DNA from: Geomonas sp. RF6
GTDB lineage: Bacteria > Desulfobacterota > Desulfuromonadia > Geobacterales > Geobacteraceae
NCBI RefSeq assembly: GCF_021044625.1
Contig: NZ_CP087999.1
Span: 3,121,001 to 3,185,000 of the forward strand
Direction: 5' to 3'
Length of the DNA stretch: 64,000 nt
Part shown: piece by piece, positions 1 through 64,000 of the stretch
How the letters are laid out: each line of letters starts with the position of its first letter
How positions within the stretch are numbered: the stretch's first letter is position 1
Program-made: the position numbers and the translations under genes
The notes under the pieces: generated by a model
Told to the model about the DNA's origin: nothing
The model's input: only the letters and a program-made list of their open reading frames with translations
Database searches by the model: none

Positions 1-1
1 C

Positions 2-451
2 GGGCTCGGGACGATGGGTTTCGGCCTCCCCGCCGCCATGGGAGCGCAGGCAGCCTTCCGTGACCGCCAGGTCATCGCCATCTGCGGCGACGGCGGCTTC
101 CAGATGAACCTGCAGGAGCTGGCCACGATGGTGCAGAACCGCCTCGCGGTGAAGATCTGCATCATCAACAACAACTTCCTCGGCATGGTGCGGCAGTGGC
201 AGGAGCTCTTCTTCGACAAGCGCTACTCCTCCACCTGCCTGGAGCTGCCGATCGACTTCGTGAAGCTTGCCGAAGCCTTCGGCGCGAAAGGTTTCACCGC
301 CTCCTCCGTTGAAGAGGTCGACAACGTCATCAAGGAAGGATTCGCCACGCCAGGCCCGGTGATCATGGAGTTCCGTGTCGCCCGCGAGGAGAAGGTGCTC
401 CCGATGGTGCCCGCCGGCGCGTCCCTCACCGAGATGGTGCTGGCGTCCTAG
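2..451 (+). CDS. ilvB: Acetolactate synthase large subunit, C-terminal part (5' truncated by window edge)
   Basis: Only the C-terminal ~150 residues are present; the frame is open from the first bases of the window. Visible is the thiamine-diphosphate-binding C-terminal domain: GFGLPAAMGAQ, then ICGDGGFQMNLQEL (the GDG...N metal/ThDP motif) and NNNFLGMVRQWQE. The enzyme condenses pyruvate with pyruvate or 2-oxobutyrate at the start of valine, leucine and isoleucine synthesis. The small subunit and ketol-acid reductoisomerase follow on the same strand, so this is the 3' end of an ilvBNC operon. Family is certain; the N-terminal and FAD domains lie outside the window. Confidence 0.97.
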   Translation, partial: GLGTMGFGLPAAMGAQAAFRDRQVIAICGDGGFQMNLQELATMVQNRLAVKICIINNNFLGMVRQWQELFFDKRYSSTCLELPIDFVKLAEAFGAKGFTASSVEEVDNVIKEGFATPGPVIMEFRVAREEKVLPMVPAGASLTEMVLAS

Positions 452-583
452 AAGGCGTTTTCCCGCAAGGGAGAGGCTCTCTGCGAAATGGAGGGGAATC
501 CCCCCTCGCCACTGTTACGCTTTGCTTATGCCGGGCCGGGAGCGGAAGGACTCATCCCGACCCCTGAAGTATCTGGAGGGACC

Positions 584-1078
584 GTGCGACACATCATAGC
601 CGTGCTGGTAGAAAATGAATTCGGAGTCCTTTCCCGCGTGGTGGGGCTTTTCTCCGGGAGGGGGTTCAACATCGACTCCCTCACCGTTGCTCCCACCAAT
701 GACGAGTCCCTCTCCCGCATCACGCTGGTAACCCGCGGGGACGAGCAGATCATCGAGCAGATCACCAAGCAGCTGAACAAGCTGATCGACGTCATCAAGG
801 TCATCGACTTTGAGCCGGAGAACGCCATCGAGCGCGAGATGGCCCTCGTGAAGGTGAACGCGGAGGACCAGAGCCGCGCCGAGGTGCTGCGCGTGGCGGA
901 CATCTTCCGCGCGAAGGTCATCGACGTGACACCGAAGTCGTACACCCTGGAGGCCACCGGTGCGCCGTCAAAGATCGACGCCATGGTGGAGCTCCTGCGC
1001 CCCCTCGGGCTGAAGGAGCTCGTCCGCACCGGCCCCGTCGCCATCGGGCGCGGCTCCAAGGGGTGGAAAGGGCAGTAA
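584..1078 (+). CDS. ilvN: Acetolactate synthase small (regulatory) subunit
   Basis: Valine-sensing regulatory subunit that activates the IlvB catalytic subunit. The frame is open further upstream, but GTG at 584 is chosen because GGAGGG lies just before it (575-580) and the product then starts directly with the ACT domain (HIIAVLVENEFGVLSRVVGLF). At 164 residues it matches the usual length of IlvH/IlvN. ACT domain at about residues 2-75, with NIDSLTVAPTND in the effector region, then the C-terminal small-subunit domain ending RTGPVAIGRG. It lies 132 bp after ilvB and 112 bp before ilvC. The start is inferred. Confidence 0.95.
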   Translation: MRHIIAVLVENEFGVLSRVVGLFSGRGFNIDSLTVAPTNDESLSRITLVTRGDEQIIEQITKQLNKLIDVIKVIDFEPENAIEREMALVKVNAEDQSRAEVLRVADIFRAKVIDVTPKSYTLEATGAPSKIDAMVELLRPLGLKELVRTGPVAIGRGSKGWKGQ

Positions 1079-1163
1079 ACGGGCAGTATCCATCACAGCA
1101 CGAACAGAGTGCTTTCTGCATGCGGCCTGGTCGGGACCTCCCGTTCCAGGCCCTTAATCTTAA

Positions 1164-2207
<1,044 letters not shown>

Positions 2208-2230
2208 AGATTGCTTTTAGTTGCAACGAA

Positions 2231-2288
2231 GGCCGGATTCGGGATATACTCACGCGTTGATGTGGGTCTCCCGGACCCGGCCTTTTTT
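2231..2288 (+). terminator. Rho-independent terminator after ilvC
   Basis: A 14-bp stem pairs GGCCGGATTCGGGA (2231-2244) with TCCCGGACCCGGCC (2269-2282), with one mismatch and one G-T pair, followed by six T. It lies 23 bp after the ilvC stop. Confidence 0.85.
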
Positions 2289-2469
2289 CGCTTTAACCCC
2301 TTTCTTCAGTTAAAAGGGCAGCACCTTCGACGCCCTTGCCGCACCATGGTGGACCCGCCACGATGGTTCTAACTTTGCCCCACCCCCGCTTCCTCCCCCT
2401 TCCGGGGGATTCCTCGGTTCTCCTTTCCAGAGTGACCCGATGGGGATGGGGTAGCCACGAGGTAACTTG

Positions 2470-3129
2470 ATGCGTAATCAGCATGCCCCTATCGCAGCAG
2501 AAGGGGTACCGTTCATCCTGGGGAGCTTCGCTCTCACCGCTCTCCTGGTCCTCCTGACGCTGACGGCACATGGCGCCTTCGCCATCCCGGCAGCCATCTT
2601 CGCCATCCTCACCGTTTTCATCCTCTACTTCTTCAGAAATCCGGAGCGGACCGTTCCCTCCTCCGAGAAGGCGATCGTCGCCCCCGCCGACGGCATCGTC
2701 GTGTACCGCGGCAGGGCCCACGAGCCGCATCTCGGGGTGGAGATGGAGAAGGTGAGCATCTTCATGTCCGTCTTCAACGTCCACGTGAACCGCGTGCCGG
2801 TGACCGGGAGGGTGGTGGACGCCTTCTATACCAGGGGGAAGTTCTTCGACGTGCGCGACGAGCGCGCGAGCTTTGAGAACGAGCAGAAGGGGTTGATCGT
2901 GGAGACCGCGTCCGGCGCGAAGCTGGTGGTGGTCCAGGTCGCGGGCCTTATCGCGCGGCGCATCGTCTGCTATGCGAAGGTCGGCGATCTCCTGGAGCGC
3001 GGCAGGCGCTACGGCCTGATCCGTTTCGGGTCGCGGCTCGACATCTTCCTCCCCGTGGAGACGAACGTTACCGTGACCATGGGGGAGCGTACTGTGGCGG
3101 GTGAAACCGTGCTGGGGTTGCTGCCGTGA
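2470..3129 (+). CDS. psd: Phosphatidylserine decarboxylase proenzyme, short type
   Basis: Decarboxylates phosphatidylserine to phosphatidylethanolamine at the inner membrane. 219 residues, the compact form of the family. Two hydrophobic segments lie near the N terminus (about residues 17-55). NVHVNRVPVTG holds conserved histidine residues, and RFGSRLDIFLP near residue 180 carries the Gly-Ser pair where self-cleavage makes the pyruvoyl cofactor and the alpha/beta chains. The frame also has TTG at 2467; ATG at 2470 is preferred because GAGG (2459-2462) is better spaced. The stop overlaps the pssA start by four bases, so the two are translationally coupled. Confidence 0.95.
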   Translation: MRNQHAPIAAEGVPFILGSFALTALLVLLTLTAHGAFAIPAAIFAILTVFILYFFRNPERTVPSSEKAIVAPADGIVVYRGRAHEPHLGVEMEKVSIFMSVFNVHVNRVPVTGRVVDAFYTRGKFFDVRDERASFENEQKGLIVETASGAKLVVVQVAGLIARRIVCYAKVGDLLERGRRYGLIRFGSRLDIFLPVETNVTVTMGERTVAGETVLGLLP

Positions 3130-3935
3130 CCGAGCAGATACCGAGAAACGAAGGGATGAGAAAGGGGATCTACATCCTCCCCAACCTCTTTACCGCCGGG
3201 AGCCTCTTCGCCGGCTTTTACTGCATGGTGTCGTCGCTGAACGGCGACTACCGGACCGCCGCGCTCTGGATCCTCGCCTCCTCCATCTTCGACGGACTGG
3301 ACGGCAAGGTCGCGCGCCTCACCGGGACCGCGAGCAAGTTCGGCGTGGAGTTCGACTCCCTCGCGGACCTCGTCTCCTTCGGCGCAGCGCCGGGGCTTCT
3401 CATGTACGCCTGGGCCCTGAAGCCGTTTGGCAGGCTCGGCTGGCTCGCCGCGTTCCTCTTCGTCGCCTGCGCCGCGCTTCGTCTGGCCCGCTTCAACGTG
3501 CAGGTGGAGACGGTGGAGAGCAAGCGCTTCGTGGGGCTGCCGACACCTGCCGCAGCGAGCATGGTTTCCGCCACGGTACTTATCTTCTACCACATGGGGT
3601 GGCCCGTCGCCGTGGGGCGGCTGGCGATCCTCGTCCTGATCTACTTCCTGGCACTTCTGATGGTGAGCAACGTGCGGTACTACTCCTTCAAGGACCCGTC
3701 GCTCATCAAGAAGCAGCCCTTCGCCTTCCTCGTTCTGGCGGTGATCCTCCTGATCATCATCGCCGCCGAGCCGGTGATCATGCTCTTCACCATCTTCATC
3801 TGCTACATCCTCTCCGGCCCCATCGGCTTCGTGATGACCTGGCCGCGCCGCCGCCGTCTCGAGCGCGCGCTGCGCAAAGGGCGCGAGGGTGTGCTGAGCG
3901 GCGGGGGACGGGGGACCGGAACCGGCGGGCGGTGA
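3126..3935 (+). CDS. pssA: CDP-diacylglycerol--serine O-phosphatidyltransferase
   Basis: Makes phosphatidylserine from CDP-diacylglycerol and serine, supplying the Psd substrate encoded just upstream. Polytopic membrane protein of the CDP-alcohol phosphotransferase family. The signature D-G-x2-D-G-K-x-A-R-x8-G-x3-D-x3-D is seen as DGLDGKVARL...GVEFDSLADLVSFG at about residues 57-85. GTG at 3126 overlaps the psd stop. An in-frame ATG at 3156 (MRKGIYILPNL) is a possible later start, but its AAGGG is too close. The C terminus has a basic region and a Gly-rich tail (VLSGGGRGTGTGGR), unusual but in frame. Confidence 0.95.
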   Translation: MTEQIPRNEGMRKGIYILPNLFTAGSLFAGFYCMVSSLNGDYRTAALWILASSIFDGLDGKVARLTGTASKFGVEFDSLADLVSFGAAPGLLMYAWALKPFGRLGWLAAFLFVACAALRLARFNVQVETVESKRFVGLPTPAAASMVSATVLIFYHMGWPVAVGRLAILVLIYFLALLMVSNVRYYSFKDPSLIKKQPFAFLVLAVILLIIIAAEPVIMLFTIFICYILSGPIGFVMTWPRRRRLERALRKGREGVLSGGGRGTGTGGR

Positions 3936-4064
3936 TGTGCTGAAAGAGTTATAGTAGATGATTTGAATTGCGGCGCGTTCTATGGGATGCGCCGTTTTTC
4001 GTTCTCGTGGCCACGAACCCCATCCCCCACCCTGTCCCTCCGCACTGCAGCTGCCCCTCACGTT

Positions 4065-4311
4065 CCCCCCTTTGCGAAGGGTCTTCCGGGAATTCTGGGG
4101 AACGCGCTACAAAGAATCCGGGTGACCCCACGCTGGAGCGTAGGCATCTTGCCTGCGATGGCGGCGCAGCCGCCACAGACCGCGCGGCTGGCGCCGCGGT
4201 ACAGGCTGCGAAGCCTGTGCTCCAGCGCGGTGCCACTACTGTCCCCTCACCTCAACGGAAGAGACCGGGCTCCATTCCCGGAATTCCCGGATGAACCTTT
4301 GCGAAGGGGGG
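4065..4311. mobile_element. 247-bp MITE-like element, copy 1 (family A core inside ~31-bp terminal inverted repeats)
   Basis: Left end 4065-4095 (CCCCCCTTTGCGAAGG...GAATTC) is an imperfect inverted repeat of right end 4281-4311 (GAATTCCCGGATGAACC...GGGGGG). Between them lies the family A core (4131-4227). A second copy with the same span and very high identity lies at 42015-42261. No protein is encoded. This fits a non-autonomous element, but no target-site duplication is clear and similarity to copy 2 extends about 15 bp past the right end, so the exact ends are uncertain. Confidence 0.7.
4131..4227. repeat. Family A palindromic core, copy 1
   Basis: Outer arms CGCTGGAGC and GCTCCAGCG enclose nested hairpins: GGC-atctt-GCC, GGCGGC-gca-GCCGCC, GCGGC-tggc-GCCGC, and ACAGGCT-gcg-AAGCCTGT. 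Nearly the same unit is at 7990-8087 and 42081-42177, and a half copy in reverse at 27666-27714. Confidence 0.85.
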
Positions 4312-4466
4312 ACAGGGGGGATTTGCCTTGAGGTCCCCTCCCCAATGAAAACACCACCTTGTATACAGAAGCTCGCCTGAGCTAAAATACTGCTAGTTCA
4401 ATGCTTTTTTCCGCATAGGGCATGGTGCGCCATGCTTTAGGCGCCGCTTCTGTTTCAGAGGTCGTG

Positions 4467-6365
4467 ATGCCTGTCAGATCCGAGTCGGAGTTGTTGCAGG
4501 AAAAGCTCGACGCATGCGTGGCGAAGCTTAGGAAGAGTGAGCAGCAACTTGCGGATACGCAGCGGGTGGCGCATCTCGGGAGCTGGGAGTGCGAGATCGG
4601 CGCCGGCAAGGTGCGCTGGTCCGAGGAGACGTACCGCATATTCGGCCTCGATCCCGACCAGGTGCCTGCCTCCGACGAAGGCTTCATCGGGAGGGTGCAC
4701 CTCGACGACCGGGAGCGGGTGAAGGCTGCGTTGCGGCAGGCGCCGCAGGAGGGGATCCACAACCTGCAGTTTCGCATCATCCGCCCGGACGGGTCGCTTC
4801 GGCTGGTCGTAGGAAACGGCGAGGTCGTCCACGACACCGCCGGACGTCCCGTCTCCCTCATAGGAACCTGCCACGACGTCACCGAATACCACATGGCAAA
4901 AGAGGCCCTCGGGGAGTCGGAGCAGCGCTTCTCCAAGATCTTCCAGGCCGCGCCTGCACTCGTGAGCATCACCACCGTCGCGGAAGGGATTCACCTCGAG
5001 GTGAACGCGGCGTTTCTGAAGACGCTGCGGTACGAGCGCGGCGAGGTCATCGGCCGCTCCGGTCTCGAACTCGACCTGTGGGTCGATCCCGCCGACCGCG
5101 GAAAGATCGTGCAGGCACTGCTGGAGAAAAGGGAGGTGCGGGAGCACGAGGTACTTCTTCGGGGCAAGACCGGCGCTCTCATAGCAGGCCTTCTCTCCGC
5201 TGAGCTCATTAACATCAAGGGGAAACAGTTCCTGGTGACGCTGGTAAACGACATCACGGAGCGGAAGAGGGCACAGGAGGAGCAGGCGCGGCTGGCGGCG
5301 ATCGTGCAGTCCTCCGACGACGCGATAGTGGGAAAGACCCTCGACGGCATCATCGTCGACTGGAACCGCGGCGCGGAGATGCTGTATGGCTACCGTGCCA
5401 GCGAAGTCATCGGCAGGCACATCAGGATGCTCTTTCCCCCCGGCGCCTCCGATTCGTTCGAGGACGTCCTGGAAAAGCTGAGACGGGGTGAACGAGTCGA
5501 GCATTACGAGACGGAGCGAATCACCAAGGACGGCAGGATCCTGGCAGTTTCCTCCTGCATCTCGCCCATTTTCGACGGCAACGGTCGCATTACCGGGGCC
5601 GCCACCATCACACGCGACATCACGGCGCACAAGCAGGCGAAGGAGCAGATAAATCTCCTGGTGACGAGGCTCGCGGCCCGGACTCACGAACTGGAGGCGG
5701 TGATACCCGAGCTGGAGGCCTTCAACTACACCGTCTCCCACGACCTGCGCACCCCAATCACGGTCATCAGCGGATACTGCAACTGGCTTCGGTCCGAATG
5801 CTTCCCTTCCAGCGAAGAGCCATGCTCCGTGTACCTGGACGAGATACATCAGGCGGCGGAGCGGATGAGCTCCCTCATCGACACCCTCCTCGATTTTTCC
5901 CGCCTGTCACGCGCCGACCTCACGAGGGAGCCTGTCGACCTCACGACCTTTGCGCGGGAGATCGTAGCTACTCTCCAGGTCGCCGAGCCGCAGCGCCGGG
6001 TGCGGGTTGAGATAGCCGACGGAGTGGTCGTAAAAGGGGATGCCGCCATGCTCCGGGTCATGCTGGAGAATCTCCTGGGGAACGCCTGGAAGTTCACCTC
6101 GACGCGGGAGGAAGCCGTCATCGAGTTCGGTGTGACGACCGTGGAGGGGCTGCGAGCCTGCTATGTGCGCGACAACGGCGAGGGGTTCGGCATGGCAGAC
6201 GCCGAGAGGCTTTTCAGCCCCTTCGGCCGCCTGTCCGGCGCGAAGAGTTATCAAGGGTTCGGAATCGGCCTCGCCACCGTGAAGAGGATCGTGAGCCGCC
6301 ACGGCGGCAAGGTGTGGGGAGTCGGGGAGAAAGGGAAGGGTGCGGTATTTTACTTCACACTTTAA
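4467..6365 (+). CDS. Multi-PAS sensor histidine kinase
   Basis: Cytoplasmic hybrid-less sensor kinase of about 632 residues with no membrane segment. Short N-terminal coiled coil, a PAS_3-type domain (AHLGSWECEIG...RIFGL), a second PAS (FSKIFQAAPALVSITT), and a third PAS (SSDDAIVGKTLDGIIVDWNRGAEMLYGY). The dimerisation/phosphoacceptor segment is NYTVSHDLRTPITVISGY, with His in SHDLRTP. The HATPase has N box ENLLGNAWKF, G1 DNGEGFG and GFGIGLATVKRIV. The frame is open to ATG 4422; ATG 4467 is chosen for GAGGT at 4458-4462. No cognate regulator is adjacent, so its output is unknown. The signal is probably cytoplasmic. Confidence 0.92.
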   Translation: MPVRSESELLQEKLDACVAKLRKSEQQLADTQRVAHLGSWECEIGAGKVRWSEETYRIFGLDPDQVPASDEGFIGRVHLDDRERVKAALRQAPQEGIHNLQFRIIRPDGSLRLVVGNGEVVHDTAGRPVSLIGTCHDVTEYHMAKEALGESEQRFSKIFQAAPALVSITTVAEGIHLEVNAAFLKTLRYERGEVIGRSGLELDLWVDPADRGKIVQALLEKREVREHEVLLRGKTGALIAGLLSAELINIKGKQFLVTLVNDITERKRAQEEQARLAAIVQSSDDAIVGKTLDGIIVDWNRGAEMLYGYRASEVIGRHIRMLFPPGASDSFEDVLEKLRRGERVEHYETERITKDGRILAVSSCISPIFDGNGRITGAATITRDITAHKQAKEQINLLVTRLAARTHELEAVIPELEAFNYTVSHDLRTPITVISGYCNWLRSECFPSSEEPCSVYLDEIHQAAERMSSLIDTLLDFSRLSRADLTREPVDLTTFAREIVATLQVAEPQRRVRVEIADGVVVKGDAAMLRVMLENLLGNAWKFTSTREEAVIEFGVTTVEGLRACYVRDNGEGFGMADAERLFSPFGRLSGAKSYQGFGIGLATVKRIVSRHGGKVWGVGEKGKGAVFYFTL

Positions 6366-6438
6366 TGGGCCGGCAGGGTCTCGTGGCCCATCGAATTCTA
6401 TAGGTGTGTGCTCTTCAGGAAAGAAGTAGCTCAGGCGT

Positions 6439-6543
6439 CCCCTCCCTTTCAAGGGGAGGGACAGGGTGGGGATGGGGTAGAAGTGAGGTGAGCGCGCCGA
6501 GCCCCATCCCCCTCCTGTCCTCCCCCTTGAAAGGGGAGGGACG
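6439..6543. repeat. Family C paired palindromic repeat, copy 1
   Basis: Two arms of about 42 bp in inverted orientation. The left arm starts CGTCCCCTCCCTTTCAAGGG and continues GGACAGGGTGGGGATGGGG. The right arm is its approximate reverse complement, ending AAAGGGGAGGGACG. Each arm contains a small hairpin of its own (CCCTcCCTTTCAAGGGGAGGG). Related copies at 15786-15893 and 28946-29058; a single arm at 61481-61523. Confidence 0.8.
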
Positions 6544-6588
6544 TGCTGTCGGCGGCTGAGGTGGGTAGCACTTCCGCAATCCGACCCA

Positions 6589-6625
6589 AAAAAAGCCCCC
6601 TCCCGGTGTCGGGAGGGGGCTTTTG
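6589..6625. terminator. Bidirectional rho-independent terminator between convergent genes
   Basis: Perfect stem GCCCCCTCCCG / CGGGAGGGGGC flanked by a run of seven A on the left and four T on the right. It serves the kinase gene from the left and the RdgC-like gene from the right. Confidence 0.85.
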
Positions 6626-6628
6626 ATC

Positions 6629-7819
6629 TTACGCCAGCGGTGATTGGCAGTTGCTGCACACGTTGAGCCAGCCGTGGATCTTCCCTTCTTCTTCGACCCA
6701 GGTCGGCGCCAGCCTCGTCTCGAGGAAGGTGGCGAAGAGGGAGTCGAAGAGCTGCACCCCCTTGTCCAAGAGAGCCATCCTCTCGAAGAAGACAGCCTCG
6801 CGCTCCAGCGCCTCGTCGGTGGTGTTGTCCTTCTCCAGCTTGACCGCCGGCGACTTGAACGAGGCGAAGTGGAAGAGTTCCCCCTTCAGGGTCATCTTCC
6901 AGTTGTCGTCGCCGCTGGAAAGGTGCAGCGTCGCCTCGGTAATCTGCTTCTTGTTCAGCAGCGCGCTGCGCACTTCGTTGAAGCGGTCCTGCGGCCCCGC
7001 CACCAGGATCTTCTGCGCGCCGTTTTCCCCAGCACCGAGAAGGACGAGGCGGTCGTCGAGGTAGCCGACGAACGGCTCGCGATCCGAGTAGATCCCCGGC
7101 TGGTTCACGCTGTACTCCGACGCTTCGTTCATCGTCTGGTACATGAGCCAGAGGAGGAAGTCGGTGCCGAGCCACTGGTTCTCCTTGATGAGCTCGAGGA
7201 AGTTCTCGCTCTTTGCCTTGTTTGCCTGCTGCAGGAGCGCCTGCATCTCTTCCTTCAGCACGCTCTCCGCTCTGGCGAAGGGGTGGAAGGCGGTCAGACG
7301 CAGCCCGTCGAAAGTCTTCTTGAAGAGCTCCTCGAAAAGCTCGATCGTCTTCGCGGAGAGGGATGTGAAGGTGAGGAGACCGTTTCTGGTATCCCACACG
7401 ACATCATACGTGGAGGGGGTGGGGAGGGTCTGCGACAGAAGAGTCGCGCGCACCGCTTCCTTCAGTTCCTCTTTCTTCTGCTTCGGCACCTTGTTGTAGC
7501 CGGCGTTCTCCACCAGCCACTGCTCCATCGCCCTCTCGAGGTGGGCCTTCAGGATCGGGCCCGGGACGGAGCGGCGGTCGCGGCGCAGCGTGAAGATAAG
7601 GTAGTGTTCGCGCCAGCAGGCGGCGGGGGTGTAGAAGTCGGAAACGCGCGGATCGTCCTGGTGCACCCAGCCAAGGGAGAGCTCCTCGCTCCCCTCGTCG
7701 ATGGGGTTGAACCTGTTGCCGGCCAGTTGCTTCGTGGCCCACGTGTATAGGTCTTCCTGGGGGAGCTCCCCCTGGACCTTGAAATGACAGATGCTTACGG
7801 TGTTTGCGAGTATGCCCAT
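6629..7819 (-). CDS. rdgC: RdgC-like recombination-associated protein
   Basis: 396 residues. RdgC proteins are toroidal, non-sequence-specific DNA-binding proteins that limit RecA filament activity. Similarity is seen in the N-terminal layout: MGILANTVSICHFKV, then LGWVHQDDP, LIFTLRRDRRSVPGPILKAHLE, basic segment KVPKQKKEELKEAVRATLL, and VVWDTRNGLLTFTSLSAKTIELF, which follow the same order in E. coli RdgC. It is longer than the ~300 of the enterobacterial protein. Start at 7819 is set by AAGGAG eight bases upstream; the frame extends to 7915 without support. The C terminus (NVCSNCQSPLA) has a lone CxxC. The family call is by motif order from memory, so moderately sure. Confidence 0.75.
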   Translation of the reverse strand: MGILANTVSICHFKVQGELPQEDLYTWATKQLAGNRFNPIDEGSEELSLGWVHQDDPRVSDFYTPAACWREHYLIFTLRRDRRSVPGPILKAHLERAMEQWLVENAGYNKVPKQKKEELKEAVRATLLSQTLPTPSTYDVVWDTRNGLLTFTSLSAKTIELFEELFKKTFDGLRLTAFHPFARAESVLKEEMQALLQQANKAKSENFLELIKENQWLGTDFLLWLMYQTMNEASEYSVNQPGIYSDREPFVGYLDDRLVLLGAGENGAQKILVAGPQDRFNEVRSALLNKKQITEATLHLSSGDDNWKMTLKGELFHFASFKSPAVKLEKDNTTDEALEREAVFFERMALLDKGVQLFDSLFATFLETRLAPTWVEEEGKIHGWLNVCSNCQSPLA

Positions 7820-7895
7820 CTCATCTTCTCCTTCTGATTGTTCCTGTCGTCCTGAAGCGAACCAATTTGGATACACCTTTTGGCGGCTCGCGGCA

Positions 7896-7931
7896 AGCAA
7901 AAAACGGGCTCCCATTTCGGGAACCCGTTTC
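7896..7931 (-). terminator. Terminator downstream of the nine-heme cytochrome gene
   Basis: Read on the minus strand: ACGGGTTCCC, loop GAAAT, GGGAGCCCGT and then six T. It lies between the cytochrome gene and the RdgC-like gene, which are co-oriented, so it separates their transcription. Confidence 0.75.
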
Positions 7932-7989
7932 GTGCCAGAGCTTGGGAATTACGGACCACTGTGGCTTCGTGAGGAGCGGCGTGCCCCCG

Positions 7990-8087
7990 CGCTGGAGCGT
8001 AGGCATCCTGCCTGCGATGGCGGCTTAGCCGCCACAGGGTGCGCGGCTGGCGCCGCGGCTACAGGCTGGGAAGCCTGTGCTCCAGCG
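7990..8087. repeat. Family A palindromic core, copy 2 (without the terminal inverted repeats)
   Basis: Same nested-hairpin unit as at 4131-4227, with outer arms CGCTGGAGC/GCTCCAGCG. The flanks here do not carry the CCCCCCTTTGCGAAGG-type ends, so the core exists independently of the 247-bp element. Confidence 0.8.
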
Positions 8088-8113
8088 TGGCGTCCCCATT
8101 GTCTGAAGAAGGG

Positions 8114-9376
8114 CTATTTCACCCGCTCCAGCACCTTCGCCTTCTCCGCCGAGTACTGCTCCGCGCTCAGCACTCCGCGGTCGAACTTTTTCTTCAGAAG
8201 CGTCAGCTCTTCCTCCGCAGTCAGAGTCGGCGCCGTCCCTTTCCTCTCCTTCAGTCTCGCCGCCTCCGCCTTTATATCGATCAGGTCCATCTTCATCTCG
8301 GCATTGCCATACCAGTGGGTGTAGGCAGGGTTCTGATGGTAGGCGCCTTTGATGGTGCGGGCGTAGTCGTATTTCTTCATCTTGAAAAAGAGCCGCTCTA
8401 TGTGCGAGGTGTCCTCGTAGAGCATCTGCGCGTCCGTGACGAGCTTCGCCCCGCTCAACGGATGCTCCGGCCTCTGCGCCGGCATCGGGTCGAGTAACCC
8501 GAGGTCGTTCAGTTCCCACACGATTCTCTCTGCCTCCTTCAGCATGGCAAGGCTCTGGGCGCGCACCGCATCCCCGCGCTCGAGCTCCTTCTTACCGAAA
8601 GTGGGGGCATGGCACTCGGCGCAGATTTTCAGCATCTTCTGCCGCTCCGGCTCCGCCTCCTTCGCCGGTGACGGCACCCCCCCGGAGTTCATGGTGAGGC
8701 CGCCGGAGACATTGTGGCTACCACGCGGCATGTGGCAGGTCTGGCAGTCGGGGCCGACGCTCCTCCCCGCGCTCTGGTTCAGCGTACCGTGCAGCGATGT
8801 CTGCCACATCTCCCACTGCGGATGGTCCGGCCCCATGTGGCACTTTGCGCAGGAGTTCGGATCGCGCACGATCTTCAGGCTGGTGGAATGCTTCGAATGG
8901 CAGGAGTCGCAGGCTGTGGCCACGCTGTGGCAGTAGTTGCAGCCTATCTCCTGCATCTCCGGGCTCTGCTTCAGGAACCGCGCGCACTGCGCCTTTATCT
9001 TTGCCGTTTCGTCACCTTCCCGGTGGCAGAACCGGCACTCGCCCGGCTTTCTGCTGGGCAGCTTTCTGGTGCACCCCCATCCTGCCTGCAGCGCCAGGGA
9101 ATGGCGGCTCGCCAGGTGATCCTCCGCGGCCTTTTTGTGGCACGGTGCGCAGACCTTGATGGTGACCTTTGCCTCCCCCCTGAGCATCTTGTCGTGATCG
9201 GTCCCGTGGCATTTTTCGCACCCGATCCCTGCCTTGGCGTGGGCGCTCTCCTTCCACTGCACGACCGCCGCGGGAGTTTCCTTCTCATGGCACTCGATGC
9301 ATCCGGGGGCCGCGAAGGCAGACAGCGGCAGGGAGGTCGCCGCAATGATAGTAAGGAGTGTTGCAAACAGTTTCAT
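8114..9376 (-). CDS. Nine-heme periplasmic c-type cytochrome, hydroxylamine-oxidoreductase-like, with SHOCT-like tail
   Basis: 420 residues with a signal peptide (MKLFATLLTIIAATSLPLSAFA). Nine CxxCH heme sites at about residues 26, 53, 76, 114, 146, 156, 176, 211 and 252. A long helical C-terminal part without hemes contains HQNPAYTHWYGNAEMKMDL; this layout (hemes first, then a helical domain with an HWYGNAE-type segment) is typical of HAO-family multiheme cytochromes, which handle hydroxylamine or nitrite. The last ~35 residues (LTAEEELTLLKKKFDRGVLSAEQY) look like a SHOCT oligomerisation tail. Likely role: periplasmic electron transfer or N-oxide chemistry; the substrate cannot be read from sequence. 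A lipoprotein gene lies 60 bp upstream on the same strand. Confidence 0.88.
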   Translation of the reverse strand: MKLFATLLTIIAATSLPLSAFAAPGCIECHEKETPAAVVQWKESAHAKAGIGCEKCHGTDHDKMLRGEAKVTIKVCAPCHKKAAEDHLASRHSLALQAGWGCTRKLPSRKPGECRFCHREGDETAKIKAQCARFLKQSPEMQEIGCNYCHSVATACDSCHSKHSTSLKIVRDPNSCAKCHMGPDHPQWEMWQTSLHGTLNQSAGRSVGPDCQTCHMPRGSHNVSGGLTMNSGGVPSPAKEAEPERQKMLKICAECHAPTFGKKELERGDAVRAQSLAMLKEAERIVWELNDLGLLDPMPAQRPEHPLSGAKLVTDAQMLYEDTSHIERLFFKMKKYDYARTIKGAYHQNPAYTHWYGNAEMKMDLIDIKAEAARLKERKGTAPTLTAEEELTLLKKKFDRGVLSAEQYSAEKAKVLERVK

Positions 9377-9436
9377 CTCTTCCCCTCTTAAAAGCTCACT
9401 CTGATTACATGGTGTGCCGGTGCTTTCCCGGCAGCT

Positions 9437-10558
9437 TCAGTGCTTTCCCCTGGCCTTCTCCAGCTCTTCCTGCGTGATCAGCCCCTTGCTGCGCAGGCGG
9501 CGCAACTCCATCAAGCGACTGTCCTGGGAAAGGGCAGGGGCAGGTGAATCGTTGATGCCGGTGAGGAGATATATCGCGTCGCGGTACCTCAGGACGAGGA
9601 CGCTACCATCGCTGGAGAAGACCCCTGTCGTCCCCGGAGGAAAGGAGGTGACTTCCTTCCGCTCCCGATAGAGGTGCCCGTCAACGAGCGCATAAGTGCC
9701 GGAGGGGGAGAGGGCGATGGAGGTTCCGGGGGAGCGGTACGCCTCAGCCTCCTTGCCACCGGAGAGCGGGATCCAGCGGGCCTCGCCGTCGGCATTCCCC
9801 ATCAACACCTTCTCGCCGCCCGGAGCATAGACAGGGCCTCCCGAACCGAGGGGCGCCTCGCCGATCTGGCGCTCCCCGCTGCTGTCCAAGTGGTGCGTAA
9901 AGATCTGCAGAAAGGGGGTGAAGTTGGGAGGGTCCTTGAGCTTGGTGAGGGCGACCTCGTCTCCGTACGGCGAGAGCGCCATCGCAAAGGTTCTTGCCAG
10001 CGCCTCATCAGGCATCTTCGCGATATACGGGCGCACCGTCGTGCCGTTGGCGGGAATAGCCAGCACTTTCCCGATGCCGTCCCAGCGGTACAGGATGGAG
10101 TCGAGCTGGGCGCCGAAGCTGTATTTCTTGATGGAAAGGGCGGCGAGGACGAGCTCATCCTTGTTTCGCCACACAATCGAGGTTACCCTTCCCCCGACGG
10201 TTGTCTCGGCGAGCACCTTCCCTGCCGCGTCATAGATGCGGACAATGCTGCCGCTCCCGGCCGGAAATGCTGCTGCGACGCGCTTATCGAAGGCAGAAAT
10301 GGCGACCGCGATCGGGCGCTCCTTGGCGAGCAGGCGCTTTGTTCCTGTTTTTAGATCGAGAAGTTGAAGGGATTCGTCGGAAAAGGCGAGGGGGCCGTCT
10401 CCTTCTTGGAGAGAGAAGGGGGAGCCGGAGTCGGCAGGGGAGATCTTTCGCAGCTGCGAGCCTTGAGGGAGCGGAGAGGAGTGCGGCAGAGTCGCACATC
10501 CAGAGAAAAAGCAGGCAATCGACGCCAGGAGCGCGAGCCTCGAACAGTACCGAATCAT
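9437..10558 (-). CDS. Beta-propeller-like lipoprotein of unknown function
   Basis: 373 residues. N terminus MIRYCSRLALLASIACFFSGC has a lipobox-like end (FSGC), so it is probably an outer-membrane or periplasmic lipoprotein. The middle shows repeated WD40/TolB-like strands (VAVAISAFDKRVAA; AMALSPYGDEVAL; VYAPGGEKVLMG; SIALSPSGTYALV; GVFSSDGSVLVLRYRDAIYLL). The C terminus (LMELRRLRSKGLITQEELEKARGK) is SHOCT-like, as in the cytochrome gene just downstream. AAGGGGGG precedes the ATG. It probably shares a transcript with the cytochrome. Function unknown; propeller fold is inferred. Confidence 0.8.
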   Translation of the reverse strand: MIRYCSRLALLASIACFFSGCATLPHSSPLPQGSQLRKISPADSGSPFSLQEGDGPLAFSDESLQLLDLKTGTKRLLAKERPIAVAISAFDKRVAAAFPAGSGSIVRIYDAAGKVLAETTVGGRVTSIVWRNKDELVLAALSIKKYSFGAQLDSILYRWDGIGKVLAIPANGTTVRPYIAKMPDEALARTFAMALSPYGDEVALTKLKDPPNFTPFLQIFTHHLDSSGERQIGEAPLGSGGPVYAPGGEKVLMGNADGEARWIPLSGGKEAEAYRSPGTSIALSPSGTYALVDGHLYRERKEVTSFPPGTTGVFSSDGSVLVLRYRDAIYLLTGINDSPAPALSQDSRLMELRRLRSKGLITQEELEKARGKH

Positions 10559-10678
10559 CTATCCCCCCTTACCAAAGGCCGCCATCTTAGCGGATTTACG
10601 GAGTCCTTTCAATGTGAGAAGATAGGTCGGTGTTTTCATTGCAGCCCCGGGGACTCTCGCATGGCCGGGAAAGTGCCC

Positions 10679-10730
10679 GCGGCCCCCTCTCCCTGAGGAG
10701 AGGGAACCGAAGGCGGGTTGGGGGCGTCCT
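10679..10730. repeat. C/G-rich palindromic repeat, family C-like single copy
   Basis: CCCTCTCC-ctga-GGAGAGGG followed by AACCGAAGGCGGGTTGGGG. It resembles half of a family C unit. It sits in the ~300-bp gap (10559-10860) between divergent genes, which shows no other clear feature. Confidence 0.5.
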
Positions 10731-10860
10731 TCGGAGAGAAAAGACGCCGCCGCAGGCGATGGACGGCAATGTAGACGAAAACGGTATACATATCTGTCGC
10801 TATGCCGACACTTCATGAAAACAATGCGTTAGAATTCTTTCTTCTAAAGGGAGTGCGGGA

Positions 10861-11142
10861 GTGCATGTACTGCTGCTTAAGATGAGGCTGCGTCTGATGA
10901 GCCGGACGCTGAAGGAAAAACGGAGCATCGTGAAGAGTGTGCTGTCGCGGGCGCGCAATAGCTTCAACGTCGCCTGCGCCGAATCGGAGCTCCACGACCA
11001 GCCTGGCGACGCCGAACTCTCCTTCGTCGCCCTCTCCTTCAGCGTCCCCGATGCCAGACGCCTGCTACAGCAGGTCGAGGAGTGGGTCGTGGAGACACGT
11101 CCCGATGTGGAGGTCACAGACGTCCTGGTGGAGGAGCTGTGA
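10861..11142 (+). CDS. DUF503 family protein (YlxP-like)
   Basis: 93 residues starting at GTG with GGGAG upstream. The family pattern is clear: short ferredoxin-like fold with RLRLMSRTLKEKRSIVKSVLSRARNSFNVACAESE, a common RNA- or ribosome-associated small protein often found near rbfA/truB. Here it stands alone. Function is not established. Confidence 0.88.
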   Translation: MHVLLLKMRLRLMSRTLKEKRSIVKSVLSRARNSFNVACAESELHDQPGDAELSFVALSFSVPDARRLLQQVEEWVVETRPDVEVTDVLVEEL

Positions 11143-11208
11143 AAACAAAGAACTTTCCAACCTTTGAGAATGGTGATATGTAACCGTGGGCTGAAGCCGC
11201 AAGTATGT

Positions 11209-11309
11209 GGACCGCCGGGAACGCCTCCGGCTTATCCCGGCCTACATCACCACACGACGCTTCTGTAGGTCTGTACGCCGGAATAAGCGCAGCGTTTCCG
11301 GCAGGTCCG
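11209..11309. repeat. Family B palindromic repeat, copy 1 (inside-out arrangement)
   Basis: Left arm GGACCGCCGGGAACGCCTCC...CGGCCTACA and right arm CGCCGGAATAAGCGCAGCG...GGTCC are imperfect reverse complements. Relative to the copies at 61547 and 63085, the two half-units are turned outward instead of inward. Confidence 0.75.
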
Positions 11310-11368
11310 ACTCCGTCCAGACGCGTAATTATCCATAGGGTACAAGATGCAGCGAGGGGAAAGATTGC

Positions 11369-12586
11369 ATGGCCGAAGGGGATCTTAACAAGCTGACCAT
11401 CGATAAGGAGCGCTTCGCCACGCGCCCGTCGCGCGGAAAGAAGGCACGCCTGTGGGCGGCACTGGCGGTGGCGGCGCTCCTTTTGGTGCTCGCTGCCTGG
11501 CAGGGCCTCTTCTCGCCACGCGTGGAGGTGGAGACCGCCGCCGTTTCCATGGTCTACCCTTCGCAGACCTTCTCCCTGCTTAACGCCAGCGGCTACGTGG
11601 TGGCCCAGCGCAAGGCGGCCGTCTCCTCCAAGGCGACGGGACGGCTCGATTGGCTCGGAGTCGAAGAGGGGAGTGTGGTGCGCGCCGGTCAGCCCCTGGC
11701 GCGGCTTGACGCCCGCGACGTGAAGGCCACGGAAGAGCAATCGGCCGCGAACGTGGTGAATTCGCGCCACACGCTGGAGCAGGCCCGGGTGGAACAAAAG
11801 GATGCCGCACGCGCCCTGAAGCGCGCGAAGGAGCTCGTCTCCCAGGGGATCATCGCACAGGCCGATTACGACACTGCGGAGGCGCGCTACCAGCGCGGTG
11901 TGGCAGCAACCGCCGCGGCGGAGGCCGCTGTAAAAAGTACCCAGGCGGCCCTGCGCAATGCTCAGGCGACTGTCGACTACACCGTGATACGCGCTCCCTT
12001 CGACGGCGTTGTCCTCACCAAGGATGCGGATGTCGGCGACATTGTCACCCCTCTCGGCGCGGCGGCAAACGCCAAGGCCGCAGTCGTCACTCTTGCCGAC
12101 ATGGGCTCCCTCGAGGTGGAGGCGGATGTGTCGGAGGCGAACATTTCCCGGGTGCGGCCGGGGCAGCCGTGTGAAGTCCTCCTCGATGCCCTGCCCGACG
12201 TGCGCTTCCCGGCCGTGCTGCACACCATCGTGCCGACCGCGGACCGCAGCAAGGGGAGCGTCATGGTGAAGGTGCGCTTCCTCACCAACGACCGCCGCAT
12301 CCTCCCGGAGATGAGCGCAAAGGTGGCCTTCCTCGAAAGGGAGATCCGCGCCGGCGAGGACAAGCCGCGCGTGGCTGTACTCCCGACCGCGGTGGCGACG
12401 AGGGAGGGCAGGAGTGTCGTCTACGTCGTGCGCGGCGACAGTGTGGCGGAGACCCCGGTGAAGCTCGGCACACGGATGGGGGAGTGGGTGGAGATTGTGT
12501 CAGGCGTGAAGGCCGGCGAGAAGATCGCCATCAAGCCCCTCGACAAGCTGCACGACGGCACGAAGGTCAAGGTGCCGGAAAAATAG
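11369..12586 (+). CDS. Membrane fusion protein of an ABC export system (HlyD/MacA type)
   Basis: 405 residues: cytoplasmic N terminus, one membrane anchor (LWAALAVAALLLVLAAWQGL, about residues 27-46), and a periplasmic adaptor. Barrel-sandwich halves are LLNASGYVVAQRKAAVSSKATGRL and YTVIRAPFDGVVLTKDADVGDIV; between them is an alpha-helical hairpin (RHTLEQARVEQKDAARALKRAKELV). Beta-barrel (LEVEADVSEANISRVRPGQ) and membrane-proximal domains follow. It bridges the inner-membrane pump encoded downstream to the envelope. The ATPase gene begins 3 bp after its stop, so this is one operon. No outer-membrane TolC-type gene is in the window. Confidence 0.93.
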   Translation: MAEGDLNKLTIDKERFATRPSRGKKARLWAALAVAALLLVLAAWQGLFSPRVEVETAAVSMVYPSQTFSLLNASGYVVAQRKAAVSSKATGRLDWLGVEEGSVVRAGQPLARLDARDVKATEEQSAANVVNSRHTLEQARVEQKDAARALKRAKELVSQGIIAQADYDTAEARYQRGVAATAAAEAAVKSTQAALRNAQATVDYTVIRAPFDGVVLTKDADVGDIVTPLGAAANAKAAVVTLADMGSLEVEADVSEANISRVRPGQPCEVLLDALPDVRFPAVLHTIVPTADRSKGSVMVKVRFLTNDRRILPEMSAKVAFLEREIRAGEDKPRVAVLPTAVATREGRSVVYVVRGDSVAETPVKLGTRMGEWVEIVSGVKAGEKIAIKPLDKLHDGTKVKVPEK

Positions 12587-12588
12587 CC

Positions 12589-13284
12589 ATGCCAGAGACC
12601 GCTTCCCCCATCGTTTCCATCAGGGACCTCGCCAAATCGTACCGGCGCGGCAGCCAGCTCATCCCCGTCCTCGACGGCATCACCTTCGACATCGCCCAGG
12701 GCGAATTCGTCGCCCTCATGGGCCCCTCCGGATCGGGCAAGAGCACACTTTTGAACCTCATCGCCGGGATCGACTCGGCGGACCACGGCTCCATCAAGGT
12801 CGCCGGCGTGGAAATCACCGGTCTCTCCGAGCTCGAGCTCTCTCGCTGGCGCGCCGGGCACGTCGGCTTCATCTTTCAGTTCTACAACCTGATACCGGTG
12901 CTGACCGCGTTCGAGAACGTCGAGCTGCCGCTTCTTCTCACCTCGCTGAAGAAGAGCGAGCGCCGCGAGCACGTGGAAACGGTCCTTTCGGTGGTGGGGC
13001 TGGCTGACCGCATGGATCATTACCCGGCGCAGCTTTCCGGCGGGCAGCAGCAGCGGGTCGCCATCGCCCGGGCGATCGTTACCGATCCGGAGATCCTGGT
13101 GGCGGACGAGCCGACCGGCGATCTGGACAGGGCGTCGGCGGGGGAGATCCTCGAGCTCATGGACCGACTGGTGACGGACTTCGGCAAGACCGTCATCATG
13201 GTAACGCACGACCCCCGCGCCGCAGAGAAGGCGCACATCATCAGGCATCTGGAAAAGGGTGTCCTGAGCCAGAATGGCGGGTAA
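12589..13284 (+). CDS. ABC transporter ATP-binding protein (MacB/LolD/DevA type)
   Basis: 231 residues, the usual length. Walker [13 protein letters not shown] (about residues 44-55), Q loop FQFYNLIP, signature [14 protein letters not shown], Walker [13 protein letters not shown] and H loop MVTHDPRAA. The frame is open upstream into the fusion-protein gene; ATG 12589 is the first sensible start, three bases after that stop. It powers the two FtsX-type permeases that follow. The MacB/LolD class uses mechanotransmission rather than classical substrate passage. Confidence 0.95.
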
Positions 13285-13293
13285 ATCCTCGAG

Positions 13294-14460
13294 ATGGGAA
13301 TCCCGTACTACTACAGCTTCCGGAATCTCTGGACCCGGCGCCTCACCACCGCTCTTACCGCAAGCGGGATGGGGCTCGTCGTCTTTGTCTTCGCGGCTAC
13401 ACTCATGCTTGCCGACGGGCTGCAAAAGACGCTGGTGGAGACAGGGTCGCCGGAAAACGTGGTGGTGATCCGCCGTTCCTCCAACTCCGAAGTTCAGAGC
13501 TCCATGGAGCGTTTGCAGACGGCTCTCCTGGAAAGCGAGCCGGAGGTGGCGGTCGGCTCCGACGGCAATCCCCTCTTCGCAAAGGAGCTGGTCGTCCTCA
13601 TAAACCTGCAGAAGAGGGTCAGCAACAAGCCCGCGAACGTGGTGATCCGCGGTGTCGGCAGAAGCTCCTTTCTCCTTCGTCCTTCTGTTGTTCTCAAGGA
13701 AGGGCGCCTGCCGCGCCCGGGGTCCGCGGAAATCATCGCGGGCGCCAGCATCGCCCGCCGCTTCAAGGGAGGGGGGCTCGGGGAGACGATGCGCTTCGGC
13801 ATGCGCGACTGGAGAGTCGTCGGCGTTTTCGATGCCGGTACCACCGGCTTTTCCTCGGAGATCTGGGGGGACGTCGACCAGATGATGCAGGCGTTTCGCA
13901 GGCCGGTCTACTCGTCGGTGATCTTCCGGCTGCGCGACAGCGCCGGATTCCAGCGCTACAAGGAGCGGGTGGAATCGGATCCGCGGCTCACCGTGGAGGC
14001 GAAGCGGGAGACGCAGTATTATCTCGACCAGTCCGAGGCGATGGCGAAGTTCCTGAAGATCTTAGGTCTCGTCCTTACCAGCGTCTTCTCCATCGGGGCG
14101 GTCATCGGCGCGATGATCACCATGTATGCCGCCGTGGCAAATCGCGTCAGCGAGATCGGCACCTTGCGCGCGCTGGGGTTCCAGAGGTCGAGCATCCTCG
14201 CCGCCTTTGTGCTGGAATCGCTCTTCCTCGGGCTGCTCGGGGGGCTGTTGGGGATAGCGGCAGCATCGTTCATGCAGCTCATCACCATCTCCACCATGAA
14301 CTGGCAGTCCTTCTCCGAGCTCGCCTTCTCCTTTGCGCTGACCTTCGGGACGATATGGAAGTCGCTCCTTTTCTCCATGGGGATGGGGTTTATCGGCGGG
14401 GTACTCCCTGCCTTTCGGGCGGCGCGCCTCAGCATCGTGGACGCGCTGCGGGCGAGCTGA
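13294..14460 (+). CDS. ABC transporter permease, FtsX/MacB type (first of two)
   Basis: 388 residues with the MacB-type plan: N-terminal membrane helix ([26 protein letters not shown]), a large periplasmic domain (about residues 50-265), then three C-terminal helices ([66 protein letters not shown]). The [19 protein letters not shown] segment is the coupling region typical of FtsX-domain permeases. Ten bases after the ATPase gene, so translationally close. It probably pairs with the next gene as a heterodimer. Confidence 0.92.
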
Positions 14461-14500
14461 CGCCAGGGCGTGCGGGGACGGAAAGAACCGAGGCTTCATA

Positions 14501-15658
14501 ATGTTCTTCATCAAGCTCATCCTGAGAAACCTCTTTCGACACAAGCTGCGGTCGGTGCTTACGGTCGTCGGTGTTGCAGTCGCCGTCCTCGCCTTCGGCC
14601 TTTTGCGCACTCTGGTGGGGCTCTGGTACTCGGGGGCGGATCGCGCCTCAGCCACCCGCCTCGTCACCAGAAACTCCATCTCCCTCATATTCCCCCTTCC
14701 CATCTCCTACCTGGAACGGATCCGCAGCGTCCCCGGGGTGACTCAAGTTACCTACGGCTCCTGGTTTGGCGGGGTGTACATCGACGAGAAAAACTTCTTT
14801 CCCAACTACGCGGTGGAGCCAAAGAGCTACCTCGACCTCTACCCGGAATTCATACTCTCTCCCGAAGAAAAGACCGCCTTTTACCAGGATCGGAAAGGGT
14901 GCGTGGTCGGCGCGAAGCTCGCGAAGACCTATCACTGGAAGGTCGGCGACCTCATCACCTTGCGCGGTACGATCTATCCTGGGCAGTGGGAGTTCATGCT
15001 GCGCGGCATCTACCGCGGTGCGCAGCGGGGGACCGAGGAGCGGATCCTCCTCTTTCACTACGACTATCTCAACGAAAGCGTGAGGAGGACGGTGCCACGG
15101 CGGGCCGACCAGGTCGGGTTCTATGTGATAGGGGTGAAGGATGTCGACCACGTGCCGGAGGTGTCGCTGAAGGTTGACGAGATGTTCAAGAACTCCCTTG
15201 CGGAAACCCTCACGGAGACGGAGCGGGCCTTTCAGCTCGGGTTCGTGGCGATGACCGAAGCGATCATGATCGCCATCCAGATCGTGTCGTACATGGTGAT
15301 AGCCATCATCATGGTCGTCGCCGCAAATACCATGGCGATGACCGCGCGGGAGCGGGTAGGGGAGTACGCCACCTTGAAGACGCTCGGCTTCAACGGGCTC
15401 CACATCGGCATCATCATCTTCGGAGAATCTGTCGTCATCTCCTTCCTCGGCGGGATCCTCGGCGTCATCCTGAGCTTCCCCGCCGCCCATTGGATCGAGG
15501 TGAAGCTCGCGCAATATTTCCCCTATTTTTCCCTCTCCCCCGAGACCCTGCTGCTGGAGGTGCTGGCGGCCGTCTCCGTCGGCATCGTCTCCGGTATCTT
15601 TCCCACCTGGAGGGGCACGACCATCCGCATCGCGGACGGGTTGAAGCGGATCGGATAG
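14501..15658 (+). CDS. ABC transporter permease, FtsX/MacB type (second of two)
   Basis: 385 residues; same topology as its neighbour with N-terminal helix (LRSVLTVVGVAVAVLAFGLLRTLVG), periplasmic domain, and C-terminal FtsX helices (MVIAIIMVVAANTMAMTARER; GESVVISFLGGILGVILSFPAAHW; LLEVLAAVSVGIVSGIFPTWRG). YATLKTLGFNGLHIGIIIF is the coupling segment. Sequence differs strongly from the first permease, so it is an old paralogue rather than a recent copy. Substrate unknown; lipoproteins, peptides or antibiotics are all possible for this class. Confidence 0.92.
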   Translation: MFFIKLILRNLFRHKLRSVLTVVGVAVAVLAFGLLRTLVGLWYSGADRASATRLVTRNSISLIFPLPISYLERIRSVPGVTQVTYGSWFGGVYIDEKNFFPNYAVEPKSYLDLYPEFILSPEEKTAFYQDRKGCVVGAKLAKTYHWKVGDLITLRGTIYPGQWEFMLRGIYRGAQRGTEERILLFHYDYLNESVRRTVPRRADQVGFYVIGVKDVDHVPEVSLKVDEMFKNSLAETLTETERAFQLGFVAMTEAIMIAIQIVSYMVIAIIMVVAANTMAMTARERVGEYATLKTLGFNGLHIGIIIFGESVVISFLGGILGVILSFPAAHWIEVKLAQYFPYFSLSPETLLLEVLAAVSVGIVSGIFPTWRGTTIRIADGLKRIG

Positions 15659-15785
15659 AGAATAGATCGAGCGTGCTCTTCTGCGTGAGCGTCCCGGAAT
15701 CCCTGAATCTCCTTTGACATTTCCCCCTCCTTCGTCTAATCTCCCACTTTTTTTGGTCATCAGACTTGGGACTCTCTGTGCATGG

Positions 15786-15893
15786 TCCCTTCCCCCCGTG
15801 CGGGGGAGGGACAGGGTGGGGGGGAAGGTGCCACCGGTCGCGCATATGGCAGCTTCACCCACCTGTCCCCCTCCGTCAAGGGAGGGGGGAACG
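15786..15893. repeat. Family C paired palindromic repeat, copy 2
   Basis: Left arm TCCCTTCCCCCCGTGCGGGG...GGGACAGGGTGGGGGGGAAG; right arm CACCTGTCCCCCTCCGTCAAGGGAGGGGGGA in inverted orientation. It fills the gap between the second permease and the following membrane-protein gene, with no other feature seen in 15659-15954. Confidence 0.75.
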
Positions 15894-15954
15894 TTAGGCA
15901 GATGCCCCTGTAATAGAGGATGATCAAGTTTCGTCTGTGCTGCAGGAGGGAGAT

Positions 15955-16704
15955 GTGAGATTCATCCGGGTGCCTCGGGATATCATCGTTTGGCTGCTGC
16001 TCGTCGTTTCGCTCGTCCTTTACGGGGTGGATTACCTCCTTTACGGCCGACTGCAGGAGATCGCCTTCGGCTTCATGGCAAACCTTGCCTTTCTCCCCGT
16101 GTATGTCCTCTTTGTGACCCTGATGATCGAGCGGGTTCTCAAGGAGCGGGAGCGCGAAGCTATCATGAAGAAGCTCAACATGGTCATCGGTGTCTTCTTC
16201 AGCGAGGTGGGAAATCATCTGCTGCACGACTTCCTTGCTTTTACCTGTGACGGAAGAAAGCTCTCGGAGCGACTGAGCTTTACGCCGCAATGGGAGGATG
16301 AAGATTTTGCCGCCGCTCTTGCCTTTGTGAAGGGGCACGACTTCTGTCTCGACTCGACGCTGGGGGACCGGGAGGCGCTGAAGGCCTTTCTGGTGGAAAA
16401 GAGGGGGGTAATGCTCTCCCTCATGGAGAACCCGAATCTCCTGGAGCACGAAGCATTTACCGATCTACTCTGGGCGGTCTTCCACCTCATCGAGGAACTT
16501 CAGGCCCGTACCAAGCTCGACCGGTTGCCCGAATCGGACCTCGATCACCTATCCGGCGACATGAAGCGCGCCCACGCCCTGCTCCTGATCCAGTGGCTCA
16601 ACTATCTCAGGCACCTCAGGCAGGACTACCCCTACCTTTTCTCTCTCGCGGTGCGCATGAATCCGATGAATCCGGAGGCGAGCGCGGAGGTGGTGTACCG
16701 ATAG
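15955..16704 (+). CDS. Membrane protein of unknown function
   Basis: 249 residues. Two membrane segments near the N terminus (DIIVWLLLVVSLVLYGVDYLLYG and GFMANLAFLPVYVLFVTLMI), then a cytoplasmic helical domain starting with RVLKEREREAIMKKLNMVIGVFFSEVGN and rich in charged helices (HLIEELQARTKLDRLPESDLDHL; LLLIQWLNYLRHLRQDYPYLF). GTG 15955 is chosen because GGAGG lies five bases upstream; the open frame begins at GTG 15937. I do not recognise a family. The 2-TM plus helical cytosolic layout suggests a membrane-linked sensor or scaffold, but that is only a guess. Confidence 0.8.
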   Translation: MRFIRVPRDIIVWLLLVVSLVLYGVDYLLYGRLQEIAFGFMANLAFLPVYVLFVTLMIERVLKEREREAIMKKLNMVIGVFFSEVGNHLLHDFLAFTCDGRKLSERLSFTPQWEDEDFAAALAFVKGHDFCLDSTLGDREALKAFLVEKRGVMLSLMENPNLLEHEAFTDLLWAVFHLIEELQARTKLDRLPESDLDHLSGDMKRAHALLLIQWLNYLRHLRQDYPYLFSLAVRMNPMNPEASAEVVYR

Positions 16705-16763
16705 ACCCTTTGCACCCACGTTGCGCCGCTCACACGCCGCGGATTTGGTATACCGAAAAAAGG

Positions 16764-16792
16764 TTGCATTTTTGACGGCGTTGCATTATGTT
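16764..16792 (+). promoter_or_regulatory. Candidate sigma-70 promoter for the pheA operon
   Basis: TTGCAT (16764-16769), 17-bp spacer, TATGTT (16787-16792), in AT-richer DNA 52 bp before pheA. Read by eye only. Confidence 0.3.
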
Positions 16793-16843
16793 CGGAAGCT
16801 TCTCTGAGCCTTCACTACCCCCGCCCTAAAGGTGATCATACGC

Positions 16844-17920
16844 TTGACTGAAAAGCAGACGCTGAAAACCCTCCGCCAGGAGATCGATTCGGTCGACGAT
16901 CGTATCCTGGAGCTGTTGAACCAGCGGGCCAATCTGGTCATGCAGGTCGGCGCGATCAAGACCAAAAATCAGAGCGATTTTCACGTACCGAGCAGGGAGA
17001 GGGAGATCTACGAGCGCCTTGCGGCTGCCAATCCGGGCCCTTTCCCGTCCGAGGCTGTCCGCGGCGTCTTCCGCGAGATAATCTCCGCCTGTCTTGCCCT
17101 CGAATCGACCCTCAAGGTGGCGTTCCTCGGGCCGAAGGCGACCTTCAGCCACCTCGCCGCGATGCAGCATTTCGGGCTCTCCGCGGAGATCGTCCCCGAG
17201 CGCTCCATTCCCGCGGTGTTCGAGGCAGTGGAGAAGGGTGCCGCCTACTACGGCGTGGTGCCGGTGGAGAACTCCACCGAGGGGATGATTTCCCATACTC
17301 TGGACATGTTCATGGACAGCGACCTCAAGATCAACGCAGAGGTCCTCCTGGAGGTGTCCCATTTTCTGTTGTCCCGCACCGGCCGCATCGAGGACATAAA
17401 GAAGGTCTACTCCCATCCGCAGCCGCTGGCGCAGTGCCGCAACTGGCTTGCCGAGCACCTGCCCAATGTGCCGCTCGTCGATGTCGCCTCCACGACCCTC
17501 GCAGCGCAGATCGTGGGGGAAGACTACACTGCGGCGGCGATCGCCAGCGAGTACGCGGCCAACCTGTACGATCTGAAGGTCGTGCGCGCCCGCATCGAGG
17601 ACCAGGTGAACAACTTCACCCGCTTCCTGGTGATCGGGAAGAAGATCACGGACCCGACCGGTGACGACAAGACTTCGCTGATGTTTTCCGTGCGCGACGA
17701 GCCGGGGATCCTGCACCGCATGCTGGAGCCGTTCGCCAAGCGCGACATCAACCTTTCCAAGATCGAGTCGCGCCCCCTGAAGCGCAAGGCGTGGGAGTAC
17801 ATCTTCTACCTCGACCTTTCCGGACACATTCAGGATCCCACGGTGGCGGAGGCGGTGCACGAACTCGGCGCCTGCTGCCAGTTTGTGAAGGTCCTCGGCT
17901 CGTACCCGCGGGCCCGCTAG
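16844..17920 (+). CDS. pheA: Bifunctional chorismate mutase / prephenate dehydratase (P-protein)
   Basis: 358 residues. AroQ chorismate mutase domain at about residues 1-85 (LRQEIDSVDDRILELLNQRANLVMQVG; conserved Arg, Asp and Glu). Prephenate dehydratase at about 92-265 (VAFLGPKATFSHLAA; VVPVENSTEGMI; NFTRFLVIG with the catalytic TRF). ACT domain at about 275-355 (SLMFSVRDEPGILHRML; KIESRP) for phenylalanine feedback. The open frame allows GTG 16832, but GGTGATC (16831-16837), a seven-base anti-Shine-Dalgarno match, sits six bases before TTG 16844, so TTG is taken as start. It makes phenylpyruvate and heads the operon with tyrA and aroA. Confidence 0.95.
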   Translation: MTEKQTLKTLRQEIDSVDDRILELLNQRANLVMQVGAIKTKNQSDFHVPSREREIYERLAAANPGPFPSEAVRGVFREIISACLALESTLKVAFLGPKATFSHLAAMQHFGLSAEIVPERSIPAVFEAVEKGAAYYGVVPVENSTEGMISHTLDMFMDSDLKINAEVLLEVSHFLLSRTGRIEDIKKVYSHPQPLAQCRNWLAEHLPNVPLVDVASTTLAAQIVGEDYTAAAIASEYAANLYDLKVVRARIEDQVNNFTRFLVIGKKITDPTGDDKTSLMFSVRDEPGILHRMLEPFAKRDINLSKIESRPLKRKAWEYIFYLDLSGHIQDPTVAEAVHELGACCQFVKVLGSYPRAR

Positions 17921-18787
17921 ATGTCGATGCCGCTGGTCAAGCGTCTCACCGTCATCGGCGTCGGCCTCATCGGAGGGTCTCTCGCACGCGCGCTGCGCGA
18001 GCAGGGGGCCGTCGGCGAGGTCGTCGGAGTCGGCAGGGGAGAGGCGAACCTGAAGCGCGGCGTCGAGCTCGGCGTTCTGGACCGCTACTGCACCGATCCG
18101 GTCGAGGGGGTTCAGGGCGCTGACATGGTTTTTCTGTCAACGCCGGTCTGCTCCATCCCGGGACTCGTTGAGCGGATCGCTCCGCATCTCGCCAAGGGGT
18201 GCATCGTCACCGACGGCGGGAGCGTGAAGGGGACGATCGTCTCCGCCTGCGAGCCGCTCATGCCGGAAGGGACCTTCTTTATCGGGGGGCACCCGATCGC
18301 CGGTACCGAGCACTCCGGAGTCGAGGCGTCCTTTGCGACGCTGTACCAGGGGAAGCGCTGCATCATAACGCCGACAGAGCGCTCCGATGCGGACGCCCTG
18401 GCGAAAGTCGTCGCGGTATGGGAAGCGGCTGGATCAAGCGTCACGGTCATGGATCCGGTGCGTCACGACCGGGTGGTGGCGGCTATCTCCCACCTGCCGC
18501 ACATGGTGGCGTACTCGCTGGTGAACGCGGTGGAAGGGTATGAAAAGACGGCGGGGGATCTGCTGTGCTTCTCCGCCGGCGGCTTCAGGGATTTCACCCG
18601 CATCGCCAGCTCCGATCCCGCCATGTGGCGCGACATCGCCCTCACCAACCGGGATGCGGTGCTGGAGATGATGGATTTCTTTGCCACCACCCTGGCAGAG
18701 CTGAGAAAATTGGTGGATGCAGGAGACGGCGCGGGGCTGGAGAAGTTCTTCCTGAACTCGAAGCTCGCAAGAGACGCGATCCTGTAG
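17921..18787 (+). CDS. tyrA: Prephenate dehydrogenase
   Basis: 288 residues. N-terminal NAD-binding fold with GVGLIGGSLARALR at about residues 13-26, FLSTPVCSIPGLVE, VTDGGSVKG and the substrate-pocket segment GGHPIAGTEHSGVEAS. The C-terminal helical dimer domain has HDRVVAAISHLPHMVAYSL with the catalytic His. It oxidatively decarboxylates prephenate to 4-hydroxyphenylpyruvate for tyrosine. The ATG directly follows the pheA stop with no gap, so the two branches from prephenate are made from one transcript by coupled translation. No chorismate mutase or ACT domain is fused. Confidence 0.95.
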   Translation: MSMPLVKRLTVIGVGLIGGSLARALREQGAVGEVVGVGRGEANLKRGVELGVLDRYCTDPVEGVQGADMVFLSTPVCSIPGLVERIAPHLAKGCIVTDGGSVKGTIVSACEPLMPEGTFFIGGHPIAGTEHSGVEASFATLYQGKRCIITPTERSDADALAKVVAVWEAAGSSVTVMDPVRHDRVVAAISHLPHMVAYSLVNAVEGYEKTAGDLLCFSAGGFRDFTRIASSDPAMWRDIALTNRDAVLEMMDFFATTLAELRKLVDAGDGAGLEKFFLNSKLARDAIL

Positions 18788-18824
18788 AGCTAAAAAACAA
18801 GCAGCACCATTCGCAGGGAGCATT

Positions 18825-20114
18825 ATGCAGAGCTACACGGTAAAGGGCGTGCGCGGCGTGCGCGGAGAGATCACGGTTCCGGGCGACAAGTCCATCTCCC
18901 ATCGCTCCATCATGCTCGGCTCCCTCGCCAACGGCATCACCCGGGTCAGCGGCTTCCTGCGCGGCGAGGACGCACTGGCGACGCTCCAGGCTTTCCGCGA
19001 CATGGGTATCGAGATCACCGACGACGGCGAGACCGTCACCATCGCCGGCAAAGGTCTGCACGGCCTCTCCGAGCCGACCGACGTCCTCGACTGCGGCAAC
19101 TCCGGGACCTCCATGCGCCTCCTGGCGGGGCTTCTGGCGGGGCAGTCCTTCTTCTCGGTACTGTCCGGCGACAAGTACCTGCGCAACCGCCCGATGAAGA
19201 GGGTGGTGGAGCCGATCTCCCGCATGGGGGGGCGCATCCTTGGACGCGCCGGAAACACGAAGGCGCCGCTGGCGATCCAGGGCTCGCCCCTCAAGGGGAT
19301 CAGCTATGATTCCCCGGTTTCCAGCGCTCAGGTGAAGTCCGCCATCATGCTCGCCGCGCTCTACGCCGACGGCGAGACGACGATCACCGAGCCGCACCTG
19401 TCGCGTGACCACTCCGAGCGGATGTTCCGCCACTTCGGCGCCTCCGTGGAATCGTTCCCCGGCGGTGTCCGCCTCTCCGGCGGGGCGGAGCTGCAGGGAC
19501 GCGACATCGTGGTGCCGGGGGACATTTCGTCTGCTGCCTTCTTCATGGTGGCGGCACTCATCGTCCCGGGCTCCGAGCTTTTGATCAAGAACGTCGGCAT
19601 CAACCCCACCCGCACCGGGATCCTCGACATCCTCTGCGCCATGGGGGGAGACATAGAGCTCCTGAACCAGTCGGAGGACTCCGGCGAGCCGGTGGCGGAC
19701 ATCCTGGTCCGCTCCTCCCAGCTCAAGGGGATCGACATCTCCGGCGAGGTCGTGCCGCGAGCGATCGACGAGTTCCCTGCGATCTGCGTCGCAGCGGCCC
19801 ACGCCTCCGGGACCACCCGGGTGAGCGGCGCTGAAGAGCTCCGGGTAAAGGAAACAGATCGTATCGCGGCCATGACCGCCAATCTGAGAAAAGCGGGTGT
19901 CGAGGTCGTGGACACCCCCGACGGGATGGAAATTGTCGGCAGGGAGAGACTGGAGCCCTGCGCCGCCGAGAGCTTCGGCGACCACCGCATAGCCATGTCC
20001 ATGCTGGTCGCTGGCATCGCCACCGAGGGCGAGACGACCGTTTCCGACGTCGAGTGCATCGCCACCTCATTCCCCGGTTTCCTCGATCTTTTGAAAGGGG
20101 TATCCGTCTCTTGA
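18825..20114 (+). CDS. aroA: 3-phosphoshikimate 1-carboxyvinyltransferase (EPSP synthase)
   Basis: 429 residues, normal length. Motifs: PGDKSISHRSIMLGSLANG near residue 18 (substrate-binding Lys/Ser), LDCGNSGTSMRLL near 90, KRVVEPISRMGG, DISSAAFFMVAAL, and RVKETDRIAAM near 340. The protein transfers enolpyruvate from PEP to shikimate-3-phosphate, two steps before chorismate, so it supplies the pathway used by pheA and tyrA upstream. GGGAG lies before the ATG. The stop overlaps the TTG start of cmk by four bases. Confidence 0.97.
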   Translation: MQSYTVKGVRGVRGEITVPGDKSISHRSIMLGSLANGITRVSGFLRGEDALATLQAFRDMGIEITDDGETVTIAGKGLHGLSEPTDVLDCGNSGTSMRLLAGLLAGQSFFSVLSGDKYLRNRPMKRVVEPISRMGGRILGRAGNTKAPLAIQGSPLKGISYDSPVSSAQVKSAIMLAALYADGETTITEPHLSRDHSERMFRHFGASVESFPGGVRLSGGAELQGRDIVVPGDISSAAFFMVAALIVPGSELLIKNVGINPTRTGILDILCAMGGDIELLNQSEDSGEPVADILVRSSQLKGIDISGEVVPRAIDEFPAICVAAAHASGTTRVSGAEELRVKETDRIAAMTANLRKAGVEVVDTPDGMEIVGRERLEPCAAESFGDHRIAMSMLVAGIATEGETTVSDVECIATSFPGFLDLLKGVSVS

Positions 20115-20812
20115 GCAGCAAAGTAAGGGAAAAAGGGGTAATCGTCGCCATCGACGGTCCCTCCGGAGCAGGGAAGAGCACCATAACGAAACTCCTGGCC
20201 CAGCGCCTCGGCTACATCCACCTCGACACCGGCGCCATGTTCCGCGCCGTGGCCCTCATGGCCAGCCAAAGGGGGATCGCGGTCGACGACGACGCGGCCC
20301 TCGCGGCACTGTGCAGCACCCTGGAAATCTCCTTCCTCAGGGAGGGGGTGGGGGCGCGGGTGCTGGTAAATGGTGAGGATGTCTCCAGCGCCATCAGGAC
20401 GGAGGAGATAAGCCTCCTCACCTCCGCGATCTCCGCCAGAAAGCCTGTGCGCGCCGCCCTTTTGGCGATGCAGCGCCAGATGGCCCGGGAAGGGGGGGTG
20501 ATCCTGGAAGGGCGCGACATCGGCACCGTCGTTTTCCCGGACGCCGAGGTCAAATTTTTCCTCACCGCTTCCGCAGAGGAGCGGGGGAAGCGTCGCTTCC
20601 TCGAGCTCGCAGCCCGCGGCGAAGAGGTGACGCTGGAAGATACCATCGCCAAGGTCATCAGCCGCGACAGCCAGGACGAGGCGCGCGAGTGCGCACCGCT
20701 CAGGCAGGCGGATGATGCACTTGCCGTCGACTCCACGAGGCTCTCCATCGACGAGGTCCTGAATCTCATGGAGGAGACGGTGCGCGAGCGGATCGCCGGG
20801 GAAAAGAGGTAG
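20111..20812 (+). CDS. cmk: Cytidylate kinase
   Basis: 233 residues. Phosphorylates CMP and dCMP with ATP. P-loop AIDGPSGAGKST near residue 13, LDTGAMFRAVAL, ILEGRDIGTVVFPDAEVKFFLTAS, and ISRDSQDEARECAPLRQADDALAVDST, all classic Cmk segments. The open frame reaches back to 20054 inside aroA; TTG 20111 gives the expected N terminus (SSKVREKGVIVAIDG) and overlaps the aroA stop as TTGA. It sits two bases before ispH, in the common aroA-cmk-ispH-rpsA order. Confidence 0.95.
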   Translation: MSSKVREKGVIVAIDGPSGAGKSTITKLLAQRLGYIHLDTGAMFRAVALMASQRGIAVDDDAALAALCSTLEISFLREGVGARVLVNGEDVSSAIRTEEISLLTSAISARKPVRAALLAMQRQMAREGGVILEGRDIGTVVFPDAEVKFFLTASAEERGKRRFLELAARGEEVTLEDTIAKVISRDSQDEARECAPLRQADDALAVDSTRLSIDEVLNLMEETVRERIAGEKR

Positions 20813-20814
20813 CT

Positions 20815-21663
20815 ATGGAAGTCATTCTGGCAAAACAGGCGGGTTTCTGCTTCGGCGTGAAGCGGGCGACGCAGATGGCCTTCGAGGCCGCGGATCGCGG
20901 CGGCGAGACGTACACCCTCGGCCCGATCATCCATTCCCCCCAGGTCGTGCAGCGACTGAAGGAGAAGGGTGTGGAACTCCTGGAGAGCCTGGAGGGGGTC
21001 GATTCCGGCACCATCATCATCCGCTCCCACGGTGTCACCGCCTCCGAGCTGAACGAGGCGGCTGCCCGCGAGCTGGAGATCGTCGACGCCACCTGCCCCT
21101 TTGTCAAGAAGGCGCAGGAGCATGTGGAAAGCCTCTCCGCGCAGGGGTACGACGTGGTCGTCGTCGGGGATGCCGACCACCCGGAGGTGCAGGGTATCGT
21201 CTCCTACGCCACCGGCCCGGTCTACGTCGTCGGCTCGGGGGACGAGGCGATGGCTCTGCCGCGCATGACGAAGATCGGCGTCGTCGCGCAGACGACCCAG
21301 TCCTTCGAGAACCTGAAGCAGGTGGTCGATGCCTGCCTCTGCAAAGGTGGCGAAATCAGGGTGTACCACACCATCTGCGACGCCACCGCCGTGCGGCAGG
21401 AAGAAGCAAAAGTACTGGCAGGGAAGGTGGATTGCATGGTGGTCATCGGCGGCTACAACAGCGCCAACACCAAACGCCTTGCCGAGGTGTGCGGGGAGTT
21501 GCAGCCGCGCACCTACCATATCGAAACGGCGAGCCAGCTCGACCCCGAATGGTTCACCGGGGTGGAGAAGGTGGGGGTCACTGCCGGCGCCTCCACACCA
21601 AAGTGGCTGATAGACGAGGTTCTCGATCGTATCGCCGAGCTGGATAGAGATAAAAAGCGTTGA
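20815..21663 (+). CDS. ispH: 4-hydroxy-3-methylbut-2-enyl diphosphate reductase
   Basis: 282 residues. Last step of the MEP isoprenoid pathway, giving IPP and DMAPP. The three cysteines that hold the [4Fe-4S] cluster are in AGFCFGVKRA (residue 12), DATCPFVKKAQEH (about 95) and YHTICDATAVRQEE (about 190). DHPEVQGI carries the catalytic Glu, and GGYNSANTKRLAEV and GASTPKWLIDEV are further family segments. Co-directional with cmk, two bases after it. Confidence 0.97.
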   Translation: MEVILAKQAGFCFGVKRATQMAFEAADRGGETYTLGPIIHSPQVVQRLKEKGVELLESLEGVDSGTIIIRSHGVTASELNEAAARELEIVDATCPFVKKAQEHVESLSAQGYDVVVVGDADHPEVQGIVSYATGPVYVVGSGDEAMALPRMTKIGVVAQTTQSFENLKQVVDACLCKGGEIRVYHTICDATAVRQEEAKVLAGKVDCMVVIGGYNSANTKRLAEVCGELQPRTYHIETASQLDPEWFTGVEKVGVTAGASTPKWLIDEVLDRIAELDRDKKR

Positions 21664-21687
21664 ATTTTTTAGAAGATGTGTTAGATT
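21660..21687 (+). promoter_or_regulatory. Candidate sigma-70 promoter for rpsA
   Basis: TTGAAT (21660-21665), 16-bp spacer, TAGATT (21682-21687), in the short AT-rich gap before rpsA. It is followed by an inverted repeat, TTTTAATC-ggga-GATTAACT (about 21696-21715), within the presumed leader. By eye only. Confidence 0.35.
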
Positions 21688-21732
21688 AACTCGGTTTTAA
21701 TCGGGAGATTAACTTAGGGGGTACAGGCTTCG

Positions 21733-23487
21733 ATGGCAGACGAAAAAAAGACGTACAAAAAGAAAGAAATGCCAATCAAAAGGTTCCACGATACGGACGA
21801 GGATCTGGATCAGGCAGAAGGTGGGGAATTTGCTGATCTTTTCCAGGACAGCCTGAGGCAGCCGCAGAGCGGCGAGGTGGTCAAAGGCGTTGTTGTTCAG
21901 ATCGAGCAGGACGTCGTGCTGGTGGACGTCGGTTACAAGTCCGAAGGGTGCATCCGCATCGGCGAGTTCATCGACGAGAGCGGCGAGCTGACCGTCAAGG
22001 TCGGTGACGAAGTCAATGTGTACTTCGAGCGCGGTGAGAACATCCGCGGCCACATGGTCCTTTCCAAGAAGAAGGCCGATTCCCAGGTTGCCTGGGAGAC
22101 GATCTGCGCAGCCGGCGAAGGCGGCGTGATCGAAGGGAAGATCACCGGCAAGGTGAAGGGCGGCATGACCGTCGACGTGGGGGTGGAGGCATTCCTCCCG
22201 GCATCCCAGGTTGACCTCCGTCCTGGCGGCAACATGGACCGTTTCATCGGTCAGGCGTACCAGTTCCGCATCCTGAAGCTGAACAGGAAGCGCGGCAACC
22301 TGGTACTCTCCCGCCGTGCGCTTCTCGAAGAAGAGCGTGACAAGGCCCGCACCGAGACTCTCGCGACCCTGAAGGAAGGGGAGACCGTCGAGGGCGTGGT
22401 GAAAAATATCGCTGAATACGGCGCCTTTGTTGATCTGGGCGGCGTCGACGGCCTGCTGCACGTAACCGACATGTCCTGGGGCCGTCTCGGCCACCCCTCC
22501 GAAATGGTGAAGGTGGGCGACACCCTGAAGGTCATGGTTCTCAAGTACGACCGCGAGAAAGGGAAGATCTCTCTCGGCCTGAAGCAGACCGTGCCCGATC
22601 CGTGGCTCAACGTCGCTGACCGCTACTTCGAGGGTATGAAGGTTCACGGCAGGGTCGTCAGCCTCACCGACTACGGCGCATTCGTCTCCCTCGAGGACGG
22701 CATCGAAGGTCTGGTGCACGTTTCCGAGATGAGCTGGACCAGGAGGGTGCGTCACCCGTCCGAAATCCTCCGCGCTGGTGAGGAAGTCGATGCAATCATC
22801 CTCGGTGTAGATCCGGGGAACCGCAGGATCTCCCTCGGCCTGAAGCAGACCGAAGTGAACCCCTGGACCGTGATCGGCGACCGTTACCCGGTCGGCACGA
22901 AGATCGAAGGGCAGATCAAGAACATCACCGACTTCGGCGTCTTCATCGGCATCGAAGACGGCATCGACGGCCTGGTCCACGTCTCCGACATCTCCTGGAC
23001 CCGTCGCGTGAAGCACCCGGGCGAGCTCTTCTCCAAGGGGCAGACCGTGCAGGCAGTCGTTCTGAACATCGACGTCGAGAACGAGAGGCTCTCCCTCGGC
23101 ATCAAGCAGCTCACTCCGGATCCGTGGGACGAGATCCCCAGGAAGTACCGTCCGGGCTCCCGCGTGAAGGGGAAAGTGACCTCCGTGACCGACTTCGGCG
23201 TCTTCCTCGAGATCGAAGAAGGGATCGAGGGTCTGGTACACGTCTCCGAGCTCAGCCAGGAGAAGGTGGCATCTCCGAAGGACTTCGCCAACGTCGGCGA
23301 CGAGCTGGAGGCAGTCGTTCTCAACGTGGACACCTCCGAGAAGAAGATCGCCCTCTCCATCAAGGCACTGCAGGGCGCCATCGACAAGGCTGAATTCGCC
23401 TCCTACATGGAAAGCCAGGGCGAAGCGACCTCCAGCCTCGGCGATCTTCTGAAAGAGAAGCTCAAGAAGAGCACCGAAGAGCAGTAA
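21733..23487 (+). CDS. rpsA: 30S ribosomal protein S1
   Basis: 584 residues with six S1 (OB-fold) RNA-binding domains in tandem: the first two, for ribosome docking, at about residues 40-105 and 120-190. The four later ones are recognised by repeated G-x-V-x-x-[IL]-x-[DE]-[YF]-G-[AV]-F and GLVHVS-E/D-[MI]-SW blocks near residues 210-280, 297-367, 384-454 and 471-541. N terminus is Lys-rich. It binds mRNA leaders and helps initiation. ispH precedes and ihfB follows, as in many proteobacteria. Confidence 0.98.
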   Translation: MADEKKTYKKKEMPIKRFHDTDEDLDQAEGGEFADLFQDSLRQPQSGEVVKGVVVQIEQDVVLVDVGYKSEGCIRIGEFIDESGELTVKVGDEVNVYFERGENIRGHMVLSKKKADSQVAWETICAAGEGGVIEGKITGKVKGGMTVDVGVEAFLPASQVDLRPGGNMDRFIGQAYQFRILKLNRKRGNLVLSRRALLEEERDKARTETLATLKEGETVEGVVKNIAEYGAFVDLGGVDGLLHVTDMSWGRLGHPSEMVKVGDTLKVMVLKYDREKGKISLGLKQTVPDPWLNVADRYFEGMKVHGRVVSLTDYGAFVSLEDGIEGLVHVSEMSWTRRVRHPSEILRAGEEVDAIILGVDPGNRRISLGLKQTEVNPWTVIGDRYPVGTKIEGQIKNITDFGVFIGIEDGIDGLVHVSDISWTRRVKHPGELFSKGQTVQAVVLNIDVENERLSLGIKQLTPDPWDEIPRKYRPGSRVKGKVTSVTDFGVFLEIEEGIEGLVHVSELSQEKVASPKDFANVGDELEAVVLNVDTSEKKIALSIKALQGAIDKAEFASYMESQGEATSSLGDLLKEKLKKSTEEQ

Positions 23488-23539
23488 GAACGCATTCATT
23501 CGCAACTAGGTGTAATTTAATAGCTTTGAGGTGAATACT

Positions 23540-23821
23540 ATGACTAAGAGCGAACTGATTGACAAACTCGTGGAAACCCGCGGGGTGCTTACCCGCAAGG
23601 ACTCCGAGGCGGTAGTATCTCTGGTGTTTGATGCCATGAGCGAAGCGCTCACCAGTGGTGACAAGGTGGAAATTCGCGGGTTCGGCAGCTTCACCATCAG
23701 GGAGCGCGAGCCGCGTGAGGCGCGGAATCCGAAGAGCGGGGAGATTGTAAGCATTCCCAGCAAGAAGACTCCGTTCTTCAAGACCGGGAAAGATCTGCGC
23801 GAGCGGGTCAACAGCCTGTAG
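23540..23821 (+). CDS. ihfB: Integration host factor subunit beta
   Basis: 93 residues. MTKSELIDKLVETRG, EIRGFGSFTIREREPREARNPKSGE and FFKTGKDLRERVNSL give the HU/IHF fold, with the beta-arm sequence RNPKSGE including the intercalating proline. It resembles IHF-beta more than HU. ATG 23540 is chosen because GAGGTGA lies five bases upstream; the frame opens at GTG 23531. The rpsA-ihfB linkage supports the call. It bends DNA at sigma-54 promoters and recombination sites, with an alpha partner encoded elsewhere. Confidence 0.93.
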   Translation: MTKSELIDKLVETRGVLTRKDSEAVVSLVFDAMSEALTSGDKVEIRGFGSFTIREREPREARNPKSGEIVSIPSKKTPFFKTGKDLRERVNSL

Positions 23822-23839
23822 GACCGGCCTGCCAGCCAC

Positions 23840-23926
23840 GCCCGGATGGCGGAATTGGTAGACGCAAGGGACTTAAAATCCCTCGCTCGCAAGGGCGTGC
23901 CGGTTCGACCCCGGCTCCGGGCACCA
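23840..23926 (+). tRNA. tRNA-Leu, anticodon UAA
   Basis: 87 nt including an encoded CCA. Acceptor stem GCCCGGA / TCCGGGC, discriminator A, anticodon stem AGGGA / TCCCT with loop CTTAAAA so the anticodon is TAA (23874-23876). Long variable arm (CGCTCGCAAGGGCG), typical of class II tRNA-Leu. TTCGACC T loop and GGTAGACGC D-arm are intact. Confidence 0.97.
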
Positions 23927-23956
23927 CGTAAAGGCTGAAAAGTAGAATGAAACGAC

Positions 23957-23993
23957 AAGAGGCCATGTCTGACGACATGGCCTCTTCTTTTTA
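23957..23993 (+). terminator. Rho-independent terminator after tRNA-Leu
   Basis: Perfect 13-bp stem AAGAGGCCATGTC / GACATGGCCTCTT, a four-base loop, then CTTTTTAT. Confidence 0.92.
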
Positions 23994-24062
23994 TGGCTGC
24001 GGCTGTGGCGGATTTTGATGCAGGGGGGGCCTTGGGCCCGCCCGCTTCCGGTATCCCCCCGC

Positions 24063-24359
24063 TTACGGCAGGTCCTGCCCCAACAGGAAACGGTATATAA
24101 GAACCGTTGCGGCGACGATAGGTACTGTGATGAGGCCGGCGATATTGGCAGAAGTTCCCCACCCCCCCTTGTCGACCCGATGCTTCCGCCCAAGTGACAG
24201 GTACAGCACTATCCCTACCACCGGAAGGAAAACAGTCAGCAGCAGCCATGAGGCCTTGTTGGAGCCTGAAAACTCATTGCGAGAGATATCTACCAGTGTG
24301 AAAAACCAGGCGAAGAGGGTGAAAACGAGGAGGGAAAAGGTCAATACAGGGAAGGGCAC
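24063..24359 (-). CDS. Small membrane protein with PLDc_N-type domain
   Basis: 98 residues; GTG start with AAAGGAGG eight bases upstream. Three hydrophobic segments: VLTFSLLVFTLFAWFFTLVDI, ASWLLLTVFLPVVGIVLYLSLGR and IAGLITVPIVAATVLIYRFL. The W-x2-x2-F-x-P-x-V-G-x-x-L-Y arrangement matches the N-terminal domain found before phospholipase D/cardiolipin synthase domains (PLDc_N), but no catalytic HKD domain follows, so it stands alone. Function unknown. Confidence 0.75.
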   Translation of the reverse strand: MPFPVLTFSLLVFTLFAWFFTLVDISRNEFSGSNKASWLLLTVFLPVVGIVLYLSLGRKHRVDKGGWGTSANIAGLITVPIVAATVLIYRFLLGQDLP

Positions 24360-24429
24360 TGGGACATCCTCCTTTCTGGAGGTTAAAGGCTGCTATCTTT
24401 TAACACACCCCTTCGTTGGAATCTACTAA

Positions 24430-24472
24430 AAATGAAAGGGCCGCATCTGATGGTGCGACTCTTTTTTTATCT
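24430..24472 (-). terminator. Candidate terminator downstream of the XRE-type gene
   Basis: Minus-strand reading: AGTCGCACC-atca-GATGCGGCC then CTTTCATTTTTAG. The stem is imperfect. It also has a T tract on the plus strand, so it may act both ways. Confidence 0.4.
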
Positions 24473-24527
24473 CCATGCCGGCAGGGCTGAAAACAGAGAC
24501 TGTTACAGACCCTGCAACGCTTCCTCT

Positions 24528-25508
24528 TTAGCCGCTGCCGTTTTTCTTCCCCTTCTTCTTTTCGGAGCCCTTTGCTCCCTTCGAGGCTTTACCTTCTTTT
24601 TTCCCTTCGTCACCTGAGGCTGTCGCGGCTAATACTCCTTTTCGGTGCAGGGGCTTCTCTTCTTCGTCGTTCCCTGCGAGTTCTAGGTAAGGTGTGTCGA
24701 TAAGGGCGATAGCCTGTGCGGAATACCAGCAATCGAAAAGGTCGTTTCGCTCCGGTATCGAAATGATCGGGATGTTCAGGTTGCGACCGAGGGCCCATAT
24801 GTTCCCGAGATGGGCGCTGTCGGCGTGGTAGCTTTCCGACGAGCCGTCGCGGTAGTAGATGAAGGTCTTCAGCAGCACTTCCTCGATCCTCTTTTCATCG
24901 AGGTTTTCTTCCTTCAGCAGCGCTTCCACCAGTTTCCGGACCTTCGGGGAGTACGACACTTCCCCTGCACCCGCTTTCTCCCAGTACCATTCCCTGATCG
25001 CTTCATAGGAGGCGGGGGACATGTAGCGTGCGACATCTTCAAAATCGGGGGGCGCACCGGCGTCGTCATCGTTGAGCATGATCTTTTTCACCCGCAGGGG
25101 ATTTACAAAAAGGACGCGGTTGTTCAGGGTGCGGATGGCGATGAAGCCTTTTTCGAGGTTTTGCAGATCTTCGGCGATGGCGTCCGACGCCGTGGTGGTT
25201 ATCGGATACCACTTCGTGTGTTGCTGCCCGTGGAGCAGGATGCCGACATGTCCCCAGAATCCGTCGTAATCTTCGTTCTCAGGGTAGTCGAGGTGCGTGG
25301 TCACCGCCAGTTCGTCTCTTTCCAGCAGATCCGACGTCCCGGTCTCGAAGAAAACCGCGAGGTCGTACAGCTCCTCTGCCGTGAGCGCCCCTTCGCCCGC
25401 TTCCGCGCTCGCGATCGTAGCTGCAGGGACGCCTGTTGCGCTCGATAGCTCCTCGTGCCCGAGTCCGCGGTTTTCCCTCAGTTTCTGCAGGTTGGTCGTC
25501 TTGTTCAT
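24528..25508 (-). CDS. XRE-type helix-turn-helix protein with unknown central domain and basic tail
   Basis: 326 residues. N-terminal lambda-repressor-like HTH (LQKLRENRGLGHEELSSATGVPAATIASAEAGEGALTAEELYDLAVFFETG, about residues 8-60). The large middle part (60-280) is acidic and unfamiliar; it contains GFIAIRTLNNRVLFVNPLRVKKIML, which resembles a small beta-rich ligand domain. The C-terminal 40 residues are Lys/Gly-rich (EGKKEGKASKGAKGSEKKKGKK), probably disordered and nucleic-acid binding. GAGGAGG precedes the ATG. Probably a transcription regulator; target unknown. It stands alone between terminators. Confidence 0.78.
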   Translation of the reverse strand: MNKTTNLQKLRENRGLGHEELSSATGVPAATIASAEAGEGALTAEELYDLAVFFETGTSDLLERDELAVTTHLDYPENEDYDGFWGHVGILLHGQQHTKWYPITTTASDAIAEDLQNLEKGFIAIRTLNNRVLFVNPLRVKKIMLNDDDAGAPPDFEDVARYMSPASYEAIREWYWEKAGAGEVSYSPKVRKLVEALLKEENLDEKRIEEVLLKTFIYYRDGSSESYHADSAHLGNIWALGRNLNIPIISIPERNDLFDCWYSAQAIALIDTPYLELAGNDEEEKPLHRKGVLAATASGDEGKKEGKASKGAKGSEKKKGKKNGSG

Positions 25509-25594
25509 CCAGGACCTCCTCGGGGGGTAATTTACCTGCGGAATAGTATCTCACACTCCAATTGTGAATCCAGCGCGCCGGTGTGCAGGTGGCA

Positions 25595-25630
25595 AAAGAA
25601 AAGGGGTGCTGCCGCCTGCCGCACCCCTTC
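25595..25630 (-). terminator. Terminator after the glycosyltransferase gene
   Basis: On the minus strand, AAGGGGTGC / GCACCCCTT stem around GGCAGGCGGCA, then TTTTCTTTT. Confidence 0.8.
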
Positions 25631-25664
25631 CTTCCTAAAACGCGGCAACGGTGGCGTAGCCGCT

Positions 25665-26660
25665 TCAGCTCTCCTCGCCGAGGTCATCCCCCGGTGCGAT
25701 AGTTACCCCTTTCCGCACCACGTACATCGCCAGCTGCTGCGGCATGAAGGTCCCGCAGTATTTAAAAAGAGCCTTCAGCGAGGGATAGATGAGGAGCGCC
25801 TTGCGGTAGAACCTTCGCGCCTCCTGTTGCCTGTCGGCCATCATGTACATGTTTCCCACCGCCCGCCACTTGGTGCACAGTGCCTTTGCGACGGCCACTT
25901 TCTCGAGGAGGGTGAGCCCGGGCCGGCCCAGCAGGTCGGTGTAGACCCGTCCGAACGTCTTTCTGCTCGATATCGCGTTCCTGTAATATTGCGCCGAAAG
26001 GTGCCCTATTTTCTCCTGGCGGCGGTAGACGTTCACCAGGACGGACCTGTTGAAGGCGAACGGACCCTTCAGCGCCAGGCGCGACACGACGTCGATGTCC
26101 TCGGCGATGCTGAGGCCGGTATTGAAGAGCCCCGCCTGCAGCAGCGCCTCGCGACGCATGATGATCGGTTGCAGGAACCAGTGACTACAGTCGATGATGG
26201 TTTTGAACGGCTTCTCCACCAGCAGGTGATCGGTCCCGTGAGGGAACTTCCGCAGCATCCCGATCTCGTCGAAGTGCACGATGCTGCGCGGCTGATCGAG
26301 GAATATGTAGAGGCTGTTTGTTATATGCCCGACCGCCTCCGGATACCGTCCCACGCTTTCCATTTGAGCTGCAAGATAGTTGCTCATCCACTCGTCATCG
26401 GAGTCGAGATAGGCAATCCAGTCCCCCTGCGCCGCTGCGATCCCCGTGTTTCTCGCAGCGCTTACGCCGGCATTCTCCTGGTAGATGTATCTGATCCTGT
26501 CCCCATACCTGCTCAAGGCGGCACGGGTGCCGTCAATCGAGCCGTCGTCCACCACTATTATTTCGTAATCCGAGAAAGTCTGCTCCAGAATGCTGTCTAT
26601 GGCCTTTGTGACGTAAAACTCCCTGTTGAATGTCGGTATGATAACACTCACTGTGGGCAT
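25665..26660 (-). CDS. Family 2 glycosyltransferase
   Basis: 331 residues. N-terminal GT-A fold: VSVIIPTFNREFYVTKAIDSILEQTFSDYEIIVVDDGSIDGT (residues 4-45) and GVSAARNTGIAAAQGDWIAYLDSDDEW, where DSDD is the metal/nucleotide-sugar DxD motif. It probably adds sugars to a surface polysaccharide or glycolipid. ATG 26660 is preferred since GGGAGG lies six bases upstream; the frame opens at 26696. No other polysaccharide genes are adjacent, so acceptor and sugar are unknown. Confidence 0.92.
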   Translation of the reverse strand: MPTVSVIIPTFNREFYVTKAIDSILEQTFSDYEIIVVDDGSIDGTRAALSRYGDRIRYIYQENAGVSAARNTGIAAAQGDWIAYLDSDDEWMSNYLAAQMESVGRYPEAVGHITNSLYIFLDQPRSIVHFDEIGMLRKFPHGTDHLLVEKPFKTIIDCSHWFLQPIIMRREALLQAGLFNTGLSIAEDIDVVSRLALKGPFAFNRSVLVNVYRRQEKIGHLSAQYYRNAISSRKTFGRVYTDLLGRPGLTLLEKVAVAKALCTKWRAVGNMYMMADRQQEARRFYRKALLIYPSLKALFKYCGTFMPQQLAMYVVRKGVTIAPGDDLGEES

Positions 26661-26696
26661 GGTAGGCCTCCCGCAGGGGCTACCCTCCCTAGCCAC

Positions 26697-26951
26697 CTAA
26701 TAATGAAACAGGACCGGCTTCAGCACCAGTCCCGGGGCCAACTCCTCGCTTGCCTTGGTGAGCAGCACCTTTGATGGATAACAGCGGACAAGGAGGGCGA
26801 CCACGCTACAGACACAAAGAGCGGCGCACCTGGTGAGGAAAAGGGAAATGAGGCACACTGCTCCGACGTAGAGGGCGGCGCGGCGAACGGTTGGGATGGT
26901 GCTTGAAGATCCATCCGCCATGAAGAGTTGCACGTTCAGCTTGTAAGACAT
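26697..26951 (-). CDS. Possible small hydrophobic protein (doubtful)
   Basis: 84 residues if started at ATG 26951, which has GAGGAG three bases upstream. It contains one long hydrophobic stretch (AALYVGAVCLISLFLTRCAALCVCSVVALLV) and six cysteines. No family recognised; the Cys/Leu-rich make-up could equally be chance translation of the leader of the glycosyltransferase gene. Confidence 0.25.
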   Translation of the reverse strand: MSYKLNVQLFMADGSSSTIPTVRRAALYVGAVCLISLFLTRCAALCVCSVVALLVRCYPSKVLLTKASEELAPGLVLKPVLFHY

Positions 26952-27151
26952 CAGCTCCTCGAAAAGTAGAGGGTTTACCGTCTCTAATAATGGTATCGGA
27001 GGTAGGGGGAAGGTCAATTCGTTGACATCTGCCGTGAGGTGGCTCTGCTGCGCGAAGGCGCATAAATTCTGGCAGGGCATGGTGGGATGGGAGTAGGAAC
27101 AGATGGGGTGGGGCGACCCGGTGGGCTCAAAAGTGTAAGAGAGATCGACGC

Positions 27152-27184
27152 AAAAAGAGGGCTGTGCCGCAGACACAGCCCCTC
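27152..27184 (-). terminator. Terminator after the small secreted-protein gene
   Basis: Minus-strand stem GGGCTGTG / CACAGCCC with loop TCTGCGG, followed by TCTTTTTG. Confidence 0.8.
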
Positions 27185-27199
27185 CTGGTGGACGATCTG

Positions 27200-27511
27200 T
27201 CACCGCGGAACAATCTGCACCGGGCGGCCGTACTGGTCCATGTGGATCCCGGGGCCGAAGGCGTCGCGCTTGACGATATAGGAATTGGTATAGCTCCCAC
27301 CTCCCTGTGCCTTACCCGCGGGCGCGAGAACGACGGGGCGGTTGTACTGGTCCAGCCCTATTCCGGGGGCGTACGCGTTTTCTTTGATAGTAAGTGTGGG
27401 ATCGGGTTGAGCCCCTTTGTCCGGGAGCCTTCCGACGGCGTCATGCGGCCCTGCCGCGATGGTGCTGGAAGCCATGAGCGTCATGGCCAGAAGGAAAACA
27501 ATCCTTTTCAT
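27200..27511 (-). CDS. Small exported protein with two GxGx-DQYxRPV repeats
   Basis: 103 residues with a signal peptide (MKRIVFLLAMTLMASSTIAA). Two copies of a 14-residue motif: YAPGIGLDQYNRPV (about 48-61) and FGPGIHMDQYGRPV (about 84-97), each preceded by a Lys-rich strand. AGGAGG precedes the ATG. No known family is recognised; probably periplasmic or secreted. Confidence 0.8.
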   Translation of the reverse strand: MKRIVFLLAMTLMASSTIAAGPHDAVGRLPDKGAQPDPTLTIKENAYAPGIGLDQYNRPVVLAPAGKAQGGGSYTNSYIVKRDAFGPGIHMDQYGRPVQIVPR

Positions 27512-27665
27512 GATGCCTCCTGCGGTCTTTCCGCGTGCTCGCGAATCTGCATGATTTTTGGGTGGGGGTTACTATTGACCTTATCAGGTGGGCGCCAGGA
27601 ATCAATGCTCCCTCTCCGGCGGCGATGGCACGCCGGGAGGTGCCGTCCCGGCGGCGGGGGCGGTT

Positions 27666-27714
27666 CTGTGGCGGCGATGCCGCCATCGCAGGGCAAGATG
27701 CCTGCGCTCCAGCG
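27666..27714. repeat. Family A palindromic core, half copy in reverse
   Basis: CTGTGGCGGC...GCCGCCATCGCAGGGCAAGATGCC...GCTCCAGCG equals the reverse complement of the first half of the family A core. It lies in the 344-bp gap 27512-27855, where nothing else is seen. Confidence 0.7.
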
Positions 27715-27855
27715 CGGGGGCGGCCGGCGACGCCGGTATCCCGCTTCTCCTGCTATTCCCTGTTTACACTCTCTTCCCGCGTGTGCTATTCCTCATACCC
27801 GGCCCATCTCCGCCTGAGCCCAGGTCGCGTCTATCCCAACCGAAGGAAGTGTGAA

Positions 27856-28806
27856 ATGAAACGAGTCTCTCTCGGCAATACCGGCCTCAGCATCTTTCCT
27901 CTTATCTACGGCACCCTCCCGCTCGGCTCGTTGCAGGCGGACCTCTCTCCGCAGGAAGGGGGGCGGCTCATACGCTACGCCCTGGAAAAGGGTGTCAACT
28001 GCATCGACACCGCCACCATGTACGGGACGTACTCCCACATCCGCGAGGCGCTGCGCGGCTGGGGCGGGGAGGTGGTGATCGCCACCAAGACACACACGGC
28101 GGATCCGGCAGCAGCCCGCGAGCACGTCGAGCTGGCGCTGAAAGAATTGGGGCGCGAGCGGCTGGAGATCGTTCACATCCACGGCGCACGTGTCGCCGAT
28201 CCCTTCACCGAGAGAGCTGCGGTGCTGGAGGAGCTTCTCAAGATGAAGGAGGAAGGAAAGATCGGCCACGTCGGCCTCTCCTCCCACTATGTCGAAGCGT
28301 TCCGCAAGGCAGCAGCTCATCCGGAAATTGAAGTGGTTCATCCGCTCATCAACAAGATCGGGCTGGGGATCATAGACGGCACGGCGGCGGAGATGGCGGA
28401 GGCGATAGCCGGATGCGCCGGAGCGGGGCAGGGGGTGTACGCCATGAAAGCTTTCGCCGGCGGCAATCTCATATCGGAGGCCCGCGAGAGCCTCGCCTAC
28501 GTCGCCGCGCTGGAAGGTGTCCACGGCATTGCGATCGGCATGCTCTCGCAAAAAGAGATCGACGCCAACGTCTCCTATTTTCAGCACGGAGTACTCGATG
28601 AAGCTGTCTGGGACGAGTTGGAAAAGCGGCGGCGCAGGCTGAAGATCATGGAGCAGTTTTGCAAAGGGTGCGGCAAATGCCTCGATATCTGCGGCAGCAA
28701 GGCGCTGTCGCTGGTCAATGGAAAGGCCGTCGTCGACGAGAGCGCCTGCGTCCTTTGCGGGTACTGCGGTTCCGGGTGCCCCGAATTCTTCATACGGGTT
28801 ATCTGA
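27856..28806 (+). CDS. Aldo/keto reductase with C-terminal 2[4Fe-4S] ferredoxin domain
   Basis: 316 residues. AKR barrel at about 1-260: GNTGLSIFPLIYGTLPLGSL, YALEKGVNCIDTATMYG (with catalytic Asp and Tyr), VIATKT (catalytic Lys), IVHIHG and GKIGHVGLSSH. Ferredoxin domain: CKGCGKCLDIC and CVLCGYCGSGCPE, two four-cysteine clusters. Such fusions occur in anaerobes and may couple NAD(P)H or ferredoxin to carbonyl reduction. ATG 27856 with AAGGAAG upstream is chosen over the long open frame beginning 27535. The C-terminal cluster order is not that of a standard AKR, so the physiological substrate is unknown. Confidence 0.92.
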   Translation: MKRVSLGNTGLSIFPLIYGTLPLGSLQADLSPQEGGRLIRYALEKGVNCIDTATMYGTYSHIREALRGWGGEVVIATKTHTADPAAAREHVELALKELGRERLEIVHIHGARVADPFTERAAVLEELLKMKEEGKIGHVGLSSHYVEAFRKAAAHPEIEVVHPLINKIGLGIIDGTAAEMAEAIAGCAGAGQGVYAMKAFAGGNLISEARESLAYVAALEGVHGIAIGMLSQKEIDANVSYFQHGVLDEAVWDELEKRRRRLKIMEQFCKGCGKCLDICGSKALSLVNGKAVVDESACVLCGYCGSGCPEFFIRVI

Positions 28807-28847
28807 CAAGTGCCGGCCGCCGGTCACCTCACAATCATCCCCCAACG

Positions 28848-28880
28848 AAAAAGCCGCCTCCTATGGAGACGGCTTTTTTT
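28848..28880 (+). terminator. Rho-independent terminator after the aldo/keto reductase gene
   Basis: AAGCCGcCTCC-tat-GGAGaCGGCTT stem with one mismatch, then seven T; A tract on the left makes it possibly bidirectional. Confidence 0.85.
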
Positions 28881-28945
28881 GCATGTCTGGGCGCCCCCCC
28901 CTTTGGAAGCTCATCCGGGGATACCGGGGAGCCTGCGTCAGGAAG

Positions 28946-29058
28946 GTCCCCCCTCCCTTGACGGGAGGGGGAGAGGGGGTGGGTGAAGCTACCTACATGC
29001 TGAGCTTGTGGCACCTTCCCCCCCACCCTGTCCCTCCCCCGCAAGGGGGGAGGGGACG
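28946..29058. repeat. Family C paired palindromic repeat, copy 3
   Basis: Left arm GTCCCCCCTCCCTTGACGGG...GGAGAGGGGGTGGG; right arm CCCACCCTGTCCCTCCCCCGCAAGGGGGGAGGGGAC in inverted orientation. It lies between two convergent genes. Confidence 0.75.
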
Positions 29059-29113
29059 TTCACAATGAGGGTCCCCCGAATTTCGGCGGAGAGGCGCGAA
29101 CGAGTCTTCACGC

Positions 29114-30622
29114 CTAGTAATGCTCGAACCGCTCATCCGTCTCATCAAGGTTCAGTGCCGCTCCCGAGACGGCGCTGCGATCGCCGGATGTGCGGACGGT
29201 GACGCGGGTCTGGCATTTCTTCCGCGTCTGCGGCTTTGCTCCTCTTTTCATCTCCTTCTCCTGGGCGGAGCGATTTCCCACCGTCAGGAGGGCAACCGCC
29301 TGTTGCAGCTGCTCGGCCTGCCCGGAAAGCTCCTCCGCGGTGCCGGACATCTCCTCGGCCGCGGAAGCGTTCTGCTGGATGACCTGGTCGAGCATCTGGA
29401 TCGCTTTGTTGATCTGCCCTGCGCCGGCGTCCTGCTCTCTGGATGCTGCAGTGATCTCCTGCACGAGCTGAGCGGTCCTCTGGATGTTCGGCAGCATCGC
29501 GACCAGCATGCTTCCGGCTCTGTCCGCTATTTCCACGCTGGCGAGAGAAAGATCCGAGATCTCTGCCGCGGCTTTCTGCGAGCGCTCTGCCAGTTTTCGC
29601 ACCTCGCTTGCCACGACCGCGAACCCCTTGCCGTGGTCGCCGGCACGCGCGGCCTCGATCGCTGCGTTAAGCGCCAGGAGGTTCGTCTGCCTCGCGATCT
29701 CCTCGATGATGGAGATCTTTCCGGCGATCTCCTTCATCGCCGAGACGGTCTTTGCTACCGCCTCGCCGCTTTCCTTTGCATCCGCTGCGGACTTGATGGC
29801 GATCTTTTCAGTCTCCAAAGCGTTGTCCGCGTTCTGCCGGATGTTGGCGGACATCTCCTCCATGGAGGATGATGCTTCTTCTGCGGCTGAAGCCTGCTCC
29901 GTTGCCCCTTGAGAGAGTTCTTCGGCGCTGGAAGACATCTGCTGGCTCCCGGAGGCGACGTTGTCAGAGGCGCTGACGACCTCGGCGACCACCGTCCGGA
30001 TGGAACGGATGATAAAGAGAGCCACCGCCACTATGGCGGCAATGGCGAGAAGAGTCGAGGTGAGGGCAAAGATGACGGCGGTTTTCTTCATAGCCACAGC
30101 GTCACTGGTCCCCTTGTCCGCAAGCTCCTTGTTGTACAGCATGTGGGCATCGAGGAGGGTGGTGAGCTTTTTGTAGATCGCGTTGTTGCTGGTGAACAAG
30201 TCGCGCGCTTCGTTGTTCTTGTTGCCGCGAGAGAGCGCCAGCACTTTGTCTACCAGCCCGTTGAATTCCGATATCGCGGCTCGGTCCTCCGTGAACATCT
30301 GCTTGTCCTTGTCGCCGGACAGAAGCGCCTCGTACTCCTTCAAAGCCTTGCTGAGGCTGGCGCGATCCTCCTCGATCAATTTCTCGACCTCCGCCATCTT
30401 AGCGTCGTCGGTGTTCAGGATGTGCATGTAGGTGTGATTCTGCAGATCTCTCGCATTGGTGGCTGCGCCGTCGAGGACGAGGATGCTCGGGACGCTGTTC
30501 ACGTTTCCATAGTTCGTCGCATCGAAGACTCGCTCCAGCTGGTAGAAGTTGAACACTTCCAGCCCCACTATGCAGACGACCGTGATGAACAGCAACATGA
30601 ACAAACGCTTTGATATGGACAT
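29114..30622 (-). CDS. Methyl-accepting chemotaxis protein, membrane, apparently without HAMP
   Basis: 502 residues. First membrane helix ([22 protein letters not shown], about 8-29), periplasmic four-helix-bundle sensor (about 30-180), second helix ([26 protein letters not shown], about 182-207), then directly a long coiled-coil signalling region. The hairpin tip is [42 protein letters not shown] see no clear HAMP segment between TM2 and the coiled coil. ATG 30622 with AGGAGAG upstream is used; the longer frame to 30727 has no support. It signals to a CheA/CheW array; ligand unknown. Confidence 0.92.
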
Positions 30623-30840
30623 GACTCTCTCCTGAGACGTGATCGAATGTGGCCGCCGCCAGCCGTACCATCCTGATTTGTGTATACAGGTCGACTGGTT
30701 CCTATAAAACTTTAGGGGTTTGAGCACTTATTTGGGGTACCTGTCGAAATGGAGGAAAGGTCTGTGAGGAAATTGCAATTTTAATTCTGTCGTGCTAGGC
30801 TCCACGCGCACCTTCATTCCAGACCGTGAGGAGACTGTAC

Positions 30841-31812
30841 ATGAAGAGGGAATTCCCCGAACCTGCTTTCATCCGGAGCAATGGCATCTCGATGGCGGTG
30901 TACGAGGAGGGGGCAGGGTTCCCGGTCATACTCTGTCACGGCTTTCCGGAGCTCGCCTTTTCCTGGCGGCATCAGCTTCCCGCTCTCGCGCAGGCGGGGT
31001 TCCGCGCCATTGCACCGGACCAGCGGGGGTACGGTCTCACGGAGAAGCCGGATGCTGTCTGCGAATATAACATCGGGAAGCTGACCGACGACCTCGTGGG
31101 GCTACTCGATGCCCTCGAGCTGGAAAAGGCGGTGTTTTGCGGACACGACTGGGGCGGACATGTGGTATGGGAGATGCCGCTACTCCACCCGGACCGGGTC
31201 GCCGGCGTCATCGGCGTAAACACGCCGCACCGCTATTTCCGGAGGATGGGGAGCGATCCTGTTGCATGGATAGTGCAGCATTTCAGCGACCGGAACTACC
31301 GCCTCGCCTTTCTTCAGGAGGGGGTGGAGGACGGCCTGACGCCGGAGCTTTTGCCCCGATTCTTCGACGGGCTCTTCCGCGGGCGTCCCATCACCATGGA
31401 GCAGTACCTCGCGGCACCCCCGAAGGTGCGCAACCTGGAATTCGAATTCATCATGGAGGCGGCTCTGGCCGAGGAGCCTGCGGGACGGCAGCTCCTCACC
31501 CAGGAGGAGCTGCAGGTCTATGTGGACGCCTTCAGCTCCGGGGGGCTGACCGGCCCGATAAACTGGTACCGCAACCTGGTCACCAATAGCGAGATCCTCG
31601 CCGGCACTCCAGAGCACATTGCCGTTCCGTGCCTCATGCTATCCTCCGGGGATGATATCTTTCTCCCACCTAGTTCCGCCGACGGAACGGAGCGCTATAT
31701 AGCGGACCTCGAGATGCATGTGATACGGGAGTGCGGACATTGGACGCAGGCGGAGAAGCCTTCGGAGCTGAACGCTATCATCCTCGACTGGCTAAAAAGA
31801 AGGTTTGCGTGA
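30841..31812 (+). CDS. Alpha/beta hydrolase, epoxide hydrolase-like
   Basis: 323 residues. HGFPE oxyanion-hole motif near residue 38, nucleophile elbow GHDWGG (Asp near 104), lid region with the Tyr-bearing segments (PHRYFRRMG; INWYRNLVTN), and the terminal catalytic His in RECGHWTQAEKP. The Asp nucleophile with HGxPE/H-D-W-G-G and lid Tyr residues points to soluble epoxide hydrolase rather than esterase. ATG 30841 follows a GAGGAG site at good distance. Monocistronic: terminator downstream. Substrate is unknown. Confidence 0.9.
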   Translation: MKREFPEPAFIRSNGISMAVYEEGAGFPVILCHGFPELAFSWRHQLPALAQAGFRAIAPDQRGYGLTEKPDAVCEYNIGKLTDDLVGLLDALELEKAVFCGHDWGGHVVWEMPLLHPDRVAGVIGVNTPHRYFRRMGSDPVAWIVQHFSDRNYRLAFLQEGVEDGLTPELLPRFFDGLFRGRPITMEQYLAAPPKVRNLEFEFIMEAALAEEPAGRQLLTQEELQVYVDAFSSGGLTGPINWYRNLVTNSEILAGTPEHIAVPCLMLSSGDDIFLPPSSADGTERYIADLEMHVIRECGHWTQAEKPSELNAIILDWLKRRFA

Positions 31813-31840
31813 CCGCCGTCAAACTTTGGAGTGACCAACA

Positions 31841-31873
31841 AAAAAGGTGCCTGTAGGGGTAGGCACCTTTTCA
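31841..31873 (+). terminator. Rho-independent terminator after the epoxide-hydrolase-like gene
   Basis: AAAAGGTGCCT-gtaggggt-AGGCACCTTTT stem with flanking A and T tracts. Confidence 0.85.
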
Positions 31874-31929
31874 ATCTCTGTGGTTGGTCAATTCGGGTTT
31901 TTTGTAAAGTAGGTACCAGCTATTTCAGT

Positions 31930-32115
31930 TCAACCCTTGAATTGTCTGTACACGGTGGTGAGCCAGCGCTCGTCGCAGTGCCGGATCGTCCTGTTCACTG
32001 GTCGCCGTTTCTCCTCAATCTTCTTTACTTCGTCTCCTTTGTCAAAAGCATCCGCTGAAGCCCGCCCGTACACCTTTGCTAACCATCCAAGTGGGTCATT
32101 TCTCTTGGCGTCCAT
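31930..32115 (-). CDS. Small protein of unknown function
   Basis: 61 residues (MDAKRNDPLGWLAKVYGRAS... ending TTVYRQFKG), charged and soluble. AAGGAGG lies five bases before ATG 32115, which is the main support for it being a gene. No family recognised. Confidence 0.55.
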   Translation of the reverse strand: MDAKRNDPLGWLAKVYGRASADAFDKGDEVKKIEEKRRPVNRTIRHCDERWLTTVYRQFKG

Positions 32116-32496
32116 AAAGCCTCCTTCCCCTACGGTTGTCATATCAGAAGCATTCAAGTTGGGCTTCGGTACGGAGTGCCTCCGCCCGGAAACGAGTCAC
32201 TCGACAGGTGATGCTGTGGAAGATGAGCTGGCGACGCAGATCATTCTAACATAGCTTACGGCGCTGTGGCCTCCGGTAGCTGTATACAGTATTCAGCCTC
32301 AGGCGAGGCTGCCCTCGTCGCAGGACGTCCATCGACTTTAATGATCAGCTTGTGGTGCTGCGGCAAAAGGTGAATGATTCTGAAGTTTTACGCCTGCTCG
32401 GCACACTCCATTTCCAGTGCTTTTTACATGGGCGGATGCTAGACTAAATCATTGGAGAAGTTATCGAAAATCGGTGCGCCGACAGGAGTGGCAGCT
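32116..32496. other. Intergenic stretch before the Gly/Thr repeat gene
   Basis: No gene supported. It holds a perfect 10-bp palindrome CTGTATACAG (32280-32289) followed by ATTCAG, and a short hairpin AGCCTcaggcgAGGCT (about 32295-32310). Either could be regulatory for the divergent genes; nothing more can be said. Confidence 0.4.
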
Positions 32497-33558
32497 ATGG
32501 CGACTATAAAAAGGGTTATTTTCACAGCAGTAGCGATGATGGGGCTTGCAGGGATATCGTACGGGACCGGAACGACCAGTGGTAGCGGTAACGGGGGCAG
32601 TGCCGGGACACTGATGGCGGCAGCAGGAGCCGGCGGAGCGGGCGCAGGTGCAGGCGGTGGCGCTGGCGGTGGCGCTGCTGGTGGAACGACGGGCGCAACG
32701 ACGGGCGCAACGAGTGGTGGCTCCACGGGCGGTACGACTTTCAGTGGCACTTTCAGCGGGACCGCCACCGGCGGCGCGGTAGGCGGCGGCACAACGAACG
32801 GCACTACGCTCGGGACCGGCACGACTCCAGGCAGCGGTACAACTGGGATCGGCACGAGCGGCAGTGGTATTGGCGGGACCCTTGGCACCAGCGGCACCAC
32901 GATGGGAACCGGTGCCGGTACGGGTGGCACAACCGGCACAGGGGCGACAGGTACCTTTGGCACCGGTACCCCCGGCACCATCGGAACCGGAACACCCGGC
33001 ACCATCGGCACCGGAACGCCTGGCACCATCGGAACCGGGACACCCGGCACTATCGGAACCGGGACGCCTGGAACTATAGGAACCGCGACGCCCGGCACCG
33101 TAGGCACAGGCACAGGTACAGTCGGAACCGGTGCAGCGACCGGGGGGACTACCGGCACTGGCGCGACTGGAACCACGCCGACAGGCACCGGTACTACATT
33201 CGGCACGGGTGCAGGGACCGGCGGCGGCACTGGCACAACAACCTTCGGCACAGGTACCGGCACCACAACCGGCACTGGCACTGGAACCGGAACCGGTGGT
33301 ACATTCTTCGGCACCGGCACAGGTACCTTCGGCACAGGTACGGGAACGACCGGCACGTTCGGCACCGGAACAACTACCGGTACGGGAACAACAACCGGTA
33401 CGGGAACAACAACCGGTACCGGGACCGGCGGAGGTGTAGGTACCATCGGTGTGGGGACCGGAGGGTCGACAGGAACTACCGGTACCAGCACGACAGGTAC
33501 TCCCGGCACTACGGGAGTTGGCGGTGGAACAGGGACCAGCGGCACTACCGGATTCTAA
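32497..33558 (+). CDS. Exported Gly/Thr-rich tandem-repeat protein
   Basis: 353 residues. Signal peptide [23 protein letters not shown], then almost only Gly and Thr with Ala, Pro, Ser, Ile and Phe. Tandem units include five near-identical GTGTPGTI repeats (nucleotides about 32960-33080) and later GTGTTT and GTGTFG units. No Cys, few charges, almost no aromatic residues except Phe. AGGAG lies eight bases before ATG 32497. Such low-complexity composition fits a secreted, filamentous or surface matrix protein; no catalytic role is suggested. The open frame on the other strand (Pro/Val-rich) is a by-product of the repeats. Confidence 0.75.
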
Positions 33559-33642
33559 AGCCGCGAAGATTAGGACAGGGAGGGACAGGGGGGGAAGCTG
33601 CCACCAGGCCAATGGCACTTTCATCCCCCCGACCTCCAGTCG

Positions 33643-34062
33643 TTATGGGGAACCGCGCTGGTCGATGTGGCAGAGGAGACAAAGCTCGTCTCCATTCCGG
33701 ACAAGGTGTGGAGGCGGCTTTGTGAGATCGTGGCACGAGAGGCAAGTCATCTTGCCGTTTTCCAGGACGCATCCCGCACTTTCTATGCTGCTTGCAGGCG
33801 CGTAGTCTCTCTCCTTTCCCGGCGGCGGGTAAGGATGCATTATCGAATGCGTCCCCTGGTACAGGCACTCCTTCCCCGTACAGACAGAGACCGCCGTGCC
33901 GAGCACGCCGGCATGACAACCGAGACACTCCTGCATCGTCATAATTCGTGATGCCTCGTGCAGGTGCCAGCTGTTGTTCCCGCAGAAAGCAAGGAAGATA
34001 CCGGGGAGGATAGCCAGCAAAAGGAGCGCAACGTTTCTTTTTCTGCGCAATGGCGACGGCAC
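33643..34062 (-). CDS. Membrane-anchored triheme c-type cytochrome
   Basis: 139 residues. A basic N terminus and one hydrophobic segment (VALLLLAILPGIFLAFCG, about 11-28) act as anchor or uncleaved signal. Three CxxCH sites: CLGCH (46), CLSCH (107) and CLLCH (128). The last two are paired, as in doubled-CxxCH cytochromes; HSIMHPYPP and HDLTKPPPH provide possible distal His ligands. GTG 34062 is chosen: GCGAGG precedes it and it falls one base after the stop of the previous gene, so the genes are coupled. The ATG at 34089 would overlap that gene. Last gene of the five-gene cluster 33643-36303. Confidence 0.82.
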   Translation of the reverse strand: MPSPLRRKRNVALLLLAILPGIFLAFCGNNSWHLHEASRIMTMQECLGCHAGVLGTAVSVCTGKECLYQGTHSIMHPYPPPGKERDYAPASSIESAGCVLENGKMTCLSCHDLTKPPPHLVRNGDELCLLCHIDQRGSP

Positions 34063-34063
34063 C

Positions 34064-34483
34064 TTACGGCCTCGCGCAAGAGCGTGCATTGAGACTCAGC
34101 CAGGCAGCTACCTGCCTTTCAAGAATGTACATTCTCATCCTGTAGTCCTCTGGCCAATCCCGGCACGCCTTCAGCTTTATGTCCGAAAGGACACGGGCGG
34201 GGACTTCTGCATGGTCGTAGGTGATAAAGCGGATGACGGCGAGGTGCTGCTCCTTGAAGGTGAACAGCTGCATCTCATAGTCGTCGGGCCAGCTCCTGGT
34301 TGCGAAGTCACAAATGGGTGCGACGAAGTCATTATCATGCATCCTTGCCTTCAGATCCTGGAACTCGTGATAGGCCGCTGTCTGCCTTTCCACCGTGAAC
34401 CTTTGCATCTCGTAGTCTTCCTGCCACTCACGACGTGCTTTTTCAAGTATTGTGCTGCGGACATGCTTCGGAACGGAGCTCAT
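34064..34483 (-). CDS. Protein with three W-x-x-D-Y-x-M repeats, unknown function
   Basis: 139 residues built of three ~40-residue units that share I-x5-A-x-R-x-W-[PQ]-[ED]-D-Y-x-M-[QR]: EWQEDYEMQRFTVERQTAA (about 19-37), SWPDDYEMQLFTFKEQHLA (about 64-82) and DWPEDYRMRMYILERQVAA (about 109-127). No signal peptide or membrane segment; predicted mostly helical. Probably cytoplasmic. No family name is known to me. It sits between the sigma-like gene and the triheme cytochrome gene and is coupled to the latter. Confidence 0.75.
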   Translation of the reverse strand: MSSVPKHVRSTILEKARREWQEDYEMQRFTVERQTAAYHEFQDLKARMHDNDFVAPICDFATRSWPDDYEMQLFTFKEQHLAVIRFITYDHAEVPARVLSDIKLKACRDWPEDYRMRMYILERQVAAWLSLNARSCARP

Positions 34484-34540
34484 AGCATCCTCCGGCGGAC
34501 CAAGCCTTCGCAGATCCTGGGGAATCGTCGGTAAAAGGTG

Positions 34541-35170
34541 TCATGCCACGTATCGGCCCTGGTACGGCGTCTCAGCTACCTGCACCCTCATCCGGATCAT
34601 GGCCTGGCTGTGCAGCTGGTGCACCGTCGATTCCGGGAGGTTCAGTGCGTCGCTGATTTGGTGAGATGTCAGCTTCTCGTAATGGCGCAGCGTCACCACA
34701 AGGCCCTCCTTTTCCGGCAGGTCGGAAATCGCCTTCGCGAGGGTCTCTATCAGAAAGGTGTCCAGCAGGAAGCTGTCAAAATTCTCTCCCCCCTGCATCT
34801 CGAATCCTCCTGCTTGCGGGTCCGCGCTGCCCCCCGGAGCGCCGACGGAAGTGAGCAAAGGCACCGGGTACACTTCCTCCAGCACGAACAGGTATTCTTC
34901 CAGTTCGAGTCCCAGATTCCTCGCGACTTCCTCCATCGCCGGGTGCCGCCCCGTTAGCCGCTCCAGGCGCGAAAGCGCCCTCTCCAGGATCGCCATTGTC
35001 TCCGGTACGGTCGTTTGTTGCGAGCGCAACTGCGCCACCTTCTGCGGTGAAGGAGGCAGCAGGTCTTGCCCCTGGGGCCGTGCAACGCCGACCGGACCGT
35101 CGGCTCGACCGGTAAAAGGGAGAGGTGAGTCGACCTCTCCAGGTACAGGGACAGGAGCATATCTCTTCAT
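34541..35170 (-). CDS. Sigma-70-family-like protein with regions 3 and 4 only
   Basis: 209 residues. Residues 1-45 are Pro/Gly-rich and probably disordered. ALSRLERLTGRHPAMEEVARNLGLELEEYLFVLEE (65-99) resembles FliA/sigma-28 region 3. AISDLPEKEGLVVTLRHYEKLTSHQISDALNLPESTVHQLHSQAMIRMR (147-195) resembles region 4 with its helix-turn-helix; HSQA-x-x-R-x-R is typical of FliA. Region 2, needed for core RNA polymerase binding and -10 recognition, is absent. It may bind -35-type DNA or anti-sigma factors, acting as regulator or decoy rather than sigma factor. GAGGAGGAG precedes the ATG. The start at 35170 is well supported. Confidence 0.75.
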   Translation of the reverse strand: MKRYAPVPVPGEVDSPLPFTGRADGPVGVARPQGQDLLPPSPQKVAQLRSQQTTVPETMAILERALSRLERLTGRHPAMEEVARNLGLELEEYLFVLEEVYPVPLLTSVGAPGGSADPQAGGFEMQGGENFDSFLLDTFLIETLAKAISDLPEKEGLVVTLRHYEKLTSHQISDALNLPESTVHQLHSQAMIRMRVQVAETPYQGRYVA

Positions 35171-35243
35171 CGTCTCCTCCTCGACGCCATTGGTATCACC
35201 GATGCGGCGCTCTCCAGCGGTTTTGGCATCTGGCTCTCTCCTG

Positions 35244-35645
35244 CTACTTCAAGTGCTGTGTCAGCATCAGCCCGAGGGCGTAATTGGAATCGAAAGGTGA
35301 AACCATGAGGAGGACGTCCAGGAATATCGTGTTGAGAATCGCCTCCCGCTCCACGCTGGCGATGCACCCCTTATTGCTGCACCGGAATACGGGAATGGAC
35401 GCGCTCATGTGGGTCTCGTACTGAAAGAAGTTGAGGTGCGTCCACCTCTTTGTCGAAGAAAAGAACACGTCCCTCAGGTCCTTCCCGCAGAAAGGGCAGG
35501 TTTCGCCGTTGCCGATGCTGTAGTGAAAGCCGACGTCGATGCGCCTGTTCGCCTTGCTGATCGCCATCGTGGTGAGCTGCCATGGGGGGCGCACCGATAA
35601 GGCGAATTCAAAGACTGCGTGTGACTCTTTCGGTATCAGCTTCAT
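35244..35645 (-). CDS. Stand-alone ISL3-transposase-like zinc-finger domain protein
   Basis: 133 residues. ETCPFCGKDLRDVFFSSTKRWTHLNFFQYETHMSASIPVFRCSNKGC matches the N-terminal zinc-ribbon plus R-x-W-x-H-L-x-F-F-Q-Y-E-T segment of ISL3-type (IS204/IS1001/IS1096/IS1165) transposases. Two Cys pairs (CPFC and CSNKGC) could hold zinc. The DDE catalytic domain is missing, and a different ~30-residue helical end follows (AILNTIFLDVLLMVSPFD). GGAGG five bases before ATG 35645 is a strong start signal and avoids overlap with the cytochrome gene upstream, so it looks like an expressed, repurposed DNA-binding domain; a decayed insertion-sequence relic is the alternative. Confidence 0.65.
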   Translation of the reverse strand: MKLIPKESHAVFEFALSVRPPWQLTTMAISKANRRIDVGFHYSIGNGETCPFCGKDLRDVFFSSTKRWTHLNFFQYETHMSASIPVFRCSNKGCIASVEREAILNTIFLDVLLMVSPFDSNYALGLMLTQHLK

Positions 35646-35676
35646 GATCCCCTCCGCAACAGAGAGCTTGTAGCGG

Positions 35677-36303
35677 TTACTTCCTTTCAGGAGTCTGCTC
35701 GCCTTCATCCACATGGCATGAGAAGCAGAGCGCGCTGTTTCTCTTTGAGGAAATAAGGAGATAGTTTTTCCCTTCGGACTCATCCCTGCTCCCCTTGTTG
35801 TGAACTTCATGGCAGGTGGTGCAGGTGATGATCATAGCTCCCCCTTTGCTCGGACTGGTCCACAAGCGATCAGCAATGGTGACGTCTGTCCCGGCGAAAA
35901 ATGAATCTTTATCCCGAAGCATGCACGGGACCGCCGCACCCGCGTCGGCGGCAGCCTTGGGGCCACACGCACCGCTTTTCACTTCATTGCGGTAGGGAAG
36001 GCCGGTGCGGTGGTGCTGCAGAGGGTAGCTCGCCACGATGCCGTCGTGGCAGGTAGAGCACAGGCGTCCCGGGTCCCCTGAATCCCCTGCCGCATCCGGA
36101 CCGCTCCCTGTCCTGGCGGTCCGGACTGTACCGGCGAGGCTGTGTCCGTTGTGGCAGTAAAGGCACGGGCTCGGTCCACTGCTCGTGTAGCGGGTCATGT
36201 CGTGGACCGAGCCGCTCAAGCCGGTTCCCGGAGCCAGGGCGGCAACGGATAAGGATGATGAAGCGACAATGGCGAAGGCGAAGACTGCGGTTGTAACCTT
36301 CAT
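35677..36303 (-). CDS. Periplasmic tetraheme c-type cytochrome
   Basis: 208 residues with signal peptide (MKVTTAVFAFAIVASSSLSVAALA). Four CxxCH sites: CLYCH (47), CSTCH (82), CTTCH (161) and CFSCH (193). The last two are in a doubled-CxxCH arrangement (CTTCHEVHNKGS...LCFSCH); HDMTRYTSSGPSPCLYCHNGHS resembles N-terminal parts of Geobacter extracellular and periplasmic cytochromes. AGGAGG before the ATG. First gene of the minus-strand cluster; a divergent sensor kinase lies 425 bp away. Probably carries electrons across the periplasm. Confidence 0.88.
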   Translation of the reverse strand: MKVTTAVFAFAIVASSSLSVAALAPGTGLSGSVHDMTRYTSSGPSPCLYCHNGHSLAGTVRTARTGSGPDAAGDSGDPGRLCSTCHDGIVASYPLQHHRTGLPYRNEVKSGACGPKAAADAGAAVPCMLRDKDSFFAGTDVTIADRLWTSPSKGGAMIITCTTCHEVHNKGSRDESEGKNYLLISSKRNSALCFSCHVDEGEQTPERK

Positions 36304-36600
36304 GAGTCCCTCCTTTTAGTGCCGATCGTCCCGTTTTCCTGTGGCTGTTTGGAGTGAATCTGCCGCGGTGTCAGTAAAATTGACGCGTGTTAATGATTAC
36401 AACTTAGCAGGTGTCGGCGTGGTGAAAATATTCCCTGGGGTAGTTTGTTGCTATACCTTTCGTTGGATGGGGCGATACGGCGGAAACATCGAAAATGCGG
36501 GCGGATAGCCGAGAGCGCTGCATCGGGCGTCGCTGGGTGAGGAAAAAAATTGGGGGGAATGGTGTTAAAAAAATTATCGGGTGTTGAAAAAAGTAACGAA

Positions 36601-36620
36601 GTATCTATAAAGATAGATAC
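36601..36620. promoter_or_regulatory. Perfect inverted repeat, candidate operator
   Basis: GTATCTAT-aaag-ATAGATAC: 8-bp arms around four bases, in the 425-bp AT-rich gap between the divergent cytochrome cluster and the sensor-kinase gene. It is the clearest dyad in that gap. Its length suits a NarL/FixJ-type or TetR-type dimer; the responsible regulator is unknown. Confidence 0.45.
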
Positions 36621-36728
36621 AGCAACCACAATGGATACATTCTCATGTAGATGGTAGGCCCTACGCGTCGATGCCGTGACTCCACGGCGGCAGGCACTGG
36701 GGTCCTGGCGTGTTGCGAGGGGGGGGCC

Positions 36729-38489
36729 ATGACGACAGGCGCACGAATACGCTATTTCTTGCAGGCACAGCGGGATGATTTCGTTGCCACCGGGCGCACC
36801 GTCATCTCCGTCCTCTTCATTCTGTCCTTTTTGTTTCGCCTCTCGGGACTCTCGGCGCTCGTGCTGGGAGGATTCGTCATCTACACCCTTGCATTGCAGG
36901 GAATCGGGCATTGCAGGTATTTCCTTCCGGAGCGGCTGAACGCAGCTGCACGCCTTGTGGATCTCTTCTTCTTCGGACCTGCCCTGTTGCTGGCGGAGGG
37001 GATGACCACCACTTCCTCCGTTTTCTTCATCTTTCTTCTTATGTGCTGGTCGCTGGCAGTGCCGCTCCTCCGATTCTCTGCCCCATTCGCCACCATGGCC
37101 GTAGTCCTTGCCCTTTCCCTCAACGGCATCGAGCTTCTGGACGACCTGCCGCGCTTGCTTATGCAGTGTGCCAGCGTAGCCGCTATCACTGCTTTGCTCG
37201 CCCACCGCCAGTATCAGGAGAACTCCTTGTTGAAGGTCCTCTCCCTCCTCGCCGAGTGGCCCGCCGCACGCACGGAAAGTCTTGAGAAGCTTTGCTGCGG
37301 GACACTGCCGCATGCCGCGACGGTCCTGGATGCCCCCCGACTCCTTCTTCTCGTGGAGGATGATCAGGAGCCGTGGATGCACTCGGTGTTGTGGTCGCAA
37401 AAGGGGTGCGAGTACAGCTGTGGAGAGTACTCCGATCTGGCCACCCTCATCCCGGTCTCAACGAGCATGAATACCTTCTACTGCAGCGATGCCGGGCAGC
37501 GCAACCCCGCGTTGCTGCAGCACGGCCGCGACGGATTCAGTGACGGACGAGGCGCCCCGGTCGCGGCGGAGCTGCGGGAGAGGTACTCCATCTGCGCCGT
37601 ACTCGGCTCGCGGGTGGAGGGGAAAAGGGCTCATGGTTTCCTGCTGGCACTGGACAGCAAGAAGCCCTCTCCGCACGGACTCGTTGTCTGTGACGTCGTC
37701 GCCGCAAGGGTGGCGGCCTTGCTCGATGCCTTCTTTCTGGAGAAAGAGCTGCAGGAGGATGCCGTTTTGCATGAGCGTGCCGCGATGGCCCGTGACCTGC
37801 ACGACGGCCTCTTGCAGTCCCTTGCGGGGGTAGTGCTGGATCTGGAGCGGGCGCATCGGCTCATGGAGGGCGATCCGGACGCCGCGAGACTGCTGATCCT
37901 GCAGGTCCAGCACCAGGCCGCGGCGGAGCAGAAGGACCTGAGATCGCAGGTTACCCGTTTCAGGGGGTGGCAGAGACCGCATGTCGAGTTCCATCTCCTC
38001 CCCCGTTTGCACGAACTTGGCGAGCGTATCACACGTCAGTGGAACGTTCCCGTAGTCATCGAGGCGCCCCCGGTGATACCGCAGTGTGCCGCCTCCCTGG
38101 ACCGGGAGATTTACCTCCTGATCCACGAGGCGCTCCTCAATGCGGTGCGGCATGCGAGCGCCACGGCGCTGCACCTGCATCTCGACTTCAGCAGGGACCG
38201 GGCCCGTATCACGGTCTCGGACGATGGGTGCGGATTTCCATTCGCAGGATCTTTGGACGAGGCGGCACTTTTGGAGATGAAGCAGGGACCGGTCTCCTTG
38301 CGGGAGCGGGCGACCGCCCTCGGTGGCGGTATCACCGTCCATTCCTCCCCGGAAGGGGCTGTGGTCGAGATTGCCATTCCGTTGCCCGAAGGTGAGGCTT
38401 GTAACGACGCGTCTGTGGCGGGAGTTCCTTCCGTGGACAGCCATGAACAGGAGGAAACCAATGTCTATTACTATCGTGCTGGCAGATGA
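36729..38489 (+). CDS. NarX-like sensor histidine kinase
   Basis: 586 residues. N-terminal membrane part (about 20-160) with several helices: TVISVLFILSFLFRLSGL, LVLGGFVIYTLALQGI, LVDLFFFGPALLLAEG, SVFFIFLLMCWSLAVPLL and MAVVLALSLNGIEL. A GAF-like middle domain follows (about 190-350). HisKA_3 has the phosphoacceptor ARDLHDGLLQSLAG; HATPase carries IHEALLNAVRHASA and DDGCGFPF. ATG 36729 has GCGAGGGGGG upstream. It overlaps the response-regulator gene by 29 bases. A membrane-embedded sensor with a soluble GAF domain suggests sensing of a hydrophobic or redox signal; the ligand is unknown. Confidence 0.92.
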   Translation: MTTGARIRYFLQAQRDDFVATGRTVISVLFILSFLFRLSGLSALVLGGFVIYTLALQGIGHCRYFLPERLNAAARLVDLFFFGPALLLAEGMTTTSSVFFIFLLMCWSLAVPLLRFSAPFATMAVVLALSLNGIELLDDLPRLLMQCASVAAITALLAHRQYQENSLLKVLSLLAEWPAARTESLEKLCCGTLPHAATVLDAPRLLLLVEDDQEPWMHSVLWSQKGCEYSCGEYSDLATLIPVSTSMNTFYCSDAGQRNPALLQHGRDGFSDGRGAPVAAELRERYSICAVLGSRVEGKRAHGFLLALDSKKPSPHGLVVCDVVAARVAALLDAFFLEKELQEDAVLHERAAMARDLHDGLLQSLAGVVLDLERAHRLMEGDPDAARLLILQVQHQAAAEQKDLRSQVTRFRGWQRPHVEFHLLPRLHELGERITRQWNVPVVIEAPPVIPQCAASLDREIYLLIHEALLNAVRHASATALHLHLDFSRDRARITVSDDGCGFPFAGSLDEAALLEMKQGPVSLRERATALGGGITVHSSPEGAVVEIAIPLPEGEACNDASVAGVPSVDSHEQEETNVYYYRAGR

Positions 38490-39099
38490 TCATCCCCTCC
38501 TGCTAAACGGCCTCTCCAATCTTTTCAGGATGGAGGAGGATTTAGAGGTAGTGGCCTGCTGCAGTAACGGCGTGGAGGCCATGGATGCCATTCGCGAGCA
38601 TCGCCCGGACGTGGCGGTTCTCGACATCCGGATGCCAAAGCTGAACGGGCTCGACGCCGCGCGCCAGATCCTGGAGGAGAAGCTTTGTCCCCGCGTCGTC
38701 CTCCTTACCGCCGCGCTGGAAGAGGAGCAGACCCTGGAGGCCCTGCGCATAGGGGTACACGGCCTCCTCCTGAAGGAAATGACGCCGCATCTTGTGGTGC
38801 AATGCATACGGAAGGTCTATGCCGGAGAGCAGTGGGTGGAGCATGCCTCGGTAATGCAGGCGCTGGGGAGGATGCTGCAGCGTGAAAATGCCCCTCCGGA
38901 GGCGTGCGCGAACCTTACGCCCCGGGAGCTGGACATCGTGCGTCTGGTCTCCCGTGGGCTGCGCAACAAGGAGATCGCCGAAAAGTTCTGTCTCAGTGAA
39001 GGGACGGTGAAGGTCCACCTGCACAACATCTACGAAAAGGTAAAGGTGAACGGGCGCGTCGCTCTATTACGTCACGCGCAGGAGAGAGGTCTCGTGTAG
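38461..39099 (+). CDS. NarL/FixJ-family response regulator
   Basis: 212 residues. Receiver domain (IVLADDHPLLLNGLSNLF; phosphoacceptor Asp in VAVLDIRMPKLNG near residue 54; Thr in VVLLTAA; Lys in LLLKEM). C-terminal LuxR-type HTH: LTPRELDIVRLVSRGLRNKEIAEKFCLSEGTVKVHLHNIYEKV. AGGAGG six bases before ATG 38461, which lies inside the kinase gene. It probably controls nearby genes, such as the divergent cytochrome cluster. Confidence 0.95.
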   Translation: MSITIVLADDHPLLLNGLSNLFRMEEDLEVVACCSNGVEAMDAIREHRPDVAVLDIRMPKLNGLDAARQILEEKLCPRVVLLTAALEEEQTLEALRIGVHGLLLKEMTPHLVVQCIRKVYAGEQWVEHASVMQALGRMLQRENAPPEACANLTPRELDIVRLVSRGLRNKEIAEKFCLSEGTVKVHLHNIYEKVKVNGRVALLRHAQERGLV

Positions 39100-39217
39100 G
39101 CGGTGCCCTGTCCCGCTCCTCCATTCGCGCTGAGCCTGCCGAAGTTACATGTGCCGGCTCGGCGCGAAGGGGATGCGATGCAGAGCATGCCCCCCGTCAG
39201 CTACCGTTGTCTTCGCA

Positions 39218-40237
39218 CTAACTTTCTGCCATCACGGCGAAAGCGCCGCGTACCAGCCCCTCAGCGACTCCGCTATTTTCACACGAGCACATTGCACAGG
39301 CAGTTGCTGCCTTGCCGCCCCGGGTGACATGGAAGACGCTTGCCTCATACCCCGGGCCGCCGCCGTTGTGTCCGAGGATCATGCCGTACGGCGAGGCGGT
39401 ATCAGCCATCAGTCCGAGGCCATAGCAGGGATTCCCGTATTTGGGGGGCGCGGTTGGCACCGGTGTCAGCACGGTCATCTCCGCCAGCATTGCGGGGGAG
39501 ATGATCGCGCCAGAGAAGAGTCCGTCAAAGAGGGCCGCGAGCTCTGCCGGCGTCGATGCCATCGTGCCGTGGGCGACCCAGCCGGGGTGATAGACGGTGC
39601 GGATGTCGACCCCCTTGTCCATCGCCACAAGATCCGACCGGGCAGGCTGCAGCGCCTGGAGGTCTGCGACCGTCTCCGCGACAAAGGTGTGCCCCAGTCC
39701 GAGGAGGCGGCATATCTTCTCCTGCACCAGCAGGCGCAAGCTCCGGTTATTTTCCATCTCCGCGATCCGCTTCAGCAGAAGGTACCCGGTGTTGGAATAG
39801 CTCCATCCTTCCCCCGGCCGGAACAACATCCCCTGCGCCAACGTCCTCTCCACAAACTCCGCGGCACTCCACGGTGTCGACGGAGAGGTCTGCACCGCTT
39901 CATGGTATGCGGCCAGCGTCCCGTAGTCCGGCAGGCCGGAGGTGTGGTTCAGCAGGTGGCGCAGCGTGATGTCTGAAGCTTCGGGTACTGCGGGAAACCA
40001 GCGGGCCAGGGGTGCCGACAGCGCGGTGCGCCCGCTCTCGCACAGCAGCAGGACGAGGGCCGCGATAACGGTCTTCGTGCAACTGTAGGCGAGGAAGAGG
40101 GGAGGGGCGCCACCGTGCACCCCCGCCGCGGCGGTGAAGGCGTGCGGCCCCGCTGCCCCCGCTAGCCGGAGCGACACGCTGGCGCAGGCGCGGGGTGAGC
40201 GCTGTCGGATCAAGGTCTCGAGACGCTGCTGAAGCAT
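39218..40237 (-). CDS. Serine beta-lactamase-like hydrolase (class C/EstB type)
   Basis: 339 residues. SxxK motif YSCTKTVIAAL near residue 52 with catalytic Ser, YxN motif WSYSNTGYLLL, and HNGGGPGYEA near the C terminus in place of KTG. HLLNHTSGLPDYG is the usual segment of this hydrolase family. It has no clear signal peptide, so it may be a cytoplasmic esterase or peptidase rather than a true beta-lactamase. ATG 40237 directly follows the stop of the globin-PsiE gene, so it is coupled to it. Confidence 0.9.
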   Translation of the reverse strand: MLQQRLETLIRQRSPRACASVSLRLAGAAGPHAFTAAAGVHGGAPPLFLAYSCTKTVIAALVLLLCESGRTALSAPLARWFPAVPEASDITLRHLLNHTSGLPDYGTLAAYHEAVQTSPSTPWSAAEFVERTLAQGMLFRPGEGWSYSNTGYLLLKRIAEMENNRSLRLLVQEKICRLLGLGHTFVAETVADLQALQPARSDLVAMDKGVDIRTVYHPGWVAHGTMASTPAELAALFDGLFSGAIISPAMLAEMTVLTPVPTAPPKYGNPCYGLGLMADTASPYGMILGHNGGGPGYEASVFHVTRGGKAATACAMCSCENSGVAEGLVRGAFAVMAES

Positions 40238-41140
40238 CTACACCGATCCCCGGCACTGCTGGCTCTTGGCGATCAGGAAATAGACCACCCCCAGAATCAG
40301 AAGGGTCCCGGCGAGGAAGACCTGGGTGGAGAGGAGGTCGTGGCGCAAGGTGGAGATCAGGATCTCGCGGATCAGGGCGACGATGATCACCCCGATGAAG
40401 ACAAGGATGTTGAATTTCCCCCCTTTCAGGCTCTTGATCTCGTTGTCCATGAGCTCGATCATCATCCAGATGATGAGAAGGGTGCCGAGCGCCCCCAGGA
40501 TCCCTTTCTCTATGTCGCCGCGAAAGACATGGGTGATGTCCCAGATAAAGAGCCCCACCACCGAGAGCGATACCCCCGCAAGAGCGAGGATCAGCACGAG
40601 GTTCAGGCCATATGTGAAGCGCTCGGCCGCCCCGATGAGCTTCGACTCCAGCCGGTGCGAGACGAATACCTTCTTCAGGGCCTCCTCCTGGTAGGAGGCG
40701 CTCATGATGTCGAGATTGATGTCGATGATCTTTTCCACCGCGATGCGGTACTTGCGGCGCTCCTCGATCTCCGGGTAGTTCTCCTGCAGCAGCTCGATCA
40801 GGAAGCGGCGCACGACGTTCATCGCCACGTTCACGTAGTGGGCGTTCAGCCCGACGCGGACATGGGCGAGCCCGATCCGTTGCAACTTGTGCAGGTATTG
40901 GTTGTCGTAGCCGCCTGAAAAGAGGGTGCAGAACCAATCCCTGTGGGAGCTCTTGAGCCGCTGCAAGAGTGCGGCGTCGTGCAGGAATTCCGCGCTGGCC
41001 GGAATCCCCAGCAGAAAGTCGTAGAAGATGTCCGCCATCCTTTCCGCATTGGCGGCCATGAGAGGTGCAAGTTCCTTCAGCAGAGCTGCGTCCTCGTCGT
41101 TAAAGAGGTAGTGGCCTTTGATGTCCTGCATTGTGAGCAT
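40238..41140 (-). CDS. Protoglobin domain fused to PsiE-like membrane domain
   Basis: 300 residues. N-terminal protoglobin/globin-sensor fold (about 1-170): HRDWFCTLFSGGYDNQYLHKLQRIGLAHVRVGLNAHYVNVAMNVV contains several histidines that could be the proximal heme ligand. C-terminal membrane domain with four helices (LNLVLILALAGVSLSVVGLFIWDITH; GILGALGTLLIIWMMIELMDNE; FNILVFIGVIIVALIREILIS; FLAGTLLILGVVYFLIAK), matching phosphate-starvation-inducible PsiE by FRGDIEKGILGALGTLLIIWMMIEL and GVIIVALIREILI. Probably a gas- or redox-sensing membrane protein. AGGAGGG precedes the first ATG. Confidence 0.85.
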   Translation of the reverse strand: MLTMQDIKGHYLFNDEDAALLKELAPLMAANAERMADIFYDFLLGIPASAEFLHDAALLQRLKSSHRDWFCTLFSGGYDNQYLHKLQRIGLAHVRVGLNAHYVNVAMNVVRRFLIELLQENYPEIEERRKYRIAVEKIIDINLDIMSASYQEEALKKVFVSHRLESKLIGAAERFTYGLNLVLILALAGVSLSVVGLFIWDITHVFRGDIEKGILGALGTLLIIWMMIELMDNEIKSLKGGKFNILVFIGVIIVALIREILISTLRHDLLSTQVFLAGTLLILGVVYFLIAKSQQCRGSV

Positions 41141-41225
41141 TACGCCCTCCTGGTACGAAAAATGATGGCAATTATAGGGCAGGCCTCGCGCATTGCAATT
41201 CGGATCACAATTATCCTTTTCTCAC

Positions 41226-41241
41226 TGTGACGCCTGTCACA
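41226..41241 (+). promoter_or_regulatory. Perfect CRP/FNR-family site with a -10 box
   Basis: TGTGA-cgcctg-TCACA, inside a longer dyad CTGTGAC-gcct-GTCACAG. A -10-like TACACT at 41264-41269 puts the site centre (41233.5) about 42 bp before a plausible start point, the class II activator position, for the FN3/dockerin gene at 41338. It is also about 95 bp upstream of the divergent globin-PsiE gene. Confidence 0.6.
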
Positions 41242-41337
41242 GAAGATTTCCCGTCACCCGTGCTACACTGCCGCCGACCATTTTTGCGTGTGAACCTGAT
41301 CTGTCCGGAAAAAGGCTGACCGTGACGAGGAGGAACC

Positions 41338-41928
41338 ATGATCGATCGGAGGACTGGCAGGAGAGCGTCGCTGGCGGGCTCACGCGGAGCTGTTGCAGCA
41401 GCCGTGCTCATAGCCTGCATTGCGGTCGCCGCCGTAGGAATCGGCCCCGCTACGGCGGAGGCTGCCGAGGCGGCTCTCTCGTGGGAAGCCCCCTCCGTTA
41501 ACATGGACGGCTCCCCGATATCCGACCTCGCGGGGTACCGGGTGTATATCGGGACCTCGTCGGGGAAGTATGACGAGAGCTTTGACGCCGGAAGCCGCCA
41601 GAACTACCTGGCATACAACCTTGTCCCCGGCACCACCTACTATTTTGCCGTCACGGCGTACAATACCTCCGGCGAGGAGAGCCCCTTTTCCGAGGAGGTG
41701 GTGAAGAGCTTCCTGGGAAGTGTGGAAACGCTCCCCCCGACGACATTCGTTTTGCAGGACGCGCTCCTCGCGCTGAAGTACGTCGTCGGCACCTCGCCGC
41801 TGGCACCTGTCCAGCTGTCGCAGTACGACATCTCCCCCGCCGGTGCCGACGGCACCCCCGAGCCGGACGGGGCGGTGGACATCGGCGACGTCGTATCGAT
41901 CCTCCGAAGGTGCGTCGGCTTGAGGTAA
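41338..41928 (+). CDS. Exported protein with fibronectin III and dockerin-like domains
   Basis: 196 residues. Signal peptide about 1-42 (GAVAAAVLIACIAVAAVGIG, ending TAEAA). FN3 domain (about 45-130): LSWEAPSVNMDGSPISDLAGYRVYIGT...YNLVPGTTYYFAVTAYNTSGEES. The end has two dockerin-type half-repeats, FVLQDALLALKYVVG and PDGAVDIGDVVSILRRCVG, with Asp-rich Ca-binding loop D-G-x-V-D-I-G-D-V. GGAGGA precedes the ATG. No cohesin partner is visible here; in Geobacter such domains occur in surface proteins. Confidence 0.88.
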   Translation: MIDRRTGRRASLAGSRGAVAAAVLIACIAVAAVGIGPATAEAAEAALSWEAPSVNMDGSPISDLAGYRVYIGTSSGKYDESFDAGSRQNYLAYNLVPGTTYYFAVTAYNTSGEESPFSEEVVKSFLGSVETLPPTTFVLQDALLALKYVVGTSPLAPVQLSQYDISPAGADGTPEPDGAVDIGDVVSILRRCVGLR

Positions 41929-42014
41929 GACGACGGACGTAAAAGAATGCCTTCCGGAAGTGGCCGGGGGGCTGTGAGTATGCTCCCTCGAAGCACCGCA
42001 CGAGACCTCGCGTC

Positions 42015-42261
42015 CCCCCCTTTGCGAAGGTTCTTCCGGGAATTCTGTGGAACGCGCTACAAAGAATCCGGGTGCCCCCACGCTGGAGCGTAGGCATCTT
42101 GCCTGCGATGGCGGCGCAGCCGCCACAGACCGCGCGGCTGGCGCCGCGGTACAGGCTGGGAAGCCTGTGCTCCAGCGCGGCGCTACTAGTGCCCCCTCAC
42201 GTCAACGGAAGCGACCGGGCTGAATTCCCGGAATTCCCGGATGAACCTTTGCGAAGGGGGG
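42015..42261. mobile_element. 247-bp MITE-like element, copy 2
   Basis: Near-identical to 4065-4311, with the same terminal inverted repeats: CCCCCCTTTGCGAAGG...GAATTC at 42015-42045 and GAATTCCCGGATGAACC...GGGGGG at 42231-42261. The family A core (42081-42177) is inside. Same orientation, about 38 kb apart. Confidence 0.7.
42081..42177. repeat. Family A palindromic core, copy 3
   Basis: Same nested hairpins as 4131-4227, nearly identical to that copy. Confidence 0.85.
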
Positions 42262-42321
42262 ACAGGAGGGATTTGCTCTAGTAGAGCAAGGCTTTACCCC
42301 TCCCGTTAAGAGAGGAAGACC

Positions 42322-42356
42322 AAAAAAAGGGCCCCCATTTCTGGAGGCCCTTTTTC
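42322..42356. terminator. Bidirectional terminator next to the PAS kinase gene
   Basis: AAGGGCCcCCA-tttc-TGGaGGCCCTT with A and T tracts outside; it ends the minus-strand signalling operon. Confidence 0.8.
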
Positions 42357-42378
42357 ATTCGGTACCTGGCTGTACCCG

Positions 42379-43527
42379 TTACCGCGCGGGGAGGGCCAGG
42401 CTGAAGGTCGTTCCGCGGGAAGTCGAGTCGAAGGACACCTTCCCTCCCAGGATCTGCTCCCCGAACAGCTTCATGGAGTAGGTGCCAAACCCCCGACCGA
42501 TGGTCGCCTTCGTGCTGAAGTTGAGCTGGAAGATCCTGCGCGCCACATCCGCCGGAATCTCCCCCGGGTTGCGGACCCGGAACGTCACCGCACCCTCCTC
42601 CTCGCGGCAGCTCAGCACCACCTCCCCACCATCGGCGGTCGCCTCCAGCGCATTGGTCACCATGTTGATGATCACCCTGCTGGTGAGGTGAAAGTCGGTG
42701 GTGAAAAGGAGCTCTGGCGACGCGTACTCGACTACCAGCTTCTTCCTCGCCGCCAGATCGTGTCCGTCGAAGAGCCTCTCGATCTCGTTCAGCAGGGAGT
42801 TTGCCGTCACCTGCGCATAGATCGGCCTGTAGGAGGCGTCGAGCGATTTCTGCAGGGAGTTGTGGATCGCGATCTCCTGCGCGATGCGCTTCACCAGGTG
42901 CTGGATGTCCTCCATCCTTTCCTTTGCCACCACCTGCGTTGCCGACACCCTGCTCTTCCCGATCAGACCGCACAGCATGTTGTTGATGTCGTGAAAAAAG
43001 GTGCGGTCGAGGCAGGCCCGGTGCTGCTGCATGGTGATGTCCTGCATGAAGAGGAGGAGATACTTCTGCCGTTCGAGCTCGAGCGGGTAGGTTCTGACGC
43101 TGAAGTAGATGGCACCCTGCCACCCCTCCTTCTCCAGCGCCAGGGCGCATGTCCTCTCCTGGGGAAGGCCGGTATCGAGCGCGGCAACGGTCGCAATGAC
43201 CGCGCCGCAGGTGGAGCAGTACTCCGAGGTGCCGCATCCACCCTCCATCTCGCAGGCGTGCCTGCATTTCAGGGCCTCGCCGAGCCTCAGTCCCAGCGAC
43301 TCGGCGGCGTCTTCAATACCGATCTGCTGCAGGAAGGCGTTGTTGAGGGCTACGACCTGCCGCTGCTCGTTCAGGACCGCCAAGAGCCCGCTCGCCACGG
43401 TCATGATCGCGCCGATGACGGGGCTGGCGGTGATGATCGCTATGTCCCGTTCCAGTTCGCTCTTTCCCTTCCTTTCCGCCGGTGCGAAATAGCTCTCCAA
43501 TCTCTCGCCGTTGCGGTGCTCTTTCAT
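42379..43527 (-). CDS. PAS-domain histidine kinase with Cys-rich insert
   Basis: 382 residues, no membrane helix. N-terminal PAS-like domain (about 40-160) with a Cys-rich stretch CRHACEMEGGCGTSEYCSTCG that looks metal- or redox-responsive. Phosphoacceptor segment RTFFHDINNMLCGLIG. HATPase with INMVTNALEA, VRNPGEIPADVARRIFQLNFSTKATIGRGFGTYSMKLFGE. ATG 43527 with AGAGG upstream is used; the frame extends to 43569. It is third in the operon with the two larger kinases. The Cys cluster suggests redox, iron-sulfur or metal sensing. Confidence 0.88.
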   Translation of the reverse strand: MKEHRNGERLESYFAPAERKGKSELERDIAIITASPVIGAIMTVASGLLAVLNEQRQVVALNNAFLQQIGIEDAAESLGLRLGEALKCRHACEMEGGCGTSEYCSTCGAVIATVAALDTGLPQERTCALALEKEGWQGAIYFSVRTYPLELERQKYLLLFMQDITMQQHRACLDRTFFHDINNMLCGLIGKSRVSATQVVAKERMEDIQHLVKRIAQEIAIHNSLQKSLDASYRPIYAQVTANSLLNEIERLFDGHDLAARKKLVVEYASPELLFTTDFHLTSRVIINMVTNALEATADGGEVVLSCREEEGAVTFRVRNPGEIPADVARRIFQLNFSTKATIGRGFGTYSMKLFGEQILGGKVSFDSTSRGTTFSLALPAR

Positions 43528-43677
43528 GGCACGCCTCTTCAGAGCCTTAGGGCGTTTGGCTGCTCCCACCGTTCGCGCCGGTGGTCCCCCTATAGACTGA
43601 ATCAGTCATAGCATAAGCGGGCGGTTATTAAAAGTTGTTTTGAAATCTGCGGCCGCGGGACGAGTCGCCGTCGAACG

Positions 43678-45507
43678 TCACGGCACGGCTGAGGGTGGAG
43701 CTTCCTCTGGCGACTCCTGGCGCGCCTCCTTCAGGGTAAAGTAGATCGTCGTTCCCTGGTCCGGCCCCGGGCTTTCCGCCCAGATGCTCCCCTCGTGGTT
43801 GAGCACGATCCTCTTGCACAGAGAAAGCCCCAGCCCCTCGCCGCTTTTCGACTCCCGGGTCGGGTCCGCCTCGTGGAAGATCTTTTCGCACTCCTCCGGC
43901 GCGAGTCCGGCGCCGTCGTCCTGCACAGCTACGGTCACCATCCCCGCGGCGTTCAGGACCCAGATGCGCACCTTTCCGTTCCTGCGCGCGTAGCGGGCGG
44001 CGTTGGAGAGGAGGTTGTCAAAGAGGAGGGAGAGCTGGTCGAGAGCGCCCAGCACCGCGAGCTCCTCGCTTATCCCGCTGCAGTCGCACTCTACCCCCAG
44101 CTGGGTGAAGAGCCCGGCATTCTTCTGCAGCCGCTCTCTCGCCACGGCAGCGAGGGGAACCGCGGTGAGCTCGCCGCGGCGGCCGCGCGGGCGGACCAGT
44201 GCTGTGGAGTTGGTGGTGAGGGCGAGAATCTGCTCCGCGCTCTTTTCGCACACCTCCAGCATCCTCTTCAGGGCGTCATCATGCGTCCTCTCCTTCACGA
44301 TCGGGAGGAGGGCGAAGAGCGGGGTGATCGGTGTCCGCAGGTCGTGGTTCAGCTTCACCACCAGGGACTGCACGAGGTTTGCGTGCTCGAGCCGGGCCTC
44401 CAGCTTCGATCGCTCCTGTTCGGAGCGCCGAAGCTCCGTGATCTCCCGCATCGTCTGGATCCCCCCCACAAGCTCCCCGTGCAGATCGAAGAAGGGCGCC
44501 GCGGCACTCCAGACGAGGCGCTCCTTTCCCCCCAGCACGAGCTTCACCTCCGTGCAGATCGTCTGCCCCTTCCTATCGACCCCGCTGTAGAAGGTGTCGA
44601 GCTTTCCACCGTCCTGCAGCATGTCGATGAGGAGCATCCGGGTGACGCCGTAGAAGGGGACGGCGTAGGCGTGGTCGCCGCGGCCGAGCATCTCCTCCTT
44701 TCCCACCCCGGTGAGCTCCTCCAGGGCCCTGTTCCAGGCGATGACCCGCTTCTCCTTGTCCACCACGAAGGTGGGATCGGGAAGAAACTCCACTATGTCC
44801 TCGACGCGCTGGCGGGCGTTCAGGGCCTCCTCTTCAGCAGCCTGGCGACGCGCGATGTCGACCGTGAGCGCCTTGTTTGCCAGGGCGAGCTGGCGGGTGC
44901 GCCCCTCAAGGGCGTCGTTGGTGGCGGCGAGCTCCGCGGTGCGCGCCTGCAGCGCCTGGTTTGCGGCGGCAAGCTCGGCGGTGCGGGCCGATACCCCCTC
45001 CTCGAGGCTCTCCACCTTCAACTCCGCCTGACGCGACAGCTCCCACTTAGAGGTCAGCGCGTTCGCCAGCTGATAGACCTCCATGGCGTCGAACGGCTTT
45101 TTGAGGATCAGCAGGCGGTCCCGTATTTCCAGCCGCTTCGAGAGCTCCCTCCAGGAGTAGTCGGAGTACGCCGTGCAGATGACGATCTGGATCCGCGGGT
45201 CTACCTCCCAGATCCGCTCCACCGTCTCCACGCCGTCCCATCCGGGGGGCATGCGCACGTCCACGAAGGCCACGGCGTAGGGGGAGCCCTCCTGGAGGCG
45301 CGCCTGCACCTTCGCCAACCCCTCCTGCCCCTGGTACGCGGACTCCATCTCGAATCCCCCGGGAAGCTCCTCTATCTCCTCGTCGAAAAGCTCCGCCTCA
45401 AGCTCGTCGAGCTCCGTAACCTTTGCCACCGGGGCGAGTATCCGCCGGAAGTCTTCGTGGATCGCGGGCGTATCGTCTATCACCAGGACCCGCCTGTTCT
45501 CCGCCAT
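43678..45507 (-). CDS. Response-regulator receiver/PAS/histidine kinase
   Basis: 609 residues. Receiver domain (about 1-140): RVLVIDDTPAIHEDF, phosphoacceptor Asp in AFVDVRMPPGWDG, Thr in ICTAYSD, Lys in LKKPFD. Coiled-coil repeat of AELAAANQALQ-type heptads (about 160-215). PAS (IVEFLPDPTFVVDKEKRVIAWNRAL). HisKA with NHDLRTPITPLFALL, HATPase with FDNLLSNAARYA, DDGAGLAPEE and GEGLGLSLCKRIV. ATG 45513 overlaps the stop of the previous gene; ATG 45507 is preferred for its AAAGGA site. REC at the N terminus suggests it takes phosphate from the upstream kinase. Confidence 0.9.
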   Translation of the reverse strand: MAENRRVLVIDDTPAIHEDFRRILAPVAKVTELDELEAELFDEEIEELPGGFEMESAYQGQEGLAKVQARLQEGSPYAVAFVDVRMPPGWDGVETVERIWEVDPRIQIVICTAYSDYSWRELSKRLEIRDRLLILKKPFDAMEVYQLANALTSKWELSRQAELKVESLEEGVSARTAELAAANQALQARTAELAATNDALEGRTRQLALANKALTVDIARRQAAEEEALNARQRVEDIVEFLPDPTFVVDKEKRVIAWNRALEELTGVGKEEMLGRGDHAYAVPFYGVTRMLLIDMLQDGGKLDTFYSGVDRKGQTICTEVKLVLGGKERLVWSAAAPFFDLHGELVGGIQTMREITELRRSEQERSKLEARLEHANLVQSLVVKLNHDLRTPITPLFALLPIVKERTHDDALKRMLEVCEKSAEQILALTTNSTALVRPRGRRGELTAVPLAAVARERLQKNAGLFTQLGVECDCSGISEELAVLGALDQLSLLFDNLLSNAARYARRNGKVRIWVLNAAGMVTVAVQDDGAGLAPEECEKIFHEADPTRESKSGEGLGLSLCKRIVLNHEGSIWAESPGPDQGTTIYFTLKEARQESPEEAPPSAVP

Positions 45508-45509
45508 TT

Positions 45510-48500
45510 TCATCCTTTGCTCCCCGTCTCGACCGGAAGATCGAGGGTGAAACAGGCTCCCTTCCGGAGACCGTCACTTGCCGCCATCAATGTTCCTCCC
45601 ATCTCCTTTGCAGCGAGGGCGCAGCTGTGCAGCCCGAAGCCGTGCCCCCCTTTCCTGGTGGTGAAGCCGTGGTTGAAGATGCGGGAGAGGTTCTCACTCG
45701 TTATCCCTTCCCCTGCATCGCGCACCGTGATCCGCAGCCGCCCGTCGAGGAGCTCCACGCCGAGCGTAAGGATGCGCGCCCCCTCAGTCGCCGCCATGGC
45801 ATGGTTGGCATTGCTGATCAGGTTCACCAGTATCTGCAGCATGCGCCCGCGGTCCAGAGGGAGCTCCGGTCCCTCTTCCCATTCCTTCACCACCGTCACG
45901 TCGTAGCGCCTGAAGGACTCCGCGTTCATGCGCAGGGCATCCTCCAGAAGTTCGGACAGGCGCACCGGCTCCTTCACGCCGCACGTCCCTGCGTACGACT
46001 GCTGCGTCGCCACGATCGTCTTTATGTGATCGATGCTGCCGCACAGCCTGCTCAGCTCCGCGAGGATCTCCCGGTGCTCCCCCTCCAGCGACTCCGCGAG
46101 CTTTGCCAGGTATTTCGGCAGACGCTTCCCTTTGTCGTCGAGGGTGAAGAAGGCTCCGAGGTCGTCGGCGCGGCTCTCCATGAGGCGCACCGCCTTGGCG
46201 AGCCCCCCGACCTTCGAGTCGCGCAACGACTCGGTGAGAAGCCCCGCAGAGACGTTCACGCTGTTTAGGACGTTCCCCACGTTGTGCAGCACGTTTGTCG
46301 CCACCTCCGCCATCCCCGCCTGACGGGCGGTCGCCACAAGCTTGCTTTGCGCCTCCTGCAGCTCCCGGGTGCGCTCCACGACCCGCTCCTCCAGCTTCTC
46401 GTACAAAAGGGCGTTCTCCAGGGAAACCGCAAGCTGTCCCGCCATGAGCTGCACCGCGTCGAGGCGCTCGCAGCTGAACGCCCCGCTGGTGAGGCGGTTT
46501 TCCAGGATCAGTATGGCGCGCCGCACCCCCTGGTTCAGGATCGGCACCAGCATGAGTGAGCAATGATCCACCCCCTGGAGAAAAGGGTCGCTGCAGAAGC
46601 GCTCGTCGTGCGGCGCGTCCTCCACGAGGAGAGGCTTCAGGGTGCGCTCCACGTAGCGCACCGCCGAAAGCGGCAGGAGCCCGGCAGCCCCCGCCTCGTC
46701 CACCGGGAGAGGGGCAGAGGCCCCTCCGCTGGTATCGAGCAGGAGCCAGCGTGCCGAATCCTCGGACCAGACGACGAGGTGGACGGAGCCTGCCCCGGTG
46801 AGGGCGCAAAGCTGCTGGACCACCCGCGCCTTCAGCCGCTCCAGGTTCGTCTCCGAGCTGAGCGCCTGGGAGGCACGCAGGATGGCGAGGAGGTCGACGG
46901 AATCGCTGGAGACGGAGAAGGGGCCGTTGCCGGCTCTGCGCTCCCGCTCCCGCCGCGCCATGCGCAGGGAGGGGTGCGCTTTTTCCAGCTGCAGTACTTT
47001 TGCCGCGGCGCCCCAACTGTGGTACAGGTCGCGAGCCTCCGCGAGGAGACGGCGGGCCAGGGCCGGGCGTCCGCAGTCGTCGTAGAAGAGAGCGGCGCGC
47101 TCCGTGATGAGGGCGCGGTGCCAGGGGCGCTCCATCTCTTCCGCGGTGGCGAGCGCCCTGTCGAAAAGGCGGGCCCCCTCTTCCCGCGCACCGATGGCCC
47201 AGGCGCATTCCGCCTCCACCAGGTGGGCGAGGTGCTGGAAGTTCTCCGGCGCGTCCGCGGCACGCAGGAGAAGCCACCGATTCGCCTCGGTTGCCTGCGA
47301 AAGGAGCGCATCCCGCTCCCTCCCCTCGCTTCTTTTCAGAAGGCAGGCGAGGGAGAGGGAGTGCAGCAGGTGCGCCAGCGCCGTCGGGTACATCCCCTGG
47401 ATGAAGGGGAGGGTCGGTAGTGCCGCCGCTGCATGGCGGCACAGGGCGGTGGCGTCTCCGAAGAGGGCGGCGGCGAGCGCCCGGTGGACGTGGTACATCG
47501 CCACCCCCTTCGGGTTCCTCTGCAGCGCTGCGAGGTGCGCCGCCTCGTCGAAGGAGGGGTCCCCGAAGGCGCCCGCCGATTCCGGTCCCCCCTGCACGGT
47601 GAGGAGGAGCCTCCCGTACGTCTGCAAGGATGAGGCGGAGTTCTCGATGCCGTTGCGCAGCGCAAAGGAGAGGGCGGCGTCGAGTTCCTGGCCGAAATCC
47701 TCCAGCTTTGCGGTATCCAGGAAGGAGGCGAGGGTCGTGTTGTAGGTAAACGCCGCGAGCTGCATCTCTCCCGCGTGGAGCAGACCCCGGCGCGCTTTCT
47801 CCGCCTGCGCCCCGCTCTCCTCCAGGGGGTTCATCCAGTGGGAGGCAAAAAGGGCGAAAGAGTGCCGTACCCAGGATGTCTCCGGTTCGTAGCCGCGGGC
47901 GTCCCCGACGAGGAGCGCCTGCTGCGCCGCGCGTGCGCCGGAGACGTAGTCGCCGGCGAGCTGCATCCCCACGTACGGAAAGCCGCTGAACCCTGAGATG
48001 AGCGGGGCGCACGGCCCGTGCTGCGCCCAGAGGCGCTGGCACTCCAGCACGATCCAGGTGCTCACGGCGGGGGCGCAGAAGAAGGTCGGGAGGACGAGCC
48101 GATGCAGGAGACGGGCAACCGCGAGGACCTTTTCGTCCTCCACCTCGACGCGCTCCATCTCCCGTCGCGCACAGAAGGCGGCGGTGAATTCGCACCAGGC
48201 AGGGAGCGCCTCCTGCAGACTCTCATCGAGGCGATGCGGCAGTGAAACCCCCATCCGCTCCAGTAGATCGAGCCCCAGCGCCACCGCCTCCTGGGGCCTC
48301 CCCCGGTCGGTGAGGCTCTTTATCTGGATGCAGGCTGCCTCCAGGAACTCCCCCGGCTCTTTCGCCTTTTCCTCGATCGCCTGGTACAGACGCTCCGCGT
48401 CCTCGAAGCGGCCGAGGCTATAGAGCGCTGCATGCCACTCCCTTTCCAGGAGGGGGACGAGCGGGTCCTCAGGGAGCCCCGCAGAGGCGAGCTTCAGCGC

Positions 48501-50762
48501 GGCGCCGAGGAAGCGCTCCGCCGCCTGGTGATTGGCCACCGCGCGCGCCGATCCGGCCCCTTCGCGGAAAAGTGCGACGACCCGCCTCATCTCCCCGGGG
48601 TCGTCGAGCAGCTCGAGCGACCGGAGGTACTGCTCCGCTGCCAGCAGCCGGAAGGACGCACACTCGGAAAGGCGGCGTGCAGCAGAGAGGTGAAGGAGTG
48701 TTCTGTCCTGCGGCGGGATGCCACGATACACCCCCTGCCGCACCCGATCGTCCCGGAAGCCTACCCGCGCCTCCCCTGGCGCGCCGTTTTGCTCCAGTAC
48801 CAGCACATTTTCCGTCAGGGCGGCGGCAAGATCCTCCTCCAGCTCCTGCACAGGTAGCGAGATCGTCTGCGCGAGCGCGGGGAGCATGACCTCCCCCCCG
48901 AGGCAGGAGAGCCCACGCAGGAGATCTCTGATGCGGGGGGGAAGTGCTGCCAGGCGTAGCGCCGGGATCTCCGTGACCACGGTGCGGGTGAGATATCCCC
49001 TGACCGCCTCGTCCTCCCACCCCCACCCCTGCTCCCGGAGTTTCAGGATCCCGTCGCTGCGCAGGGAGTTCAGAAGCTCCACCGTGTCCCCCGGGTTACC
49101 CTCCGTCTTCGTGGCGACCGCTTGCGCCAGTGAGGCCCCCTCGCCCCCTTGGAGGCGCAGCATCTCCTCTATCATGAGGGCGAGGTCCTCGTGGGGGAGG
49201 CTTCCGAGACGCAGCCTGAGCGTCACCGACTCCTGCCCCCTCCAGCGCTTCAGTGCGGAGGCCAGAGGGGCCGAGGCGGGCTCCCCGTCGCGGTGGCTCC
49301 CCACGAGGAGAAGGCCAGGAGGGAGCCCCGAGGCGAGGATGCTGTCGATGAAGTCGATGGCATGCTGGGGAGCGCACTGAAGGTCGTCGAGAAAGACCAC
49401 CACCGGGCGCTGCGAAACGATGGAGCACAAAAGATCGAGCCCTGCCACGTGGAGCCTCGCTTGCGTCTTCACCGCATCCCCGGAGACCTGCTCCGGCGTT
49501 ACCCCGAGGATGGTGGCGAATTCGGGAAGGGAGGCGCTGAGAAGTGCGGCGCTCGGGCCGAGCCGACGCAGCAGTCGCTCGCGGTGGAAGGAGAGCTCCG
49601 CCTCCGGCTCCGCCAGGAGGAGGCGTCCCAGGGCGCGCAGCGCCTGCACGTTGGCGCTGGAGGCGGGGTCGTGCCGCTGCGCCTCAAACCTGCCGCTGAC
49701 GAACCAGCCGTGCGCCTGCGCCACCATGAGGCGCAATTCGTTCACCAGCGCGCTCTTCCCGACTCCGGGGGCGCCGGAGACGAGGACGGCGGCCCCCGGC
49801 CCCTGCAACGCCACGGCCAGTGCCTTTCGCAGCGCCGAGATCTCCCTCTCCCGCCCGATCAGCCGCGACGGCGGCGAAAGCCTGATGCAGAAGTCGTGCT
49901 CCCCCAGCGAAAGGGAGGTCTCCCCTCCGCTCATCACCTCCTGCAGGAGCCGGGAGAGATCGTGCTTGAGCCCGGCGGCACTCTGGTAGCGCAGGTCCGG
50001 CTCCTTCTCCAGAAGTCGCATCACGATCCGGGAGAGGGGGGGCGGGACGGAGGGGACGATCTGCGCGGGGGGGACGGGGGGGCGCGCCAGGATGTCGTGG
50101 ATCAGTTGCAGCGGGTCGCTCCCTTCGAAAGGGGGGCGTCCCACGAGGAGGTGATAAAAGGTGGCCCCGAGGCCGTAGAGGTCGGCGCGCTGGTCGACGG
50201 TGCGGCCGGTGCGGCCGGTCTGCTCCGGTGCCAGGTAGGGGAGGGTGCCGGCGATCTCGCGGTGGTGCACGAAGACGGGGCGCTCCTCGGCGAAGGTGGT
50301 GGCGAGGCTGAAATCGATGACCACAGGGGAATCGTCCCTGCGGGAGAAGAGGACGTTGTCGGGGTTCAGATTCTTGTGCGCCACACCTGCGCCATGGATG
50401 TCGGCGAGGACCGCCGCTGTCTGCAGGAAAAGCCGCACCAGCGCCGCCATCTCCCCACCGCGCTGCGGGGTGACTTCGTGGAGGGGGAGGGCGCCGCTAT
50501 CCTCCATGGCGATGGTAGAGGGGGGGAATGCCCCCTGTACCAGTCGTGGCACTCCCGCGATCCCTGAGAGGCGCTCCAGGATTCCCCTCTCGTGGTGAAA
50601 GCGGATGTCGGCGTTCGGCCCGAGGAGCTCCTTGCAGATGACGCTCCCCCCCCCGGGGAGCTTGCGGCGAAAGACCCGCGTAAGCGCGCAATGGTACAGG
50701 ACCTCGTCCGCCGCCCACTGGGGAAGGCCCATCACCCAACGATTTTTGCAAATTGCAGTCAA
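45510..50762 (-). CDS. Giant Ser/Thr-kinase-like / ATPase / GAF / histidine kinase
   Basis: 1750 residues. Kinase-like domain at about 25-275: Lys44, APE and conserved Asn136 and Asp150 are present, but the catalytic loop reads HKNLNPDN (Asn131 for the usual Asp) and DFG reads DFS. AAA ATPase at about 300-560 with Walker A GAPGVGKSAL (330-339) and Walker B VVVFLDDLQCA. A long helical, probably TPR-like region follows (about 690-1290), then a GAF domain (about 1330-1480), and a histidine kinase end: VLHNVGNVLNSVNV H box, VNLISNANHAMA, DAGEGI, GHGFGLHSCALA. This layout is that of the trifunctional PknK/AcyK-like sensors. TTG 50762 or ATG 50732 could be the start. It shares an operon with the two kinases downstream. 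Confidence 0.9.
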   Translation of the reverse strand: MTAICKNRWVMGLPQWAADEVLYHCALTRVFRRKLPGGGSVICKELLGPNADIRFHHERGILERLSGIAGVPRLVQGAFPPSTIAMEDSGALPLHEVTPQRGGEMAALVRLFLQTAAVLADIHGAGVAHKNLNPDNVLFSRRDDSPVVIDFSLATTFAEERPVFVHHREIAGTLPYLAPEQTGRTGRTVDQRADLYGLGATFYHLLVGRPPFEGSDPLQLIHDILARPPVPPAQIVPSVPPPLSRIVMRLLEKEPDLRYQSAAGLKHDLSRLLQEVMSGGETSLSLGEHDFCIRLSPPSRLIGREREISALRKALAVALQGPGAAVLVSGAPGVGKSALVNELRLMVAQAHGWFVSGRFEAQRHDPASSANVQALRALGRLLLAEPEAELSFHRERLLRRLGPSAALLSASLPEFATILGVTPEQVSGDAVKTQARLHVAGLDLLCSIVSQRPVVVFLDDLQCAPQHAIDFIDSILASGLPPGLLLVGSHRDGEPASAPLASALKRWRGQESVTLRLRLGSLPHEDLALMIEEMLRLQGGEGASLAQAVATKTEGNPGDTVELLNSLRSDGILKLREQGWGWEDEAVRGYLTRTVVTEIPALRLAALPPRIRDLLRGLSCLGGEVMLPALAQTISLPVQELEEDLAAALTENVLVLEQNGAPGEARVGFRDDRVRQGVYRGIPPQDRTLLHLSAARRLSECASFRLLAAEQYLRSLELLDDPGEMRRVVALFREGAGSARAVANHQAAERFLGAALKLASAGLPEDPLVPLLEREWHAALYSLGRFEDAERLYQAIEEKAKEPGEFLEAACIQIKSLTDRGRPQEAVALGLDLLERMGVSLPHRLDESLQEALPAWCEFTAAFCARREMERVEVEDEKVLAVARLLHRLVLPTFFCAPAVSTWIVLECQRLWAQHGPCAPLISGFSGFPYVGMQLAGDYVSGARAAQQALLVGDARGYEPETSWVRHSFALFASHWMNPLEESGAQAEKARRGLLHAGEMQLAAFTYNTTLASFLDTAKLEDFGQELDAALSFALRNGIENSASSLQTYGRLLLTVQGGPESAGAFGDPSFDEAAHLAALQRNPKGVAMYHVHRALAAALFGDATALCRHAAAALPTLPFIQGMYPTALAHLLHSLSLACLLKRSEGRERDALLSQATEANRWLLLRAADAPENFQHLAHLVEAECAWAIGAREEGARLFDRALATAEEMERPWHRALITERAALFYDDCGRPALARRLLAEARDLYHSWGAAAKVLQLEKAHPSLRMARRERERRAGNGPFSVSSDSVDLLAILRASQALSSETNLERLKARVVQQLCALTGAGSVHLVVWSEDSARWLLLDTSGGASAPLPVDEAGAAGLLPLSAVRYVERTLKPLLVEDAPHDERFCSDPFLQGVDHCSLMLVPILNQGVRRAILILENRLTSGAFSCERLDAVQLMAGQLAVSLENALLYEKLEERVVERTRELQEAQSKLVATARQAGMAEVATNVLHNVGNVLNSVNVSAGLLTESLRDSKVGGLAKAVRLMESRADDLGAFFTLDDKGKRLPKYLAKLAESLEGEHREILAELSRLCGSIDHIKTIVATQQSYAGTCGVKEPVRLSELLEDALRMNAESFRRYDVTVVKEWEEGPELPLDRGRMLQILVNLISNANHAMAATEGARILTLGVELLDGRLRITVRDAGEGITSENLSRIFNHGFTTRKGGHGFGLHSCALAAKEMGGTLMAASDGLRKGACFTLDLPVETGSKG

Positions 50763-50922
50763 AGTAGCTTCCTGTGGCGGTTTGTGCCGGGAGGGAGAGG
50801 GCGGGGAGTTTCAGCGCTTGCGCGACCCGGGATGCTCCATCAGCTGAGGTATCGGCTGGAAAGGTCAAATACTTGAGGGGATACGCTGCGGCGGGGAGGA
50901 TGTGACGTGGGGGGGGGAAAGG

Positions 50923-50949
50923 GGAGGCCCCTGCACTGCAGGGGCCTCC
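50923..50949 (-). terminator. Hairpin, probable terminator of the Ig/IPT lipoprotein gene
   Basis: Perfect 13-bp stem GGAGGCCCCTGCA / TGCAGGGGCCTCC. Only a short pyrimidine run (CCTTTCCC) follows on the minus strand, so termination is likely but not textbook. Confidence 0.55.
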
Positions 50950-50962
50950 GGTACGGCATGAG

Positions 50963-52912
50963 CTATTTCTTTGTCACCACGAAGATTTCGGGGCTTTCCG
51001 CGCTGCCGGATGGTGTTTCCACCGTGATCTTCGTGTTGGTGAGGGTTCCCTTCGGCACGAGGAAGGAGAGCTGGTTCGTGCCGTACACCGTCGTCTCTAT
51101 GCGAGTCACACCCCCCATACTGATATAGGTGCGTCCCGGGACGAAGTTCGTGCCGGTGACGATGCGGTAGGCACCCGGGGGGCCGATGTAGTGATCGACA
51201 GCCGTGATCGTCGGAGCTCCCGTAGGTGTCTGGACCGTAAAGACCGCGGTGCTCGGGGCGCCCGCACCGAAGTCCGTCGTGCTGACGGTGATCGCCCCGC
51301 CGCTTCCTTCCGCAATGGAGGGGACGGTGAAGATGAGGGTGTAGGAGTCAAGGACCTGGACGTTCGTTCCCGGAACCGCGCCGATGGTAACGGAGGTCCT
51401 GCCGGAAATAAAGTCCTGCCCGTGGACCGTCACGGTCTGCCCCACCGGCCCTATGGCAGGCGCAAAGCTCGTCACCGTCGGCGCAGCGGTCGGCTGCTGC
51501 ACCGTGAACGCCTCCGTGGAGGTTGCCTCCCCGTACGGCGTGGTGACCTTGACGGTGCTCGGGGAGGTGATCCCTGCCGGCACCGCGAAGGAGAGGTAGC
51601 TGGAATGTGCCACCATTGTCTCGATGCCGGTTACGCCTCCTATGGAGACCGTCGTTCCCGGCACGAAGTTCGTCCCCATGATGCGCACGAGCTGCCCGAT
51701 CGGCCCCGAGGTCGGACCAATAGAGCCGATGGTGGGCTGCGGCGGGTTTACGGTCATCACCGACTGGGCCGAGACGCTCTGGTCCAGCGGCCATCTGGCG
51801 GTCAGCGTCGATTTTCCGGTACGTATGGCGGTGGAGGTCTCCCCCTTGTTGCTGGTATTGTCCACCACCGCTACCTGCTCGTCCGAGGAGAACCAGGTGA
51901 CGGTTTCGGTGACGTCCTGTTTGGTGCCATCCGAGAAGTTCGCAACCGCGGTGAGCTGCACTTTCTCTATTCCGAGGCCGACCGCGGGTGTACCGGGCTC
52001 CACCGTGATGGAGACTGCGTGGGCGCCGCTGACCGTGAGTGTCGCCTGTGCCTGCCTTCCGCCGTAGGCGGCGGTTATGGTGGTGGAACCTTGCTTCAGC
52101 CCCGTGGCGGAGACGCGCCCGCTCGCATCAGCGGCCATTGTCGCTACGGTCGGATCGGAAGAGGTCCATGTCGCCGCCGGGGTGACGTCATGGGTGCTGC
52201 CGTCGCTGTACCCTGCCTTCGCGGTGAAGCGCATGCTCGTCCCGATGGCGATGGTGGAGTTCCCCTGGTCGATGGAGAGGGAGTTGATGGTGGCAGCGTT
52301 GATGGTGATCCCCACGCTCCCGGAGATGCCGGCGAGTGTGGCGGTTATGGTGACCGCGCCGGGCGCTACCGAGGTCACTAAGCCGGTGCTGCTGACGGTC
52401 GCCTTCGCGGTGTCGGAGGAGCTCCAGGAGACGAGGCTGGTGATATCTCCGGTGCTGTTGTCGGAGAAGGTGCCTTTGGCGGTCAGCTGCTTCGGAACAC
52501 CGACCGGCATGGAGGGGACCGGGTCGATGGCGATGGAGGAGAGGGCGAGGACCTTCACGGTCGCCGAGCCGGTCGCACCCGATCCGGCTGCGGTGATGAC
52601 TGCGGTGCCCGGCGTGGACCCCGCGGTGACCAGGCCGGAGCTGCTGACGGAGGCGACAGCGCTTGCGGACGAGCTCCAGGTGACGGTGCCGGTGACATCC
52701 TGGGTGCTGCCGTCAGTTGCCACCAGTGTGGCTGTGTATTGCTGTGTCGTACCCGGCGGGAGTGTCAGAGTGGCGGGGTGGACCTGGATCGTCGGACCGG
52801 TTGCTACGTTTGCCGAACTTCCGTTCCCCCCTCCAGACCCTCCTCCGCCGCAACCTGAGAGTGCGAGCAGTGACATCACCATGGCCCATAGTAGCAATAG
52901 CGGTTTTCTCAT
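50963..52912 (-). CDS. Lipoprotein with four Big2-type Ig domains and three IPT/TIG domains
   Basis: 649 residues. Signal peptide with lipobox LSGC (MRKPLLLLWAMVMSLLALSGC), then Gly-rich linker. Four bacterial Ig-like (Big2) domains at about 40-385, seen as repeated LTLPPGTTQQYTATL...VTWSSS...ASVSSSGLVTAG patterns. Three IPT/TIG domains at about 390-640: GPTSGPIGQLVRIMGTNFVPG, APAIGPVGQTVTVHGQDFISG and DHYIGPPGAYRIVTGTNFVPG. Likely an outer-membrane surface adhesin or scaffold. It stands alone. Confidence 0.92.
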   Translation of the reverse strand: MRKPLLLLWAMVMSLLALSGCGGGGSGGGNGSSANVATGPTIQVHPATLTLPPGTTQQYTATLVATDGSTQDVTGTVTWSSSASAVASVSSSGLVTAGSTPGTAVITAAGSGATGSATVKVLALSSIAIDPVPSMPVGVPKQLTAKGTFSDNSTGDITSLVSWSSSDTAKATVSSTGLVTSVAPGAVTITATLAGISGSVGITINAATINSLSIDQGNSTIAIGTSMRFTAKAGYSDGSTHDVTPAATWTSSDPTVATMAADASGRVSATGLKQGSTTITAAYGGRQAQATLTVSGAHAVSITVEPGTPAVGLGIEKVQLTAVANFSDGTKQDVTETVTWFSSDEQVAVVDNTSNKGETSTAIRTGKSTLTARWPLDQSVSAQSVMTVNPPQPTIGSIGPTSGPIGQLVRIMGTNFVPGTTVSIGGVTGIETMVAHSSYLSFAVPAGITSPSTVKVTTPYGEATSTEAFTVQQPTAAPTVTSFAPAIGPVGQTVTVHGQDFISGRTSVTIGAVPGTNVQVLDSYTLIFTVPSIAEGSGGAITVSTTDFGAGAPSTAVFTVQTPTGAPTITAVDHYIGPPGAYRIVTGTNFVPGRTYISMGGVTRIETTVYGTNQLSFLVPKGTLTNTKITVETPSGSAESPEIFVVTKK

Positions 52913-53187
52913 GTCTTGCCTCCTGTGGAATCGAATGTGATAGACCGTCCGGGAAATAGGGAGTGTCAGAGCCTATGACTTGCGGGCCAACTCTCCTGTC
53001 TGGCGAACGACTTCCAAATTATACTGCACAGCCGCAAATAGTTAAGGTATACCAATGTACCCTCGGCTCTCTGACTCCGCGTCGGACGTGGGGGGAACGC
53101 CTTGGCGGCTTTTGTGGAAATGGGATACCATCTAGGGAGGAAGTCGCAGGTGGGCGGAAAATGGGGGAAGATCCCCGGGAGGTAGTC

Positions 53188-53490
53188 ATGAGGCGTATGG
53201 TTCTGCTGGCGGCGTTTTCTTTTGTCTTTGCGACGGGGCCCACTGCTTTCGGGCAGGTCGTGGCTCCCGATGAGGGAGGGATGCAGCAGCCGCGCGACGG
53301 TGCCATAGAGGAGATGGACAGCTCGCGTCAGAAGGCGTGCAACTGCTGCCAGGAGTGTCAGGCGGCGATGAAGACGACGAAGGGGAAGGAGGAGGGGCCT
53401 CCGAAGACGAACGGCTGCAGGGATTGCTGCAAGCGCTGCGGGAAGAAGGTCCCTATGGACAAGAGCGTCCCGCCGGAGATCACCCGCTAG
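53188..53490 (+). CDS. Cys-rich exported small protein
   Basis: 100 residues. ATG 53188 chosen because GGGAGG lies five bases upstream; the frame extends back to 52963. Signal peptide MRRMVLLAAFSFVFATGPTAFG. The mature part holds two clusters, CNCCQEC (about 53-59) and CRDCCKRC (about 79-86), eight cysteines in all, with Lys-rich spacers (KTTKGKEE; KKVPMDK). It may bind a metal or form disulfides in the periplasm; no family recognised. Confidence 0.75.
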   Translation: MRRMVLLAAFSFVFATGPTAFGQVVAPDEGGMQQPRDGAIEEMDSSRQKACNCCQECQAAMKTTKGKEEGPPKTNGCRDCCKRCGKKVPMDKSVPPEITR

Positions 53491-53498
53491 CCGCGGGG

Positions 53499-54038
53499 CT
53501 ACCGGCTCTTCTTCTCCAGCTCCAGGTCGAGGTGCTTCAGCTCGTCGATGTTCCGTTTCAGCTGCTCGATGGTGTCCCTGAGGTCGCTGTTTTCCTTGCT
53601 GAGGGCGTCCCTTTGGGTGCGGTAGGTGCGGTTCTGGCGCCGCAGCTCGTCCCCTGAGCTGAGCTGGTCCGCCAGTGGCTGCGCCTGGGCGGTCCAGGGG
53701 CTTTGCGGGTACTCCCGCTTCAGGCGGCGCAGCAGCTGGTGCGCCCTCGTGCTCTCCCCTCCCGGGCGTACCGATAAAAGGGCCAGCCTGAAAAGCGCCT
53801 CGTCCGTCACCCCCGCCACCGGGGGGGCTTCGCATACCGCGGCAAGGAGCCCGCGGGCGTTGGCGACATCCCCCCTCCCCAGCGCCTTCACCGCCTGGGA
53901 GAGCTGCTCCGCCTGGTTCGCGCGTGAGGGGGTGCGTGGTGCAGGTGCCGGTGGCCCCACCGCGTCCGGAGGCAACGCTCCTTTCGAGGCACACCCGGCG
54001 CAGAGGGCGAAGACGATGGCTGCGGCGATTTTCTTCAT
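53499..54038 (-). CDS. Coiled-coil lipoprotein
   Basis: 179 residues from ATG 54038, which has AGGAG upstream; the ATG overlaps the stop of the GGDEF gene as ATGA. Lipobox in AIVFALCAGC (residues 8-17). The middle is Ala/Leu-rich with a TPR-like stretch (AVKALGRGDVANARGLLAAV...REYPQSPWTAQAQPLADQL), followed by a C-terminal coiled coil (RTQRDALSKENSDLRDTIEQLKRNIDELKHLDLELEKK). It resembles CpoB/YbgF-like periplasmic lipoproteins in layout. Co-transcribed with the GGDEF protein. Confidence 0.8.
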   Translation of the reverse strand: MKKIAAAIVFALCAGCASKGALPPDAVGPPAPAPRTPSRANQAEQLSQAVKALGRGDVANARGLLAAVCEAPPVAGVTDEALFRLALLSVRPGGESTRAHQLLRRLKREYPQSPWTAQAQPLADQLSSGDELRRQNRTYRTQRDALSKENSDLRDTIEQLKRNIDELKHLDLELEKKSR

Positions 54039-55372
54039 TTCTCCTGTCCGTACCACTTGATGGAGTAGCTGCTCCCCGGGCTTTCCTTCACGTAGTCCTT
54101 CAGCTCCGCGCTTACGCGCGCCAGTTCCACGGCGGAGGCGACCTGGGCGCCGCCGCAGATCACCACCGCGATGGAGATGCTCATGATGGGGAAGAAGCGC
54201 TGCACCCCGTAGCGGTCGAACCCTTCGATCCCGCCGCTTCCCTTGTCCTCCTCGCTGTAGTGCTTCACCACCTCCGCGTCGAAATCCCTGATGACCGTCT
54301 CGCATACCGGTGCCGCCAGGGTGTCGGGAACGACCATAACGAAATCGTCCCCCCCTATGTGCCCCACGAACCCTTCCGCCCCGGCGTGGCGCGCCACCGC
54401 CTGCTGGATGATGTCGCCGGAGAGCCTGATGAGCTCGCTCCCCTTGGCATAGCCGTAGCGGTCGCTGTACGCCTTGAAGTTGTCGAGATCGGCATAGCAA
54501 AAGGCAAAGCGCCTGCCGCTTTTCAGCCGCTCCTCCATGGTGCGCTCGATCGCCAGGTTCCCGGGGAGCCTCGTCAGCGGGCTCGCGTCGAGGTTTACCC
54601 GCTCAAGCGCCTTCAGCCGCGCGGCCATTACCGTGAAGTCGCTGGCGAGGTCCCCTATCTCGTCTCCCGCCACGATCTGCGGGTCGTGATCGAAGTCCCC
54701 GGCGGCGAACCGGTGGGTGGCGCGCTGCAACCTCTTGATGGAGCTGGAGATGCGGTAGATGACCACGGCGGCGACGACGAGGGCGAGGAGAAAGCCGACG
54801 AGCGAGATCAGAAGTGCCCACCTGATGGTGGAGTGCCTCTGTACGTCCGCGGTGCGCAGCTTCCCCTGCAGCGTCGCCTGGTGGCTTTTCTCCAGCGTGT
54901 CGATCGTATCGAAGAGGCGCAGCGCCAGGGCGCGCAGCTCCTTCCTGTTTCCGGAGGCCCCGGAGAAGAGCCTCTGTGCGGCGGAGCCGTAGTCGCGGTA
55001 GAGGGCGGCCAGGGGCTCGCTCTCGCTGCGCGGTGCGGTGCGGGTGACGGTGGCCAGGAGCTGCAGCGACTCCCGCTGGCGGTCGCGGAAGAGATCGATG
55101 AACTCGGGGCTCCTGAAGATGGCGTACTTCCCGGCATACCCTTCCTGGGCCAGGAGCGAGCTGCGCAACCTGGTGAGGGAGCTGATGGCGGGGAGGTCGG
55201 AGGTGGCGATCTCCCGTGCCGTGCTGTTTATGGAGATGAGGCCGCGGTAGGAGAAGGCGAGGGCGACGAGGGTGAAGATCGCCATCGCTGCGTACCCTGC
55301 AATGAGTTTCCGGGTGATGGAGAGGCGCAGGAAACTCTTTGATTTTCTTTGCGGCTCAGGATTTGTGCCCAT
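54035..55372 (-). CDS. Membrane GGDEF protein (probable diguanylate cyclase) with HAMP
   Basis: 445 residues. TM1 LIAGYAAMAIFTLVALAFSYRG (about 23-44), periplasmic helical sensor of ~135 residues, TM2 WALLISLVGFLLALVVAAVVIY (about 185-206), HAMP (RISSSIKRLQRATHRFAAGDFD...GDEIGDLASDF), and a GGDEF domain: DASPLTRLPGN, YADLDNFKAYSDRYGYAKGSELI and active-site IGGDDFV. The GGDDF variant is compatible with c-di-GMP synthesis. The RxxD inhibitory site is not evident. It is followed by the lipoprotein gene in the same operon. Confidence 0.9.
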   Translation of the reverse strand: MGTNPEPQRKSKSFLRLSITRKLIAGYAAMAIFTLVALAFSYRGLISINSTAREIATSDLPAISSLTRLRSSLLAQEGYAGKYAIFRSPEFIDLFRDRQRESLQLLATVTRTAPRSESEPLAALYRDYGSAAQRLFSGASGNRKELRALALRLFDTIDTLEKSHQATLQGKLRTADVQRHSTIRWALLISLVGFLLALVVAAVVIYRISSSIKRLQRATHRFAAGDFDHDPQIVAGDEIGDLASDFTVMAARLKALERVNLDASPLTRLPGNLAIERTMEERLKSGRRFAFCYADLDNFKAYSDRYGYAKGSELIRLSGDIIQQAVARHAGAEGFVGHIGGDDFVMVVPDTLAAPVCETVIRDFDAEVVKHYSEEDKGSGGIEGFDRYGVQRFFPIMSISIAVVICGGAQVASAVELARVSAELKDYVKESPGSSYSIKWYGQEK

Positions 55373-55419
55373 TGGGTAATCGTAGATAACGCACCGGTAA
55401 TAGTCAACGCGTGACCCTT

Positions 55420-55448
55420 TTGCGCGGAAAGCGCCTGCGAATTATACT
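55420..55448 (+). promoter_or_regulatory. Candidate sigma-70 promoter in the gap before the unknown gene at 55681
   Basis: TTGCGC (55420-55425), 17-bp spacer, TATACT (55443-55448). It lies in the 308-bp intergenic region 55373-55680; the rest of that region shows only AT-rich tracts. Confidence 0.35.
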
Positions 55449-55680
55449 ACTCCGTTCACTGAAGGCGAGTTCTTACAGAAAATAAAGTCACCGCGCGCTC
55501 GCAGGGAGACCCAATGAGTGCGCTTTTTCCCCCTTTCTCAGAAAAAGGAATTTTTTTTTGCCGTGTACAGTAAAGTTTTTCCTCCCCCTGACGATGAGAG
55601 GAGGGCATGGCTCCCGAGCCTCCGCTTTCCGCGCGGCTCGCGGCCAGCGCCATGCTACCATCGTGAAGGAGAAGAACCCC

Positions 55681-56034
55681 ATGCACCGGCACATCCTCAA
55701 GATTGGCAACGCGAGATACACCTTCAACCAGGCAGCCCTCTGTGCGTTTATCGCGGAGGCGAAGATGCGGGAGAGGGCGTCCCTTCCTCTTGCGCCCGGC
55801 GCCATCGGTAACGCCCCTCCGGCAGGCTCCGCGCTGCAGCCGGTACTGGAGGAGGCGGACCGGATCACCGCCCTCTATCGCTCCTACCGCTCCACCGGGA
55901 ACATCGAGCTCCTCATGGAGCTGAAGAGCCGTCTGGAGAAGGTCTCCGTCCTCTACGAGAGCCACGCCCTCGCCGAGGAGGTCCTCTCCATCAACGCCTG
56001 CCTGCCGTACGAACGGCGGGTGCCGTGGGTCTAG
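55681..56034 (+). CDS. Conserved-looking soluble protein of unknown function
   Basis: 117 residues from ATG 55681, with AAGGAG upstream. Starts MHRHILKIGNARYTFNQAALCAFIAEAK and ends CLPYERRVPWV. The second half is helical (RITALYRSYRSTGNIELLMELKSRLEKVSVLYESHALAEEVLS). No signal peptide or family is recognised. Probably cytoplasmic. Confidence 0.65.
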   Translation: MHRHILKIGNARYTFNQAALCAFIAEAKMRERASLPLAPGAIGNAPPAGSALQPVLEEADRITALYRSYRSTGNIELLMELKSRLEKVSVLYESHALAEEVLSINACLPYERRVPWV

Positions 56035-56320
56035 CTTTTCCCGGGCCGCGCAGCGGAAAAGGGGTGAAAATGGTTGCATGGCACAGGGGTAAGTGGTATA
56101 TCTAATCGCCGATTAACGAAAGGAATGGGGGCGAGCGCACGCGGCGCAGGCACCACTTCCGGCAGCAGACGAATACGAGGGTTTGGTCCCACAGGCTAGA
56201 CCCTTTGTTTATTTTTACCGAAAGGTTAAGGGCGCCGGCTTCACGTTTCCATCCCCCCCCGTCTCTCCGCGGCAGGGGCGCCGGCGAATCTGCCAATACT
56301 ATGACGGAAGGAGCATCTCC

Positions 56321-57307
56321 ATGAGCACAATCTTCGTTACCGGCGGGGCGGGATACATCGGGAGCCACGTCGTAAGGCAACTCTCCGAGGCGGGGCATCA
56401 GGTGGTGGTGTACGACAACCTCTCCACCGGGAGCCCGAACGCCCTGATAAACGGGGAGCGTCTCATCGTCGGGGACCTGGCGGACCGCGAGTTTCTCACC
56501 CAGTCCCTCCGGGAGAGCGGAGCGCGCTCGGTGCTCCACTTCGCCGCGGCGATCGTCGCGCCGGAGTCGGTCGTCCTTCCGCTCAAGTACTACACAAACA
56601 ACACCAGAAACACGCTGAACCTCCTGCAGGCGTGCGTCGATTGCGGCGTCGAGCGCTTCATCTTCTCCAGCACCGCCGCGGTGTACGGGATCCCCGAGGG
56701 GGGGGAGGCGTTCGAGGAGACCGCGACGGTCCCGATCAACCCCTACGGCACCTCGAAGCTCATGAGCGAGTGGATGCTGCGCGATGCGGCCTTCGCACAC
56801 GGCTTCTCCTACGTGGCGCTGCGCTACTTCAACGTCGCCGGCGCCGATCCCCTGGCACGGATGGGACAGCGCACTCCCGACGCGACCCATCTCATCAAGG
56901 TTTCGTGCCAGGCGGCGCTCGGCATGCGCCCCTCCGTCTCCATCTTCGGCACCGACTACCCGACACCGGACGGCACCGGGGTGCGCGACTACATCCACAT
57001 CGAGGACCTCGCCTCCGCGCACCTGAAGGCGCTGCGCTACCTGGAGGAGGGGAACCCCTCCACCGTCATCAACGTGGGGTACGGGCGCGGGGAGACGGTG
57101 CGCCAGGTCATCGCCGAGGTGAAGAAGGTAAGCGGCGTCGACTTCCCGGTCCTTGAGGCCGCGCGCCGACCGGGGGATCCGCCGAGCCTCATCGCCGGGG
57201 CGACGAAGATCCGCTCCCTCCTCGGATGGGAGCCGCTGCACGACGATCTGGAGCGGATCGTGGCGGATGCCTGGCGCTGGGAGAAGAATCTGAACGCGTC
57301 GCGCTGA
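56321..57307 (+). CDS. galE: UDP-glucose 4-epimerase
   Basis: 328 residues of the extended SDR family. NAD motif TGGAGYIGSHV at residues 7-17, active-site YGTSK (Tyr and Lys) with FSSTAAVYG as the Ser/Thr-bearing strand, and RYFNVAGADP, which is typical of GalE. It interconverts UDP-glucose and UDP-galactose for polysaccharide or LPS. GGAAGGAG lies before the ATG. The 286 bp upstream (56035-56320) show no gene. It is followed at 41 bp by yicC; probably a separate unit. Confidence 0.93.
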   Translation: MSTIFVTGGAGYIGSHVVRQLSEAGHQVVVYDNLSTGSPNALINGERLIVGDLADREFLTQSLRESGARSVLHFAAAIVAPESVVLPLKYYTNNTRNTLNLLQACVDCGVERFIFSSTAAVYGIPEGGEAFEETATVPINPYGTSKLMSEWMLRDAAFAHGFSYVALRYFNVAGADPLARMGQRTPDATHLIKVSCQAALGMRPSVSIFGTDYPTPDGTGVRDYIHIEDLASAHLKALRYLEEGNPSTVINVGYGRGETVRQVIAEVKKVSGVDFPVLEAARRPGDPPSLIAGATKIRSLLGWEPLHDDLERIVADAWRWEKNLNASR

Positions 57308-57348
57308 AAAGAGGCGCAAGCTTGAAATGAACGGGAGTGGGGGGGGCC

Positions 57349-58227
57349 ATGATAAAGAGCATGACAGGGTACGGCAAGGGTGAGGTCCCGTACGCGGGAG
57401 GGAAGATCGTGGTGGAGATCCGCTGCGTCAACCACCGCTACGGCGAGATCTCTGTGAAGCTTCCCCGCCAGTTGCTGCGTTTTGAAAACGACATCAAGAA
57501 GCGGGTTTCCCAGCAGCTGCAGCGCGGGAAGATCGACGTCTTCATCCAGGTCGAAGGTGCCAGCGGCGCGGGAGCCCCGACGCTGAACCTGCAGCTCGCG
57601 TTCGGCTACTACAAGGCGCTGAACAGCATCCGCGAGGCGCTCGGCATCGGTGAGCCAGTGACGCTCGCAATGATCGCCGGCCAGAAGGACGTCATCACCC
57701 TCGCCACCGACAGCGAGGCGCCCCCCGAGGAGGTGCCCCAGGAGCTCGTCGCCGCACTCGACGAGGGGCTGCAGCGGGTGGAGGAGATGCGCCTTTTCGA
57801 GGGGGAGTCCCTCCTTGCAGACTTCCTGAAGCGCCGCTCGACCCTCGAGGAGCTGATCCGCCAGGTCTCCGAGAGGGCGCCCTCCGTGGTGGGGGAGTGC
57901 ATGATCAGGCTGAAGGACCGGGTGGCATCCCTCTTGAGCGACGGTGGGCTCCCCGAGGAGCGGCTCGCCCTCGAGGTGGCTGTCCTTGCGGACAAGTGCG
58001 ACGTGACGGAGGAGCTGGTGCGCCTTGCCAGCCACCTGCGCCAGTTCGACGAGACGCTGGCCCGGCCGGAGCCTGTCGGGCGCAAGCTCGACTTCCTGTT
58101 GCAGGAGATAAACCGCGAGGTGAACACCATAGGTTCGAAGGCGAACGACGCCCAGATCGCCGCCTGCGTCGTGGAGCTGAAGGCGGAGCTGGAAAAGATC
58201 AGGGAGCAGGTGCAAAATGTCGAGTAG
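57349..58227 (+). CDS. yicC: YicC/YloC family endoribonuclease-like protein
   Basis: 292 residues. MIKSMTGYGKGE start, EIRCVNHRYGEISVKLPRQL, and C-terminal RLASHLRQFDETLARPEPVGRKLDFLLQEINREVNTIGSKANDAQIAACVVELKAELEKIREQVQNVE, all diagnostic of YicC. Members act in RNA turnover and stress survival. ATG 57349 is preferred over 57337. It heads the common yicC-gmk-rpoZ-spoT order and overlaps gmk by 11 bases. Confidence 0.93.
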   Translation: MIKSMTGYGKGEVPYAGGKIVVEIRCVNHRYGEISVKLPRQLLRFENDIKKRVSQQLQRGKIDVFIQVEGASGAGAPTLNLQLAFGYYKALNSIREALGIGEPVTLAMIAGQKDVITLATDSEAPPEEVPQELVAALDEGLQRVEEMRLFEGESLLADFLKRRSTLEELIRQVSERAPSVVGECMIRLKDRVASLLSDGGLPEERLALEVAVLADKCDVTEELVRLASHLRQFDETLARPEPVGRKLDFLLQEINREVNTIGSKANDAQIAACVVELKAELEKIREQVQNVE

Positions 58228-58861
58228 CGCGGTTCTGGAGGCCCCGGCGGAGTTCAGAAGGGAAGGGGCTCTCTTTGTGATATCAGCGCCGTCGGGGGCG
58301 GGGAAGACCACGCTTTGCAAGGAAATCATTGACATTTTCCCGAACCTGCGGCATTCTGTCAGCTACACGACCCGCACCCCCCGACCCGGGGAAGTGCACG
58401 GACGTGATTATTTTTTTGTGGGGCAGGATGAATTTTCCCGCATGGTCGCCGCCGGGGAATTCGCCGAGTGGGCCGAGGTTCACGGCAACTTTTACGGCAC
58501 CTCGCTGAAGATCCTGCAGGAGCACCGCGCGGCCGGCATAGACCTGATCCTGGACATCGACTGCCAGGGAGCGCGCACCCTGAAAGGGCGCTTCGACGGC
58601 GGTGTCTACATCTTCATTCTCCCGCCGACGATGGAAGAGCTCAGGCGCAGGCTCACCGGGCGCTCCTCCGACACGGCTGAAGTCATCGAGCGCAGGATAG
58701 AGAACGCCTCCTCCGAGATCAGCCAGGCCCGCTGGTACGATTACATCATCGTCAATGACCAGTTCCCGGTAGCGGTAGAGCAGTTGAAGAGCGTTCTGAT
58801 CGCGGAGCAGTGCAGGACATCCCGGGTGCTCCAGGGGCTCTCATCCCGTTTCAAAATCTAG
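58217..58861 (+). CDS. gmk: Guanylate kinase
   Basis: 214 residues. P-loop SAPSGAGKTTLCKEI near residue 22, SYTTRTPRPGEVHGRDYFFVG, NFYGTS, LDIDCQGARTL, IFILPPTMEELRRRLTGR and YIIVND are classic Gmk segments. Phosphorylates GMP to GDP. ATG lies inside the yicC end, with GGGAGCAGG upstream. Confidence 0.96.
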   Translation: MSSSAVLEAPAEFRREGALFVISAPSGAGKTTLCKEIIDIFPNLRHSVSYTTRTPRPGEVHGRDYFFVGQDEFSRMVAAGEFAEWAEVHGNFYGTSLKILQEHRAAGIDLILDIDCQGARTLKGRFDGGVYIFILPPTMEELRRRLTGRSSDTAEVIERRIENASSEISQARWYDYIIVNDQFPVAVEQLKSVLIAEQCRTSRVLQGLSSRFKI

Positions 58862-58888
58862 CAGGACTCAACAGAGGGAGGGTGCTAA

Positions 58889-59098
58889 ATGGCACGAGTT
58901 ACCGTAGAAGATTGTCTGGAGAAGGTGGACAACCGCTTTCTTCTTGTGATGCTCGCCTCGAAGAGGGTGAAGCAGCTCTACAAGGGAGCGAAGCCTCTCA
59001 TGGAAAACAAGGGGAACAACAAGAACGTGGTACTTTCCCTGCGCGAGATCGCACAGGGGAAGATAGGATGCGAGTTGAGCACGAAGAAGGCTCGCTAG
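58889..59098 (+). CDS. rpoZ: RNA polymerase omega subunit
   Basis: 69 residues: [30 protein letters not shown] is the conserved omega core, and LREIAQGKI the end. It helps assemble the polymerase and, in many bacteria, binds ppGpp with beta'. 27 bp after gmk. Confidence 0.96.
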
Positions 59099-59277
59099 CA
59101 CACCGGGGGGCAGCCGCACGCCTCCCTCTTGCAGGCTCGAAGGGGCTGGCGGCTAAAGGGAAGAGCCCTTGGCCACCGGCCCCTTTCTTTTTGCTGTCCT
59201 TTTTGCCGAGATGCTGGAATCATGACAGCGGCCGATTTACCTTCCAAAGACTCACAACCAGCAGGTGCAGGGCTTAA

Positions 59278-61428
59278 ATGATACGACTGAACGACATACT
59301 GGAGAAGGTCTCCTCGTACAACCCCGCCGCAGATCTCGACATGCTGCGCAAGGCGTACGTGTACTGCGCAAAGGTGCACCAGGGGCAGACCCGTCTCTCC
59401 GGCGAGCCGTATCTCATCCATCCGATGGAGGTGGCGGGGATCCTCGCCGACCTGCGCCTCGACATGGCCGCCGTCGTCACGGGGCTTCTCCACGATACGG
59501 TGGAGGACACCCTGGCGACGCTCCCGGAGCTGGACGCCATGTTCGGCCCGGAGGTCGCGCGCCTTGTGGACGGCGTCACGAAGATCGGGAAGATCTACTT
59601 CAAGACGAAGGAGCAGAGCCAGGCGGAGAATTTCCGCAAGATGCTTCTGGCGATGGCGAACGACATCAGGGTCATCCTGGTGAAACTCGCCGACCGTCTG
59701 CACAACATGCGCACCCTGCAGTACCAGCCGGAGGCGAAGCAGCGCGCCATCGCGAAGGAGACGCTCGATATCTACGCCCCGATCGCGAACCGCCTCGGTA
59801 TCTCCTGGGTGAAGATCGAGCTCGAGGACCTCTCCTTCCGGTATCTCGAGCCGCAGCTCTACTACGATCTGGCGGCGAAGGTCGCCAAGAAGAAGCAGGA
59901 GCGCGAGACGTACGTCCACTCCGCGATCAAGATCATCAAGGACCAGCTGAACGAGCACGGGCTGAACGGCGACGTCTCCGGCCGCAGCAAGCATCTCTAC
60001 TCCATCTACAAGAAGATGCAGAGCCGCAACGTCGACATCGACGAGATCTACGACCTCATCGCCATCCGCGTGACCGTCGACGACATCCGGGAGTGCTACG
60101 AGGTGCTCGGCATCATCCACTCGACGTGGAAGCCGATCCCGGGGCGCTTCAAGGACTACATCGCCATGCCGAAGGGGAACATGTACCAGTCGCTGCACAC
60201 GACTGTCATCGGTCCCTTCGGAGAACGGATGGAGGTGCAGATCCGCACCTTCGAGATGCACCGCGTCGCGGAGTCGGGGATTGCGGCCCACTGGAAGTAC
60301 AAGGAAGGGAAGGGGTACGATGAGAAGGAGGTGAAGCGCTTCACCTGGCTGCGCCAGCTCCTCGAATGGCAACAGGAGCTCGCCGATTCCCGCGAGTTCA
60401 TGGATACCGTGAAGGTCGAGCTCTTTCCGGAGGACGTCTTCGTCTTCACCCCGAAGGGGGACGTGAAGGGGTTCCCGAAGGGGTCGACGCCGATCGACTA
60501 TGCCTACAGCGTGCACACCGACGTCGGCCACCGCTGCGTCGGGGCGAAGGTGAACGGGAAGCTCGTACCGCTGAAATACGAGCTGAAGACCGGCGACATC
60601 GTCGAGGTCATCACCTCCCCGCACCACACACCCAGCAAGGACTGGCTGAAGATCGTCAAGAGCAGCAGGGCCCGCAACAAGATAAGGGCGTGGGTAAAGA
60701 CCGAGGAGAGGATGCGCAGCATCTCCCTCGGACGCGAGATATGCGAGAAGGAATTCCGCCGCTATTCCCTCAACTTCGGGAAGCTCTCGAAGACCGGCGA
60801 GATAAAGCGGGTGGCGGGGGAGTTCGGATTCCAGGCGGAAGACGATCTCATGGCGGCGGTGGGGTACGGGAAGTATTCGAGCCACCAGATCCTCGGGAAG
60901 ATCCTCCCGCCGGAGACGCTGGAGGCGGCGCAGGAGCGGAAAGAGACCCGCATCGGGAAGGTCATCGAGAAGCTGAAGGGGAAGTCCTCCAGCGCCATCA
61001 GGATCGACGGTGTGGAGGATGTGCTGGTCCGTTTCGGAAAGTGCTGCAATCCGCTCCCCGGCGACGAGATCACCGGCTTCATCACCCGCGGCCGCGGCGT
61101 CACCGTCCATGCCGCCGACTGCCCGGTCGCCTTGGAGAGCGAGCCGGAGAGGCGCATCGAGGTCGCCTGGAACAAGGGGAAGAAGAGCGCGCTTCCGGTA
61201 AAGATCAGGGTCGACTGCTACGACGAGAAGGGGATCCTGGCGAACATCACCACCGCCATCACCAACTGCGAGGCGAACATCTCCAGTGCCTCGATCCAGA
61301 GCACGCCGGACAAGCGCGGCGAGAACTTCTTCGAGGTGGACGTCACCGATCTCGACCACCTGAAGAAGGTCGTGGCGAACATCATGAAGGTAAAAGGTGT
61401 AATAAAAGTCGAGCGCCTGCGCAGCTAG
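59278..61428 (+). CDS. spoT: Bifunctional (p)ppGpp synthetase/hydrolase
   Basis: 716 residues. HD hydrolase domain (about 20-200) with HPMEVAGIL and GLLHDTVEDT intact. Synthetase domain (about 235-350) with RSKHLYSIYKKM and the RFKDYIAMPKGN stretch, whose RxKD motif marks a bifunctional rather than a synthetase-only enzyme. TGS domain (DVFVFTPKGDVKGFPKGSTPIDYAYSVHTD, about 390-450), helical/ZFD region with CCNPLPGDEI (conserved Cys-Cys), and C-terminal ACT (RVDCYDEKGILANITTAITN). The order with rpoZ and gmk is conserved. Confidence 0.96.
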   Translation: MIRLNDILEKVSSYNPAADLDMLRKAYVYCAKVHQGQTRLSGEPYLIHPMEVAGILADLRLDMAAVVTGLLHDTVEDTLATLPELDAMFGPEVARLVDGVTKIGKIYFKTKEQSQAENFRKMLLAMANDIRVILVKLADRLHNMRTLQYQPEAKQRAIAKETLDIYAPIANRLGISWVKIELEDLSFRYLEPQLYYDLAAKVAKKKQERETYVHSAIKIIKDQLNEHGLNGDVSGRSKHLYSIYKKMQSRNVDIDEIYDLIAIRVTVDDIRECYEVLGIIHSTWKPIPGRFKDYIAMPKGNMYQSLHTTVIGPFGERMEVQIRTFEMHRVAESGIAAHWKYKEGKGYDEKEVKRFTWLRQLLEWQQELADSREFMDTVKVELFPEDVFVFTPKGDVKGFPKGSTPIDYAYSVHTDVGHRCVGAKVNGKLVPLKYELKTGDIVEVITSPHHTPSKDWLKIVKSSRARNKIRAWVKTEERMRSISLGREICEKEFRRYSLNFGKLSKTGEIKRVAGEFGFQAEDDLMAAVGYGKYSSHQILGKILPPETLEAAQERKETRIGKVIEKLKGKSSSAIRIDGVEDVLVRFGKCCNPLPGDEITGFITRGRGVTVHAADCPVALESEPERRIEVAWNKGKKSALPVKIRVDCYDEKGILANITTAITNCEANISSASIQSTPDKRGENFFEVDVTDLDHLKKVVANIMKVKGVIKVERLRS

Positions 61429-61480
61429 CCGCGGCTCTCCGGGTTGGCGAAGCTGAGCGGGAGGCGATGCCGATCGCCAG

Positions 61481-61523
61481 CGTCCCCTCCCTTTCAAGGG
61501 GAGGGACAGGGTGGGGATGGGGT
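61481..61523. repeat. Family C repeat, single arm
   Basis: CGTCCCCTCCCTTTCAAGGG...GGACAGGGTGGGGATGGGG: nearly identical to the left arm at 6439, without a partner. Confidence 0.75.
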
Positions 61524-61546
61524 TGAGCCTGGGGCGTCTGTAGTCT

Positions 61547-61644
61547 GTAGGCCGGGATAAGCCGCGAGGCGTTCCCGGCAGTCCACCACAACGCAGCCGG
61601 GCACCAGCGAATGCCGGAAACGCTAGCGCTTATTCCGGCCTACA
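61547..61644. repeat. Family B palindromic repeat, copy 2
   Basis: TGTAGGCCGGGATAAGCCG...GTTCCCGGCAGTCC and GAATGCCGGAAACGCTAGCG...TTATTCCGGCCTACA, inverted arms around a ~20-bp loop. Also at 63085-63175. Confidence 0.85.
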
Positions 61645-61721
61645 TGTGGCAGCTGTCTCCTCGTCCTCGCATACACGTGGCATGTCGGGATCTCCGCAAA
61701 CAATATGTAAGGAGGCAAACT

Positions 61722-62102
61722 ATGAAGAAGGAAATCGTAAGCACCGATCAGGCGCCGAAGGCGATCGGGCCGTATTCCCAGGGTGTAAAGGCGGGAGGAT
61801 TTCTCTTTCTTTCCGGCTCCATCGCACTCGATCCGGCAACCGGCGAGATGCGCCAGGGGATAGAGGCGGAGACCGAGCAGGTGATGAAGAATATCGGCGC
61901 CATCCTCGCGGAGAGCGGGCTCACCTTTGCGGACGTGGTGAAGACGACGATCTTTCTGACCGACATGGCCAATTTCGCGACTGTGAACGGGATTTACGGA
62001 GAATACTTCAAGGAGAACCCGCCGGCGCGCTCCACCGTCGAGGTGAAGGGATTGCCGCGCGGTGCTACCGTGGAGATCGAGGTGATCGCTGTTCTCGGCT
62101 AG
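61722..62102 (+). CDS. ridA: RidA-family reactive enamine/imine deaminase
   Basis: 126 residues. IGPYSQGVKAGGFLFLSGSIALDP, FADVVKTTIFLTDMANFATVNGIYGEYF and ARSTVEVKGLPRGATVEIEVIA carry the conserved active-site Arg (in PARSTVEV) and Tyr. It hydrolyses 2-aminoacrylate-type enamines made by pyridoxal enzymes. GGAGG seven bases before ATG 61722; the frame extends back to 61611 through repeat DNA. Confidence 0.95.
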   Translation: MKKEIVSTDQAPKAIGPYSQGVKAGGFLFLSGSIALDPATGEMRQGIEAETEQVMKNIGAILAESGLTFADVVKTTIFLTDMANFATVNGIYGEYFKENPPARSTVEVKGLPRGATVEIEVIAVLG

Positions 62103-62107
62103 GGGCA

Positions 62108-62147
62108 CGAAAAAAAGCCGCTGGCGCATGGAGCGCGAGCGGCTTTC
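62108..62147 (-). terminator. Terminator of rpmB (and possibly ridA)
   Basis: AAAGCCGCT / AGCGGCTTT stem; the minus-strand side is followed by a run of T, and the plus side only by TTTC. So it mainly serves rpmB. Confidence 0.8.
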
Positions 62148-62169
62148 GGGACCGAGCTGTGAGGAAGGC

Positions 62170-62361
62170 TTAGAGAGCCTTGGTAACGTGACCGGAGCGG
62201 ATGCAGCGGGTGCAGACCTTGATGCTCCTGACGGTACCGTTCTTCACGGCCTTGATCTTCTGCAGATTCGGACGCCAGACCTTGCTGGTTTTGTTGTTAG
62301 CGTGGCTGACGTTATTCCCGAAGCTAGGGCCTTTACCGCAGATTTCGCATATTCTGGACAT
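62170..62361 (-). CDS. rpmB: 50S ribosomal protein L28
   Basis: 63 residues: [34 protein letters not shown] and [15 protein letters not shown]. Zinc-type CxxC pairs (CEIC and CTRC) are present, i.e. the C+ form. It is alone, away from rpmG. Confidence 0.96.
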
Positions 62362-62471
62362 TTCTTCATACCCCCCGGTGTTTACTGAAGTCGCTATTTA
62401 TATCAGATGACGGGAGCGCACGCAAGGGAAAAATGCGTGGTGCCATCTCGGTTTAGTATAAGGTATTGTCT

Positions 62472-63062
62472 ATGGGTTTAATCAAGGGAATCTTCTCCCT
62501 GCTCCTTTTGTTCCTCGTATTTATCAGTGTCCTCTTCGTCGATTTCGTGTACAAGACCTACTCCGTGAGCCAGCGCGAAGTGCGCGCCGACGCCATCGTC
62601 GTTCTGGCGGGCGGCAAGGGGCGCATCGAAGAGGGTGCAAGGCTGTACCGGCAGGGGGAGGGGCGCCTCCTTTTTCTGATCGGCGTGGACCCGCTGGTGA
62701 GAAAGGTGGAGCTCTTCAAGGGGAGTAGGGCGGAAGGGGTCTTTCTCGAGAAGGTTTCCCGCAACACGCTGGAAAACGCGCTCTATGCGCGGGATCTCAT
62801 CGTAAAGCACAAGGTCAACTCGATCAAGCTCATCACCTCGCGCTACCACATGAAGCGCGCTACCCTCATTTTCCGCAACGCACTCCCGAAGGACATCGCG
62901 ATCTACGCGCATCCGCTCGACTCCACGAACCTGAAGGAGGACTGGTGGGTGCACGGCGGCAGCTTCAAGCTCCTCTTTTCCGAGTTCTACAAGTACTGCA
63001 TGTTCCGGATCTTCTTCCTCCTCGCCCCGGGCGAGCTGAGGCCGCTCCCGGTGCCGGCGTAA
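62472..63062 (+). CDS. YdcF/ElyC-like DUF218 membrane protein
   Basis: 196 residues. One N-terminal helix (GIFSLLLLFLVFISVLFVDFVY, about 6-27). DUF218 core: ADAIVVLAGGKGRIEEGARLYRQGEG, FLEKVSRNTLENALYARDLI, and LITSRYHMKRATLIFRN. Family members act in envelope polysaccharide or carrier-lipid metabolism. ATG 62472 is preferred to TTG 62466 because AAGGT is well spaced from it. Confidence 0.88.
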   Translation: MGLIKGIFSLLLLFLVFISVLFVDFVYKTYSVSQREVRADAIVVLAGGKGRIEEGARLYRQGEGRLLFLIGVDPLVRKVELFKGSRAEGVFLEKVSRNTLENALYARDLIVKHKVNSIKLITSRYHMKRATLIFRNALPKDIAIYAHPLDSTNLKEDWWVHGGSFKLLFSEFYKYCMFRIFFLLAPGELRPLPVPA

Positions 63063-63084
63063 GCCAGGAGTGGCGGATCCAATG

Positions 63085-63175
63085 TAGGCCGGGATAAGCC
63101 GCCAGGCGTTCCCGGCAGTCCACCCCAGACGCAGCGAGCGAATGCCGGAAACGCTACCGCTTATTCCGGCCTACA
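63085..63175. repeat. Family B palindromic repeat, copy 3
   Basis: TGTAGGCCGGGATAAGCCGC...GTTCCCGGCAGTCC and GAATGCCGGAAACGCTACC...TTATTCCGGCCTACA. Inverted arms as at 61547. Confidence 0.85.
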
Positions 63176-63245
63176 GGTGCCAGCGCGCCTCACTGTCGAT
63201 GATGACTGCAATGGCAACAAATAGTACAGGCAGGGAACCGACCGC

Positions 63246-64000
63246 ATGACCGACCACAGCAAGTACCGCATCTTCGCCGTCGGCGACATCAACGCCTTCT
63301 TCGGCCTCATGCTCGACAACATAAGCGACCTGGTGATCATGGCGAGCATCCTCATGGGCGCCTTCCAGATGCCGCGCGACATCGTGCTGTACCGGATGAT
63401 TCCGGGGAGCGCCATCGGGGTACTGCTCGGCGATCTCCTCTACACCTTCATGGCGGTGCGCCTGGCGCGCAGGACCGGGAGCTCGACCGTCACAGCGATG
63501 CCCCTCGGCCTCGATACGCCGTCGACCTTCGGGATGGCCTTCGGTGTCATCGGCCCCTGCTTCCTTGCCACCAGGGATGCCACCTTCACCTGGCAGGTGG
63601 GGATGGCGGTGGTGGTCCTCATGGGGCTTCTGAAGATCGTTGCCTCCTTCTGCGCCCCTGCCTTGCGTCGCGCCGTCCCCCGCGCCGGTCTCCTCGGCAG
63701 TATCGCCGCCGTGGCGCTTCTCCTCATCGCCTATCTGCCGACCCTGCGCCTCATCTCCTCCCCGGTCGTCGGATTTCTCTCCTTAGGTATTGTGCTGGCG
63801 GCACTGGTTGCGAAGATCCGTCTCCCGTTCCGCCTGCCGGGGGCCTTTGCCGGGATCGTGTGCGGCACTATCCTGTACTATTTCCTCGGCTGGATCGGGC
63901 TCCTGCCGGGAAGCCACCAGTTCCTGCCGCATCTCCCCCAGTTGCAGGTCGCTTTCCCACTGCCGACCTTTCAATTCATGCACGGCATGACGAAGGCGCT
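63246..64000 (+). CDS. Polytopic membrane permease, xanthine/uracil-permease-like (3' end outside window)
   Basis: At least 251 residues; the frame is open to the window edge. It starts MTDHSKYRIFAVGDINAFFGLML and shows about seven hydrophobic segments (e.g. VGMAVVVLMGLLKIVASF; LLGSIAAVALLLIAYLPTLRL; VGFLSLGIVLAALVAKI). GDINAFFGLMLDN and TAMPLGLDTPSTFGMAFGV resemble NCS2/AzgA-type purine permeases, where the early helix and the later P-x-G-x-D-T segment shape the substrate site. No close match can be claimed by eye. A weak GGGA site precedes the ATG. Confidence 0.82.
   Translation, partial: MTDHSKYRIFAVGDINAFFGLMLDNISDLVIMASILMGAFQMPRDIVLYRMIPGSAIGVLLGDLLYTFMAVRLARRTGSSTVTAMPLGLDTPSTFGMAFGVIGPCFLATRDATFTWQVGMAVVVLMGLLKIVASFCAPALRRAVPRAGLLGSIAAVALLLIAYLPTLRLISSPVVGFLSLGIVLAALVAKIRLPFRLPGAFAGIVCGTILYYFLGWIGLLPGSHQFLPHLPQLQVAFPLPTFQFMHGMTKA

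Follow-up and report, generated by a model that had tools for sequence, protein, structure and literature searches.

A lineage-specific five-gene cytochrome cluster, a predicted operon, divergent to a HisKA_3/NarL-type two-component system in Geomonas sp. RF6

Introduction

The Geobacter group consists of iron-breathing bacteria. The closest systems known for the locus analyzed here are ISL3-family transposases, the sigma factor FliA/sigma-28, two-component systems of the NarX/NarL type and solitary triheme cytochromes of the same order, together with SigO-RsoA of Bacillus subtilis, which is described as a split sigma factor (PMC10141391). Neither the five-gene set of the current study nor ISL3 zinc proteins that stand alone and accompany two-component systems are described in the titles and abstract openings of the papers retrieved, and the words "transposase", "zinc" and "ISL3" are absent from the main text of PMC2725144. 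In the following, the window designates the whole stretch of 64,000 nucleotides from Geomonas sp. RF6 that was analyzed.

Results

According to the ORF and start analysis, all five genes are encoded by the minus strand, and their order is that of the preliminary description (Table 1). The short gaps that it had noted were retrieved (31, 73, 57 and 1 nt from the tetraheme to the triheme gene), and its good ribosome sites are strong for four genes and weaker for the triheme cytochrome. For the zinc protein, the 133-aa start was preferred to a 188-aa frame, which overlaps the cytochrome gene. In each of the five genes the codon score of the real frame exceeds that of the five other frames, with narrow margins for the zinc protein (0.62 vs. 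0.58), the sigma-like protein (0.57 vs. 0.55) and the triheme cytochrome (0.52 vs. 0.50). Judged from its sequence, the cluster is probably a compact, co-transcribed operon. Scans of 4.6 kb revealed one sigma-70 promoter site (1.1 expected) and three terminator-like sites (3.6 expected). The stability of a long hairpin downstream of the operon is not above that of shuffles (z -0.75), and no Rfam match in 10 kb reaches the gathering scores.

Table 1. Features of the predicted operon, the divergent gene pair and the region between them (positions within the window).
Feature	Position	Strand	Remarks
Triheme cytochrome	33643..34062	-	139 aa from probable GTG 34062; 3 CXXCH; weaker GAGG
Triple W-x-x-D-Y repeat protein	34064..34483	-	139 aa; GGAGG upstream
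FliA-derived protein, sigma regions 3 and 4 only	34541..35170	-	209 aa; upstream GAGGAGGAG
Stand-alone ISL3-type zinc-ribbon protein	35244..35645	-	133 aa; GGAGGGG upstream
Tetraheme c-type cytochrome	35677..36303	-	208 aa; 4 CXXCH; GGAGG upstream; signal-peptide-like start by eye
Divergent intergenic region	36304..36650		Common to operon and kinase gene
AAAATTNNCGNSTGTTRA copy 1	36376..36393	+	Motif search
Block TTGCTATACCTTTCGTTGGATG	36448..36469		19/22 identical in paralogous divergon
AAAATTNNCGNSTGTTRA copy 2	36570..36587	+	Within block 36563-36597, 26/35 identical to paralogous divergon
HisKA_3 sensor kinase	36651..38489	+	Divergent to operon; hydrophobic N-terminal part by eye; true start possibly further in
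NarL-type response regulator (receiver + GerE)	38461..39099	+	212 aa; paralogue G000:C1:3868300-3868938

The tetraheme cytochrome (Pfam Cytochrome_C7, 30.8 bits, cut-off 24.8) is a short, diverged member of an expanded local family, for which its own genome contains five more strong matches. The triheme cytochrome (Paired_CXXCH_1, 23.8 bits, cut-off 20.6) exhibits a hydrophobic segment at its N-terminus and belongs to a family that is common in the order and solitary in all 16 loci examined. Both cytochromes are predicted to be exported and would act as small carriers of electrons.

The zinc protein (Zn_ribbon_ISL3, 28.8 bits, cut-off 25.5) corresponds to the N-terminal part of an ISL3 transposase, namely the zinc ribbon and the start of the following helical part. 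The catalytic domain is absent according to an alignment with six transposases, and the score of 23 bits falls short of the cut-off of 180 in the NCBIfam ISL3 transposase model. Its structure model has a pLDDT of 80.0, and no PDB match at E <=0.001 was found by fold or by profile. Most of its 17 plasmid records are annotated as ISL3 transposases.

The sigma-like protein harbors regions 4 (Sigma70_r4, 45.3 bits, cut-off 24.1) and 3 (27.7 bits, cut-off 25.3) with a clear helix-turn-helix in region 4. No Pfam match to region 2 was found, the alignment to the FliA of the same genome starts past this region, and the segment linking region 3 to region 4 is not conserved in comparison with this FliA. 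It should thus not act as an ordinary sigma factor, given that region 2 is missing. Its matches are exclusively FliA-like (two inspected), the best ones among solved structures are of the FliA type, including the FliA of entry 1rp3, and 11 plasmid records are annotated as FliA or lack annotation. The fragment would be unable to start transcription by itself; its possible binding partners are -35 promoter DNA or the anti-sigma factor FlgM.

The repeats of the fourth protein are spaced 45 residues apart and are predicted to form three helical hairpins. The only Pfam match, DUF6956, remains below the cut-off (19.5 bits vs. 27) and was found in one of the seven members of the repeat-protein family; the search of genomes with this model is uninformative, because it is silent in relatives (0/97) and control genomes (0/14) alike. 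The protein itself is present in a single one of 97 genomes, namely its own, and in three of 277 genomes of a wider set, its own included, the other two being partial. A DNA pattern for W-x-x-D-[YF]-x-M detected 13 places across 10 of the 97 genomes: three are the repeats of the window, seven lie in unrelated frames of 401-718 aa and three lack a matching frame. No match to phages was obtained; a first viral scan revealed none and a second one three loci with two repeats each, and genome contigs yielded none in the first and six loci in the second scan. The distribution of the protein is patchy. The best solved structure retrieved by sequence is a ribosomal protein (E 0.065), Foldseek found no match at E <=0.001 among PDB or viral models, and the top VIA-align hit, to designed repeats (Z 6.0), is uninformative. 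The protein may represent a helical adaptor gained from outside the order.

The five-gene set was found in no other genome examined, the relatives searched including no other species of the genus. The repeat protein is unique among 97 genomes, the triheme cytochrome stands alone in 16 loci and the sigma-like protein has FliA-like matches only, which refutes a conserved unit. The idea of a conserved system across Geobacterales was therefore abandoned, as its parts are scattered or unlinked in relatives, the very observation that the preliminary description had named as decisive against it. The operon is lineage-specific and without counterpart in the relatives examined. The joint production of a cytochrome pair with cytoplasmic proteins is supported for this compact and probably co-transcribed operon, with two cytochromes predicted to be exported and three proteins predicted to be cytoplasmic, but not as a conserved system. 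The sigma-like and zinc proteins may regulate the operon, as the preliminary description had suggested.

The adjacent kinase and regulator had been labeled NarX/NarL-like. This label is loose: the architecture of a HisKA_3 kinase with a receiver-GerE regulator agrees with it, but the pair does not reach the NCBIfam cut-offs for NarL (162 of 250), NarX (57.9 of 578) and NarQ (58.8 of 553), and only HisKA_3 and HATPase exceed the Pfam cut-offs in the kinase. The proposed link between operon and gene pair gained support from a paralogous divergon with common upstream blocks (G000:C1:3867174-3868938), whose regulator and zinc protein are identical to those of the window at 137/212 and 68/128 positions, respectively. 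Two copies of the zinc gene have persisted, 53% identical and with their cysteine pairs intact, each adjoining the same type of regulator. The intergenic blocks score 17 and 16 between the divergons, whereas none of 100 mononucleotide shuffles exceeds 13, and at the thresholds used they are absent elsewhere in the genome. With up to one mismatch AAAATTNNCGNSTGTTRA occurs three times genome-wide, always in the two divergon intergenic regions, which are the same three places from which the motif was derived; the reversed control has one match. Exact copies of CATCCANCNAAAGGTATAG, taken from the second block, are located in two places of the genome, both of them divergons. Three further matches contain three mismatches, one of them inside the regulator gene, and a wider regulon was rejected (five matches at <=3 mismatches vs. 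four for the reversed control). Instead of binding sites, these blocks could have been left over from the duplication.

Short ISL3-zinc genes also occur in other genomes, where 16 of 25 loci have a divergent gene for a PAS kinase and/or NtrC within 420 nt (Pfam domains confirmed in three of the 16) and seven have no two-component gene nearby. A sigma-54-type -24/-12 score of at least 20 out of 24 was found for 13 of 20 such zinc genes vs. 12 of 231 other genes; on the opposite strand, four of the 20 zinc upstream regions reach this value. Three of 23 zinc proteins failed a crude cysteine check. The zinc group of the window has a third, more distantly related member, G047, whose gene is separated by 622 nt from that of a LuxR-type regulator. 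Sigma-54 control of the window operon was rejected, as none of six genes tested has an upstream -24/-12 match; no such element was detected upstream of the genes of the window, nor at the zinc paralogue, G047 or L177. In the unrooted tree, the zinc protein of the window clusters with transposases outside the NtrC-linked clade (split only 85/99), and the parallel between both may thus be convergence. Our best reading of these sequences is that short ISL3-zinc proteins would be recurrent outputs of two-component systems, to which the window operon adds cytochromes and two odd passengers.

Discussion

The most likely explanation, to which we give an even chance, is that the lineage-specific operon is the output of the divergent HisKA_3/NarL-type system. 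The kinase would phosphorylate the response regulator, which in turn would bind the blocks common to both divergons and switch its own genes together with the operon. The zinc protein would represent a domesticated N-terminal piece of an ISL3 transposase and the oldest cytoplasmic output, probably a feedback factor that binds DNA or the regulator. Tentatively, and with more doubt than confidence, we propose that this zinc-ribbon piece was domesticated in the order, perhaps more than once, to serve two-component systems as a dedicated output and feedback partner. These systems would be of the NtrC type, with sigma-54 promoters, in most relatives and of the NarL type in the window, where the module would have been joined in this lineage by two cytochromes, a helical adaptor and a sigma fragment to form a single operon under redox control.

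The competing scenario of chance accretion, possible though rather unlikely, regards the operon as unrelated genes behind one promoter; the zinc, sigma-like and repeat proteins would be drifting passengers or remnants of a transposase and of FliA, and the cytochromes alone would be of importance. The truncation of two known families, the patchy spread of the repeat protein and the absence of the gene set from the other genomes examined are consistent with it. However, all frames are intact, equipped with ribosome sites and host-like in codon use, if by narrow margins for some, and both the maintenance of two zinc genes whose cysteine pairs are intact and which neighbor the same kind of regulator and the recurrence of short ISL3-zinc genes next to two-component genes speak against it.

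Two further scenarios concern the sigma-like protein. FlgM contacts FliA via region 4, and the best matches of the protein, solved structures included, are of the FliA type; that it titrates FlgM and the operon thereby tunes flagellar genes is nevertheless quite improbable. We give very little credence to the protein being one half of a split sigma factor comparable to SigO-RsoA that drives the operon with a separate region 2 protein. Its regions 3 and 4 with their clear helix-turn-helix and the reported existence of split sigma factors (PMC10141391) would fit, but the linker joining both regions is not conserved, and all eight region 2 domains of the genome reside in frames no shorter than 219 aa, none of them in the cluster (scan for region 2 only). 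This scenario was set aside, because no region 2 partner was seen in the genome scan.

Should the link between the operon and the two-component system hold, a transposase domain without transposase activity would be a common signaling component in this bacterial group, whose role is directly testable in a setting of sigma-54 promoter, adjoining NtrC regulator and small protein. The window operon would then be a rare signaling-linked operon extended with parts of mobile and flagellar genes; if the link fails, it is an ordinary lineage-specific cluster.

Comparison with known systems

The divergent pair resembles NarX/NarL-type systems in combining a HisKA_3 kinase with a receiver-GerE regulator, but the kinase has no further sensor domain above the Pfam cut-off and the pair stays below the NCBIfam cut-offs. 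SigO-RsoA of Bacillus subtilis, as described, likewise has sigma regions on separate proteins, but a region 2 partner was not seen in the Geomonas genome. FliA/sigma-28 shares regions 3 and 4 with the sigma-like protein (about 37% identity to the host's own FliA), which differs by the lack of region 2 and an altered linker. Among the 14 best matches, the solitary triheme cytochromes of the order (~140 aa) have 46-56% identity, three CXXCH motifs and a similar size, whereas the 16 examined loci are devoid of linked zinc, sigma, repeat or tetraheme genes. ISL3-family transposases (Zn_ribbon_ISL3, PF14690) share the N-terminal segment and the zinc ribbon, with 29-32% identity for five of six aligned proteins and 22% for the sixth, whereas the window protein comprises 133 aa without the catalytic part and its gene follows that of a cytochrome in an operon.

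Organization of the operon

The five genes lie as the preliminary description had placed them (Table), with gaps of 31, 73, 57 and 1 nt after refinement of the starts and with strong purine runs upstream of four of the five. The last gene, encoding the triheme cytochrome, most likely starts at the GTG at 34062, 1 base past the repeat gene. Codon scores were highest in the real frame for all five genes (narrow margin in three), and Pfam supports both cytochromes and the ISL3 zinc ribbon. The same search placed regions 3 and 4 on the sigma-like protein and found region 2 absent. A neighboring gene, convergent with the operon, encodes a 353-aa protein with a signal-peptide-like start. Glycine (135 residues) and threonine (124) make up almost three quarters of this protein, and the gene contains 24-nt and 48-nt tandem repeats.

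Table. Coordinates and loci of the features discussed. Plain numbers are window positions, G000:C1 is the contig of the own genome and L numbers are extracted loci.
Feature	Position or locus	Remark
Five-gene operon	36303 to 33643	minus strand
353-aa protein gene	32497-33558	plus strand
AAAATTNNCGNSTGTTRA matches in the window	36376, 36570	at most one mismatch
Paralogue of the zinc protein	G000:C1:3867174-3867950	open frame
Zinc genes with NtrC-type gene or pair	L068, L070, L071, L073-L075, L077, L078, L080, L083-L085, L172-L175	
Four 4-haem protein/very large cytochrome pairs	G000:C1:528000-547000, 560000-579900, 5097000-5113000	L154, L155, L066
Repeat relatives outside the class		Rubrivivax 44%, Azonexus 44%, cyanobacterial genome 39%, Acetobacter 34%, actinomycetotal genome 33%, Aquibacillus 31%
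Two-repeat W/F-x-x-D-Y/F module	L100:4998-5306	Acetobacter plasmid, beside a gene annotated as restriction endonuclease
Two-repeat W/F-x-x-D-Y/F modules	L179-L181	viral contigs; N-terminal hydrophobic stretch on the proteins

Distribution of the five genes

The own genome forms one 5.26-Mb contig, and the 97 relatives searched include no other species of its genus. A conserved co-occurrence of the five genes in these relatives, which the preliminary description had proposed as a check, was not borne out by searches with the repeat, sigma-like, triheme and tetraheme proteins, and as far as searched the combination is confined to the own genome. Relatives of the triheme cytochrome occur in 37 of the 97 genomes (own counted), and none of 16 loci drawn from the 36 other genomes with a match, one of them only 4.2 kb long, encodes a relative of the zinc, sigma-like, repeat or tetraheme protein at E 1e-5; in four of the 16, large proteins match the NtrC domain weakly. 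Matches to the tetraheme cytochrome at E 1e-12 or better occur in four of the 97 genomes, own counted. The own genome has five further matches, whose frames are between 259 and 332 residues long; four of them adjoin very large cytochromes bearing 9 to 20 haem motifs. Inspection by eye showed kinase- and OmpR-like regulator genes close to the pairs of L154 and L155.

Matches to the sigma-like protein are found in 78 of the 97 genomes (E 1e-10 or better, own counted). Self aside, they fall within query residues 47-206 and in frames of at least 217 aa, save one of 137 aa, and they look like true FliA. The two inspected, the own FliA and the frame-split 137-aa FliA of one relative (G058), both stand among flagellar genes, and the alignment to the own FliA spans regions 3 and 4 with a changed linker. 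Region 2 is needed for the role of a normal sigma factor, and because it is missing here the sigma-like protein should not be one.

The repeat protein is restricted to the own genome among the 97. Across 277 genomes of the class three match: the own one and two in part, namely a single C-terminal repeat on what reads as a lipoprotein-like protein (G176) and a match near a contig end. Outside the class, genome contigs yielded six relatives (none in an earlier scan with the single protein sequence), supplemented by one plasmid record and three viral contigs, of which the protein of L180 matches PHROG 25501. No other operon protein was found among the neighbors at five of the six outside-class loci (two being contigs of 3-4 kb), nor by eye at the Aquibacillus locus. 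The scattered matches therefore define a patchy helical-hairpin repeat, carried in some cases on a membrane anchor (by eye). AlphaFold2 predicts three hairpins for the repeat protein (mean pLDDT 93.5), and no curated model for the family was found.

Short ISL3-zinc genes and signalling genes

We extracted all 25 short ISL3-zinc loci (open frame below 220 aa) from 20 other genomes, excluding a 228-aa frame that belongs to a multi-copy element. At 16 of them, one per genome and from three families of the order, the zinc gene has a PAS-kinase gene and/or the gene of an NtrC-type regulator as divergent neighbor within 420 nt, and Pfam found kinase and sigma-54 activator domains in all three loci tested. 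The NtrC gene alone was seen at L071 and L073, and at L078 the zinc gene stands between the kinase and NtrC genes. The zinc gene of L177 diverges from the gene of a NarL-type regulator 446 nt away, and that of L067 (genome G047) lies 622 nt from a LuxR-type regulator gene on the same strand. Seven of the 25 loci have no two-component neighbor, three of which (L069, L072, L176) look like decayed transposases. The G020 contig has 17 ISL3 zinc domain matches, most in frames of 412-436 aa, and thus carries a multiplied ISL3 element.

Upstream of 13 of 20 zinc genes a sigma-54-type -24/-12 element scores at least 20/24 (10 of 16 with the pair or its NtrC gene, 3 of 4 without). The corresponding figures are 12 of 231 for other genes of the loci and 4 of 20 for the same zinc regions read on the opposite strand. 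Because several of the loci are closely related, these counts are not independent. A pattern set after the sites had been seen gave 14 of 20 zinc genes versus 6 of 272. The element is absent from the window's operon, its paralogue, G047 and L177. Four loci (L076, L079, L081, L082) combine a zinc gene and a -24/-12-like site with no two-component gene nearby. By eye, in three of these four the zinc gene adjoins a single-CXXCH protein of 573-591 aa, and an MscL-like gene lies beside it in L079 and L081.

The tree of 34 zinc domains (midpoint root) groups the two from the own genome and the G047 protein, a long branch, with transposases, separately from the NtrC-linked clade, the main split having a support of 85/99. 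The NtrC-linked and the window-type zinc proteins may thus be separate domestications, which takes force from the argument by analogy but makes the recurrent association with signalling genes more striking.

A paralogous divergon

A single clear paralogue of the zinc protein is encoded in the own genome (68 of 128 residues identical); its gene is likewise divergent from a NarL-type regulator gene, whose product is identical to the window's at 137 of 212 residues. The paralogue frame opens with a signal-peptide-like stretch where the start of the window's cytochrome would stand, which suggests that an exported protein may once have been present there too. The intergenic regions (347 and 349 nt) have two blocks in common, with 26 of 35 (score 17) and 19 of 22 positions (score 16) identical; the maximum in 100 mononucleotide shuffles was 13. 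The first-block motif AAAATTNNCGNSTGTTRA, derived from the same places where it was then found, occurs three times in the genome with at most one mismatch, twice in the window and once at the paralogue (reversed-pattern control: 1 match). Exact matches to CATCCANCNAAAGGTATAG from the second block are restricted to the two intergenic regions. Common descent alone could be enough to leave such blocks. In the most likely mode of action, the kinase-regulator pair acts through them on the operon as well as on its own genes.

Proposed working and relation to known systems

The operon would supply two small exported cytochromes together with three cytoplasmic proteins; the oldest partner among the latter would be the zinc protein. 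The sigma-like protein may bind -35 DNA or FlgM, and an adaptor role is probable for the repeat protein. Searches of open-licence papers brought up no description of the recurrent pairing of short ISL3-zinc and two-component genes. The other parts of the operon are of known kinds, and the repeat protein belongs to a scattered family.
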